Shown here: piece after piece, positions 1 to 64,000 of the stretch
Layout: every line of letters starts with the position of its first letter
How positions within the stretch are numbered: the first letter of the stretch is position 1
Assembly: GCA_028456385.1 (NCBI GenBank)
Contig: JALNQF010000170.1
Span: 30,821 to 94,820, forward strand
Source of the DNA: Ophiosphaerella korrae
Taxonomy: Eukaryota; Ascomycota; Dothideomycetes; Pleosporales; Phaeosphaeriaceae
Direction: 5' to 3'
Length of the DNA stretch: 64,000 bases
Notes under the pieces: model-generated
The model's database searches: none
The model's input: the letters and a program-made list of their open reading frames with translations, nothing else
What the model was told of the DNA's origin: nothing
Program-made: the position numbers and the translations under genes

Positions 1-408
1 CCGTGAATGCTTCGTGCATGACATTGCATTTCTTCTTCGCCTTCATAAACCCAGCCGTCGGCCGGCAGAGCAGAACAAAAGTGTGTCAATTGATATCGCC
101 AGGTACGTAATGACGCTCTTGCAGGGTCCGCATGAGATTGCAAGATTCTCGGCCAGATTAGGACCATGTTTTCCTTTTGAGCTGAGGCGCGTGGGTGGGA
201 TGAAGTGAGTGGAGCGTAAGCTGTGCGGCTGCGTTACATCACTTTCGGATCCACGCAGCGGGGTGACCCCACTAAAGCTCCCACTACTTCTTTCCCAACA
301 CGCAAACTCAACAACCTTACTTCTCCCTTATAACTCCCCGTCTCATCAGAAATTCTGACCGCAGACATTCCAGAAACTCACTTACCATAAACCACTCAAT
401 CAATAATC
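1..408 (+). promoter_or_regulatory. Upstream region of the aldolase gene
   Basis: No gene is supported here; the only open frame (14-208) has no recognisable family. The stretch from about 270 to 400 is rich in C and T, as is common just upstream of highly expressed fungal genes. Two matches to the CreA/Mig1 carbon-repressor consensus SYGGRG lie close together in opposite orientation: GCGGGG at 258-263 and CCCCAC (reverse of GTGGGG) at 267-272. Such short sites occur often by chance, so carbon control of the aldolase is only a suggestion. Confidence 0.4.
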
Positions 409-2382
409 ATGGGTGCCAAGGACGTTCTTTCCCGCAAGACTGGTGTCATTGTCGTATGTTTATCGCAATATCAGCTTTGCGATTTGGCCTAATGTGTTCT
501 GTAGGGCGACGATGTGCTCAAGCTTTTCCAGCACGCCAAGGATAACGGTATGAAGACGTACTGATCGCTATTGAAACATGGCTGACATCTTACTCTCCCG
601 AACACAGGCTATGCTATCCCTGCCGTAAACGTACGTATCCATCTCCATCCCCTGGCCGGAATCAGAAATATCAATTGAGATCTGGATTTCACTAAAAGCA
701 GTAGACTGATGATGTCAGGTTACCTCTTCTTCCACTGTTGTTGCGAGTACGATCCTCCAATTCTGCTTACTGTTGGGCGATTCTGACCGGCCACAGCTCT
801 CGAGGCTGCCCGCGATGCCAACTCACCGATGTAAGTTTCACTTTATGCACGGTATTGATAAATGCTGATAAATATACAGCATCCTCCAGGCCTCCCAGGG
901 AGGTGTAAGTGACAGTAAACAGCCACATGACAAAACCAGCTAATCTGAAATTGCCCAGGCCGCCTTTTTCGCTGGAAAGGGCGTCGACAGTAAGTAAATA
1001 TGGATCGGTTGTATCAGGGACATTCACTAATTATATAATAGACAAGAACCAGGAGGCTTCCATCGCTGGTTCCATCGCCGCAGCTCACTTCATCCGCTCC
1101 ATTGCCCCTATCTACAACGTTCCCGTCGTACTACACACCGACCACTGCGCCAAGTTAGTGTCGTAGCCAGCAATCAGGCAAATCGTTTGCTGATTTCTCT
1201 AGGAAATTGCTGCCATGGCTCGATGGTATGATGGATGCTGACGAGAAGTAAGTTTGTGACGAATAATTTTTCGACATTTGCTGACCGTATTTAGATACTT
1301 CAAGGAGCACGGCGAGCCCCTGTTTGTAAGTCAATACCCTCAGTTGCACCCCTGTCAGGGAGCAGTCGCTAAACGAACAATAACAGTCCTCTCACATGAT
1401 CGATCTCAGCGAGGAGGAGAAAGACTGGAGTGAGTGGAACACCCCTGAAGTCTCTGATGGTTCTAATCAGATTCTCTAGACATCGCGACAACAAAGAAGT
1501 ACTTGGAGCGCGCTGCTCCCATGAGTCAGTGGCCCCTGAAGCTTATGAGGCAACAAACACTGACAGTTCATTAGAGCAGTGGCTTGAGATGGAGATTGGT
1601 ATCACAGGTGGTGAGGAGGACGGAGTCAACAACGAAGATGGTATACACCGATTATATACAACCTGTGCTTAGATATATGCTGACCAGTTTCTTAGTTGAC
1701 AACAACTCCCTGTACACCCAGCCCGAAGACATTTATGACATCTACGCTGCTCTCTCCCCTGTCTCACCATACTTCAGCATTGCTGCTGGCTTTGGCAACG
1801 TCCATGGCGTTTGTATGTAACTCCATTTTATGCACCACATATAAGCCATTCGCTGATTTCATGTGTCTACATATAGACAAGCCTGGTAACGTCAAGCTCC
1901 AACCCGAGCTCCTCAAGAAGCATCAACAGTTCGTCAAGGACAAGATCAATGCTAAGGAAGACAAGCCTGTTTTCCTTGTTTTCCACGGCGGAAGCGGCAG
2001 CAGCGTGTATGTATTGTTCTGATACGCAGATATCATTCGAAAATAAGCTAACCTTTAATTTAGCGATGACTTCCGGCAGGCTATTTCTTACGGTGTCGTA
2101 AAGGTCAACTTGGACACTGATATGCAATGGGCGTACCTCTCTGGTGTCCGTGACTTGTATGTGTACATGCATAATGAATATATGAAAAATAAACTGATGT
2201 GTAATTGTAGCATCCAAGGAAAGCATGCCTACCTCCAGACGCAAGTTGGCAACCCAGATGGCGAAGACAAGCCCAACAAGAAGTACTACGACCCCCGTGT
2301 CTGGGTACGTGAAGCCGAGAAGTCCATGACGAAGCGCGTCACTACTGGTCTTAAGGACTTCTACGCAGCTGGAAAGGCATGA
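409..2382 (+). CDS. FBA1: Class II fructose-bisphosphate aldolase
   Basis: Cytosolic glycolytic enzyme that reversibly cleaves fructose-1,6-bisphosphate to dihydroxyacetone phosphate and glyceraldehyde-3-phosphate; class II enzymes use zinc. The joined exons give 360 aa, the usual length of fungal Fba1. Visible landmarks are the N-terminus MGAKDVLSRKTGVIVG, the zinc-site segment VVLHTDHCAKK, the ITGGEEDGVNN block, HGGSGSS and VKVNLDTDMQWA. The model has 17 exons: 409-453, 505-547, 608-630, 719-746, 797-830, 880-904, 959-989, 1042-1153, 1203-1247, 1295-1325, 1387-1429, 1480-1524, 1575-1640, 1696-1812, 1877-2006, 2064-2156 and 2211-2382, summing to 1083 nt. Each intron starts GT and ends AG. 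Several exons are only 23-34 nt. The first ATG follows a pyrimidine-rich leader. Family assignment is firm; single splice sites could be off by a few bases. Confidence 0.96.
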
Positions 2383-2909
2383 ATGGCCGGAAATGCCTAA
2401 AGTTGGCCTGGAGCTATCCACATCCCGGCGGGGCGTTTGCGGAGTAGCATAAGATAGAAAATGGTGTATTGATGATAGCATGATGCGGCCTAAAAACACA
2501 GGACTTGCCTACGAAACGATAAGAATGTAAACATATTATAAAGACATCAAAATCAACAGGCGATATTTCCCAATGAAGTGAGCACTTCTGTGGTTCATCA
2601 CACACGCACACCAGATACGCTTTACCATATTAGGCATAGTACCAGCCTTCTCCGATCAGCGCCATAAGTCCATTGATCTTGTATGACATCATATGTACTA
2701 AACACTGTAATGCTCTTTCCCTGAATTATATGTGTATGTGAACAGTTTGTGGCCGCAGTGAGGTCACCATTTGCATATATAGTATGTTCTTATCCATCAT
2801 TCTTCTTTCACCAAACCTTGAACTTCGACCAAGTCTTATACGGCAAAGCACCTAACTTGCAACAACTATATTTATATATCCTACAACTACTACTTGAAAG
2901 GTATACAAT
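2383..2909. other. Intergenic: aldolase 3' region and next promoter
   Basis: No supported gene. Minus-strand open frames here are short and overlap aldolase exons antisense. The part next to 2910 is the presumed promoter and leader of the repeat protein. Confidence 0.5.
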
Positions 2910-3819
2910 ATGACTCTCGGAGATTCTATTCGAAAGGGCGCAAGCATGATTCACGGCACTGGCGAGGCTATCCGTGGAAACTTTAATGCAGCCGTAGACG
3001 GAGCCGTTGGAGACAAAACAGCCGCAACGAAGAATAAGGAAATTGCCCAAAAAGGCATCGATGAGTGGGATCATGGCTATCGTGGACATGGTATGCACTT
3101 ACCCTCAGAGCACTGAACAAGCACACTGATACATTTCTGCTCTAGTCCTAGGACTAGGAACTGGACCTACACACGGCGTAGGCTATCATGTTCCCGGTCA
3201 CTCGGCCGCCGCCACAGAAGCTCAAAATACAACACATTCTACCTCAACAAACTATGGCCCCCACAGCACAAATCTTGACAACAAGGCCGACCCACGATTC
3301 GATTCTGACATGGACCACCGCGGCACAGCAACTACTTCTACGAATGCCGGCCCACACGACAGCAATATGGCTAACAGGCTTGGCCCTCGCTACGAGTCGG
3401 ACAGGGATAACCGTGCCAATCCAGCTTCTGGTGTAGGATACAGCGGCCCCATGGGATCTACGAACGCAGGTCCACACCAGAGCAATTTTGCGAACAAGCT
3501 AAATTCTAGAATCGATTCAGACCAAGACCACCGCGCCAACCCAGCATCTGGCGTTAGTCCCAGTGGTCCTACAAATTCCACCAACGCTGGCCCGCATACC
3601 AGCAGCTTCGCAAACAAGATGAATCTTAGAGTCGATTCTGATATGGATCATAGAGCTAATCCAGGGAGCAATATTGGGATTCAGGGTGCAGGTGCTGGGG
3701 GTGTAGGAGGTGTTGGAAGTGCGAATGCAGGCCCTCATGCGAGCAATTTGGGGAACAAGCTTGATCCGAGGGTGGATTCTGATATGGATCATAGGGGAAA
3801 TACGGCTAGATATCGTTAG
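2910..3819 (+). CDS. Small hydrophilic protein with five tandem repeats, stress-type
   Basis: Two exons, 2910-3090 and 3146-3819, joined across a GTATGC...TAG intron, give 284 aa. The N-terminal part (MTLGDSIRKGASMIHGTGEA, about 60 aa) is lysine/alanine/glycine-rich and predicted soluble. From about residue 90 the protein has five copies of a roughly 33-residue unit, pattern S-T-N-A-G-P-H-x-S-N-x-A-N-K-L-x-x-R-x-D-S-D-x-D-H-R-x-N, joined by Gly/Ser/Pro-rich linkers. No signal peptide, membrane segment or catalytic motif is seen. Similar NAGPH/DSDxDHR repeat proteins occur in many ascomycetes, usually unnamed. The composition (Asn, Gly, Asp, His; almost no hydrophobics) suggests a disordered LEA-like protectant, which is inference. 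It converges with guanine deaminase, 214 bp apart. Confidence 0.8.
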
Positions 3820-4033
3820 GTGGCGAGTTGACGAGAGAGGAGAGGGATGCTAAGATATACTCGTTCCCTTGATTTAGTGTTATCGATTATAATTTTTAGT
3901 TTACGATGGAATTGTTAAGGGTTCAGTTTGATTGAATGTACCAATTGAAGGATTTAAATTTTAACCATTTACCATCATATGCCTATGAAAAGCAATCTAT
4001 CTGTACTAGCTCACATACCCTATCTCAACCCAT

Positions 4034-5437
4034 TCACAAAATCGCTGCCTCCTTCACCCCACAATACTCCTTCGTACTATGCACCAGCCGCCCCCTCACC
4101 CACACCGCAACCGTATTCCTATCATCCCCGCTATACACCCACTTCTCCACCTTCTCCGCCCAACTCTCCCACCCAAACACATCCACTGCCCCAAACACCC
4201 CACTCCCTACCTCACCTAGCTTCACCATCTGCGCATCAAACTCCATCCCCACCTCAAACCCTCCAACCTGCCCCTCCAACCCCACCACCGCCGCACCCCC
4301 CCTGGTCCCAAGATACAACGCCTCCTCCGTCGACAACTTCGCCGTCTCGTCCCCCGTCTCGAGCGACAAGTGCCGCGACACCCACACCGCCTGCCGCACG
4401 TTTTCGAGAATCGATGGGTGGAAGCCGCCGGAGATGTCTGTTCCGAGACCGAGGGTGTGGCCCTCGGTCAGCAGCGTGCGCACGGGACAACACCCAGACG
4501 TAATCGCCGTATTACTCGCGGGGCAATGCGAGATCTTGGCGCCGCGCTGACGGATGGTTGCGCGTTCTGTGGGGGAAAGGTGGACGGCGTGGGCGAGGAT
4601 AGTCTTGGGCGTGAGGAGCCCATGTGTATCGTATACATCAGTGTAGGACTTTGAGTCGGGGAAGAGGGACTGGACGAGGGCGATTTCGTGCTTGTTTTCT
4701 GAGATGTGGGTTTGGATATGCGTATCTTCTTTTGCGGCGAGGGCGGCAATTGCGGAGAGGCAGTCGGAGGTGCAGGAGGGGGCGAAGCGCGGGGTGATGA
4801 TAGGTTTGACGGTGGTGCCGGCTGGATCAATGAAGCGGATGTAGTCAATGCTGGCTTGAGAGTCGCGGGTGCCGGACTCGACGCTGGCGTCGCGGTAGTA
4901 GGCAGGGCTGAGGTCGCTGTTCATGCAGACGCGGCCGACGAGGGCGCGTTGGCCGCGCCGGAGGCATATGTCGGCAAGGAGATTGGTGGCGGGGACGTGG
5001 ATGGTCGCATAGTAGGCACATGTAGTAGTGCCGTGGGATAACGTCCGCGAAACAAAGTTTTGGTAGACATGGTCTGCTCGGGTGAGATCGGAGAAACTGG
5101 CTTCCATGGGAAACGTGTATGTTTGGAGCCAATCGAGCAATGTGGTTTTACCGAAAAGTCCGGTGTTGGCGTGTTGGGGAGCATGAGTATGTGTGTCGAT
5201 GAAGCCAGGAAAAAAGAAGCCATTGCCCTCTAACTCGACGGTTCGTGCGTCTTTCCATTCTGGTTTGCGGGCCTTGATATCTTCTTTAGATTGAATATTT
5301 CTCTCGACGAATGCAATGATGCCATTTTCATCCACGCCGATTGCGCCTTGTTCGCAGATATCGAGCTCTGCAAGGGATTTGCTGTGGGCGAAAGGCCCAA
5401 GATATATTGTTTTGGAGATTGAAGCAGAGGCCGCCAT
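4034..5437 (-). CDS. GUD1: Guanine deaminase
   Basis: Hydrolyses guanine to xanthine and ammonia in purine salvage and nitrogen use. The single uninterrupted frame encodes 467 aa, close to the yeast enzyme. Amidohydrolase-fold landmarks are visible: the PGFIDTHTHAPQ signature (zinc ligands His83 and His85), THISE (His244, with Glu247 as likely general acid), LAHAVHLS (His283) and GLGTDISGG (Asp334, metal ligand). All expected metal-binding positions are present, so the enzyme should be active. The start at MAASASISKTIYLGPF fits the usual short N-terminus. A long plus-strand open frame across 3936-4550 is its antisense shadow. Confidence 0.95.
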   Translation of the reverse strand: MAASASISKTIYLGPFAHSKSLAELDICEQGAIGVDENGIIAFVERNIQSKEDIKARKPEWKDARTVELEGNGFFFPGFIDTHTHAPQHANTGLFGKTTLLDWLQTYTFPMEASFSDLTRADHVYQNFVSRTLSHGTTTCAYYATIHVPATNLLADICLRRGQRALVGRVCMNSDLSPAYYRDASVESGTRDSQASIDYIRFIDPAGTTVKPIITPRFAPSCTSDCLSAIAALAAKEDTHIQTHISENKHEIALVQSLFPDSKSYTDVYDTHGLLTPKTILAHAVHLSPTERATIRQRGAKISHCPASNTAITSGCCPVRTLLTEGHTLGLGTDISGGFHPSILENVRQAVWVSRHLSLETGDETAKLSTEEALYLGTRGGAAVVGLEGQVGGFEVGMEFDAQMVKLGEVGSGVFGAVDVFGWESWAEKVEKWVYSGDDRNTVAVWVRGRLVHSTKEYCGVKEAAIL

Positions 5438-6057
5438 CTCTTCTTTAGTTTAGATGTATTTTTCTGGTGTATTTCGGGACAAGTTAGGAGAAATAGCACA
5501 CTGTTGGTAAATGAATATAACCTATGTATTCAGCGCGTATAAAATGTGACAAGGCGTTTGGCACTTGAATACAGATTGATGATAGCTGCAATTCAGCTTG
5601 TAGTATTCAGAACGAATATTCGTGAAGTTGAGGGGCAGGGAAGACCTTATCAAGGTAGTTATGTTTGCTCACATTAGGTTAGCGGCTCGGAAAGCTGTGT
5701 GGCGTGGAGCGGTCCGCTTTCCTGCCGGCGCCCTCCGACACTCTAAGAAAACCATGCTAGGTCTTTGAATGCAGTCGACCTCGGGAAAAGAAATGTTGTA
5801 CAGTTGAGAACACGAGTGGGTGAGATCCACAATGCGCTAGATTCACTTTATCTGCATTCGCCGCTATCCTATCTATGAGGAATGTCATAATCTTTCTCCT
5901 CTTGGAACTTGCTTTTCTCCTCATATGCGCCAGGTCACCAAGGGATATCCTAAAGGTCCTCAAAACTCCAAATTTAGCTTTACATGCAGAACTACCCAGC
6001 CTTCAGTCCGGAGGCGGTTTCAATGTAAACATTGTATCTGCTTATATTGAATGCGGC
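5438..6057. other. Intergenic between guanine deaminase 5' end and Arp9 3' end
   Basis: Both flanking genes are on the minus strand, so this holds the guanine deaminase promoter and the Arp9 3' untranslated region. No gene, RNA or repeat is supported. Confidence 0.5.
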
Positions 6058-8107
6058 TCACAAGCTGTAATCATGGATGCCCTGAGGACCCTGTTCGTTG
6101 TAGTCTGGGCGTGTCATGTACCCCTTGCTTTGACCTTGATCTACGACGAATATGACCTTTGCTGCAACCTGCGCGCCGAGAAAGGCAGACTCATCGAAGC
6201 CAACGTCCTTCCACTCTGGAAAATATTCCGGAGGCTTGACAAACTTAATGTTTGTAGGCGTTTGGCCATGCGACGAATGTAGGTTATGTGACATGCTAGG
6301 CATTAGAGGATTACCACCATGTGGCGTAAGATGCTGAGTTTGCCCTGCAGTAGCTGCAAATAAGAGGGGGTTTACCTGTGAGCCCCCATGAGGACCAAGT
6401 TGCGGTTGTGGTGTATTTGCGCCTGTGCCTGCAGGAGTGGAGATGTTGGATGGAATCTCAGATGTGAAAATGGTTGCCGAGGAGGGTGAGATGAGGTACT
6501 TGGACTGTAAAGTCTGAAGCAACGCTTCTTTAAAGCCTACGTTAATGTTAGTCAAAACCTGACAAACTTGTAGATGGCTGCCGGACCCTTTAATCTTGAC
6601 CCGTTACCGCAAACGATCAAATTGTCCCAAAGGTCACTGCGTTTCTGGACTTCATCCATCGAGGATATCGTTCGATGTACGGCTGCTGCAATCTTCTCCA
6701 GTGTACCATCACTGTCCGAAAGGAAGCGCTCAGTACCGACTTCAATCTCGCGCCTAATTGACCCCATCTTTGAACCGCCTTCTCCTGTGCCGTTTGCATC
6801 AATCGCAGATCGGGATTCCCCATTTTCTGCAAGCTCTTGCTTTCCTGCGACCTCATTTAGGGCTGACCTCGCATCAGCCAGGCCCTGCGTCCCTAACTCC
6901 ATGTTCTTTAGGGTATCCAAAAGGGCATGATCTTCGTACAGAAACGTAGCTTTCTCACGCTTCGAGTTAGGCAATCGGATCTGTCTATTCGCAGTGTCTG
7001 GAGCAGGTGCGCCTTTCTTTTTAGCCAATGCCTTGTCTTGTTTCTCCTTCTCCTTCTTCGCAAGATATTCAGTCATCTTGCCACCAGCGACAATGCTTGC
7101 AACATCAAGCACACCCTCATTCTCGTCATTTGCCGTGTCCTCTCCGACTTCAGTGTCAGCGCCCGGCCCACGTGGCATGATTCCGATGGTTGCAGCTCCA
7201 GCAGGCCCAGAACTGATGGCCCCTGTCGAGGCAGCCGCTGCAGGGTTTGTAATAATGTCTTTCTCTTTCGATGCTCCAGAGTTTGGCAGTGGCGTCCCAG
7301 GTGTGAGAATTTCACAGATTGGTGACCACTTCAACTGCTCGCACATATCTCTGTTAAAACCTTTGGATTTGAGCTTGGATAAGAGACCCAATGTGAACGC
7401 CTCTCCACCACAGCCTGTCAAGGAGATGACTCGGCCTTGGGTTTGGGGAATGAATTCACTGACGGCAGTTATGTCGACCTTATTCTTGCCCACATCAATA
7501 ACAGTTGCTGAGTGTACCCCATAGGCCCAGGTTGTCGCAAGTGCCGCATCCATGAGGCCGAAGGCCGGAGTCTTGAACTTTTCGAAGAAGAATTGCGTGA
7601 GTTTCTCGTGTTCGCGGGGGGTCCATGCTGGCTGTGTAATCAAGAGAATAGCAGTGTGAAACGGCGGATTCAGCGTGTTGTAGACGTGGGTGATAAGGGC
7701 AAAGAAGCAGGGCCAATCCACGATCCTGCCTTCTTGTATAGGCCATACTGCGCCCTCTTCTGAGATGCGATCTTCTTCCCATAATACTTCGTCTTCGTCG
7801 TCTTCATCTTCAGTGGATGGCTTCGCATCCTCTTGTGATTCGCCGTTTGGTTCACTTGCAGGCTGGGCTGGATTTTTGCCCTTGCGCCGGATCTTGTAAG
7901 GCTCGAATTCTCCATCTTTTTCGGCAGGGAACATGCGCGACCTGAACCGTAGCTTGCCAGGCGTGAATGACTCCGGTAGGCCAAGCTGGGCAACGGTCGT
8001 CTCTGAGCCGGGCGCGATAATCTGGGGTAGTAGTTAGCGCATATCGCGAGCAGAGAGTGAAACACGTGATGACATACTATTATTTGGTCATCCTTGAAGA
8101 GAGGCAT
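6058..8107 (-). CDS. ARP9: Actin-related protein Arp9, chromatin remodelling subunit
   Basis: Nuclear actin-fold subunit shared by SWI/SNF and RSC remodellers, where with Arp7-type partners it binds the HSA helix of the motor ATPase. Three exons on the minus strand, 8107-8078, 8021-6587 and 6536-6058, give 647 aa. The N-terminus reads MPLFKDDQIIIIAPGSETTV, then SRMFPAEKDGEFEPYKIRRK. An acidic insert lies near residue 70 and a long low-complexity insert sits in the middle. Late actin-fold landmarks are LIVCGNGSRLKGFKEALL and YLISPSSATIFTSE. The first exon codes for only ten residues. Intron 2 (6537-6586, 50 nt) uses an atypical GTCCGG donor but has a CTAAC branch site and restores the conserved LKGFKEAL reading. 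Lacking classic actin ATP residues is usual for this family. Confidence 0.9.
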
Positions 8108-8415
8108 GGCGGCGCAATGGTTGTGAATGGAGCTCCGGCGCGTCTTGGATGCAGCTTTGCGACGCGCCCAACTCGGCTGGCGCAGGTAGGAGCGTATGCA
8201 GCTGAGTCAGCAAGACCCGCATCACTTGAAGCCAGGGCTGTCACAAGCCAGACCAGTGCGTTCGCGTATCACACAAACGTGCTCGAGCAACGCAACACCA
8301 TGGGCGCTGTTTTCGGGTTGGCTCTCCTAGGAAATATTGTCAGATTCGAGAAGCGTTGCGCGTGACAACTTAAACTGGGAGGATTATCCCACCCTCCAGC
8401 ATCACTCCTTGCATC
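8108..8415. promoter_or_regulatory. Shared divergent promoter, Arp9 and NTE1
   Basis: Only 308 bp separate the two divergent start codons, so both genes must draw their core promoters and leaders from this stretch. No single conserved box was identified by eye. Confidence 0.55.
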
Positions 8416-11400
8416 ATGGCAACCCCACAAGCCGTCACCTCGCTCGTCAAGAGTTCCGCTGCAGTAATATCTAACGCGCCGGCATTTGTACATACATCGT
8501 TGGTCACCATGAAGACTACAGATACTGCAGCATCGTCACCATTTGGCTTACTAGGGCGCGTAATTCTCTCCATTCTGAGTGTTCTCCCAACCGTTCTCTT
8601 TTGGTTGTCGTACACACTTCCAACATGGCTTTTTACCCTTTTCTCTATGAGTTTAACATTCACTATGAACTTCACGACTTTGTAAGGACTGAGTCTTCAT
8701 TATCTCCTGGCTATGCTAACTGTGATAGGATGCTAGTAGTGGTCCTCCTTGTATCAACAATCAGCTACTTTGTAAGATATCGCTATTTAACTATGTACGC
8801 AAGACTGCCGCCAGAACCGCAGCGTGAAGATCCACAGGTCGAAGTGTTTCCAGAAAGCCAGGAAGGCGACTCAAAGCGAGGCCTGCACAACTATCTAGAT
8901 GAATTTCTCAGCGCTATCAAAGTGTTTGGATATTTAGAGCGCCCAGTCTTTCATGAGCTTACACGAACTATGCAAACACGGCGTCTCGCTGCGGGCGAAA
9001 CCATCCTTCTCGAAGAAGAGAAAGGATTCTGCTTGGTAGTGGATGGCCTCGTCCAAATCTTTGTAAAGTCCAATCGAGACGGAACTGACTCTGACGAGGA
9101 AGAGGGAGAAGAACCATCAGGGGGATCTACAGGGCAAGGTCATCGCCAAGGTTATCAGTTGCTCACTGAAGTGAAGAATGGCGCACCAATGTCTTCACTA
9201 TTCTCAATTCTTTCGCTCTTCACTGAGGACGTCAAGCTCCGCCATGATGAGGATGAGGAACCCGGCTTAAGTGTGCCAGTAACCCCACACGATGATAGCA
9301 CTCGACCTTCGGTGACTAGGAATAGCAGTTTCGGTCTAGATGACTCTCGGCCGCATACTCCGAATGACATTCAAGAAACCACATTACGACACCGCAGAAC
9401 ATCAGCACTCGCTAGCCCCACGGCTGGAGGGCGACTATCGACCGTGCCTCCTCTCTCGCTAGATACTGATGGTTTCAACAGCTCTATCAAACAAACGAAA
9501 AAGAGAAGATCATCATCCCGGAATATAAAACCCAAGTCTGCTCATCCAGATATTGTCGCACGAGCAACTGCTGATACAACCATTGCCATTATCCCAGCAA
9601 CTGCCTTTCGTCGTTTGACTCGCATCTATCCCAAAGCAACAGCCCATATTGTCCAAGTCATTCTTACACGCCTACAAAGAGTCACTCTAGCGACCAGCCA
9701 CGAATATCTCAGCCTCACAAATGAGGTACTCCGCACGGAGAAACTCATGAACAAATACACCACCTATGATCTACCCGGTTTCCTCCGAGATGCGCCCCTG
9801 GAAAGGTTGAAGGAAAAGTTTTCGAAGGAAACGGAACGTCTTGGTTCTGACGAAGGTATGAAGGGTATTGCATTGCACAATCCCGGAGCGGGACGTCGCC
9901 GGAGATCTAGCGCAGCACTGAGGCGTAGTACTGCAGCTCAGGCCCGTCTTGCAGCTGCTCGTGGCACATCTATGGATGCAAGCTCCGAAACATTAATTGG
10001 TACAACTTCTCCAGAATCTGGAGCCCGCAATGACCGGATCAGTGCGGGTGACCTTTTGACCAACACCCAATCATCACGAGGGGGGAGTCGGATAGGACGC
10101 AATAGTTTTTCCCAGCCATACCCTCACGAAATCCGTCGAGATGCTCGTACACCACTAGACGCCAATACATTCAACCCATTTGCATCACCATCCCTTCGGC
10201 CAAACCTACATCGGCAAGAGTCAATAGATGAAGCCACTGTCTTTCGAGAATCTATCCTCAGCTGCATGTTCAGAGCAATCGGGTTGACGAATCCAGAAAA
10301 TCCTCTGCCCCGGCCTGCAGTATCAGTCGAACAATCACCACGGCTTATATCATTTGATGCCCGGCGGCAAAAAGCGGTTTTCGCCAATGCTTTCGGATTT
10401 ATTGACCCCTATGAGGCAGCACCAGATGGTGATTCTGAGTCAATCGTCTCTGCGTCAAATGTGTCCACCTTGAGTGCTTATGGTCAGAGCAATCTACTAG
10501 AAGAGATTGTCAACGATGTCGAAATCGTTTACTTTCCCAGAGATGCCGTTCTCGTTGAACAAGGTGAACGGAATCCAGGGTTGTACTATGTCATCGACGG
10601 ATTTCTAGATGTCAGCGTTGCTGTTGAAGAGGACTCTTCTAGGCAATCTAACGTTCTTGGCACCTTACCAACAGGACCGGCAGTGACCGAGGACGACCTT
10701 TTTGGTCCACAGCTGAAACGTACAGCGACAAACACATCATTACGCAATGCTGATAACAATAACAATAACAATAGCAATAAAAAGAAGCGGACACGGAGAA
10801 GCCTCTTCATGACAAGGCCCGGTGGCCTAGCTGGATATCTGGGAACTATCTCATCGAATCGTTCATTTGTCGACGTCACTGCGAAGACGGATGTTTATGT
10901 AGGCTTTCTGCCTCGAGCATCAATTGAGAGGATTGTGGAACGCTATCCAGTGGTTTTATTGACCATGGCAAAGCGCCTCACTACACTCCTTCCCCGCCTT
11001 ATCCGGCATATTGACTTTGCACTGGAATGGGTTCAAGTCAACGCCGGACAGGTTGTTTATAACCAAGGCGATGATAGCGATGCAATTTACATTGTTCTGA
11101 ACGGCCGATTACGAGTGATTAAAGACGACGAAAATAGTAAAGTGAAGGTGATTGGCGAATATGGACAAGGAGACAGCGTCGGCGAACTCGAAGTCTTGAC
11201 AGAGTCCGCGCGTCCAGGATCTTTGCACGCCATTCGTGATACCGAATTAGCCAAATTTCCAAAGACTTTGTTCAACAGTCTTGCTCTCGAACATCCCGGC
11301 ATTACAATCAAGATCTCAAAGATCATTGCCTCCCGAATGAGAGCTTTGGTTGACGATCCTCTGCACGAGCAAAGCAAGGAGAGAAGCAACAAAGCCACAC

Positions 11401-13070
11401 GGACAAATGTCTCATCTACAGTCAATCTTCGCACAGTTACAATTCTTCCTGTGACTGCTGGCATCCCAGTAGTAGACTTTGCTAGCCGATTAACAAACGC
11501 ACTGAATCAAATTGGTATGCCACAAGGGGTAGTCTCTTTGAACCAAGCGGCCATTCTCAATCATCTCGGACGACATGCTTTCAATCGAATGGGAAAGCTG
11601 AAGCTGTCACAATACCTGGCTGATTTGGAAGAGAAGTACGGGATGGTCCTATACGTAGCGGACACGCCAGTCAAATCGCCATGGACACAGACATGTATCA
11701 GCCAAGCAGATTGTATTTTGCTTGTCGGGTTAGCTGAGTCTTCACCCAATATCGGCGAGTACGAGCGTTTCCTTTTAACGACCAAAACGACAGCCCGAAA
11801 AGAATTAGTACTGTTGCACTCGGAGCGATACTGTCCTTCTGGTTTGACGCGAAAATGGTTACGAAATCGCCCGTGGATTAACGGGAGCCATCATCACATA
11901 CAAATGTCCTTTCGTGCGACAACAGAGCCAGTTCACCATGCAGGGCGCCGTTTTGGGAATGTTATCAAACAAAGAGTTCAGGTTCTCCAGGCGGAGATAC
12001 AGAAGTATACATCTAAAAGGGTGAGGCAAACACCACTGTACTCTGCAGATACGCCATTCAAGGGGGACTTTCATAGACTTGCAAGGCGACTATGCGGCAA
12101 ATCAGTGGGTTTGGTACTTGGGGGTGGAGGTGCTCGAGGCATATCACAGATTGGGATCATTCGATCGCTTGAAGAAGCCGGCATCCCAATTGATATTGTA
12201 GGGGGCACATCGATTGGCAGCTTCATTGGCGCACTTTACGCCTGGGACGCAGATGTGGTTCCCATGTATGGTAGAGCAAAGAAGTTTGCGGGTAGAATGG
12301 GTAGCATGTGGAGATTTGCGCTCGATCTCACATACCCCTCGTAAGTCGGCGCGTATACAATACTAATTGAGGCTAATCGTGGTAGTGCTTCATACACAAC
12401 TGGTCATGAGTTTAATCGAGGCATCTTCAAGACGTTTGGCAACTCGCAAATCGAGGATTTCTGGCTCGAGTTCTACTGCAACACAACCAACATCAGCAAG
12501 AGCAGGTCAGATATACACACGAGCGGCTATGTTTGGCGATATGTCAGAGCATCCATGTCGCTAGCCGGTCTTCTGCCCCCACTCTGCGACAATGGCAGTA
12601 TGCTTCTGGATGGAGGATACATTGACAATCTTACGGTCGCGCATATGAAGAGTCTTGGGGCTGATGTTATTTTTGCTGTTGACGTGGGCAGTCTGGACGA
12701 CGACACACAGCAATTTTTTGGCGACTCACTATCCGGCTTCTGGGCAACCTTCAATAGATGGAACCCCTTCTCAGTGCACCCCAACCCGCCCACACTCTCT
12801 GAGATCCAGTCGCGTCTCGCTTACGTATCCAGCATTGACGCGCTAGAACGTGCAAAGAACACACCGGGCTGCAGGTACATGCGCCCCCCGATCGACCCAT
12901 ACGGCACACTTGATTTTGCCAAATTCGAGGAAATTTACGAAGTGGGCTACAAGTACGGCAAAGAATACTTGGCGCAGTTGCGGGCGCAAGGTGTGCTGCC
13001 CGTGACTGAGGAGACGGAGAAGGAAAAGAATCTCCGACGGACAATGGCACCACGACGGGCTAGCATTTGA
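8416..13070 (+). CDS. NTE1: Lysophospholipase NTE1 (neuropathy target esterase homologue)
   Basis: Endoplasmic-reticulum phospholipase B that deacylates phosphatidylcholine to glycerophosphocholine. Exons 8416-8681, 8729-12340 and 12386-13070 give 1520 aa, the usual fungal length. Hydrophobic segments lie near residues 45-110. Three cyclic-nucleotide-binding-like domains follow (near 150-420 with a long insert, 680-835 and 845-940). The patatin catalytic domain near 1215-1380 has the oxyanion loop GGGGARG, the nucleophile motif GGTSIGS and the DGG of the Ser-Asp dyad. All catalytic residues are present. A run of AAC/AAT codons near 10,755-10,780 makes a short poly-Asn/Lys tract inside a linker. 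The second and third exons are confirmed by the conserved [17 protein letters not shown] junction. Confidence 0.96.
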
Positions 13071-13091
13071 GGGAGCTGTCAGCCGCCAAGT

Positions 13092-13140
13092 ACTCGCCGC
13101 ACTGGCCAAGGTGCGGAGCACCTTGGCCAGTGCGGCGAGT
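13092..13140. repeat. Perfect 23-bp inverted repeat with 3-nt loop
   Basis: Arms 13092-13114 and 13118-13140 are exact reverse complements, separated by GGA. The arms are GC-rich and start ACTCGCCGCACTGG. The hairpin begins 22 bp after the NTE1 stop codon, so it would sit in its 3' untranslated region. Function is unknown; a fold-back sequencing or assembly artefact cannot be excluded. Confidence 0.9.
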
Positions 13141-13322
13141 GAAGATATCAGATAATGGAATGCAAAGGGCAAAGGCTAGTTTTGCCCTTTTGGTGGCGTG
13201 GATGCAGGGCGGGCTGCGGTTGGCTCGCTTGCAGGTATGGTGCAGGGATGCTTATCAGAAGGAGGCTGATTGCGTGAACTTTTGTTGTGCGGATAGCCAC
13301 GGGCGAATGTTGGAGAGGCTCA

Positions 13323-13348
13323 TTGCTGCAGCAATTTTGCTGCAGCAA
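13323..13348. promoter_or_regulatory. Two copies of the palindrome TTGCTGCAGCAA
   Basis: The 12-bp self-complementary sequence occurs at 13323-13334 and again at 13337-13348, with 14 bp between centres, about 250 bp upstream of the glycine decarboxylase start codon. Paired dyads like this could bind a dimeric transcription factor, but no known site is assigned. Confidence 0.45.
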
Positions 13349-13597
13349 TCAGAGCACAGAGCTGTCACCGCTTTTGTCTGGACTGGAAGCTGTCTGGACG
13401 CCCATGTCGTGGTCTTCTTTCTGTCTTCTTCTGTGTCCGTTTGTGCGCCACTGCATCCCTCTCTACGTGTTGCTTGTCCATGCGTCACTGAGCTTTGGTG
13501 GCACAGCGCTGAGCAGTTTGGCTGTGCTCTCATCGCTTCCTTACCTGCCAGTCAGCAACCTGTACCCCGCGAAGAGTAGACGTCTTCTTTCGCCACA

Positions 13598-16500
13598 ATG
13601 CGGACGGCGTGCCTCAGGGCAGCCTCCTCAGCCAGCAGGCTAGCTCGCTCGACCTGCAGTGCTCAATTATCGCGCCCACAACTCGCAGGAAGCGCACCAC
13701 GAGTAGTCACTTACCAGAGCCATCAATTCCAGAAGCGAGCGTTTCAGCGAAATGCACCTTCCTCACAGCAGGCGACTGCAGCCGCCCAAGCAGTAGAAGA
13801 CGTGTTGGACACGCCACCTCAGCAGACTGAGACAGCAAAGCCAATCGAAGCCCTCGATACTTTTCCGCGACGACACATTGGACCTTCCGCCGAATCAGCA
13901 GCGGCAATGCTAAAGCTCCTAGACCCGCCTGTAAAGAGCTTAGATGAATTCGTCAAGCAAGTCATCCCGGCCGATATCCTCAGTTCGCGCCAACTCGAGA
14001 TTGGCAAGCTTGCGCAACAGCACAAGGGCAAATGGCAACAAGGCGGCGTTCCAGAGTCGGTCTTCCTCAAGAATGCGAAAAAGATCATGGACAGGAACAA
14101 GCCGGGCAAAAGTTTGATTGGACAGGGATACTATGGCACAAAAACACCAGAAGTCATCAAGCGCAATGTGCTTGAGAATCCGGCCTGGTATACCAGCTAC
14201 ACGCCTTACCAGCCAGAGATTAGCCAGGGGCGTTTGGAAAGCTTGCTCAACTTCCAGACCATGGTCACTGATTTGACAGGCCTCAGTATTGCAAATGCGT
14301 CCTTGCTGGACGAACCAACAGCAGCAGCAGAGGCCATGACTCTTAGCCTGGGCATGATGTCTGCGAGCAAACAAAAAAGGCCGAATAAGATTTTCTTGGT
14401 TTCCGAGAGATGCCACCCACAAACAATTGCTGTATTGTACTCCAGGGCCGAAGGATTCGGCATCAAGATCGAAGTGGCAGACGTGCTTAAGGACGGCAGC
14501 AAGAGAGTTGAGGAACTAGGCCAGGATCTAGTCGGTGTCTTGGCTCAGTATCCGGACACTGACGGTGGAGTCCACAACTTCAAGGGGCTGGCAGATAAGG
14601 TGCACAAGGCCGGCGCACTATTCAGTGTAGCGACAGATTTACTGGCCTTGACACTGCTTACTCCTCCAGGAGAGTTCGGTGCAGATATTGCCTTTGGAAA
14701 TGCACAGCGGTTCGGTGTGCCTCTGGGCTTTGGAGGACCACATGCCGCTTTCTTTGCATGCGACGAGAAATACAAGCGCAAGATCCCAGGCCGCTTGATC
14801 GGCCTCTCGAAAGATCGGCTGGGTAATCCAGCAGCGCGACTTGCGCTGCAGACTCGAGAACAGCATATTCGTCGTGAAAAGGCTACAAGCAACGTTTGTA
14901 CTGCCCAGGCGCTGCTGGCAAATATGAGCGCTATGTACGCTGTATACCATGGGCCGAACGGATTGACACAGATCGCAAAGCAGGTTGTGGCCAAGGCTCG
15001 ACTTGTACAGCAGGCACTTATTGAGAATGGCTTCAAGACTGGCCAGCGCGGCAGGCTGGACAATGCCCCAGTATTGTTCGATACCTTTGTCGTTGAAACT
15101 GGAGACAAAACAGATGCTATCATCGCCGATTTGGATCGCCGAGAAGTGCTGGTACGAAGGGTAGATGATCATCATATTGGTATCTCCTTAGACGAGACTA
15201 CTACCGGGCAAACAATCACCAACCTCCTTCAGCCCTTCAGGGAGATTGGCAAGGGCGATAGGACATCATTTACTGAGTCGGTTCAAATTGATATTCCTGA
15301 ACCATTCAAGCGAACAAGCGAATTTTTGACGCACCCCGTGTTCAACTCGCATCACTCAGAAACAGAGCTTCTGCGATACATCAACCATCTCTCATCCAAG
15401 GACTTATCTCTTATTCACTCAATGATTCCCCTTGGATCATGCACCATGAAGCTAAATGCTACCGCCGAGATGGCACCAGTGTCCTTTGAAACCGTGTCGA
15501 ACCTGCATCCTTTTATGCCACTAGAGCGAGCTGAAGGCTATATCGAGATGATCAAACAGCTCGAGGGCGATCTGGCCAACATCACTGGTTTCCATTCAGT
15601 CTCGCTACAGCCCAACTCGGGTGCTCAAGGAGAGTTCGCTGGACTACGCGTCATCCGCAAGTTCCAAGAACAACAGCCTAGCAAGAAGCGAGATATTTGC
15701 TTGATTCCTGTATCAGCCCACGGTACCAACCCAGCAAGCGCTGCGATGGCTGGGATGCGAGTCGTCCCAATCAAGTGCGACACTGCGACTGGTAACTTGG
15801 ATATCACCGATTTGAAGGCCAAGTGCGAGAAGCACAGTGAAGAGCTTGCGGCTATCATGATCACGTATCCCAGCACTTTCGGCGTTTTCGAGCCAAAGGT
15901 GAAGGAAGCATGTGATCTAATCCACCAGCACGGCGGCCAAGTATACATGGATGGCGCGAACATGAACGCACAAATCGGCCTTTGCTCGCCTGGCGAGATC
16001 GGCGCAGATGTATGCCATCTCAATCTCCACAAGACCTTCTGCATCCCTCATGGCGGCGGCGGTCCTGGTGTAGGCCCCATTGGCGTAAAGGAGCATCTCA
16101 CCCCTTTCCTCCCAGGCCACCTACGCAACGAAACCGGTGGCACAAAGGCCATTCACCCTGTCTCCGGCGCGCCATGGGGCTCCGCTAGCATCCTCCCGAT
16201 ATCATGGGCCTACATCAAAATGATGGGCTCCATCGGCCTCACACAAGCCACCAAAATCACCATCCTGAACGCAAACTACATCCTCTCGCGCCTCAAACCC
16301 CACTACCCCATTCTCTGCACCAACTCCCAAGGCCGCTGCGCCCATGAATTTATCCTCGACGTCCGTGGCTTCAAAGCCAGCGCCGGCATTGAAGCAATCG
16401 ACATCGCCAAACGCCTACAAGACTACGGCTTCCACGCACCCACCATGTCCTGGCCCGTCGCCAACACCCTCATGATTGAGCCCACAGAGTCCGAATCCAA

Positions 16501-16876
16501 GGCCGAACTTGACCGCTTCTGCAATACGCTGATCAGCATCCGACAAGAAATCCGCGAAGTAGAAGAGGGGAAACAACCAAGGGGCAACAACGTGCTTACC
16601 ATGGCGCCGCACAGCCAGCTCGATCTGATCACCGGCGAGTGGGATCGCGCATATACAAGAGAACAGGCCGCATACCCCGTATCATGGTTGCGAGAAAAGA
16701 AATTCTGGCCGGCAGTAGGAAGGCTAGACGATGGTATGTTCCCACACCAACTCATACACGTGCTCTACTAACATCTCCATCTAGCTTACGGCGATACGAA
16801 CCTTTTCTGCACATGCGCGCCCGTTGAGCCTGAGGACTCGGACATTACGGATGCTGCGGCGCCGACGCCGACGTAG
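13598..16876 (+). CDS. GCV2: Glycine dehydrogenase (decarboxylating), mitochondrial P-protein
   Basis: Pyridoxal-phosphate subunit of the glycine cleavage system: decarboxylates glycine and passes the aminomethyl group to lipoylated H-protein in the mitochondrial matrix. Exons 13598-16733 and 16785-16876 give 1075 aa. The N-terminus (MRTACLRAASSASRLARSTC) is Arg/Ser/Ala-rich without acids, a typical matrix-targeting peptide. DTFPRRHIGPS opens the mature protein. The N-terminal half holds YYGTKTP and YTPYQPEISQGRLE; the C-terminal half holds SMIPLGSCTMKLNA and the PLP site LNLHKTFCIPHGGGGPG (Lys near residue 812). The small last exon ends AYGDTNLFCTCAPVE, the conserved C-terminus, which confirms the GTATGT...TAG intron. 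Confidence 0.97.
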
Positions 16877-18276
16877 GCGCGGATAATGGAGGGAAGTGAG
16901 GGTGATGTCTGGGACTTGGAATTTGCATTCAACACCAGCGATGGAGTTTGGGCGCTGGGTAGCAGGTTTCAACACTGCTGGCATGATTTGGGAGTGCGTA
17001 TTTGGCGTTTTGTTTTTGAAGAGAGGGGAGGGGAAGGTGTGTGATGTGATGTAGGGGAAATCAATGCAATATTTTCAGATGTTGAGTCAGGGCTTGAAGG
17101 TGGTGTGTTCACTGCTTGACCCACTCTCAATTTTGTTCGCTATATTTGTCGCCTCTTTTGTCGCCTCTATGATATGGAGCGTTTTTACCTTTGATGAGAC
17201 GTACTTTTCGACGAAGAAGGAACCGATTCCTAGTCGAGAACCCTCGTCACCATCTCCTACTCCTACTCGACAGTGCCTACACTTATTCCCAATGCCCCAT
17301 GTAACAGCCGCAACACCCCAGAACCCTGTTTTCCACCCTAGCACCATGTAAGAAGACAAAATACACAATCATCCAACACTACAATCTAGCAGCACGCTAG
17401 AACCAGAAGCTCACCTCCCACCACAATCTCCTACCCTGTCCCCCACGACTAGCATACTTGTATCTAAACGCCAGGCTAGACTCCAGTACCCTTGCGCGAC
17501 TTCAGAGGTCAGTACGTCGTTATACAATAACTAAATAGTACCACCGCAATAAGACGAAAGCACACTCCAAGGTCGCTCGATGATAGGGCACAGTGTAGGA
17601 CGTTGCAGGTGCTTTACACGAGCATCGCGAGCACACTGACTTATGTAGAACATGATACAGTAGAGGTGCAGCGATGGCCATGCAACCTATTGCCCAACCG
17701 GCCCAAAGAAATGCAGGACGCTGTCGAAGACGTGGTGTGGTCAACACGTCACTTCCTTTCTGGCGTGTTTTCGTCGTCATTGCTTCGCTTTGTGCTTTGC
17801 GCCTTGGAGGCTACCTGGATAAGTGGCAAAGGGCATGTGTATTACTCGGGTTGTTGTTACAATTCGATAAGTAGTCGTGCATGGCGCATATCTTAGATCG
17901 GCATTTAGATCTTTGGCCAGCAGAACAGAGCTGCGAAAATGGCACAATGACGCACAATGACGCATAGGAAGGACCTCAGTCAATTGAGAGACTTGACTTG
18001 TATGTTCCAATGCTGAGACAAAGAATTTTAGATGCACTTGATCAGAGCACCAGTCTAGTGCTAGATTTGTTGCGCCTTTGGGTATGTGGCGCAGAATATA
18101 TATCACGACGCACGACAATAGTACCCTATAAAATTGACTATTAGAGGATAAGATATAATCGAGATGTAATGGGGTTTGTTACTAATATGTAAAAAAATTA
18201 GCCAGGCATGCTGTCAAAGGAATATCGACATCAGCCAAACAGGCAAAAAAAAATAAAAAATAAACTTGGCTGGATG
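16877..18276. other. Convergent intergenic region, left of the tRNA
   Basis: Lies beyond the 3' end of GCV2. Open frames of 66-115 aa occur on both strands but none shows a recognisable family or good exon structure. A 10-bp tandem repeat GCACAATGAC (17942-17961) is present. Poly-A runs near 18245-18260 read as T runs on the minus strand and fit RNA polymerase III termination for the tRNA. Confidence 0.5.
18245..18260 (-). terminator. Poly-T pol III terminator of the tRNA-Asp gene
   Basis: Read on the minus strand these bases give TTTTTT, A, then nine T, starting 17 nt beyond the tRNA 3' end. T runs of this length are efficient RNA polymerase III stops, which supports the tRNA locus being transcribed. 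Confidence 0.7.
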
Positions 18277-18296
18277 CTCTCCGACGGGGAATCGAA

Positions 18297-18347
18297 CTAA
18301 AGCTGTTATTAGGACTTCATGATGCAAGAGGTGATGGAAATGCTTAC
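18297..18347 (-). other. 51-nt spliceosomal-type insertion in the tRNA T arm
   Basis: On the tRNA strand the insertion begins GTAAGC and ends with TAG, with CTAATAAC 11-18 nt before the end, matching fungal pre-mRNA introns in donor, branch site and length. It sits exactly between the T stem (CGGGG) and the T loop (TTCGATT). Spliceosomal removal is inferred, not shown; tRNA-endonuclease removal or gene inactivation are the alternatives. Confidence 0.65.
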
Positions 18348-18362
18348 CCCCGGTCTCCCGCG

Positions 18363-18380
18363 CTTGTTAGGAAAACTCCT
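18363..18380 (-). other. 18-nt canonical tRNA intron after position 37
   Basis: AGGAGTTTTCCTAACAAG on the tRNA strand lies between A37 and C38, the standard eukaryotic tRNA intron site. Its AACAAG end can pair with CTTGT of the anticodon loop, as usual for introns cut by the tRNA splicing endonuclease. Confidence 0.85.
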
Positions 18381-18417
18381 TGACAAGCGGAAATCATGAC
18401 CACTAGACCATCGAAGA

Positions 18418-20017
18418 TATTTTGACGCTCTTGATAAGGGCGGATGGTGACAGTTTTTGAAATTGATTAGATAATATAGATCTATCTAATAAAAGCGTCA
18501 TTGTGTCAGCTTGCGAGATAGCACAAGCAAGATATCAAACGCCCCATCACGGCAAGCACCTCGCTCGGGTAGAAAAAAACCCCCTTTCTCGCACTAGGTA
18601 CTCCGCTATCGCACCCCCACTATGCCTTTACTTCGCACCTGCCTCTCCACCATCGCTCGTCCCAGCCTTACTTCCAGCCGCTAGCCTATCAGCACAACAT
18701 GCCCAATTCCACGTTCACACTTTAACTCACCTTTCGTCGTGTCCCCCACCGCATTCCCTGCTGCTACACGTTCTATCAGCGCCATCCCACAGCCCCACTT
18801 ACAGCCACTCACCTTTCGTCGTATCGCCCAATCTCCCGGTAACCCCGTGACTACATCTCCAACGCCCTTCCCTGCGCCCGCTACAACGTTGCCCGCTGTA
18901 TCTGTCCGAGGGTATTCGTTGCTGCGCCGAGGGTGTTGCCTGTGTTTTTAATTAAACTTTATGTGAGAGGGGTGAGTAGGGGAGAGGGACCGAGGCCGCT
19001 TGTTGCGGTGCCGAAGACGGATTTTTGCTGTTGGTTGGTGGGTTGGTCGGATATTGTGAAGGTTGGTTTGGGGGATTAGGTTTGTGTTTGGGTTTGAGGG
19101 AGGGATGGGTGGTATGGTGGTGAGGGACTTTTGTGATGTAATTACTACACCGGGAATACATGTCAGACGGGAAGGCTGTTGCAGCGTTTAGGTAAGATGG
19201 TTGGGATCGACGGTATCACATCACGTAGGGAAGGGTGGAGAGGACAGGCATGATTAGATGTGTCCACCAACCTCAAACACGTCCTACAGGAACGACAAGT
19301 AAATATGCTCAAGTTACAACATAGAAGTTGCAAATGCTAAAGTTGAAGTGACAGTTGTATTCTAATGAGATCGAACTATGCACGCAATGCTTGCACCACA
19401 CTGAGCTCTCCTAAATGCCCTCATTGCACATGCAGACACCACATGCTAGAGGGAAGCAGTCTTTGCTTCTCTGCCATCCCGCGCCCCCAAACCACCCTCC
19501 CCAAAAATTCGAAGTTGGGAAAGGAAGACGAACATAAAGCAATGAAATGTAGAAACTCCTCATGGAAACCACCCAAAGAAAACGGCAGACGCCCTCATCT
19601 CTATCGTGCAGTTGAAAGCGACACTGCTGGAAATAGACATGAGAAGCGGTGTATTAAAGCCAAAGCCCCTAAGCAAGATACCACCGAAACGCTTTCCAAA
19701 AAGCGGCTGGTGTACCTAGGCCTTTACAGATCCGGAACGCCATCATGGTTGAACCCAAACAGCTGTCGGAATCTTAGGAGCATAAGTCGAGAGGATGGCC
19801 AAAATAACCCAGTTAAACCATCTCGTCATGGCCTGCCACCCGACAGTGAAGAAAACTTTTAAACCCGTCTTGTGTCACAATAATGAAACCCCGCGAAATG
19901 CAGTACAATGCGCGCTGATGCCCTGATCTATGCAACGAAACAAGCGATTAGATTACCGCGTGCGGTGTCGTCTATGGGTATGGACCGCCACGCGCTCAAA
20001 CGAAGAGAAAAAGGTAA
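18418..20017. other. Convergent intergenic region, right of the tRNA
   Basis: Contains the tRNA upstream flank and the eIF4G 3' region. The plus strand is strongly C/T-rich at about 18,550-18,900 and switches to G/T-rich at about 18,960-19,130. A 165-aa plus-strand frame at 19365-19862 has no recognised domain and is taken as chance. No gene is supported. Confidence 0.5.
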
Positions 20018-23000
20018 TCACTCAGAAGGCTTAGCTTCTGCGTTGGCTGCAGTCTCGTCTGCAGTTGTAGGAGGAGAGCCAACGTCGCCTGCGTCTTCGA
20101 GGGCTGCCAGTGCACTAGGTATAGTTAGTGCTATATAGTAAAAGGTGTGAGCTGGTTGGTCTTACCTGAAAGCATTCGCATGGGCAGTCGACTCCTTTTC
20201 TTTTTGGACTGGAGGAGTGCCGGTTCGTGATGAGTTGCCAGACTCATCTCTACCACCCATCATACCGGGGCCAAGGCCACGACGACCACTACCGCTACGG
20301 CTACCAAGCATGGACGGGCCAAGAGCTGCTCCGGTATTCATGTTGCGACCAGAGGCGCCCTTGGACAGTTTACGAAGGTCGTCCATCGGTACACGGCCGC
20401 CATTGTCTGGTGGAGGCATCATGCCGCCGCCGGAGAAAGAGCGTGCGTCTCCGCGGCCGATGGGGAGACGACCACCGCCACCACGCTGGTTGGATCGCGT
20501 ACGTTCCATCTCAGCAGCCTGCTGAGCGACCATAGCTTCTTGATGGATTTCGGCAATAGTCTTGGGGCCCTTGAGGACATCCTTAGACTTCCAGCCGGAT
20601 TTGCGCATGTCGATCGTGTCGAGCAACATGAAGCGGAGACGGGAAGGAAGACCTTCCATATTCATGACTTTTTCAATTCGCTCGAAGTACATGTTGATCA
20701 TCTTAGGTCCAGCTTCCGCACTTTCCATAGTCGAACCAACAGTCCTGAGAAGTTTGACCAAGCTTTCAATAGCTGACTCGTCAGGGAGACCCTCAAAGTC
20801 GAGAAGTTTGAGAACACACTCGTGCATGATCCGGAGCGTTAACATGCCAAGCTTGTACAGCTCACCAATGAATTGAATCAGTCCGAGACCTTTACGCTTG
20901 GCAGCAGCGGCAATATAGTACTCGTCAGTAAGCATGGTGATCTCCTTACCCTCTTCCGGCGCTTCGGGAAGATTGATCTCCCAGCCACGCTCGAACTCCT
21001 CTTGACAGCGGTTCAAGAGGTATTTACGGAAGAGAGCACCACCAACAACAGGGTTGTCATACTTGTCACGAACATTCTCATCCTTGATATCTGTGCTCAT
21101 GGTCTGCAACATGCGACTGCAGAACTTGGCATACATAGACGACCAATGACTTTCATCGCAAGCCTTTTCAAAAGTGAGCTGAATTACTTGACGTAGGGTG
21201 CGACCATCGCTTTCATCCTTGGATTGTGCAGCAATCTCGAGGATTTGGTCTGAGATCTTGTCGAACTTTTCGGGTGTCATCTTGTTGAGAGCAGCCTTGA
21301 CCTTTCGTTGTACCATATCGGGGGCCATGTGTCCAGAGGTTGATTGAGGTGCAGTAGATGTGAGACTCTGAGGCTTCCAGCCGGTCTGTGAGCGATCGAG
21401 CTGTTTGACATCTTGACCAGCGGTGAGAGGCATCGCCTTGGCCTCTTGAGCTTCGTTCTTACTGGGTCCGCGTCTGCTACCCTTACCACGCGAGCTACCA
21501 ACACGAGGAGAATTGGGCCCACCGTGGGACATGTTTGTGTACGAACCGCTGCGGACCATTTGGGGCGCACCCATGGGGAACTGACCGCGCCCACCACCCA
21601 TAACAACATGGGCTAGAGGATTGGTCATAGGACCACGTCCAGAGGCTTGCTCGAAACGTTGCTGTGATGTGGTTCCAGGGGGAAGAGTACGAGCATTGGA
21701 GAATCCTTGGAAGTTGCCCATGACATTGCCTGCACCAGCGCCAGAGCGAGAAGGCTGCCGGCCGCCTGCCATTGAACCTGGACGGGCAGATTGGGGCCGA
21801 GCTGAGTCAGTACCATCCCCGACAGTCTCTTTAAGTTTGCTATCCCAGTCCGTTGAAGGCTTCTCTTTGAAAACTTCCTGGAACTGAAGTAAAAAGTCCT
21901 TGTCGTACTGACGACCCTTGTTCCTGCTCCCTGCGTTGAGTGCAGGGTTAGGTGACAGAATACCCTCAGGATAGGCAACAAGTTCGCTTTTGACCTGCAG
22001 GAAACGTGCAGACTTGAGAGACTGCATACCAGCAGTAGGCTGAGCGGGCTCCACAGGCTTGTTTGTCTCCAGTTTAAGATGGGCAGGCTTGGTCTTTGCG
22101 CTCAGAGGCTTCGAGATAGTAGGGATAGGAGTGGGAGCCGCTTGCTCTGTTGGAGTAGATGTGCCACTGGTGGTCTCTTGTGTGGCATTGGCGCCAGGGC
22201 CAAACTGAGTGTTCTTCTTGAGACCAGCAAAGAGCGCCTTGTTCTTGGCCTCACGCTCAGCCTTCTGCTCAAGAGTTTCTGACTCACGAGCCTTTTCGGC
22301 CTCTTCAGCTTCGCGTTCAAGCTTACGTAGGCGCTCCTCCTCAGCTTTAGCACGATCGTCAGCCTTGCTCTTCTCTTCTTCAGCCTTCTTCTTCTTCTCT
22401 TCTTCGTACTTCTTCTCGGCTTCTTCACGCTTGCGCTCTTCTTCTTCCATCTCGGCAATCATACGCTCCATCTCTTCATCTTCGAGACGTTTCTTCTCCT
22501 CAGCATCGGCCTTGGCCTTCTCAGCCGCTTCGGCCTCTTCTTTCTCTTTGGCCTCTTTCTCAGCTTTGGCTTTGGCTTCTTCTTCAGCTTTTTGCTTTGC
22601 TTCAGCGTCAGCCTTCGCAGTTGCATCTGACGTCTCCTTTGCCTGCTTAGCCTCTTCCTCTTGTAGACGGATCTTTTCTTGGACCTGCTTGACAAAGTCT
22701 GCCTTCTTCTCCTCAGCGGTCTTTGGGGCAGTTTCTTCGGTTCGGACAGAGTCAGTGGCACTAGGCGCTCGAGGTGGTGGCGTTGGGGTGGCAGCAATGG
22801 CTGGTGACCGAGGCTGCACAGGTGGAGCAAGTGCGGCAGCCGGTGCAGGTGAAGCGCCTTTGGATTTGAAATCAACGACCTCTCCATCGGCTGTGGCATG
22901 TTAGTGTGAAGTAGGGCGCACTTTGGTTTTGCAACATACCATTCTTAATCACTATAGCCTTGCTCTGCTTCTTGGGGCGCTCAAAGGTAGAGCTCGGGGC

Positions 23001-24656
23001 TGGACTAGCAGCTGTTACGCTGGGAGTGCTATGTGAAATGTGATTGACATTGGTCATCGCAGGGGTAGATGGCTGGGGAACGGCAGATGACGGGCGCTCA
23101 GATATGTTTGACGGAGTACGTGACATGCCCTGAGCCTGTGGCGGCTGGCCATAGGGTCCGGGCACACCATAGGGAGTCTGCATCTGCTGGGGGAAGCCGT
23201 GGGTGCGACCAGGACTTGCGGGTATACCTCCTGGGTAGTGGATGGACTGTTGTAGACCACCATATGGCTGGCCATAGTAGCCATTGTATGGATCAAGGCC
23301 TTGAGGAGGCATGCCATACATACCCTGATTAGGCAAAGTCGTTAGATACTGTTGATATTGTTGCGAATCGCTAGTCGAAATAGAGAAAGAGTGATTGAGA
23401 GGCTGAAGGAAAACATTCGACTGATTGAAAGGGTCTCGAATCTCGAGCTCCTTGACATTTGTCGACTGTACATGGAATGGTTGAGAGGACTGATGAGAAA
23501 ATCGAGCCGCAGTCGTAGTTACAATTGACTTGCTAGTCTCGGAAAGTGAAGGAGAGTTGGACATAATAAAGGGTATACGAACTGGCTGCGCATAAGACTG
23601 GCCTTGATAGAAAGGCATGCCTTGTGGGTTGGCAAGATGAGCTTGCTGGTGCATTGTAGCAGGTGTCATGGCCGGGCTACGGTTCTGACGGAACGGCGAG
23701 TTTTGTTGCATTGGTCCTGATGGTTGGAAAGCAGGAGGCATTCCGCGACCCATATGTTGTTGGGGGACGGAACGGTACGGCTGTGGACTGTGGTTGGCCA
23801 TGTTTGGATTGTAATGTTGAGGTGGGAAACTGGGGCCACGGCCACCACGGCCGCCATTAGGTGGATATCCGCGGTTCATGTTGGCGTTACTCATATCGCT
23901 GTGCGCCGATTGGGACGACTCACGGCGCAGGTGCTGGGCCTGTGGAAGCGAGTTGTTTTGAGGGGGCATGCTCGTAGGACGAGACTGTTGGGTCGTTAGA
24001 ATAATTGGGTCCATATGGTTGAGCTGCGGTTGAGAACTTACGCCACCATCATTGCCTTCGCCACCCTGACCACCGAAGACGAGGTCTGGTCGCGTAGGGA
24101 GACCGTCCGGCTTGGGTCCCCCAGAAATAGGTGTAGGAATCGGCGAGGGCGAATGGGCGGGAGAGGCAACCCGTGGGTTCTGAAGTTGGGCGTTCAAGTT
24201 GCCCTGGACAACAGGTGATGCGTGCGCGGGTGCGGGCGAGGGGGCGAGCGAGCCGAACTTGATGTTGGACGGCGGGCCCGTGGTCGGAGGGGTCTGCTTG
24301 ATGTGGACCGAGGACTTGCGGCTGTGTTCACTGCCGTTTAGGCCGCCGCCGACAATGGCAGGCATGGTGGGGATGGCGGGTTTGATGGAAGTGCTCCCGT
24401 TCACGGGGGATACTGAAGAGCTCTTTCCATGCTGGGCGTTTGGCGGGCCTCCCACTGCCACGGGCGGCGCTCCGCTAGACGCGATTATCGGAGAAGAGGT
24501 CTTCTGAGTCGCGTTGGCGTAAGAGCTGCGGGCAGTGGGCTGAGCCGATCCGGCGGCCACGTTGGCGGACGAACCTGCAGAGGCGGTGTTCGCGGCGGTA
24601 GCGTTGGAGGAAGCGGCGATGGTGGGGGTTTGCGCGTTCGAGATGGATGCACTCAT
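20018..24656 (-). CDS. Eukaryotic translation initiation factor 4G
   Basis: Scaffold of the cap-binding complex eIF4F, bridging eIF4E, eIF4A, poly(A)-binding protein and eIF3 in the cytosol. Minus-strand exons 24656-22940, 22890-20166 and 20114-20018 give 1512 aa. The first 570 residues are Pro/Gln/Gly/Ser-rich. VIKNADGEVVDFK spans the first junction. A long Lys/Glu/Ala-rich charged helix (about 620-800) precedes the eIF4E-binding motif YDKDFLL (near 899), then the MIF4G HEAT domain (about 1095-1340) and a Ser/Arg/Gly-rich tail. Exon 3 ends SALAALEDAGD...EAKPSE. A 258-nt in-frame segment (23325-23582) in exon 1 has intron signals; if spliced, the protein is 1426 aa. A Ser/Ala-rich plus-strand frame at 22209-22904 is the antisense of the charged helix. 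Confidence 0.93.
23325..23582 (-). other. Probable in-frame intron inside eIF4G exon 1
   Basis: On the minus strand the segment starts GTTCGT (GTNNGT donor) and ends CTAACGACTTTGCCTAATCAG, a well-placed branch site and acceptor. It is 258 nt, a multiple of three, and free of stops. Removing it joins ...SYAQP to GMYGMPPQG, which fits the Pro/Gly/Gln-rich surroundings better than the Ser/Thr/Phe-rich residues it encodes. Confidence 0.6.
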
Positions 24657-27600
24657 TAGAAGTCCTAGGTGGCGGCTTTGGGAGGTGGAAGAGTGCAGAG
24701 TGGAGAGAGGAGAGACGAGGAGGCTTGCGCTGGGCTTGATTTGTCTGGTGGCGTTGCTGATCTCAGATCGGCGGTCGGGGGCAAGGAGCTGCGTATTAGG
24801 AGTCTGCTAAGAGAGCGACTCGGGTGCAGGCAGAGCGGCGAGAAAGGAACGAGGAAGGGTCGGCTCCTGGGAAATAGGGCGACGGGGAGGCTGTCCGAGC
24901 GCTTTCACTGCGGCGAGTGAAATGTGTCGTGACAGGTGCTCCGGGATGAATTTCAACAGACGCGTCTGTGAAATGGCAAGCGGCTCGCGTGATGATCACT
25001 GAGCTCGCTGCTATGAGGTCGTGTTGATAACTTCAACGATGGGTATGGGAGAAGGGAGAAAAATCATTAGGTGAGTGAGGTTGTTGGGGGTTGTGCGGCT
25101 GCTAAGCCGAATCGAGCCTCAAAGTGCCTGGATACCCAAGGCTACGCTTTTGACAATGAATCACCCAGGCGCACCGCAAACCACCTCGAGAGAAAATAGC
25201 CCACAAGCTTAGCATTGCAGTCGCGCTATTACTCTGCAAACCGTGGCATCTTGCAGAGGCGACATGCAATGCATCAGTCACCGCCCGCGTTGCCGTGTCA
25301 CTTTGGGCTCTTGCCTCGGGCGCTGCGAGCAGGCAGGAGCGACTCCTCCACCAGGCAGGCGCGTTGAACGCTGCTGACCAGCCCGCCGTCATGACATAAG
25401 CAACAGATGACCTTTTGCCTTGCCAGAGCCACGTCAAGGGCGTTGCCTATGAACCATGACGTGAACCATGACATGATCTCCTTCGTGTGCACGCGGGCGG
25501 CCACCCTCATTCGAGCAGCACAATTGACAGCAAATCCGACTGTCTATGGCTGATTGAACGTATGCCACTCAAGCAAGACGCCTACTTACTTACTCACCAA
25601 ATGAGCGCCGCCCCTCCAGTCACCGCTATTACGAGCCTGTGCCCCGTTGCACAGTCACAGGCCCGGTCAGCCGCACCGTTGTCCATAATCTGGTTGCTGG
25701 CCTCGTTCGTCCCGCACTCACCACGGACTGTGGGTGGGCATCATCGTACCCCGCTATGATGAGAAAAAAAAAGCCGATAATTATGATGCGCCGGCATGCA
25801 CAATGACGCGGTGTTTCCTAACATCAACCAACACATGTGAAGAACAGCTAGGCCGCTTAACTCCGGGTCACGTGAGACCCCTATCGTCCAGCCAATCAAT
25901 CAAGAACGCTATAGGCGCTCTGCCCTAATCACTGTTTTTACCAAATGTTTCTAGAAGCTGTCTTGACTCGAGCAATAAGGTGACTTCTGGTGAACATGCC
26001 CCAACTAAATGGCACAGTCGAGATAGGATGAAGCAGCTCACAGACCCATGCACATGTATCAAATATTGATTCATCAAAGTACCTATTTTGAGGCTATGCC
26101 AGCCCCAGGAACATAAACTAAACGAATCACCCCCACTGATTCAACACCATTGAATGAAACAGCCTTCTACGAGGTACCGCGGCATCTGGGTACGGTCGGC
26201 TCAAGCCGTCTCAGCCTCCTGCGATGTGACTACGGTATCCCAACTTGGCTCGACATCAGCTAGACATCAAAGTTCACTCCAAGCCAGCGCACCGCGACGG
26301 CAGATGCAGCATTCGAAATATTGCGCCGTGGTACTTAAAGCAGCAACCTAGCTCGCCCGTCGTCTCACTTGTGTTAGCGGCGGCCGATACCCGGGCGCCA
26401 GGTTTCTGATGGCGACACGGCGCCTTCAAACTTCAGATTCAAAACTTCAAACACGTCGGTTCGTGGGACCACATTGTCATGTCATGCCATGCACCAGGCC
26501 ATCCCTACTACCAGGAAGCCACAGCATGCCCAAATGCGTGCATGCTTGCTCCATGCTCGGTACGACTGGTAAGACCGATCCCGTGATATCCAACTCACTT
26601 TTGCGCAATCATCGTCTATTCATCTTCCCATGTTGGTAATCCTACCGGCTTCGCAAGCCGGTAGAGACAAGAGGCTGAGTCTGCGGCTCGGGGCTGTCGG
26701 AGCGATCGTCATGCATCGCCGCTGTGTTACACTTACCTAGACGACGCTGGGGCGATTTGGAAGAAGAACCATTTTGTTTGTCGCAGAGTCTTGTTGGCGA
26801 GCGGAGTATTGGTACTTCAATGATGTGGCGGCTTGAGCAGTCCCGCTTCTCGGTGTTGTCGATCGCCATGGCACTTGGGTACACGCAACTCTTTATGCAC
26901 AGCCCTGCAGCCTCAGGCTTGTTGCTGCCCAGCGGCATCCGTACGCACTCCGTGGATTCTGAAAGGCGCATCAACCCACCGTTTCATAACCTGTGCTTTT
27001 TGGGCCCTTGGATTTGGTTTGGAGGGCAGCGGAACCAGCCCTCTGAGGCTGCCTCGTGCATGATGAGTGGGTGAGACAGCGGACACTAGGAGCGCCATTG
27101 CGCCGCGGTCGACATTCCTCAGCCAGAAAGGAAAAGGCAGGCCATAGCCAAAAGGACTTCGCATGAATGAGCTATTGTCACGATGCCTTTGCTAATACTA
27201 AGGTTGGGCCGTTGGTGGCGGCCATGACAGAAGATGGTGTGGAGTGGGGAGGCGCCGTAATGCGGGAGGGTTGCAATACGAAAGCGAGTTAAGCCGTGGC
27301 TTGTGGCTCCTTCCCGTACCTCGTCGGCTGCATTATCCACTTATCCTGCCGTGGTTTCGCTATGAATTGCCTTGTCTTCTATCGTCATGCTACATGGACC
27401 AGGCACTTCAAAGTGCAGTCACCAGTGTCTGGCCCTGCAAGCGGGGAGGATGGAGCATTACAGCAACCTCGGCCTATGGCTAGTCCGTGGTAGTCGAGGC
27501 TGGGCTGGTGGTGGTACACAGTGTAGTACTGCCGTGCTACGGTGATGCCACGGTGATGCCGGCTGTTCCTACCTCTGCCATGCTATTCTCAGTTGGTCAC

Positions 27601-30600
27601 GATGCAGCGCGAGCTGCCCAACCACCACCACCAGCGTCATGCCGTCACCCTCCCAAAATGTGCACACCCATGCTAACATGTGAAGTGTAAAAGCAAGTGC
27701 ACACGCCTACACGTGATCCCTACTCCTGGCGACTTCCAATAATCCGCACTTGCCCCATAGCATCCACCTCCGGTCCCAGTCAGGCATGGCAGGCCTATTC
27801 TCACCAACCACACTCCAATGCTCGGTACGCCGACTGCAGTGAGCGTGCAGTGCAGTAGCAGGACGGTAGTCAGGTCGCACAAGGCTGACCTTACGGACCC
27901 CCGAGACCACACTGTCTTTCACCCCGTCTTGACCTACTCCATCAGTCCTCCCGGCTCTTGGGGGCCAAACAGAGAGCGAGCTTGCCGTATTCCAGGCCCC
28001 ATTAGGCCTTGCCATACTCACCTATCCTCTCTTACCTGCAGCATGGAAATTTTCCTGTCGAACCACCGAGTTCAGCCGGCGCAGTCGTGGATCGGTGTCA
28101 TTACTCATCTCAGGCACGACGTTCCGCCTTCCTTGCACCTGCTCTGAGCCTCTACCACTTCGTTTCGTTTCGTTTCGCCAGACGCGATACAGGCAGCGCA
28201 ATGATGGCGCGTGTACCTGCACCACACGGACGTTAAGCTTCCTAGATGTCAGCGCCTTTCCCTATCTTCCGGAAATCTCAGCGGTTAACTCGAGCCGAAC
28301 CCATCGTGAAAGGCTGTCGAGATACTCCGCTGCAAAAGCGGCCATATCATTGCTAGCTGCATCGTCGTGCTTGCGCTTGATGCAGTCGTAGGAGCCAGCG
28401 CGCGGTCGGACCACTCGGAAAGGCGTACCGCATTGCGGCAACTATCAGTCCAAGCTTATCCAAGGGCTACCTTAATGACTTCACACCATGGATTGTTGTT
28501 CCCTACGCTCTGGTTTCGCTAGTCTGGCGCAGTCATTGCTTCCCCCACTTATGGTATGGTGGCTTGTGGTTGGCGACCTGAGACGTTGGCTCAACGCACC
28601 TGCTCCACAGGCAATTCCCTGCGCCCTTACGGTTCCCGATCCCGGCCATATGTGAACATGTTTACACAATATCAGAAGACTAGCAGACGATGAACGCGCC
28701 TATCACACCGCCACATCCATGAAACTGGCCGCACCAATGTCGAGCCATCACCAGATCACACGCCCACGACTCCACCAGATCCTGCATGCTCCCTGGCAAG
28801 TCTTTGCGCTTAACCATGGCGTACTAGCCTTCTCGAATTCTCGAAGCTCTGGAACCCGCTTGGAAGAACGGTGACTGCTATCACCCAATTCGTCGAGGTA
28901 GGGTATGCCCAGCCTCAATTAAGCCTAAGATGTACTTTTGACCGACGCCGGCGGCTCGTTGGCAGGCGCCTCATCAATCTAATCTGCAATCTATGCTTCC
29001 CGAATGCCAGCACAGCCGTTAATAACTCTAATAGAGTGAAGATCCACACCCAGCATGACATTCCATGCAGAAAGGCAAGAGATTCATATTGGTGTCACGC
29101 ATTTACTTTGGTTCGCCCTGGACTAAGTCGACATCCCTGCCCACATACTCAGCCATGTATACCCAGGCGCATATGCAAGACGACAAAGTCAACCTATGAG
29201 ATGTAGCAGTCGCCATCCAAGTTTCCCCGCAAAACGCAGATCCTAGAGATGGGCGTTTGGAACATCGACAACGAGAGAATTTTACCTACATCTCATGACT
29301 CGAGCGCAGGGACCTTTTTCTCTACCACCCACCTAGACTACCTTCTTCATGCCCTGGCAATTTAGCCACCGCGACCACACAGGTCAGAACCTTGCGTCAA
29401 CTCGGCATCCCATCCATACCGACCACAGGCACTCAATCAAAAGGATCACTAGTACAGCACACTGCACGCGGTTCCTGAGCCTCAGATGCCGAAATGATAC
29501 GCAGGACCACTGGCTCTGTCTGGGGTAAAGTGTGGAGAAACGCCTTCACGGGAGTATCACCAGCACCCCCATCCCCATTGCCAGTGGTCATACGGCGGTT
29601 TAGATTGCTGAGGAGGGGTAACAGAGGGAGATCGACGTCTCGAAGCCATCGAAGCTTCTGTACGGAAGATTCTTCGCGCCATGGCATGGGCCGATAAACT
29701 CAGGGACGCGGTGACGCTCACTGGGCGAGTGTGTTGCGCTGTAGCCGTAGCCCTTCCACGCGCCGTTCCACGCGCGATGTCGCACAAACCACTACCCAGT
29801 GGGTATTCTATCGTTCGCTGGCTCAGCCGGCTGTCGGATACTCAGGGTGAGCAGCCCGTCTGCTGTGGCTTGACCGATCTGAACATGCGTGCTTGCACCC
29901 GCTTGGTTTTCCCCTTCGTGTCCCCACTGCTCACTTGTTCTCCTGATGATGCTAATTTTCCCTTTCTCGTGTGGTACATGCCGGTGGCGGAAGCGAGTGC
30001 TGGCATAACTCCGCTTGGATATTCAAGTCCCAGGTGGCTATTTTCCTGCGCAAAGGCAATCAGCCTGGAGCGTGGCGACCTGCATGGCACTATGCGGAAG
30101 TAAGAAGCGATCGCACATGTGCAAATCAAAGCAAGGCGATCAAAGTATTGGGGGGGGGGGGTATCATTGAATATTCGTAGGCGTATTGACATATCTCAGT
30201 CTTTTTTTGGACAAGCTATTTTTCTCCTCCAGTGAAGAATTTTAAACAAAGCAAGCAAGCGCGCAACCAGCACCAATCACTTCTCCAATAAAAACCAAAA
30301 TCCGTGTGTAAAAAAAAATGTGTACAGCACCTTTCGAACGTAATATGAAACACTATTGAATCCCAACGCTCCCACCACCGTGAAAGGGCGAAAGTAACAA
30401 AAAATAAAGGCGGTGGGGGAACCTAAAACATACGTACAGGAGAAAGGTATATACCAGCAGTAACATTAAGCTTCTGTCAGAAAAAAGAATGCGATTCATG
30501 CAAAAGATAACGCAGGCTTGCCAGAAAGAGTAAAAGAAGAGAGATTGATAGATGCCTGTTTGAAAAGCCCTTGCCATGCGCCACCCTCCAACATGAAACA

Positions 30601-30841
30601 AGCCACGCAAAGGAGGCTTCGGAACGCGAAGCCGCCAACGCTCATTCGAAGGAAAACAAGTGCTGAATAGCCGTTCAAAGTCATCATATCCCGGTCCTGT
30701 CATCATGTTTGAGTCCGCGTACAGCCGCGCACACTCTTGCCTATTTTGCGTGAATTTGCCACGGCTGTGCTGTTTTGAGGGGGGCAAGGAGCCAGCTGCC
30801 ATTAACGCCCTGGTAATTACCATTGTGGTGAAATGTTTTGC
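24657..30841. other. 6.2 kb span without a supported gene
   Basis: Lies between the eIF4G start and the homeodomain gene 3' end. The first few hundred bases must include the eIF4G promoter and leader. Open frames up to about 156 aa occur on both strands, but none has a recognised domain, convincing exon chain or consistent codon use. Noted inside: a 10-bp hairpin at 26642-26664, a TTCGT-type short repeat near 28159-28177, and a run of 12 G at 30150-30161. The right end (about 30,200-30,841) is likely 3' untranslated region of the homeodomain gene. No tRNA or rRNA was found. Confidence 0.5.
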
Positions 30842-32540
30842 TCAATAAGTCTGTGATAGTTGGGACGTGGTGTCGTCATTGTCCTGGTTGTGGGACGAGT
30901 GCTCGATTACTTCCCCTAGCACGGAGCCAACGCCAGGATATTGGTCGCTGTGGCCTGAGTCGTTCCGCAGGTAGGAGTTGGGGAACGTGCTGAGATGGTG
31001 TGGTGCGCTTAGCTGTGGCATCGCATAGCTTTGGGGAGTCACCAACGGTGAGCCAGAATATGATGGGAAGTGTGCGGTTTGGGGAGTGTTGGCGCTGCGG
31101 CTCGGGGTGTAGTGTGTGCTGAGCTCAATTCTCCTGGGCACGCCGTTGGAGAAGGAACGCATTCTGTGTGAGCTTGATGCTTGGAAGCCAGGGACTGGAG
31201 CGTAGGAATAACCAATGCCATACGGCATCATTGAACTCGAGTACGATCGTGGAGTATCGGGGTGGCTAGTTGAGTCTGGTGACCCCCCCATGCTTTCGTG
31301 ACTGTAGCTCATGCTCGACCTTAGGGGTGACTGCAAAGACTCTGCTCGGCTTCTTCCGATGCGATCGGCATGAAGGGTTAGTCTTGGGATGCTGTGTTGT
31401 GCTGCGTACGCTGGTGGAGTGCTGACTGGCATTGAGAATGGGTTCGACGTTCTTGGGCTGGTGTCAAGTGGGGCTGAATTGAAACCAAACGGCGAGTCGC
31501 CATGTGCTGACACAGGTGAGAGCGTATCGGTCGCCGACTGCGGTGGCGTGAATGTGAAACCACCGAAAGCCGGGCTGATGCCAGTGGGTGAAATGTGCGA
31601 GTCGAGGGGTCCTCTTCGTAGAGTATCGATGCTGAGAGGCCGCATCATGTTACCTTCAGGAAAGCTTGGAGCATAGGATCCTGGAGATGCAAGAGGCGTT
31701 CCAAGGCCGTGGTGGGCGCCAAATGGGGAGTGCAGTGCTGAAGCCATATCGAAGTCATCTGGTAGAGCTCGGGATCTCATCATGCGCTCACGATCGTCGC
31801 TAGTTAAACGCTTGAGCTTTGCTCGTCTGTATCTATTAGCATTGTCATCGGCCAACCGTGGATGCTGCCTACCTGTTCTGGAACCAGACTTGTACTTGTC
31901 GCGGGCTAAGACCTGGGATCTCGCGAGCTAGACGTTCTCGATGAGCAGCATCAGGATGCGCCTGGCGGGCAAACTCGCTCATGAGGAATCGAGTTTGGTT
32001 ATGAGTCAATCTAAATCGCTTCATCTTGCGCTTAGCTGCGCGAATCTCTGCAGCAGATAGCGGAGGCCTGTTCTCATCCTTGTTTTCTTCCTCACAAAGG
32101 TCGTCTTTGTCATCTAGAATAATATCATCTTCTTGGTCGTCTAGCTTCTCAGCTGTGAGGCCATCGTGTGTTGATGGTGGCGTTAGTCTGGAGATGGGAC
32201 TGGTAGGTGCTGATCCTCCAAAGGTGACGTTTGGTACATCGTGCTCTTCGATGTCACCTAATCCTGTTGGTGAGGCGGCGCCACTACTCAAATGGCTCTT
32301 GTTGTCGAGAAGGTAAGGAAAGCTCTTGTGGGATCGCATCATGGGGCGTTTGAGGTCGAAGCTATGCCCAGCTACTTCAGCCTGGAGCATCGCCATGTCG
32401 CTATCCGAATGTGGAGGAGTGTGCTCCAGGGTCCGAAGGTCAGAAGTTTGCCACTCGGAATCTACTGGAGCCGTACTGTACACAGACAGACGCGGCGAAC
32501 TGGGCGGAGACAAAGGAATGATGAAGTTTCCGTCCACCAT
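30842..32540 (-). CDS. Homeodomain transcription factor
   Basis: Nuclear DNA-binding regulator. Exons 32540-31873 and 31826-30842 give 550 aa. A homeodomain lies at about residues 170-230: FRLTHNQTRFLMSEFARQAH opens helix 1 and the recognition helix reads PRQVQVWFQNRRAKLKR. The 46-nt intron (31827-31872) splits the second Arg of WFQNRR; removing it restores the motif exactly. An acidic stretch (DDQEDDIILDDKDD) precedes the domain. The C-terminal half is Ser/Pro-rich and probably disordered, with ALPDDFDMASAL just after the domain. A likely 5' untranslated intron lies at 32603-32652. Fungal proteins of this type (such as Phx1-like factors) control development and stress survival, but I cannot name the orthologue from sequence alone. 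Confidence 0.9.
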
Positions 32541-35500
32541 TGGTACTTTGGGAGACAGATACTGTCAAGTGGCAATAAGACGGTTGTCTAGCCTAGCTTC
32601 TCCTGGTCATCAGTCAGAGAGAGAATTAAATAAGAATTGAGCTTGAACTTACTGGATTACTTCGCCAACGTGACGTCCCTGAGATGTGGTAAAGAATGGA
32701 GGTGACAGAAACGACAGAAGACCGGAGCGAACGACCCTATTACTTGACTGCAAAGAGCAAGAAGCCGATGAAGTGCGTTCTTAACAGACCTGATCGGTTC
32801 CTAGACCCAGTGCGGGGTTGACTGCGGGTGATCGGCGTAAGTGAGAGAAGGTGTGGGTGGTGACGCTTTAATGGCTGTGCTGAAGTATAGACTGCTTAGA
32901 CGCGTTAAGGTCGCAGTGTTGTTACAAACAAACAGCTTTGCGGACCCGGGCCGACGAGTTTCTGGAATTGCTGATATGCAAAGGCAGGCTGAATGGCTGA
33001 TGTCGCACCTCAGGCGGGATTGGGGCGCGGAGATATGGTGCAACGTCGAGCTTGAAATAGAAGTTGCTGGGGAGGCGAGACTATGAAGCCGAAAATAAAG
33101 ACTGACGCTGGCCGAGGGCGCTTGAGTGTCGATCAGTGTAAGCAGGTGAGCAGCCGGCTGGCTCTTGATAACTGAAAACGTCAACCCGAGGTCGACGATG
33201 CGGAGGCCTTTGTAAGTAAGGTCAGGAACCGTCGTAGGCTATATCAGTGATAGCGGAAGAGCAGGGGAGGGCGACAGATCATTCACACAGAGAGGCTTGA
33301 CGGCACTCTACTGTCGACGATCCGGATAAAATCGAGGTTAAGAGCAGAACGAAGACGGGGGGTCGGACCATGCATGGAACATGATTTTCTATCGAGGATC
33401 TGGAGCTGGTTACACAACCAGAAGCGTGACAGTCGAGGGCAAGCAGGTCCCCAAGAGATCCTGGACACAGGGATACGGTAGGTCGGCCCTGTGAAGGAGA
33501 GGCGCATGCTCCCGCCTCGCAAGGGCTCTGGATCATGTGTGCTGGTGCCGGGGTACCCTCCACTCCAAGGTCAATGGCGGTAATGCATCAACATGGGGGT
33601 TCTGCAGGTTGCTCATGGATGAGTGGAGAAAACCGCCGACGAACAAGGCCTTCGCCGTGGCGTCGAACAATCGGCCATCCAGGCAGATGGTGTGCCATTA
33701 TTGGCTTAATGCATGGCCATAGCACAAACGGGAGCTCAAGGGACATGCAGCAACAGGCGACAGGGGTGGAGCACAGGGTTGCAAGGCCCCCCGGCTCGGC
33801 AACGCTTGATAGAATATGTTGCGGGGTGTCTGTTGGCGTTGCTGCTTTAGTCTAAGCCGTGGGTGGACGAGAGGGTGGTGAGGTCGACCGGAGTGTGCCA
33901 TGCTACGGTCGAGCAACCATCGCATTGAAGTCGGTTGTTTGCAACCATGCGCGTGTATCCAACCGCGAGTGGCTGGCGGCTGGCGAGCTGGTAAGCTGCC
34001 CCTCTAGCATGCCCCTCTGGCAGTTGTCTGGCCCGTAAATTGCGTCAGGAACGCTGTGCATCAGCCTTGCTACCTAGTCCTTTGAGCCGCTAATCGCGTC
34101 CGTGAGATGCATGAACAACCAGCCTTGGACGCCTTCAGCCGTCATTTTTGACCTCGACAAGCAAAACGCGTCTAGCTGGTTTTGTATTTCTTTCGTTGCC
34201 ACACCTGCACAATACGTCGTAGCGAGTAGTGGGCGCTTAGTGGGTGAATACTCCCAATGAACGAGGCCTGCCATGAACGAGGAAGAAATCTGTCTAGAAA
34301 AGACGATCCTCACGGCCATAGTCCGGCCCGCGCCGGAATCAAAGTTTCTCGAAGCTTGCGTGGTGCAACGCCAGTGGGTGGGGTTATTCAAGATTTGACA
34401 GCGGCATCGAAAGACTCGGAGAGATTTGCCTTTCGTTGCATGTGTGTCGGAATCGCCCTCTCGGGTGGTGTGTTTTGTTGAGTGAAGCTGCGATGGTGGT
34501 CCATCTCTCTGCACGAAACATGCGCCATAATCGCAAGCCACACCATGCTTTTTCTGCATGGCCGTTCCGCAGCGATCGTCAATTTGTACCGTCTCTGTCC
34601 TGATACGGTGTACTTCAACCGATCCAGCGCTCACGTTTGGGGTGAGCATCGAACCTGACCACCAAGCTGGTACAAATGCATAGTTCGGCACATGCGGCCA
34701 GATTAATGTCGAGCCAGCGAACGAGCGTTGTCATGTCGTGGGGCACATGGGTAACCGCCAGTGTTTGGGTCGTTTTGCAGGGACTGACAAAACCACACAA
34801 ATCTTCGCATACGTAATCTCTATGAGCTATACCCATGCCGGTATCGCGTCCCATTTACAAAACACTGCCAAGGCCGCCTGGTTGGACTGATGCGCGTGAG
34901 CAATGAAATGACAGGAGCAGAGAACCCGCGGGTTTTCCTACGATTTATTGGTGGAGGTCGGAGCCGCCGCGGGTTTGATGGACGCAGGGATACTGTCTAC
35001 ACATCGGCAGAACATACTGTCCCCAAAATTATGCTCGACCCACTCACTGTTGCCGTTTTGACCCTCATCGCTGCGAAAACGAGATGGTGGTGCTATGGTT
35101 CGGGATTTTAGCATTTCATATAGTCCCACCAAGTATCATAGCACAGCAGCAGTGCTCTCGCAGGCGGAGCCTAGCCATGACAAGTGGTACAACAGATCCC
35201 TTTCATTTCGGTAGTCTGCAGCATCGCCCACGTTGGTGGATCAATTGCTGACAACCCACTCTGATTCCAGAATGAGCCTGAAATACACGGCCCGCCTCTG
35301 CCCAGCCACGACGGCATTTGTGCGCTCACTTCAATATCTGGTATGCCAGGAAATACCGCCTTCTCGAGCCAGGGACAGAACCTAGGCCTCGGTTGTTGTT
35401 GACACATCAGAGGGTATTCCGGGGAAGACATCGTTCGCTCCCAGGTACTAGCATATCGTACAAGTTGATATTGATTTGGTTATGGCCCTTTCATCTCCAA

Positions 35501-35793
35501 GGCCTGCTCGTACCAAACTTTGCTCTTCATCGTGGATCGTGGCGTTGCAGGTTGATAGGTGCCAGTGGCGGCTAGACCATGCTCCCCCATCGTATCAACA
35601 TGCTGAGGATCGTTCGGAGAAATGCTTCCCCATGGCCACTCGTACAGATAGAGAACTCTGGCGGCAAAGCGCCACAACCCTTCCCCATACTGCATGCAGT
35701 CGTAAAGAGGAAAGCTTGGAGTGAGGTGCATGAGCCCCAACTTCTCGACAATTGTTACCTATCCTGTACAGGCGTCAGCTGCCCCTGGTACCA
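32541..35793. other. 3.3 kb upstream region of the homeodomain gene
   Basis: No gene is supported. Near the left end a probable leader intron of the homeodomain gene runs 32652 to 32603 on the minus strand (GTAAGT donor, GACCAG acceptor). The longest open frame, 34074-34691 (-), 205 aa, shows no recognised domain. The right end is the 3' side of the THO subunit gene. Long upstream regions are common for fungal developmental regulators, so cis-regulatory content is plausible but unproven. Confidence 0.5.
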
Positions 35794-37998
35794 CTACGCC
35801 TCTGTAGTCAGTTGACTTTGTTGGTCGGGCCGCTGCTCCTCGACGCTATGATGCTCTGCTTGCGGACCTGACCCCCTGTTATCTGCAGGTATGGGTACAG
35901 CGTCTTCACCAGTCGCCTCAGTGGAGGCAGTAGCCGGCTGAAGAGCCTCTAGACCTTTCCCTTGTTCAATCCTATCGAATAAACTGAGCTGTTTCTTGGA
36001 GGCAAGACGAAGCCCTTTCCAGACGTAACTGGATTTCTTCCCCGCCACTTCACGCCTTTCCTCCTCGGTATCTGTCATCTCCAAGTCTAAATCAGTCATT
36101 CGGACTTTGGTAACATATGACTCTGCTTTCGGCACGTTGAATCTGACAAACTTTATGAGCTGAAGGGTGATGCCAGCCGGCCGAACGGAACACATACCTG
36201 TCGGGTTGTCGTAGCCGTCCAAGTCCGTTTCCTGCTTCGGTGTTGTGTAGAAAATTCAGAGTACTTGGGACACCTAGAGGCTTTGAGGGCTTCTTGGCTT
36301 GGACGGCTTTCTGTGCCCCAGTTTTCGCCTGGAGAAAGTCCTTGGTGGCGACTCTGTCTCGAGTGAATGGCTGGCAATTCTCCATTTTCCACCTAACCCA
36401 ATTCTTATCTCGGGATAGCACCGTGTCCACCATTCGGTAATAGAATTTGCCATCTGGACCCTCCTGCAGGTAATTTGCGATAGCGTTCTTGATGCCCGAC
36501 GCCCATTCCGTCTGTGCTCTTGTGGTCAGCCGAGGAGTTGGTGATCAGTCACTGTGGCAAGCCTGAGAGGAATAGCCGTGCGGGGAAGAGAGAAGGGGAT
36601 TAGACTCACATCCTCTTCACGGAGTGTGAAATTGTACTGCATGGCTTTCTGTGCATTCTGGTAGAGAGGTTTGCTCTTTGCCTTGTCTGTAAGTGCCAAC
36701 AGAAAATCAATGAGTATCAGTGCTTGGACAAGGATGTGCCGTTGGAAGGCGAGATCACTCAACTGGAAAGGATCAGTCATAGCGTCTCAACCAATTTACA
36801 AGTGTCATTGCATACCTCGAGCTTAAACAGGTCACGACTCGTCAGATATTTGGGGTTGTAGGTGTTGGCAAAGGCATCATAGTTATCGCCCGCACGATCC
36901 TTCTGCCCCTTTTTGTGATCAGAATCCCCAGCCTGTATGACCTTGGGAACCTCTTTGAACTTTGCGAGAGTAGCCTCGAGACTCTTTTGAAATTGCTTGA
37001 AGTGATCTTCTTCAAAGAGCCGGGGCGGATTTGAGAAAGAATGCTGCAGCGACCAGAATACCGGATAGAGGGATTCAATATCCATAGTAGTTACCCCCCC
37101 TTCTTTACGTATATCGGATTCTCCAGACTTATCTGTTCGATCTTCTGATCTGATCTCCTCTTTGCTTGCAGGATCATTCTCAGGCTCATCGAGCTGCATA
37201 GTGACTTCATCGTCCACATTTGACTCTTTCAGGAAGTCCTCGAACGTCGTGACATTCTCTACGTGGAAGTTGCCACGAAGATTGACTGAGCTCTTATCGC
37301 CTAGAGGAAAGCTTTGGAACATGAAAATATACACACGGCCACAGAAGACTGGGTCCTCGGCGCGGGACAGCCGACGAAGAAGCTCATTGCATAACCGTAG
37401 AATAACTAGATCTTTGTTCTTGGAGTTGATCTGGGCAAGGGTCAGTAAGATGAACATATTAGCTAGGAGGTTCATACAGCAATAATGGCCTCCCTCCGAG
37501 ATTCCAGGAAGTTGAAGACGGTCCGGCAGCCCTCTATTGACTGGCTATCAAGCAACTCTTCGATGAGTAATAGAGTCGCTTGTGGTGAACATAGATCTGA
37601 CGTTGTTAGATTCATGAATCGGCTTTGTCCCGCGCGAAATGCCTACCTCGATCTCCACAATACTGTACGATGTCGAGCAGGTTCCAAATGGTCACAAATG
37701 AGGGTTCCCCAATTCGTGTTGACCCCTACAAAAGAATGAGCACAACACATGACGGAGGAGTGTGGAAACCGACAAGGTTGGCGTAGAATAAAGCTCTCGC
37801 TTCCTTCTCTACTGCAAGCTTTCTCATCTCCGCCTCGCCCTCTACATTTTCCAAGAGAAGTTCATCCTCTGGCACAAGCTCAGAAACCTGGAGAGGGGGA
37901 TCGATGGTTGCGCTTGGCTTGATGATGCGCGCGCGTTGTAGCAGATGCTTGAGTCGCGCTGCGACAGCATCTTGAGATGTTTTAGTAGTTACGGCCAT
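35794..37998 (-). CDS. THO complex subunit 1 (Hpr1/THOC1 family)
   Basis: Nuclear protein of the THO/TREX complex, coupling transcription elongation to mRNP assembly and export. Seven minus-strand exons, 37998-37774, 37725-37647, 37596-37478, 37430-36816, 36762-36610, 36511-36198 and 36142-35794, give 617 aa. Family blocks seen are TRIGEPSFVTIWNLLDIVQY, LLLIEELLDSQSIEGCRTVF, RVYIFMFQSFPLGDKSSVNL, VEDVTT-like HVENVTTFEDF and DKNWVRWKMENCQPF. The C-terminal tail (DLDLEMTDTEEERR onward) is Glu/Gln-rich. I chose the MAVTTKTSQDAV start; an in-frame upstream Met at 38157 would add 53 residues of unconserved look. Intron 1 has a GTCGGT donor. It is divergent from the Csm3 gene. Confidence 0.9.
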
Positions 37999-38403
37999 GG
38001 CTAATGGTATGTATGGTTGTTGCAGAATGCAGAGAGGGTTGGTGGCGAACGTAGGTAGCAAACTCGAGATAAGTTGGGCGGTAATCAGCAACGAGCTGGC
38101 GTATTCTGAAGTATGGGGCGTGCAGTCTTTCCTCAGAGCTAACAATCGTTCTTTCACTTCTTACCGTGGGCAAACTCGACTTCATCAGCAGCAACACGTG
38201 AAGAGTGAAATTGATATTCAGTGGTGGACCCTTGTCGATGATTTAGAGTGCGGCACACCTGCAATGGCAGCACTAGCGTCATGTCCGTGCATGTGGCTGA
38301 AAATCACGCTAAAGCGCGTCGCGTTGTCCAGCAGTTGTGTTCATGGTTCATTGTTTGATAGCCACGCACAAGAACACAACCATTCAGGCTTTATCTCGAC
38401 AAC
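37999..38403. promoter_or_regulatory. Divergent promoter between THO subunit and Csm3 genes
   Basis: A 405-bp interval between two outward-facing start codons; it must hold both promoters. No specific motif was identified by eye. Confidence 0.5.
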
Positions 38404-39254
38404 ATGGCCCCAAATAGCCCGCCGACACGCGATATACCGTCAGGTGACGAGTTGGATGACATTTTGAATGGCCTCGTTGAGGGCAGAGACGTACCCAGCA
38501 TCGATGACACACAGACACAGCCAAGCTATGGTAGCAAAGTATCTGGTGCTGCTGGCGATGGACTAGGAATTGACGAGGAGATCGTCATCACCAAAAAGCG
38601 CATACCTATCCCAAAACTTGACGACAATCGGCTGCTCTCCGACCCGGGGATTCCCAGGCTACGCAAGATATCGAAAGAGCGACTGCGTTTCAAGGGAAAG
38701 GGACACGAGGTATTAACAAACTGCTACGTTGCCAATATTGCTCGCTGACTATGTTCCAGTATGGCGACATTGCCCGCATGCTCAACATGTACCAATTGTG
38801 GCTCGATGATCTTTACCCTCGTGCCAAATTCGCCGATGCGCTCACCATAATCGAAAAAGTCGGGCATTCGAAGAGAATGCACATGATGCGGAAGGATTGG
38901 ATAGATGAAGGCAAGCCGCGACGAACCACAGAACGTGACGAGGAGGACTTGAATGAGGTAGCCCCTGGTGCACCATCGATGGAACAGCAGCCTGATACAA
39001 TGGAGGGCATAGAGCAGGAAGCCGAGGCCGGAGGGCAGCAGCCTGGCTCATTGGGACAAGCACCAATTCGAACCATAGAACAGCCCAGCCCAGACTCAGC
39101 TAATGGTGATCCAGATGAAGACGAGCTGGATGCGCTGCTAGCAGAAAGTGCGCTGCCTCATACGGCAGCCCCACGAGAATTACCTACTCGAATGGCTGTG
39201 ACGGAAGAGGACCCATTTGCGGATGAGATGGAAGCCATGGGAGATATATGGTGA
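38404..39254 (+). CDS. CSM3: Replication fork protection protein Csm3/Swi3 (TIPIN family)
   Basis: Partner of Tof1/Swi1 in the fork protection complex, which stabilises stalled replisomes and helps checkpoint signalling and cohesion. Exons 38404-38709 and 38760-39254 give 266 aa. The Swi3 domain spans about residues 60-135: [60 protein letters not shown] and [11 protein letters not shown]. The intron (GTATTA...CAG, 50 nt) falls inside the domain between GHE and YGD, and its removal restores the conserved order. The C-terminal third is acidic, ending [14 protein letters not shown]. Confidence 0.93.
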
Positions 39255-39578
39255 TGCCATTTGACAGCTTGATTCTTGCATAGCGCGGCGTTTGAGACTT
39301 TTGACTAATGACATATATTTCTTGTACCAATATGCTGATCTACATAAAATCCTATGCAGGTACATATCTGCTGGTGTGACCGTAACTACCTAGACCTGTT
39401 AGTAATGTTTGTCTGGGGCGTGGCGGGGCAGGGATGCCCCGCTCTGGGTGGGTCTCCCTCTCCCACGAAAATCAATATGTTGTGGCGCGTACCTTGATAA
39501 ACGTCATTCATCTGTGCTCCGTGCTCCACCATGTGCCGTTGACAACCACCTACAACGTCCAGTACTTCAATCGCTATA
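39255..39578. promoter_or_regulatory. Intergenic, Ski2 promoter region
   Basis: 324 bp between Csm3 stop and Ski2 start, both on the plus strand. It must hold the Csm3 3' end and the Ski2 promoter; no further signal was recognised. Confidence 0.4.
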
Positions 39579-42500
39579 ATGGATCTCCCCGAAGAACTCG
39601 AAAAGCTTAGGCTAAGCCATGGTGCGCTGGATGCCGGCTGGATAGACTCCACCAAGGGCGAACAACGTCCACCAAAACGACAACGCAAAACAAAACAGCT
39701 TGTCAAGAAGGAGCTAGAGGCCGACTTTCTGGCACCATCGCGGTCGTTCAGCACCCAGTGGCTGAACCAGTTGCAGCAGCGATGGGACACTCCTACCAAT
39801 TATCACAGTTTGTTTCAAATCGCCCCAACCCAGACCCGCACTATTATTCGGTTCACTCGTGAAGGACTCGAGGGTCGCGTTACAGGGTATAAAGAAGTGA
39901 CCGTACCGGCAAACTCAGCAACAGCGAAAAACTCTACTTCTTTACTTCGAAAGCCTGCCAACAGAGCTGAATTCGTCCGTGGTGCTGCTGGTTTCTTCCC
40001 CTTTGCACCTGGAGGCCTCGATGGTGTTGAAGCTATTGCCGCAGTCGAAGATGAGGCGATCTTGAATGAAGAGAAAGACAGCTCGAAAAAAAACAAGGGC
40101 CTTGACCGAGTCATCAATTTCACGGCTGAGGGCGGTCTGCTCGAACTGCCACCAGGGTTCTCGCGTGGATTGGATTTCAAGAAGAAGCAGAACATGAATC
40201 CTAAAATAGCAAAAGAGGTTGAAGAAACTTTAGGAGAAGCGTCAACCGTTACCGCAAATGAGGCTGATGAGGATGATGCTGTTAATGCTAGTCCCAAAGA
40301 GCACACGTCTTCCGGAGAGGAAAGCCAAACACCAAATGAAGAAGAAATCGATGCCCTGTTACCTATTGAGTTCCCTGCTTTGGCCCCTCATGGCCCTCTT
40401 ACAATAGCTGCTTCAAGGAAGGGCGGACGAGAGTGGGCTCATATGGTCGACACCAACTGCGATATAACAAATTTCCGAGAACTCGTTCCAGATATGGCGC
40501 GCGAATACCCATTTGAACTTGACACGTTCCAAAAGGAGGCTGTCTATCACCTTGAAAACGGCGATTCTGTGTTCGTGGCTGCCCATACTTCTGCTGGAAA
40601 GACCGTAGTGGCAGAATACGCAATCGCTCTCGCTGCTAAACATATGACCAAAGCTATCTACACATCTCCAATCAAGGCTCTAAGTAACCAAAAGTTCCGC
40701 GACTTTCGGCTTACCTTTGATGATGTTGGGATTCTCACGGGTGATGTGCAGATCCGACCAGAAGCGAGTTGCCTTATCATGACTACCGAAATTTTGCGAA
40801 GTATGCTGTATCGTGGTGCAGACCTAATTAGGGATGTTGAGTTCGTCATCTTTGACGAAGTTCACTACGTCAATGACCTCGAGCGAGGTGTAGTGTGGGA
40901 GGAAGTTATTATCATGCTACCACAGCATGTCACCCTGATCTTGCTTTCAGCTACTGTACCCAATACCTATGAGTTCGCTTCATGGGTCGGTCGGACGAAA
41001 AAGAAAGACATCTATGTCATCTCCACACCCAAGCGTCCTATCCCGCTGGAGCACTACCTATGGGCTGGGGAAGACATTTACAAGATCGTTACGGCTGATA
41101 AGAAGTTCGTAGAAAACGGCTGGAAAGAGGCTAACGATATTATGTCAGGTAAAGACAAGGTTAAGGCACCAACAATAAAAGACGCTCCGGCCGGAAGAGG
41201 TCGTGGCGGCCGTGGCGGTCCTACGAAAGGAGGACAGAATCAACGAGGAAGAGGGCAGCAAAATGCAGGCCGGGGAGGCACCCCACGCGGGGGAGGTGCA
41301 CCAGCGACTCGAGGTCGTGGCAACATTGCGCGAACAGGTCGTGGAGGTGGTCGAACGACAGCTGCTCAGGATCGGAACATATGGGTACATCTCATACAGC
41401 ACCTACGAAGCAAAGATCTTCTGCCGGCATGTATCTTCGTGTTCTCGAAGAAGCGTTGCGAGGAAAATGCCGAGGCACTCTCAAATCTTGACTATTGTAC
41501 TGCTGCAGAGAAGAGTGCAATCCACATGACAATCGAAAAGTCACTAGTGAGGCTCAGTCGCGAAGATCGAGAGCTACCTCAGATCAAGCGATTGAGAGAA
41601 CTGCTCAGCCGGGGCATTGCTGTTCACCATGGCGGTATGCTTCCCATTGTCAAAGAAGTTGTAGAGATCTTGTTTGCGAAGACGCTCGTCAAGGTGCTTT
41701 TCGCAACCGAAACCTTTGCTATGGGTCTAAATCTGCCCACTAGAACTGTTGTGTTCTCTGGCTTCCGCAAACACGATGGTCGTGAATTTCGTGATTTGCT
41801 TCCTGGCGAATATACCCAGATGGCTGGTCGTGCTGGACGAAGAGGCCTTGACACAGTCGGCACCGTAATAATTTGCGTCCCTGGAGCGGATGAGGCGCCT
41901 CCAGCGACTAGATTGAGACAGATGATGCTTGGTGAGCCTACGAAACTACGGTCTCAATTCCGTCTCACATACAACATGATGTTAAATCTCCTGCGTGTCG
42001 AGGCCCTGAGGATTGAAGAGATGATTAAGCGCAGCTTCAGCGAGAATGCTACTCAAGCCTTGCTCCCAGAGCATGAGAAAAATGTTAAGATCTCAGAGGC
42101 AGATCTTGAAACGATTAAACGCGAGCCGTGCAAGATCTGCGACATTGATCTGGAGGCGTGTCATCAATCTTGTGAGGATTATAAGCGGCTGACAAACGAA
42201 ATGCACTTGAGCCTACTTGCTGACCCAGTTGGCCGACGTGTACTTAGCAGGAAAAGGCTTATTGTGTACAAGAAGGTATGTAAGAAGGCTCGACATGGCG
42301 GTATGTGACTGATTCATTAGGGCAACAAACGCACTGCAGGTATGCTTATGCAGGATGGTACCAGTCGAGGCCTTGAGCCTACCATCAAGGTCCTGGAAAT
42401 TGCTCAAAATCAAGACCGAAAGGCGGATGATCTTTTTCCATATCTGACTCCATTTGCGAGGTTCTTCCGGAGCCTTCCCAAGACACCCAAGGATCTCATC

Positions 42501-43596
42501 TTAAAAACGTCTTTCGTCCCCCTGAACGATATCGAGTGCTTTACCAAGACTATCATTGACATTCCGGAGTCAGTACAGAATCTCAATCGAAAAAAAGATA
42601 CACTCATGCTGGCTGAAGCCCAATTCCTGCCCTTGTGTCAATCCTGGAATTACGAGGATTGGGATGAGTATGACTATAGCCGCATCAAAAGTCTCAAGAT
42701 CCGCGAGTTGATAGAGGCTCGATTCAAAGAAGGACTTATTGCTGTTGATAAGAAGTGCCTTGACTGTCCCAATTTCTTGAAGCACTTTGAGATGGAGCAC
42801 GACCAATGGGTTATCAAAGAGAACATCACCTCTCTCCGGCAGCTCATGTCAGATCAGAACCTCCAGCTCTTGCCTGACTATGAACAGAGAATACAAGTAC
42901 TAAAAGATCTTGGGTTCATCGATGAGGGCTCGCGCGTAGAGCTAAAAGGCAAAGTTGCTTGCGAGGTACTTTTCTAAGTCGTAACTCATGAAGCGCTCAC
43001 TAATCATAACTATAGATACACTCCGCCGACGAGCTTGTCCTAACAGAACTTGTCCTTGAGAATGTCCTAGCTGATTATACACCCGAGGAGATAGTCGCAC
43101 TTCTTTCTGCTTTTGTTTTCCAAGAAAAGACCGATGTTGAACCCACGCTAACTGCCAGCCTGACTCGTGGCATTGCTGCCATCGTCAAGATTTCTGAAAA
43201 AGTAAACGACATCCAAACTTTACACCAAGTCATTCTCTCCGCAGATGACTCGAACGACTTCGTAAGCAAACCCCGTTTCGGTATGGTCGAGGTGGTGTAT
43301 GAGTGGGCAAGGGGCATGAGCTTCAATCGCATTACAGATTTGACCGACGTCATGGAGGGAACAATCGTGCGGGTAATCACAAGATTGGACGAGACCTGCC
43401 GGGAGGTCAAGAATGCCGCGAGGATCATTGGAGACCCAACGTTGTTTCAAAAGATGGGGACGTGTCAAGAACTGATCAAACGGTAAGTCCAAAGTTATCG
43501 TCACTTGCGAACTGGCATTGCTGGTGCTTTTTGACGGGATTATGCTAACAGATTTGGGACAGGGATATCTGTAACTGCGCAAGCTTGTACCTGTAA
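39579..43596 (+). CDS. SKI2: Antiviral/superkiller RNA helicase Ski2
   Basis: Cytosolic DExH helicase of the Ski complex, which unwinds mRNA and feeds it to the exosome for 3'-5' decay. Exons 39579-42275, 42321-42965, 43016-43482 and 43563-43596 give 1280 aa. Visible are Walker A AHTSAGKT (about 335), DEVH (about 426-429), SAT in LLSATVPN and motif [14 protein letters not shown] (about 747). An RG-rich stretch (about 538-595) lies between the two RecA domains. The insertion (arch) region and the C-terminal DSHCT domain follow; the last exon of 34 nt ends [10 protein letters not shown], the conserved Ski2 C-terminus. Ski2 rather than Mtr4 is favoured by the N-terminus ([38 protein letters not shown]). 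Confidence 0.95.
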
Positions 43597-44812
43597 ATGT
43601 GGGATGTTTGACGCAGGAAGATCGGTCATGCTTGGATGATTAGGAAGCCTAGTCCCGTTTCGATGTATTTTAGCTGAAAAACAGCGGAACTGAAGCTTCC
43701 CGGGGATGTTTTGAAGACCACGACGCTCATAAGGCAGTGCGTGGATGTATGCGATTATTGGCCATATCCAAGTGCATGATTGTTCATCGTGCCACAGTGC
43801 ATAATGGAGGCTTATCGATAGTATAGCATGACGTGGTATACCTGCCCACTATCAGTTCGGTATCACACGGCATTACACAAGTAACAAGGCAGAGGTTGTG
43901 CTTTTGACAGATGCAATGTATGCGCCTGCAGTCTATATTTTCACATCCTATGCCCGTGTAACCAGTGGTGCATGAGTGTTTGGATGATAGGCCAGTAAAT
44001 AATGCGGGGACAGCGTGAAGACGTCGGCATCAGTTGCATCTGCCGAGCATTCTGTGTCATACCGATCTGTGTAAGCCTAATCTCGATTCTAAGATAGCGC
44101 TGTTAGTACCCGAGAAGTACGCTTGAGGCACGGCAATGTGTGTGTAAGGCAGCGAATGTAGTACTCCAATGACTGCATGGATAGTGCTGGATGACTAAGA
44201 TTCTTGCTACGGGTAGCAGATGCTGTACTGGAAAGTGGAAAGTAGGCTTTGGTGGCATAGCCTTATGGGGATATCTCGATGAGCGGTAAGGGCTGCAGGT
44301 ACGCGAGAGCTTGGATCCAGAGCCTGGCTGATCCTACTGCGCGCATATCGTATTGACTTGTAAGAACATGTATGAAGATGGCGCCGTGCGAGAACTGGCA
44401 CTGTGACTGGCACTGGTACAGTGGGTTGCAAGTGAGGAGGGGGACAAAGGTGTCCACAAAGGTTGGTGTATGGTGGAGCACTGGCCACGTGCTAAACCAG
44501 GGTAGCGTGCGCGAGACAGCCCACAAAAACTTCCCCTCCATCCTCTGAACCTGCACACGCTGAATGTGAATCGACTGCAAGGGGCGCAAGATAATAATTC
44601 CTACCGCCGGCCCCTGGCTTCTGCTCCATCTCTACCACCAATTATTCTCCCCAAACCCGGTCGAGGGCGCCACTGCAGCCGGTGAAGGGCTGATATCCCA
44701 CCGCCTAGGCATTGACTGGATACTGTCAGGACACCACACTTGCCATAAGAGCTCGCCCGCCCTCACACGGAGACGCTGCTCAGCACGCAACCCCCAGCCA
44801 ACAATTGCGAAC
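43597..44812. other. Intergenic between Ski2 and the importin gene
   Basis: 1.2 kb with no supported gene. Minus-strand open frames at 44207-44841 are short, mutually overlapping and without family features. The right end is the promoter of the importin gene. Confidence 0.5.
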
Positions 44813-47800
44813 ATGGACGTGTCCATACTGCGGGACCGCATTCAGGCCACCCTTGACATAAATGCTGCCATCAGACAGCAGGCCGAACTCGACCTGAAGC
44901 ATGTGCGTATGCCACCAAACATTGCGCTTACAGCCCCAGACTAACATGATACCAGGCTGAAGACCAGCCAGGCTTCACAGATGGCCTACTAAATATTCTT
45001 GAGGCCGAGCAGGACCAAGCCATACGATTGTCAAGTAAGAGAGCGCCCGTCACTCTGTCTGGCTTCCTGGAGTGCTGACACATGCCCACAGCTGTCGTCT
45101 ACCTAAAGAACCGCGTCTCAAAGGGCTGGTCGCCGGCCGAGGAATACAGCCAGGCCAAGCCCATACCAGAAGAGGAGAAGACTTCTTTCCGAAACCGTCT
45201 CGTGCCTGTCCTTGTGGCTTCCCAACCACAAGTGCGCCTACAGCTTATCCCCACCTTACAGAAGATCCTCGCATACGATTTCCCCCAGAAATGGCCCAAC
45301 TTCCTCGATATCACGGTGCAGCTGCTGAACGCTGGAGACATTGCATCAGTGTTTGCAGGAGTACAGTGCCTGTTGGCAATATGTAAAATCTATCGGTTCA
45401 AGGCAGGCGAAAACCGTGCAGACTTCGACAAGATTGTTGCCCTATCGTTTCCACAGTTGCTGAACATTGGTAACTCTCTAGCAAACGAAACGAGTTTGGA
45501 GGCTGGAGAAATATTACGGACTGTGTTAAAGGTCTACAAGCACGCGATCTACGTACGCATGCCCTTGCCTTTACCAAAATTCGAGCTGACAAGTCATAGT
45601 TCGACCTCCCCGCTTCACTTCGCGACCAACAAACTATGGTCGGCTGGTGCACATTATTCTTGACCGTCGTTGGCAAGGAGCCGCCAGAGACATCGCTTCC
45701 CGAAGATCTAGACGAACGAGAAACTAATCATTGGTGGAAGGCAAAGAAGTGGTCGTATGCAAATTTGAATCGCTTATACGTTAGGTATGTGGCTTATGCA
45801 CCCTTCACCTACCTCTACTAATGCGGTTTAGATACGGTAACCCATCTGCGTTGGGCAAAAACAACGAAGTCGATTACTCAGACGTCGCGAAGAATTTCAT
45901 TGCCAATTTTGCACCAGAAATTCTCAAAATCTACCTACAGCAGGTCGAGAAATGGGTGGGAAAGCAGGTGTGGCTATCCAAGGCCAGCTTGTATTATATC
46001 CTCAACTTCCTGGACGAGTGCATCAAGCCCAAGTCCATGTGGACGTTGCTTAAGCCGCACTCGGATAATCTCATTTCGCATCTAATTTTCCCAGTGCTGT
46101 GTCAGTCGGATGAGGACATTGAGCTATTTGAGGAAGAGCCATCAGAGTACCTCCACCGGAAATTGAACTTTTACGAGGATGTCACAGCGCCTGATGTGGC
46201 TGCCACCAACTTTCTGGTCACATTGACAAAGAGCCGGAGAAAGCAAACATTCAGCGTTCTCAACTTCGTCAATGAGATTGTAAATCGATACGAGGCGGCA
46301 CCAGATAATGAGAAGAACCCAAGGGAGAAAGAAGGTGCACTGCGAATGATCGGAACACTTTCTGGAGTTATCTTGGGGAAGAAAAGCCCCGTCGCAGATC
46401 AAGTGGAGTACTTCTTCGTTCGACACGTTTTCCCCGAGTTCCGAAGTCCCCATGGTTTCCTCCGTGCGCGCGCATGCGACAGCTTGGAAAAGTTCGAGCA
46501 GCTTGATTTCAAGGACCCTAATAACCTAATTATCATCTACCGCAATATCCTCGAGTCGATGGCTGACCCTACACTTCCTGTCCGTGTTTCTGCTGCACTG
46601 GCACTCCAGCCTCTCATTCGCCACGATGTTATTAGGACGAACATGAAACAAAACATCCCACAAGTCATGCAGCAGCTCCTGAAGCTGGCCAACGAGGTAG
46701 ATGTAGATGCGCTTGCGAATGTCATGGAGGACTTCGTCGAGGTCTTTGCGCCAGAGCTCACTCCATTTGCCGTTGCCCTAAGCGAACAATTGCGCGATAC
46801 TTATTTACGGATCGTCCGCGAGTTGGTGTCGAGGAATCAAGAGAAAGGCGATGACAGCGACTATGGTGATTTCCTGGACGAGAAGAGTATAACAGCCCTC
46901 GGTGTCCTGCAAACCATTGGTACCCTCATACTCACACTTGAAAGCACGCCCGACGTGCTGCTACATCTGGAGACTATTCTTATGCCTGTTATCACCATTA
47001 CACTTGAGAACAAGCTCTACGGTATGCTATTTTATGAGATCACCCAGCCACGTTCCATGATTAACATCCTCTAGACTTGTACAATGAAGTATTCGAAATC
47101 ATCGATAGCTGCACATTCGCCGCCAAAAGTATTTCAAACACAATGTGGCAAGCTTTTGAGCTTATCCATAGGACATTCAAAGCTGGCGCAGAGCTTTACC
47201 TTGAAGGTGATCATTACCGTATACTGTGCTACCAATTCAGTGCTGATATTTTCTAGATATGCTACCAGCTCTCGAGAACTTCGTAAACTACGGGACCCAG
47301 ACACTAATACAGAATCGCCCGTACCTGGACGCAATCGTAGATATGGTGCGGACCATTTTCAAGGATGACAAGGTTGGAGGTGTCGATCGTATCTGTGGTT
47401 GTAAGCTTGCTGAGATTATCATGCTCAATATGCGCGGACATGCCGATGACTACGTCCCTGAGTTCATCTCGCTGACTATGCACGTTCTTTTGAACGAGGA
47501 GCCAAAGGTCAAGTCCCTCAAGATCCATCTGATGGAAGTCATCATCAACTCAATCTACTATAACCCTGCTCTAGCGCTGCATGTGCTTGAGAGCAATGGC
47601 TGGACGAATAAGTTCTTCAGTCAGTGGTTCTCAAGCATCGACAATTTCACCCGGGTGCACGACAAGAAACTTTGCATCTCAGGTATCTGTGCACTGCTTA
47701 CGTTGCGGGCGGAAGATGTTCCGGTAAGCGTGCAACAAGGCTGGCCGCGTCTGCTTCAAGGCGTTGTGCGATTATTCCAGACACTACCTGCGGCATTGAA

Positions 47801-48397
47801 GAGTGAGTTATTATTTACCATTCCTCTGCGACCAGAGTTACTGACGGATGCCTAGACCGCGAAGAAGCCAAGAGAGATGACAATTACGACTTTGCCACAG
47901 AGTACGAGGAGGAAGAGGATGGAGAATGGGAACAAGAAGCTGATTGGAACAATGAGGCGGATGAATCTGAAGATATAAAAGATGAGAGTGCAGCATATCT
48001 GGAGTTCCTGAACGAAGAGGTACGGCAAAAGGATTCGCACTCATTTGCATGCACTAACGGACAGCAGGCACAGAAGTTTTCTTCTGTCGACGATGATGAC
48101 GATGATGAGCTCGAAGAGGAGAGTCTTCTAGAGACGCCACTCGACAAAGTCGAGCCATACGGCCTGTTCAAGCATGCATTACTCCGTACGTTTTGCCCTT
48201 ACTTCCATTTTATATACTAATCAAACAAAGGTCTCCAACAAGAACAACCCGCTCTATACGAAACCCTCACAAAGAACCTCAACCCAGAAGAACAACAAGT
48301 TGTCGAGGGAGCTGTTCACCAGGCGGACGTCATTGCACAAGCACAAGCGCAAGCCCAGCAAGCAGCAGCGAATGGAAATCCAACCCCACAACAGTAG
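44813..48397 (+). CDS. Importin beta-like karyopherin (Nmd5/Sxm1, importin-7/8 type)
   Basis: Nuclear import receptor with HEAT repeats that binds Ran-GTP and carries cargo into the nucleus. Ten exons: 44813-44902, 44956-45034, 45092-45552, 45600-45784, 45832-47021, 47075-47206, 47257-47802, 47856-48019, 48068-48185 and 48231-48397, giving 1043 aa, close to yeast Nmd5. The N-terminal importin-beta domain reads ILEAEQDQAIRLSTVVYLKN. Further family blocks are YDFPQKWPNFLDITVQLLNA and LFEEEPSEYLHRKLNFYED. Near the C-terminus an acidic region (YEEEEDGEWEQEADW, DDDDDDELEEES) is typical of the importin-7 group. The tail is Gln/Ala-rich. Sxm1 and Nmd5 are paralogues in yeast; filamentous fungi usually have one, so I leave the symbol blank. 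Confidence 0.92.
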
Positions 48398-49273
48398 TAC
48401 CGTTGGAACTGTCTATCATATCCCACCATGTTTGCGCACAAAATATAGATAGCTTTCCCTTCTCCAAACAATTCTGGATTACCCTTTTTCAGATTAGCGA
48501 GCACGACCTGGCGTTTATTTTGCTTTTGCTGCATGGTACATGTAGGCGGGCTAGGCTAATTGGTTGGAGGTTAAACTCATATGGCGTTGTTATACGTGCT
48601 AAAAGAGGAGGAATGAATGAATGAATGAATGAAATGAATGGGAAGATATCCACGGTACAATTGTGTGGGCAACCACAGAGAGAGAAGATTCAGAGTGAGG
48701 ACGTGTTGAGAGAAGAACAGTAGAGCATATCCCTGGAAGGAGCCTGGTTGCTGTGCTTGGTGGTGCGTAGGGTGGTGTTTTTGCGGGGTTTTGGTAGTTT
48801 AGTGTTGAGTGGGTGGTACCAGTATGAGGTGGGCATAAGCGGTACACTTTGATTAGTTGAATCGATGCACTAATTATGGACCTTGATACTGATTCAAGGA
48901 TGTTAGAATGAGGAGAAAAAGCGCCTTTAGGATTTCGAGATGACACACTTTACCTGTGTACATTGTTAGAAAATGCATCACGTACGGGTGTGTGGCCGTC
49001 CATTGATGATGAAGGAGCTTATCGATAAGCAAGGATCCATGACGATGTTTGTCCCGGCGCCTCGGGCCTTGATTCTCTCCCGCGCAACGTGGACAGATGC
49101 AAATGGGCAAAACCAACACCCTTCGCCTATCTTTCCTCCGATCTGAGCGTTCTTCGCAGATTCAGTAAACCTCAGCCTATATTGTACCCCTCTACAAGTA
49201 TTACATTGCTGGGAACCCTAGGTGCCTTTGATCGTACCAGCGCCAGCTGCGGCGCATAGAACAAAGCTTCTCG
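48398..49273. other. Intergenic between importin and Sec12 genes
   Basis: No gene is supported. It holds a short tetranucleotide repeat, five GAAT units at 48611-48630 followed by a degenerate continuation. The right end is the Sec12 promoter. Confidence 0.5.
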
Positions 49274-51252
49274 ATGTCGCGTCCTACTATCTCTAAAGCT
49301 CAGAGTGAGTCATCGCATTCTGGACTCGAGACTCTAGTGAAATTAATTGACTGTTACAGCCTCATACCCAATATATTCAGCGACTTTCGCGAACAGCAGG
49401 CCTGGATACCTAGTTGTAGGGGGAGGGGGAGGTGGGGGTAGACATGGCATCAAAAACAAGATAACCGGGTTTGACTTCAGCTCACGCGCGCCTAAGATTG
49501 AGCCGTCGACCGAGCTCGAAGTCTCAGAAGATGATTCAGTGACATGCCTCGCGAACCTTGCAACAAAAAATGGGTTGATACTGTACGCTGGAAATGGCAG
49601 CAGTGCAGATGACCGTTTAAAAGGCCAGGATATGCATTTCCGGTCGTTCGAGCTCCAATTTCCCAAGAGTAAAGCGGCAGGTCCTTCAGAGGGATCGGGC
49701 AAGATCTCGTTCTTGAGCAAGACGATGCTTTTTACCCCACCCAAGGCGGAAAGTGCAAGGAAAGAGGCATATCAACGCTTGATTCGGCTGTCACCACCTC
49801 AAAGAAACACTTCAGGTACACCTAATAAGCGCATTGGCGCTATTGCCTCGGGTCTTGCTGGCGACGAGAACGAACTCGTTATTTTCAGTGCAACTTCGAA
49901 TCGACCACAGGCTCAAGATATTATACAGCGAATCGCGCTTCCAAAAGGCCAAGAAGCCAATGATGTTGATATTTTTGATTTAGGCGAAGGCCTTTTCCAA
50001 GTTGCCTACGTAATGGACCAGGAAGTCTACATACAAGACGTCGATTATGATTTCACTAAGAACAAGAACAGGACTAGCAAGGAGCGCAGGAAGCTTTATA
50101 CTGTTCCGCGTCTTGACGCTGGTGAGAAGAGGGGCCGATCAAAATTAAGAGGCGTGCGATGGCTGTCACCAAAGCACTTGCTTCTCCTTGCAAATAAGCT
50201 GAACAGGACGGGCGTCGAGCTAGTGGTATTGCACATGTACGAAGAGGGCCCTGGTAGCATTATAATACGGAAAACCCTTCCCAGACATGTTGCGGCAGCC
50301 ACAGATATGGATGTTGCTCTGTTAGATTCTGACCCAGATGGAGCATATCAGATTGTGGTTGCTGTTGGCGGTATAGACATTTCTCTCAGCGTTTTTACGA
50401 TCGATTATTATGGCCCAGAGCGAGACTCGCTAAGCCGATTCCACAAGTATGCCACCTACGATGGTGTAAGTCTATTTTAAAACACCTATATTCACCCATA
50501 TTGACAATCAACAGGTTCATGATGTACAAATGACCAAGGTTATCTTTTCTCCTTTTAGCAGGCCTGACGTTGCGTCAGGAAAGTCGATAGGTCCACAATA
50601 CCTCCGCCTCGCCTCAACATCACTTGGCAACACCGTATCAGTGGAGACATTCGAACTGCAGCCATATAAATCGCGTCATGTTCTTCAAACAGCTCGAACA
50701 CGCATTCTATACTCAGCTGCCTCTTACCTCGTAGTTGCTATGATTGTTGCTGCGATAGCGCTTATGGCACAATCACTCGTCGACCCAGAAGGCCACCTAA
50801 CAAGAGGACTAGTTCCCGCAAGTTTGCGGAAAATCGCTGGCAAGACGTTTGGCGAAGCGCATCTATCGAAACGCCGCGGCGCAACTCTCAACAATGTCGA
50901 CACGCCCGCTGTCAAAGTTGAACGACGCATCCGCGATCTCCTCCACCTACATAATCCACCAGTCGACTCTTCGTCCTCGCAGAGACAGAAAGCCCTCGTT
51001 ATCCACCACGACCCCGAGACCGATGGTAAGCTGAGTACCGAGGTTCACGACGACCATGAAGCGATGTTGGGGAAGCATGCGGAAGCAAGGAGATGGGATG
51101 AATTGAGCAAGGAGGAACAGCGTCTTTGGAAGCAGAAATTGAGCGATGCGGGTATGTGGGCTGCTGGGGAGGGCGAGACTATTTTGAAAAGTATCTTCTT
51201 TGGGCAGATTGGTGGGCTGGTAGGACACGTTGCACAGGGCGTTCTTGGGTAG
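49274..51252 (+). CDS. SEC12: Sec12-type guanine nucleotide exchange factor for Sar1
   Basis: ER membrane protein that loads GTP on Sar1 to start COPII coat assembly. Exons 49274-49304, 49360-50465 and 50515-51252 give 624 aa. The start MSRPTISKAQTSYPIYSATF and the loop GYLVVGGGGGGGRHGIKNKI match the first WD blade and the potassium-binding loop of Sec12. The cytosolic part is a seven-blade beta-propeller (about 1-430), followed by one membrane span near 443-465 (YLVVAMIVAAIALMA) and a lumenal tail of about 155 aa. The first exon, only 31 nt, was found by extending upstream of the longest frame; it supplies the conserved SRPTISKA start. Confidence 0.9.
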
Positions 51253-51688
51253 GAGTCTGCGGTAGCACTCAGGAAATGTGGGGTGTCGTTCACATACGAT
51301 ACTTAGGAGCGAGTGAGCATTGGGTGCGAGCGGCGCATGGAATCATGCTTTTACGTTAGATACGTCCGTTTCCGTGAATATGACGAATAGAATCTTTGGT
51401 AGATTGACTGTGTTCACTTGGGCATCCATTTGAACTCACCGAAGCGGAGCATGTGATTTCCTGTCGCAACTAGCCCCTTTTAGGAGCGCGGTCAGATTTA
51501 AGGTGTGGACAGTGCGTGGCTAACTTGGCACTCGTGAGATGCATGGGAAACAACGCCTATAGCTTTGCACGTTCAATTTCACCTGTCCCGCTTCAATAAG
51601 CCGCTTTTCTCTCCTTTCCATGGACAGATTCAGCGCTCTATACCCAGCCACTGGAGCTTGAGCTTCAGGTTCAAGTGAAACAGTCAAG
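51253..51688. promoter_or_regulatory. Intergenic, TOR promoter region
   Basis: 436 bp between the Sec12 stop and the TOR start. No gene or specific site recognised. Confidence 0.4.
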
Positions 51689-54600
51689 ATGTCGCAGCAG
51701 GCGTTGTCCTCACTGGACTGCATCGTGGTCGACCTCCGTTCCAAGTGAGCTTTCCATATCCGCCATATCTGGCATAGTGAGCTAACATGTATAAGGAGCG
51801 ATGAAGCACGACAGAAAGGAGCACACAACCTTCGCCAAACGGTCGAGGCAGCGCATCGCGGTGAGCTCCAAAGCGAATCCTGGGCCCCACCGAAGCATAG
51901 AGGAACTGATATTTGCCAGAACTCGCGCCTACCGTCTTCACCAACTTCTACAATGAAGTCTACACTAGAATATCCGGCCTCGTTGTCACAGGAAACGACT
52001 CGAACGAACGCATCGGTGGTATTCACGCGCTCAATGCCCTCATCGACTTCCGCGGCGATGATGCGGGCCAGAAGACGACGCGTTTTGCGTCATATCTTAG
52101 GGCAGTTATGCGTGGGCAGGATACCACAGCCATGGTAGTGGCAGCAAAAGCACTCGGAAGGCTGGCCAAACCGGGTGGAACACTGACTGCCGAGTTGGTC
52201 GAGGCCGAGGTCAAGGGCGCGTTAGAATGGCTACAGCTGGAGCGCCTGGAGAACCGCCGCTTTGCTGCCGTGCTCATTCTGCGCGAACTAGCCAAGAACT
52301 CGCCTACACTCATGTACCAATGGATCGCCCAGATCTTTGAGGTCATTTGGGTTGCTCTCCGTGATCCTAAGGTGCTCATCCGAGAGTCAGCCGCCGAGGC
52401 TATCAGCGCTTGCTTTGAGATTATTTCCCCACGCGACTCTGGGATGCGACAGTTGTGGTTTGGTAAGGTGTATGATGAAATTCTGCGCGGCTTCGCCATC
52501 GGCACGAATGAGGCCATCCACGGCTCCCTACTTACAATGAAGGAGCTGCTAGACAAGAGCCCCAACTTCATGAATGAGCAAAAGTACAAAGACATGGTTG
52601 AGATGGCACTGAAATACAAAGATCATCGAGATGCGCTGGTTCGGCGAGAGGTCGTGCTCATTATTCCTATCCTCGCTGGCTACTCACCTACCGAATTCGC
52701 GACCAAATACTTACATCAATGCATGCTTCATCTCCAGGGCCTAATACGCAAGGACCGAGACCGAGATAAGGCCTTTGTTGCTATTGGGCAGATTGCAAAT
52801 GCTGTAGGAGTTGCCATTTCACCGTACCTGGAGGGCATTCTAGGTTTCATCCAAGAGGGGCTTTTGGCCAAAGCACGAAACAAGCTGGCCATCAACGAAG
52901 CCCCAATCTTCCAGTGTCTCAGCATGATTGCGGCAGCAGTTGGACAGGCTCTCACTAAGAGTGTAGAACGATTACTGGACCCCATCTTTTCCTGCGGGTT
53001 GAGCGACTCCCTCTTCCAGGCTCTTGTGGACATGGCACATTATGTACCACCATCACGCCCCATGATTCAAGAAAAGCTACTTGACCTTCTCAGCCAAATT
53101 CTTGCCGGCCGACACTTTCTTCCCCTCGGTAGCCCCTATCAAGTATCTCAGCCACCCCAAATATGGACACGAGATCACAAAGACCCTCAGCTCGTTGGCC
53201 CTCGAGAAGCGGAGATTGCACTAGCTTTACACACGCTTGGGAGCTTTGACTTTAGTGGGCACGTTCTGAATGAATTTGTCCGCGACGTTGCCATTCGCTA
53301 CGTCGAGGCTGATAACCCCGAGATTCGGAAGCGTGCCGCGTTGACCTGCTGTCAGCTATTTGTTAAGGATCCTATAGTACATCAAACTAGTACACATGCT
53401 ACAAAGGTCGTTGGCGATATCATCGAGAAGCTCCTCACCGTAGGCGTTGGTGACGTCGACCCCGATATCCGATACGAAGTACTCCTAGCGCTGGATGCTC
53501 GGTTCGATCGCCATCTTGGGAAAGCGGATAATGTTCGGACGCTATTCCTTGCCCTGAACGATGAGGTCTTCGTTATTCGCGAGGCCGCAATGTCTATTAT
53601 CGGGCGCCTCACGTCTGTCAATCCAGCTTATGTCTTCCCATCACTGCGCAAGGTTCTCCTGCAACTGCTCACCGAAGTTAACTACGCTAATAGCCCACGA
53701 AGTAAGGAAGAGAGCGCTCAACTTATTAGTAGCCTTGTTGGCGCTGCAGACAGTCTCATCAAGCCACTTGTCGATCCGATCGTCACCGTGCTCTTGCCGA
53801 AGTCGAAAGACCCAAATCCAGAGGTTGCCTCTACTACCCTCAAGGCTATTGGAGATCTTGCAACTGTTGGGGGCGAAGGCATGATCAAGTATATTCCAGA
53901 GCTCATGCCTGTCATTCTTGAGTTTATGCAGGATATGAGTTCAGATTCGAAACGTTTCTCTGCTTTAAGAGCACTTGGTCAACTAGCGACCAATGCTGGC
54001 TACGTTATCGAGCCTTACAGGGACTACCCTGAGTTAATGAACATACTAATGAACATCGTCAAGACAGAACCTGAGGGTGAACTTAGGAGGGAAACCGTCA
54101 GGCTCATGGGCACACTCGGAGCTCTGGATCCAGATGAGTACCAGAAGATTATGGAACAGTCACCAGACAAACATCTTATTCTCGAAGCACAGGCAGTTAC
54201 CGATGTATCACTTATCATGCAGGGCATTACCCCGTCGAACGAAGAGTACTACCCAACGATTGTCATTAGTACGCTTATGGGGCTGCTAAAAGATCCCTCG
54301 TTGACACAATTCCATTCTTCAATCGTAGACGCTGTCATGAATATTTACGCCACCATGGGTCTCAAGTGCGTACCCTTCCTCAACCAAGTCGTACCTGGAT
54401 TTCTACAGGTTATACGGGCCACACCAGCCGGACGCTCAGAAGGCTATTTCAATCAACTTAGCCAATTGGTTAAGATTGTTCGTCAGCATATTCGCCCATA
54501 TTTACCGAGTATTCTAGCCACAATCAAAGAATACTGGAGTAGCAGTCCCCAGCTCCAGGCCACTATTTTGTCTTTGATTGAGGCAATCGCTCGATCACTC

Positions 54601-57600
54601 GAAGGAGAATTCAAGGTCTATTTGGCTGATGTACTGCCTCTGATGCTTAGTGTGCTGGATTCGGATCAGACTAGCAAGCGCCTTCCTTCCGAGCGAGTGC
54701 TACATGCATTTCTCATCTTTGGTGCGAGTGCAGAAGAATACATGCATCTGATTATTCCGGTCATGGTGAAGATGTTTGACAAGCCAGGACAACCTCTGCA
54801 CATTCGAAGATTAGCGATCGAAACCCTGGGACGTCTCTCCAAGCAGGTCAATGTTTCAGAGTTTGCTGCGCGTATCATACACCCTCTATGTCGAGTACTA
54901 TCAGGCTCCGAGCCAACGTTGAAGCAAACTGCTTTAGAGACGCTTTGCGCGCTGATCTTCCAGCTCGGCCCCGATTATGTTCACTTTGTGCCTACAGTGA
55001 ACAAGATCCTCATTACTCACAAGGTCCCCCACGAAAACTATGGACGTATCGTGTCTAAGCTGCAGAAGGGCGAACCGTTACCACAAGATTTGAGCCCCGA
55101 TGAGCGCTATGGGGAAGATGATGAGGACCTTAATCCTGCAGAGATTCTCACAAAGAAGCTTGCAGTCAACCAACAACATCTCAAGCAAGCCTGGGAAGCC
55201 TCGTCGAAGACTACAAAAGAAGACTGGATTGAGTGGATGCGGAGGTTCAGTGTTGAGCTACTGAGAGAATCGCCACAGCAGGCTCTACGTGCCTGTACAC
55301 CATTAGGCAGTATTTACAACCCCATCGCAAGGATTTTGTTCAATTCTGCATTCGTCTCGTGCTGGACGGAGCTCTATGACCAGTACCAAGAGGAGCTTGT
55401 GCGTTCCATTGAAACAGCCCTCACGTCGCCTAACATCCCGCCGGAGATTTTGCAGATCCTCCTGAACTTGGCAGAATTCATGGAGCATGACGACAAAGCT
55501 TTACCTATCGATGTCCGGATACTGGGAATGTATGCTGGCAAGTGTCATGCGTTTGCAAAGGCTCTACATTACAAGGAACTCGAGTTCAACGCGGAGCAGA
55601 ATTCAAGTGCTGTTGAGGCTCTTATCAGTATTAATAACCAATTGCAACAGACAGATGCAGCCTTTGGTATCTTGCGGAAGGCTCAACATTACAACGATGT
55701 GGAGCTGAAAGAGACATGGTATGAGAAGCTGCAGCGATGGGATGAAGCATTACAAGCATACCAAGACCGAGAAAGGAGAGAAGGGGATTCATTTGATATC
55801 ACCATGGGCAAGATGCGCTGCTTGCATGCACTTGGTGAATGGGAACTGCTTTCGACTCTATCAAAGGAGAAGTGGGTCAATGCAAGCCAAGAGTATCGAA
55901 AGGCGATAGCACCGCTTGCTGCAACAGCTTCCTGGGGCCTGGGCAAGTTCGCCGATATGGACTCATACCTCAATGTCATGAAGGAACAATCTCCCGATCG
56001 TGCCTTCTTCGCATCGATCCTCAATATCCACAACAATCGCTTTGAGATCGCCATCGACGAGATTGCGAAAGCGCGAAAGGGTCTGGATACGGAACTTAGT
56101 TCTCTGCTTGGCGAATCGTACCAACGCGCCTACCTGCCTATGATCCGCGTGCAGATGTTGGCTGAGCTTGAAGAGATTATGCAGTATAAGCAGAATGAGA
56201 ACCAGAAAGAAAAACAAGCTAGCATGCGAAAGACATGGATGAAGCGTTTGAAGGGACTTCAGCCCAATCCTGAAGTCTGGCAGCGTATGATGAAGGTCCG
56301 CCAATTAGTCATTACGCCACATGAAGGTACGGACATGTGGATCAAATACACCAACCTTTGCCGGAAGAACAACCGGATGAATCTTGCAAACAAAGCGCTC
56401 CAGAAGCTGCTTGATATCGAAGGCTCAGGCGATAGTCGAGTGGTTGAGTATGTGCGTGAGAATGCACACAAGATAACACACCCTGTCGCATATGCAACAT
56501 ACAAGTACATGTGGGCAGACCAGAATTTCAAACAAGAAGCGCTTGATTCTATGAAAGAATTCACACAACGGTTGTCGGATGACCTTACCATGAGAGCACG
56601 GGCGGCCACCACTGCTTCTACGACGGCACACAACGGCATGAATGGTATAACCAACGGTCAACACATGTTCACCAACGTAAATCCTTTCGCTGCGAACAAT
56701 AGTCACAATGGCATGAACGGTTCGAGTACGCTCAATGGCTCCACAGCGGGCGTCACGCCTGCAGAACTTGCCGAGTCTCATCGATTACTCGCGAAATGCT
56801 ATCTCAAGCAAGGTGACTGGCAGCAAGAGCTACAAGATGGCGAATGGGAGCACGAATTCGTTCACGAAATCTTATCTGCCTACGCTGCGGCTACACGATA
56901 CAACCAGAACTGGTACAAAGCATGGCATGCTTGGGCTCTTGCCAATTTCGAAGTCATCAATTCTATCACCTCCAAAGCGGACCGGGAGACGACAGATGTG
57001 CCCTCTAATATGGTACACGATCATGTCGTTCCTGCTATACATGGCTTCTTCAAGTCTATTGCTTTGTCATCCAGCAGCTCGCTTCAAGACACGCTACGGT
57101 TGCTTACCTTGTGGTTCAGCCATGGTGGATTGTCTGAGGTCAATCGGACTATCTCAGAAGGCACGAAATCGGTACCGATCGATACCTGGCTCGAAGTTAT
57201 CCCACAACTGCTTGCTAGAATCAACCAGCCCAACCCGACCGTCCGGCAATCGATACACCAGTTGCTTACCGAGGTTGGAAAAGCACATCCGCAGGCACTG
57301 GTCTTCCCGTTGACAGTCTCCATGAAGTCGGACGTTTCGCGTAGACAGCGATCTGCCAAGGAGCTTATGGAAGCTATGCGCGAGCACTCGCCCCGCTTGG
57401 TAGAACAGGCAGATCTTGTCAGCCACGAGCTTATTCGCATTGCAGTTCTTTGGCATGAGCAATGGCATGAGGGACTTGAGGAGGCTAGTCGACTCTACTT
57501 TGGCGATCGCAATATCGACGGTATGTTCGCAACGTTGGCGCCTCTTCACGCCATGCTCGACAAGGGACCCGAGACGTTACGCGAAATCTCCTTCATTCAG

Positions 57601-59069
57601 TCCTTTGGTCGTGAACTTCAAGAAGCACGTGATTGGTGCAATACATTTAGGACATCGGGTGAAGTTGGAGATCTCAATCAAGCTTGGGATCTCTATTATC
57701 AGGTCTTTAGGAAGATCGCGAGACAGTTACCGTCTTTGATGTCGCTTGAGCTGCAGTATGTCTCGCCGAAACTTAAGGATGCACACGATCTTGAACTCGC
57801 GGTACCAGGAACATATCGGGTTGGCAAGCCCGTTATTGGTATTGTCTCATTTGACCCAGTGGCAACTGTCATTCAGTCCAAACAGAGGCCGAGGAAGCTT
57901 GAGATGCGTGGTAGCGACGGCAAAGCGCACACGCATATTCTCAAAGGCCACGAAGATATCCGCCAGGACGAGCGCGTCATGCAACTCTTCGGTCTGTGTA
58001 ATACCCTTCTCGCCAACGACGTGGAGTCCCGCAAGCGCCACCTTAATATCCAGCGCTATGCTGCTGTTCCACTCAGCACGCAGTCTGGTCTGCTTGGATT
58101 CGTCCCCAACAGTGATACCCTGCATGTGCTCATTCGAGAGTATCGTGATAGTCGCAAGATTCTTCTCAATATTGAGCATCGTATCATGTTGCAAATGGCG
58201 CCCGACTACGACTGCCTGACGCTCATGCAGAAAGTTGAGGTCTTTGGGTACGCGCTTGATAACACGACTGGCCAAGATCTGTACCGCGTCTTGTGGCTGA
58301 AGTCTAAGTCTTCTGAAGCATGGCTCGATCGTCGTACTAACTATACACGTTCACTTGCTGTCATGTCCATGGTCGGATATATTCTAGGCTTAGGCGATCG
58401 CCATCCGTCGAATCTCATGCTCGATCGTGTGACTGGAAAGATCGTGCATATCGATTTCGGTGATTGCTTCGAAGTCGCGATGCACCGCGAGAAATATCCT
58501 GAGCGCGTGCCGTTCCGTCTGACGCGCATGTTGACGTATGCTATGGAAGTTAGTAACATTGAGGGTAGCTATCGAACAACATGTGAGCATGTCATGAGGG
58601 TTCTACGGAGCAATAAGGAGAGTGTTATGGCGGTACTGGAAGCCGTAAGTCCTATGTTGCATACCACGCCAAGATGAATTTATCGCTAATCCAATAATAG
58701 TTTATACACGATCCTCTCCTTACCTGGCGCCTCAACCACACTGCATCTCCCCTCGAACCTAACTTCCCCTCTGAACGCCGCCAATCCATAATGGGCGACA
58801 ATTCCGCCGCTGACCCTCTCTCATCTCTCCAACCTCGGCGTCACCGCTCTAGCACCGTGCCACATACCAACGAAGTCGAAGCCAAGGAAGTTCAGAATGC
58901 TCGCGCCCTCCAAGTCCTCAGCAGAGTCAAGGAGAAATTAACAGGCAAAGACGGCGTTTCGAAAACAGACGAAGCCCCCGTGGACGTCCAAGTCGGTCGT
59001 CTCATCAGCGAAGCAACCAGTCTCGAAAACCTCTGCCAACACTACATCGGCTGGTGCAGTTTCTGGTAA
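51689..59069 (+). CDS. TOR: Serine/threonine protein kinase TOR
   Basis: Target of rapamycin, the kinase core of TORC1/TORC2 that ties growth to nutrients. Exons 51689-51744, 51796-51860, 51920-58644 and 58701-59069 give 2404 aa. The first two small exons give MSQQALSSLDCIVVDLRSKS and EAAHRELAPT. HEAT repeats fill the N-terminal half, then the FAT domain. The FRB domain (about 1877-1972) has HEQWHEGLEEASRLYFGDRN with the Ser whose change gives rapamycin resistance in yeast, so a sensitive form is predicted. The PI3K-like kinase domain has GHEDIRQDERVMQLF (about 2050), GLGDRHPSNLMLD (about 2198) and HIDFGDCFE. The FATC end is LCQHYIGWCSFW. All catalytic motifs are present. Confidence 0.98.
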
Positions 59070-60520
59070 TTCGGCCTGACACACAGCTACCAAGGAGCTA
59101 AACGTGAAAATGGGCACTCTCGGGCTATTATGTAATGGGCATTGTTGGGAGTATTGAGGTATTTATCTTTTACGTGGACATTATTATCGAGATTAGGGGC
59201 TTGGGGCGGCGGGCCTTTGTATGATTAGATGGTATGCATAGGGGCTTGGGCGTTGAGTTTAGCACGGCATTCATATGTGCTAAGTAGATTAGGGACAGTT
59301 TCTTTTCGTACCTCAGACGCGAAGATTGCGTGTTCTTGCCTGTCGTATCTCCCCCATCGTGACTACTGTTCTGATGTTTTAGGGTAAGTATCCGTCACGT
59401 CGGCGCGTTACCTGCTGTAAAGCGCCTGTCGGGCGTGCCATTGCAACTGTTATTCTGGTATTTTGGCAGGAGACCCCCCTCTTGAACCATGACGTGGCGT
59501 GTTGGCTGTTGGTGCCGTAAATACTTGATGACCCCGGCCCATCCTTCCTTCTCTCATTTCTTCCGAGGATTGACCAAACAAAGCTGTGGGATCGTTTTCC
59601 GTATTCCTGGCCTCTGCTGGTTCTTTATGACGACGGGGTCTATTTCAACTCCTTAACCTTCACTCTGCTGATGATTTAAGCGATCGAAATCTCCGTTCAG
59701 TGCCTACATTGACGGAGTATTATTCCCTCTTGTTATTTGAGGTTCAAAAAGGACCGGCTTATAGTTTGTGCCGTGAACAAACTCCCCAGGGTTTGGATTG
59801 GATCTAGACTGGACCGGACCTGGACTGAAGGCAAATCCTACTGGAACTGGACCTGGACATGACCTCCTGGTCGTCCTCGACTGCACCGACCACCAATTCA
59901 TTGCTGCCGCTGAACATGTCGCTAACTATCACATGCTCAAACATTCGATCCTTTTGCCCGTAAGTAGAGTTATCCGAAAAACAGACATGATATGACGGTC
60001 TGGCACTGTTAGGGGATGAGCGTACTTGCGCTCTGTCAACTATTGCTTCACTATATGCCCCCACGTAGGACACAGTAAGGTCGCATTGGTTCCGTGTAAT
60101 CATCGTCGACATCATTGCTACTAGCGGAAGCTTTCGCATCAATCATCCAGTGCCTATTGGCGAGTGGTGTTTTGACTGCTTGCTGAAGCATGCTAGACTC
60201 ATTTACGAGGCTGGATGCAGGCGTCGGGCAAGATCTATCTCGTGATGCGACATTCGCGCTGACCACACTCAATTCTTTCTAGGAAGTTTATTAAGTCTTT
60301 CGAACTCTATTCTCCTCGTATTTATAAGGTTTTCTGAGCTTTGATGGCAATTTTAATTATGTTTTGGTGGAGAAATAATTACTTGAAACTACTAATAAGT
60401 CTACGGAGTTGGTTTTGGGCGTCATGTGCTACTGTGTCTGTGCGCGTAATGCCCCAGTTCGCGTGATGCCCCACCCTTACCAAAGTCGCGATCTCAAAGA
60501 TAAGGCTGCAGAGCCACACA
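59070..60520. other. TOR 3' flank up to the AT-rich boundary
   Basis: About 1.4 kb of ordinary-composition sequence with no supported gene. A patch at about 59,796-59,862 repeats variants of CTGGACC several times (a degenerate hexamer-like repeat). AT content rises from about 60,290 onward. Confidence 0.5.
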
Positions 60521-63500
60521 CAATAGCTATTATTATAAGATTTTGTAGTAGAGTAGTAAGTAGAGGCTTGCGAGTAATTCAGGCTATCTAAATTTTACTA
60601 GGAGGCTAATATTATAGCTAGAGCGAGTAGTTTTACTTAGAGCTACTAAGCTTACTATATATCTACTTAAAACTTTTTATTAGTATAACTTTACTAATAT
60701 TTAATATTTTTAAAATCTTTTTTAATATTAAGTATTACTAAGATATATATTACTATTTAGTACTATAATTTATTTATAGTATAGTATAATATTAATATAA
60801 TTACTATTTTAAAATAGCAATATTTTTTTTAAGCTAATAACTATTTTAAGTTATAATAACTTTCTTACTCCTAGGTTAAATATAATAATTTCGAATTCTA
60901 TTTAGAGCTCTTTAGTATAACTTTAAAAAAAAATTACTTACTTAGACTTACTATTAAAAAATTTATTAAGTATAATAAACTAAGTATTTTAAAAATAACT
61001 TTAATCTTTATATTTAAGACTTAGTAATAATATTAATTTATAAAACTTTAAAATATTATAAATATATCTAGTAATTATATTATATAAAGTTTTATAGTAT
61101 ATAGCTTTATATTTATATAGTTATATTAATTTAAAAGCTATTATTTTAATTATATAGTAGTTTATAGATTTTTATAATATAATCTATTAAAAAGTACTAA
61201 TTATAGAATATAAAATATATATTATATTATTTATATTTAGAAAATTAATCTACTATTAATAATTAGTTAATTTTAAACTTATTATATTTATATATATATT
61301 TTTTAATTAAAATTTTTATAATATATATATATACTTAGTTTAATTATATTTAATATAAATTATTTTAATTTTAAAGTAATTTAAAATATATTATTATTAT
61401 TTATTATAATACTAAGTAGTAAGTAAGCTATTATATTATACGCAAATAAAGCTAAGTAATATAGTATAGTAGAATATATAACTATTTAGTAGTAAATACT
61501 CTAGAGTAAGCGCTTAGAAATAAATACTAGATAGTAAGTATATAAAAATATTAATAGACTTTTATAAACTATTATATTTAATTTCTTTTTTACTTCTTAT
61601 TTTAATAGAGTATTATAACTAATACTTTAATTAAATTTTTATTTACTTATTAATACTTATATACTTTATAATACTTTAATAAAAGTATTAGATTTTAAAA
61701 AAAGTTATAGTAGTTTAATAAAAAGGCTTTTTTATAATAGCTATATAAAGGCCTTATTAGAAAGAGATACTAAAGCTTTTAGAAAAGCTCTTTTTTAGAT
61801 TAATTACTTATAACTTAATAGTACTAGGTATAAACTAAGTAGATTAAATTTTTTTTTTTTTTTTTAACTCTAGCTCTACGCTCTATCTATATATCTACAA
61901 TATAGTAGTTTTAGCTAGGTCTCTTAAGATAGTAGTAAGCTAGATCCTTAATACTCTTTCTATTAAAGTACTAGTTTCTTTATTATATTAGTTATACTAA
62001 TGTAGTTTATCTCTTTATATATAAGATTCTTTATTTAATTCCTTTATTTATAAAAGTTAAAGCTATAATCTTTTTAGCTATAGTAAAGTTAGTAGCTTAG
62101 TAATTATATATATAATTACGTATCTAATTACGTATTAAGTATCTAATTGTATAACTTATCTAATATACTCTTTTAAGTTAGTAACTTATTAGTAAACTAG
62201 ATATTATAAAATAAGTATAAAATTATTAAAGTAGTTTTAGATTTTATTAAGAGGTACTTTATATATTATTTAGTATTCTATTACTTTTACTAGTCTAAGC
62301 TAATTTAAAAAGCTTTTTTATTTATTTATTAGTAAGACTTTTATAAAGCTATCTACTATTATCTTTATTAATAGAGTATATTTTACTTTAATTTAGTTAG
62401 TAGAAACCTCTTATCTTAGCTAATAATTATAGATATTAACGTACTAAAGCTTAGTTTATAGCTTAGCTAGTTTTTTAGTAATAAGCTAGATTATTTAAGT
62501 ATTATTATACTAGATAGTAACGTAATTTATAGGGGGTTTAATATATAGTTTATTAAGTAGTTTTAATATAAATATAGCTTCTTTAGCTACTTATAATAGA
62601 GCTAGTAATTTAGCTTTAGTTATAAAAGTAGTAACTATATCTTACTTATTTACTCTCTATATAATAAGCCTATTAAAAAGTTTAATTATATAGCTTTATA
62701 AGCTTTTTTAGTCTATAGTATTATTAGTAAATAAAGTATTACTAGTAACTTATAATAAGTTACTACTACTTAGCTAGAGTACTCTTAATTTTATATAAGA
62801 GAAATATATAAGTACTTAATTAGTAGCTTTATAGTAAGTAGTCCTTAGGTTTATAAGAAATTAAGCTAGCTATAATATTATAAAAGCTATATCTAGCTAA
62901 GTAGTTATAGTAGTAAATAGAAGTAAACTAATTTTACGTTAGTATTTATTAATCTTAGATAGTATTACCTAACTATTATAGGTCTTAAGTTTAGTAGTAG
63001 CTATAAGTATATTATAATAGATATATAGTTTATCTATAAGCTAACTTATTTTATTAATATATACTACTTATAGTAGTTAAATTATATATTACTCTCTATC
63101 TTAAATTACTTTAATACTAAGAAACTATTAGAGATCTATTCTTCTAGTAATAGTATACTTCTTTTTTAGAAGATTAGTTACTTACTATACTTTTTTAGTC
63201 TTCTACTTATTATATATAATAATAATATTATCTACGTAGAAGAAAATAATAATTCTATCTTTAACTATATAATATAGTTTATATAGTACTATTTAAAAGC
63301 TTATAGCTTTAAGTATAGCTATAAATTCTCTTTACTATAAAAGAAGTAAGATCTAGAGACTATATAAGGCCTTTTAGACTCTAAAAATTATACTTTTCTT
63401 TTAGAATCTCTTTAGTATTCTTATATAGATTTCTTAGTCTATTACTATATAAATAAAAGTATTAGTTACGTTATACTATTTTAGTTTAAGATTATATTTA

Positions 63501-64000
63501 GTAGTAATAGCTATAAGTATCTAAAAGGATTAGCTAGCTAGTATTATAGCGTAAGTCTTTTATACTATAATATTTTATTACTAGTCTCTTTATATAATAA
63601 GTTAAGCTTTATATTTAATAAATTAATAATATTTATTAAGCTTATATATATATACCTATATATAGTCTAGTATCTACTAACTAGTATACTAGATAGGTTT
63701 AGCTAGTACTTTAGTCTATAATCTTATCTAGTAGTAACTAGTTAAGTAAACTTACTTAGCTTCCTTAAATAGTTTACTTATTAGATAGCTATCTAGGTTT
63801 ATTTAGTATAAGAGTAATAATAAGAGTTAATTATAGTAAAGCTTTAGTCTTCTTATAAGTATCTTTTTTATCTTAGCTTTATCTACTAGCTCTCTTTAAT
63901 ACTTTCTAAAGTTACTTACTTAAGTACTAGCTATAAAAGCTACTACCTATAGTATAGTTTTAGATAAGCTATAGTTATTATATACTATTAGCTCTAGTTA
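60521..64000. repeat. AT-rich RIP-degraded repeat block
   Basis: From about 60.5 kb to the window edge the DNA is almost only A and T, with TA-rich words and stops in every frame, and almost no CG. This is the usual result of repeat-induced point mutation of transposon copies in Pezizomycotina. The right half is identifiable as a Ty1/copia relic. The left half (about 60.5-62.2 kb), including a run of 17 T at 61849-61865, could not be assigned. Confidence 0.85.
62260..64000 (-). mobile_element. RIP-mutated Ty1/copia retrotransposon, RT-RNase H part
   Basis: On the minus strand a single frame, broken by many stops, still shows copia reverse transcriptase and RNase H order: KALYSL at 63373-63356, YVDN at 63238-63227 (the catalytic YVDD motif with one Asp changed), KKKYTIT downstream, DIAF-type block near 62,890, NKQDIVTT near 62,650, and LR-stop-EVST near 62,410. 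The changes are mostly G to A in coding sense, as RIP gives. The element runs off the right edge, so integrase and the 5' LTR are outside or unread; no clean 3' LTR was found. It is clearly inactive. Confidence 0.85.

Follow-up and report, generated by a model that had tools for sequence, protein, structure and literature searches.

Can a nuclear tRNA gene carry an intron of the pre-mRNA type, and would its precursor then pass through two splicing pathways? In textbooks, pre-mRNA introns are the spliceosome's task and those of fungal nuclear tRNAs—expected only after position 37—fall to an endonuclease and a ligase, yet one precursor here seems to need both. The locus lies in the window, a 64,000-nucleotide stretch of Ophiosphaerella korrae DNA that forms part of contig C80, and we followed it up by searching this one fungal genome (63 Mb, 974 contigs).

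Anatomy of the window gene and its relatives

The gene is situated between gcvP and the next large ORF of the minus strand; GcvP (window 13598-16771, plus strand) is 91% identical to a protein of Phaeosphaeriaceae sp. PMI808, from a family in the Pleosporales, and its other closest named matches belong to the Pleosporales too. The parts of the tRNA gene are:

18277..18417, minus strand: nuclear tRNA-Asp(GUC) gene, 141 bp, with a 72-nt product minus both introns (Rfam CM, ARAGORN, second copy with 72/72 exon bases)
18381..18417, minus strand: exon 1, 37 nt, positions 1-37
18410-18400, minus strand: A box, inside exon 1 (taken as tRNA positions 8-19, from the relevant passage of PMC3978253)
18363..18380, minus strand: canonical intron after position 37, 18 nt
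18348..18362, minus strand: exon 2, 15 nt, positions 38-53
18297..18347, minus strand: spliceosomal-type intron between positions 53 and 54, 51 nt, GTAAGC ... CTAATAAC ... TAG
18305..18312, minus strand: putative branch-site motif CTAATAAC (CTAA[CT] is similarly spaced in 10/10 tRNA introns)
18277..18296, minus strand: exon 3, 20 nt, positions 54-73
18245..18260, minus strand: T6 run (18260-18255) and T9 run (18253-18245), likely pol III terminator

A preliminary description of this DNA had proposed that a 72-nt tRNA-Asp(GUC) with G73 and G10-U25 remains once two pieces are taken out, one of 18 nt following position 37 and one of 51 nt separating positions 53 and 54. We reproduced this on the minus strand; U33 is present as well. 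The cloverleaf does not deserve the word ‘perfect’ used there, since the D stem has a U13-U22 mismatch and G-U pairs also occur. The insert does begin with GTAAGC and end with TAG, whereas its internal motif CTAATAAC lies 9-16 nt before the end (18312-18305), not 11-18 nt. As had also been recognized, the intron's last G (18297) stands before TTCGATTC, so that the B-box core GTTCGATTC is whole in the DNA, and poly-T follows the gene in the form of the T6 and T9 runs. With a cloverleaf bearing identity elements, A and B boxes and a T-run terminator, the locus has the features expected of a nuclear tRNA gene.

The Rfam tRNA model spans the gene end to end with two large insertions, scoring 23.4 bits (below the cut-off of 29). 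ARAGORN missed the unspliced gene and called tRNA-Asp(gtc) after removal of the 51 nt; Asp was still called when the excision was placed 4 nt upstream, and not at +4, -8 or +8. A structure-only scan of excisions of 25-109 nt, applying no splice rule, found seven that make the gene a tRNA, with the top score tied by two: the exact GT-AG excision and its 1-nt slide. The numbers were the same for each of two Asp copies.

The second of these copies, C101:385530-385676, was the one other locus returned by a DNA search with the window gene. It aligns to the window gene and contains the same two introns. No exon base differs between the copies (0/72), as against 3/18 in the canonical intron and 7/51 in the T-arm intron, so that differences are concentrated in intron sequence (0/72 versus 10/69; Fisher p=5.5e-4). 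Within the T-arm intron, the 16 sites of GTAAGC, CTAATAAC and AG are unchanged, compared with 7/35 differences at non-motif sites, a contrast that is not significant alone (p=0.08). When 22 kb of the window was compared by BLASTN with the 9.9 kb surrounding the C101 copy, a single match of 147 bp and no homology outside the gene came up, which suggests an old, dispersed pair rather than two alleles or a recent segmental duplication.

The exons of a third nuclear Asp gene (C778:15791-15872) differ in sequence, and its one intron is a canonical one of 10 nt, which means that the window locus is not necessarily required for Asp decoding. An intact tRNA-Asp set elsewhere, with this locus silent or decayed in relatives, had been named in advance as an outcome that would count against a spliceosomal-type intron. 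The insert-free C778 gene goes part of the way in that direction.

Inserts of the same kind in other tRNA genes

We ran a genome-wide Rfam tRNA search, in which 63 of 1,896 candidates were scored and mitochondrial tRNAs and tRNA-like repeats took up much of the output. To this were added pattern searches for B box plus T run (four), Trp (one) and Lys-TTT (two). Matches relative to reversed-pattern controls numbered 61/5, 78/60, 46/32 and 70/42 for the B-box patterns, 36/42 for Trp, and 6/10 and 15/78 for Lys-TTT, so that most rows outside the 61/5 pattern may be chance. Only rows resembling tRNA 3' ends were retrieved: 34 stretches from the 78-row set, and 30 loci plus 6 stretches from the 61-row set. 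The 46- and 70-row sets contributed one new locus, on C168. Unretrieved rows of any of the sets could hold genes.

These searches uncovered eight more tRNA genes with 48-59-nt inserts of the form GT...CTAA[CT]...YAG at other non-canonical sites (positions counted by hand from the sequences):

C312: Lys-UUU, insert at 14/15
C168: Lys-CUU (L140), insert at 11/12
C52: Gln-CUG, insert at 11/12
C534: Thr-UGU (L082), insert at 23/24
C18: Cys (L049), insert at 24/25
C142: Trp, insert at 25/26
C973: Pro-UGG, insert at 34/35, within the anticodon
C126: Leu-CAA, insert in the variable arm

Including the two Asp copies, ten genes are interrupted, at eight different positions. The inserts open with GTAAGT (six), GTAAGC (two), GTACGT (one) or, in Cys, GTTAGT, which is one base off GTRNGY. 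All ten contain CTAA[CT], the second A of which lies 9-13 nt before the end, finish in YAG and measure 48-59 nt; by 5' site, branch site, 3' YAG, and fungal spacing and length, each would qualify as a U2-type intron. Among 44 canonical 37/38 introns processed with the same script, one starts with GT, two end with AG and none does both. The motif GT[AT][AC]G[TC] ... CTAA[CT] (second A 9-13 nt from the end) ... AG, which was defined after the inserts had been seen, occurs in 2/767,280 window stretches (48, 50, 51, 53, 54 or 59 nt, both strands) versus 10/10 tRNA inserts.

Exact excision restores the cloverleaf in the ten genes (Pro being fitted by hand, with two flaws), and eight of them carry a short 37/38 intron in addition, the two Lys genes being the exceptions. 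A T run of at least 5 and an intact B box accompany all ten, partly by construction, as the patterns that found most of the genes required both. Structural flaws in two of the copies, namely a weak D loop (C18) and a 6-67 mismatch in Pro and an A31-C39 mismatch in Trp, suggest that the ten may include poor genes. In nine genes submitted to ARAGORN, a tRNA was called in 9 at the GT-AG excision, 8 at -4, 7 at +4, 2 at -8 and 5 at +8, which makes shifted excisions a poor control; after GT-AG excision the isotype was right in 5/9 (Asp twice, Lys, Cys and Trp).

Eight of the ten genes came from a fitting script whose output comprises 54 nuclear rows; Pro (no fit) and Lys-CUU (L140, not in the input) were added by hand. 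These rows fall short of a complete and faultless gene count, as identical genes were collapsed and some were missed (e.g., L034 and L037). Left out before counting were L079 and L085 (GT-AG fit, implausible arms) and the mitochondrial rows of L061, and the mitochondrial loci L001-L003, L005, L006 and L009-L013 were removed before the scan. Three loci—L079 (C274:29222-29452), L085 (C1:74069-74208) and L116 (C974)—consist of tRNA-like halves around an unexplained middle of 70-150 nt, and no tRNA could be made out in them with either intron type. Five others (L027, L028, L040, L043 and L044) are repeated tRNA-like elements, some with similar flanks, and are probably tRNA-derived short interspersed repeats.

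Do the inserts resemble the pre-mRNA introns of this genome? The window ORFs hold 13 putative introns of 45-57 nt with signals like those of the tRNA inserts, by which motif they were selected. Examples, each supported by the motif and an open frame, are:

42276-42320, plus strand: putative pre-mRNA intron
58645-58700, plus strand: putative pre-mRNA intron
31827-31872, minus strand: putative pre-mRNA intron

Their removal joins open frames. An in-frame stop lies inside 10/13; of the three without one, one keeps the frame unremoved. Motif matches in the window showed no excess over a reversed-sequence control (81 vs 99). The likeness to neighboring pre-mRNA introns asserted in the preliminary description was borne out in length and motif, for introns picked by that motif.

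The genome's U6 gene offers a further comparison. Its sole above-cut-off match, on C185 (L119 1501-1650, C185:41983 on; 69.4 bits), is weak after GGATGACACGC, where a GTTCGT...GCTAAC...CAG stretch is found, followed by ATCAAAGAGAAGC and T9. This U6 gene thus seems to hold a spliceosomal intron just before the T9 run.

Several interrupted genes have intron-free relatives. The intron-free Gln-CTG gene L130 (around C1:787590-787667) equals the spliced C52 gene over its first 50 nt, with the junction at 11, and the intron-free Cys gene L037 equals spliced L049 over the first 36 nt, with the junction at 23. Thr L025 and Lys L026 are insert-free close relatives of L082 and L140, respectively, with a less exact empty site. 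That near-identical paralogues differ in having or lacking an insert suggests that the inserts were gained or lost recently.

Searches with the window gene and seven other genes returned the genes themselves, paralogues and one partial Thr copy; as very common words were skipped, absence of matches is no proof of rarity. The introns of Lys-CTT L140 and U6 were outside the query set of this search for introner-type repeats. No target repeats were evident by eye at the inserts. The partial copy, L131 (C208:29581-29635, minus strand), is a Thr-UGU gene cut off after exon 1 and the first part of the intron, beyond which lies unrelated sequence.

To what extent might the cell rely on interrupted genes? 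The two Lys-TTT patterns (6 and 15 matches) and the Trp-CCA pattern (36 matches) would be blind to genes with a broken B box or other loop letters, or outside the assembly. The Lys-TTT patterns yielded one nuclear Lys-UUU gene, the intron-bearing one on C312. Four other matches were fetched and, on inspection by eye, did not resemble tRNA genes; for the rest, judgment was based on the matched letters only, and a match on C92 was taken as mitochondrial given the dense tRNA set there. Lys-UUU is the sole tRNA known to read AAA. For Trp, three Trp-like loci were detected, the only well-formed one being the intron-bearing gene on C142, and one further match that was fetched was unlike a tRNA gene. 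The remaining two, L101 (about C223:404190-404260, minus strand) and L114 (about C778:212280-212360, plus strand), have anticodon and T arms that look intact, with T or A runs in the first dozen bases and letters before about position 12 that are unfit for a tRNA.

No Phe, His, Gly-GCC, Leu-AAG or Glu-CTC gene was recognized among the Rfam and intact-B-box pattern matches. Possible reasons are an interruption within the B box, the lack of a nearby T run, a place among the unretrieved rows or absence from the assembly.

Transcription, function and the splicing agent

Three other accounts of the inserts were weighed. One is that pol II reads these genes within longer non-coding RNAs, which are spliced as such, with tRNA output being optional. 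Splicing normally occurs on pol II transcripts, and the A box is split by the insert in three of the ten genes (Gln and both Lys), which should weaken pol III use unless intron letters substitute. At 11/12 or 14/15 inserts, GTAAGT may do just that, by supplying A14 and/or a purine at 15 (n=3). The T runs and intact B boxes at 10/10 genes, albeit in part a product of the search, speak against the pol II account. The absence of TTTT from the ten tRNA inserts is no argument for pol III, because the putative pre-mRNA introns likewise lack it (0/13). U6 is itself a pol III product. It is spliced in some fungi, according to passages of PMC5832005, and overall we regard the pol II account as unlikely.

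Somewhat less likely still is that spliceosomal-type introns or intron-like elements landed in tRNA genes that are now silent, while other genes do the decoding. Intron-free genes are known here for Asp, Cys, Gln-CTG, Thr-TGT and Lys-CTT, and the partial Thr copy retains part of an intron. Against such decay, the Asp exons are unchanged while their introns drift, most of the ten cloverleaves are otherwise intact with a T run of at least 5 after each, and pattern searches turned up neither a Lys-TTT gene free of an intron nor a second well-formed Trp gene.

Finally, the inserts might be non-canonical tRNA introns cut by the tRNA splicing endonuclease at a bulge-helix-bulge. Fungi possess this enzyme, and 37/38 introns are found in 8/10 of the same genes. 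Such cutting has been proposed for Cyanidioschyzon merolae, which uses the same 53/54 position (PMC9602550). Moreover, some ectopic introns of the Guillardia theta nucleomorph are described in a section of PMC3978253 as having no defined bulge-helix-bulge, so that its absence does not exclude the enzyme. In a simplified 4-bp central-helix test requiring at least 3 pairs, 0/10 inserts passed, compared with 17/43 canonical introns and 16% of random draws; when slides of up to 2 nt were permitted, the figures were 7/10, 34/43 and 55%, so the test does not decide between the accounts. The minimum-energy fold of the Asp precursor lacks a T arm, and no bulge-helix-bulge was seen at the junction by eye. 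Given that the yeast endonuclease cleaves strictly at 37/38, as stated in part of a review (PMC4033280), and that in all ten inserts the 5' splice site, branch site and 3' end are of the mRNA type, features for which that enzyme has no known need, we consider this explanation the least credible of the three.

The spliceosomal-type reading put forward in the preliminary description is therefore the one we retain, strengthened by the second Asp copy, the eight further genes, the intron-free paralogues and the intron-like insert in U6. Judging from these sequence comparisons, the window gene is very probably a working tRNA-Asp gene whose T arm holds a genuine spliceosomal (GT-AG, U2-type) intron, in addition to a normal tRNA intron, and one of at least ten such genes. 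With less confidence, we consider it likely that spliceosomal introns entered tRNA genes repeatedly in this lineage, and that several tRNAs—including the apparent sole Lys-UUU and Trp—need the spliceosome, many of them the endonuclease as well.

Proposed processing route and relation to known systems

In the route we envisage, pol III would transcribe the whole gene, directed by the A and B boxes and ending in the T run. The spliceosome, suggested by the match in splice sites, branch site and length, would excise the 51-nt intron via a lariat and join G53 to U54, restoring the T arm. The 18-nt intron after position 37 would be removed by tRNA endonuclease and ligase, the established pathway for that site, with end trimming, CCA addition and charging to follow. 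The yeast tRNA endonuclease is located outside the nucleus, so the spliceosome would probably act first.

If this is true, translation depends directly on the mRNA splicing machinery through its tRNA supply. The genes also bear on how a presumed pol III transcript, with a mature 5' part that can be as short as 11 nt, comes to be accepted by the spliceosome, and, by way of presence and absence among near-identical tRNA paralogues, on intron gain and loss. tRNA annotation is affected, too, as standard finders miss or misread such genes. Our literature search, conducted mostly without subscription papers and bioRxiv, found, among the records listed, no earlier account of tRNA genes with spliceosomal introns.

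A close parallel is fungal U6 snRNA, in which spliceosomal introns were reportedly described by Tani and Ohshima in 1989 and by Canzler et al. in 2016. There, too, a gene for a small structured pol III RNA carries GT-AG introns of the pre-mRNA type; here, by contrast, the hosts are tRNAs, many isoacceptors and sites are involved, and 8/10 genes need a second, enzymatic splicing reaction. Nuclear rDNA of fungi can carry spliceosomal introns as well, which is again a case of mRNA-type introns in a non-coding RNA gene, but one that concerns rRNA and pol I. Fungal U3 snoRNA is a further structured non-coding RNA with spliceosomal introns (Canzler et al. 2017, PMC5832005); passages of that paper single out U3 and U6 among small structured RNAs as the only ones in which an intron is known to be frequent, and do not name tRNA as a host.

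With respect to tRNA genes, the nuclear genome of C. merolae provides introns in the D and T arms besides 37/38. Its tRNA-Ile(UAU) gene is interrupted at 12/13, 37/38 and 53/54 by introns of whose processing, in the relevant part of PMC9602550, little more is said to be known. These ectopic introns are ascribed to bulge-helix-bulge motifs and the tRNA endonuclease in sections of a review (PMC3978253), which also note that this alga has few spliceosomal introns. The Guillardia theta nucleomorph, compared here by its description in the same sections, is likewise a eukaryotic case of tRNA genes with non-canonical introns, many of which have no defined bulge-helix-bulge (PMC3978253). Eukaryotic tRNA genes are held to be limited to one intron, as put in a passage of the tRNAscan-SE 2.0 paper (PMC8450103). 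Archaeal tRNA introns, as portrayed there, resemble the present ones in their scattered positions and in occurring several per gene, and differ in relying on a bulge-helix-bulge and a protein endonuclease, with no spliceosome (PMC8450103).
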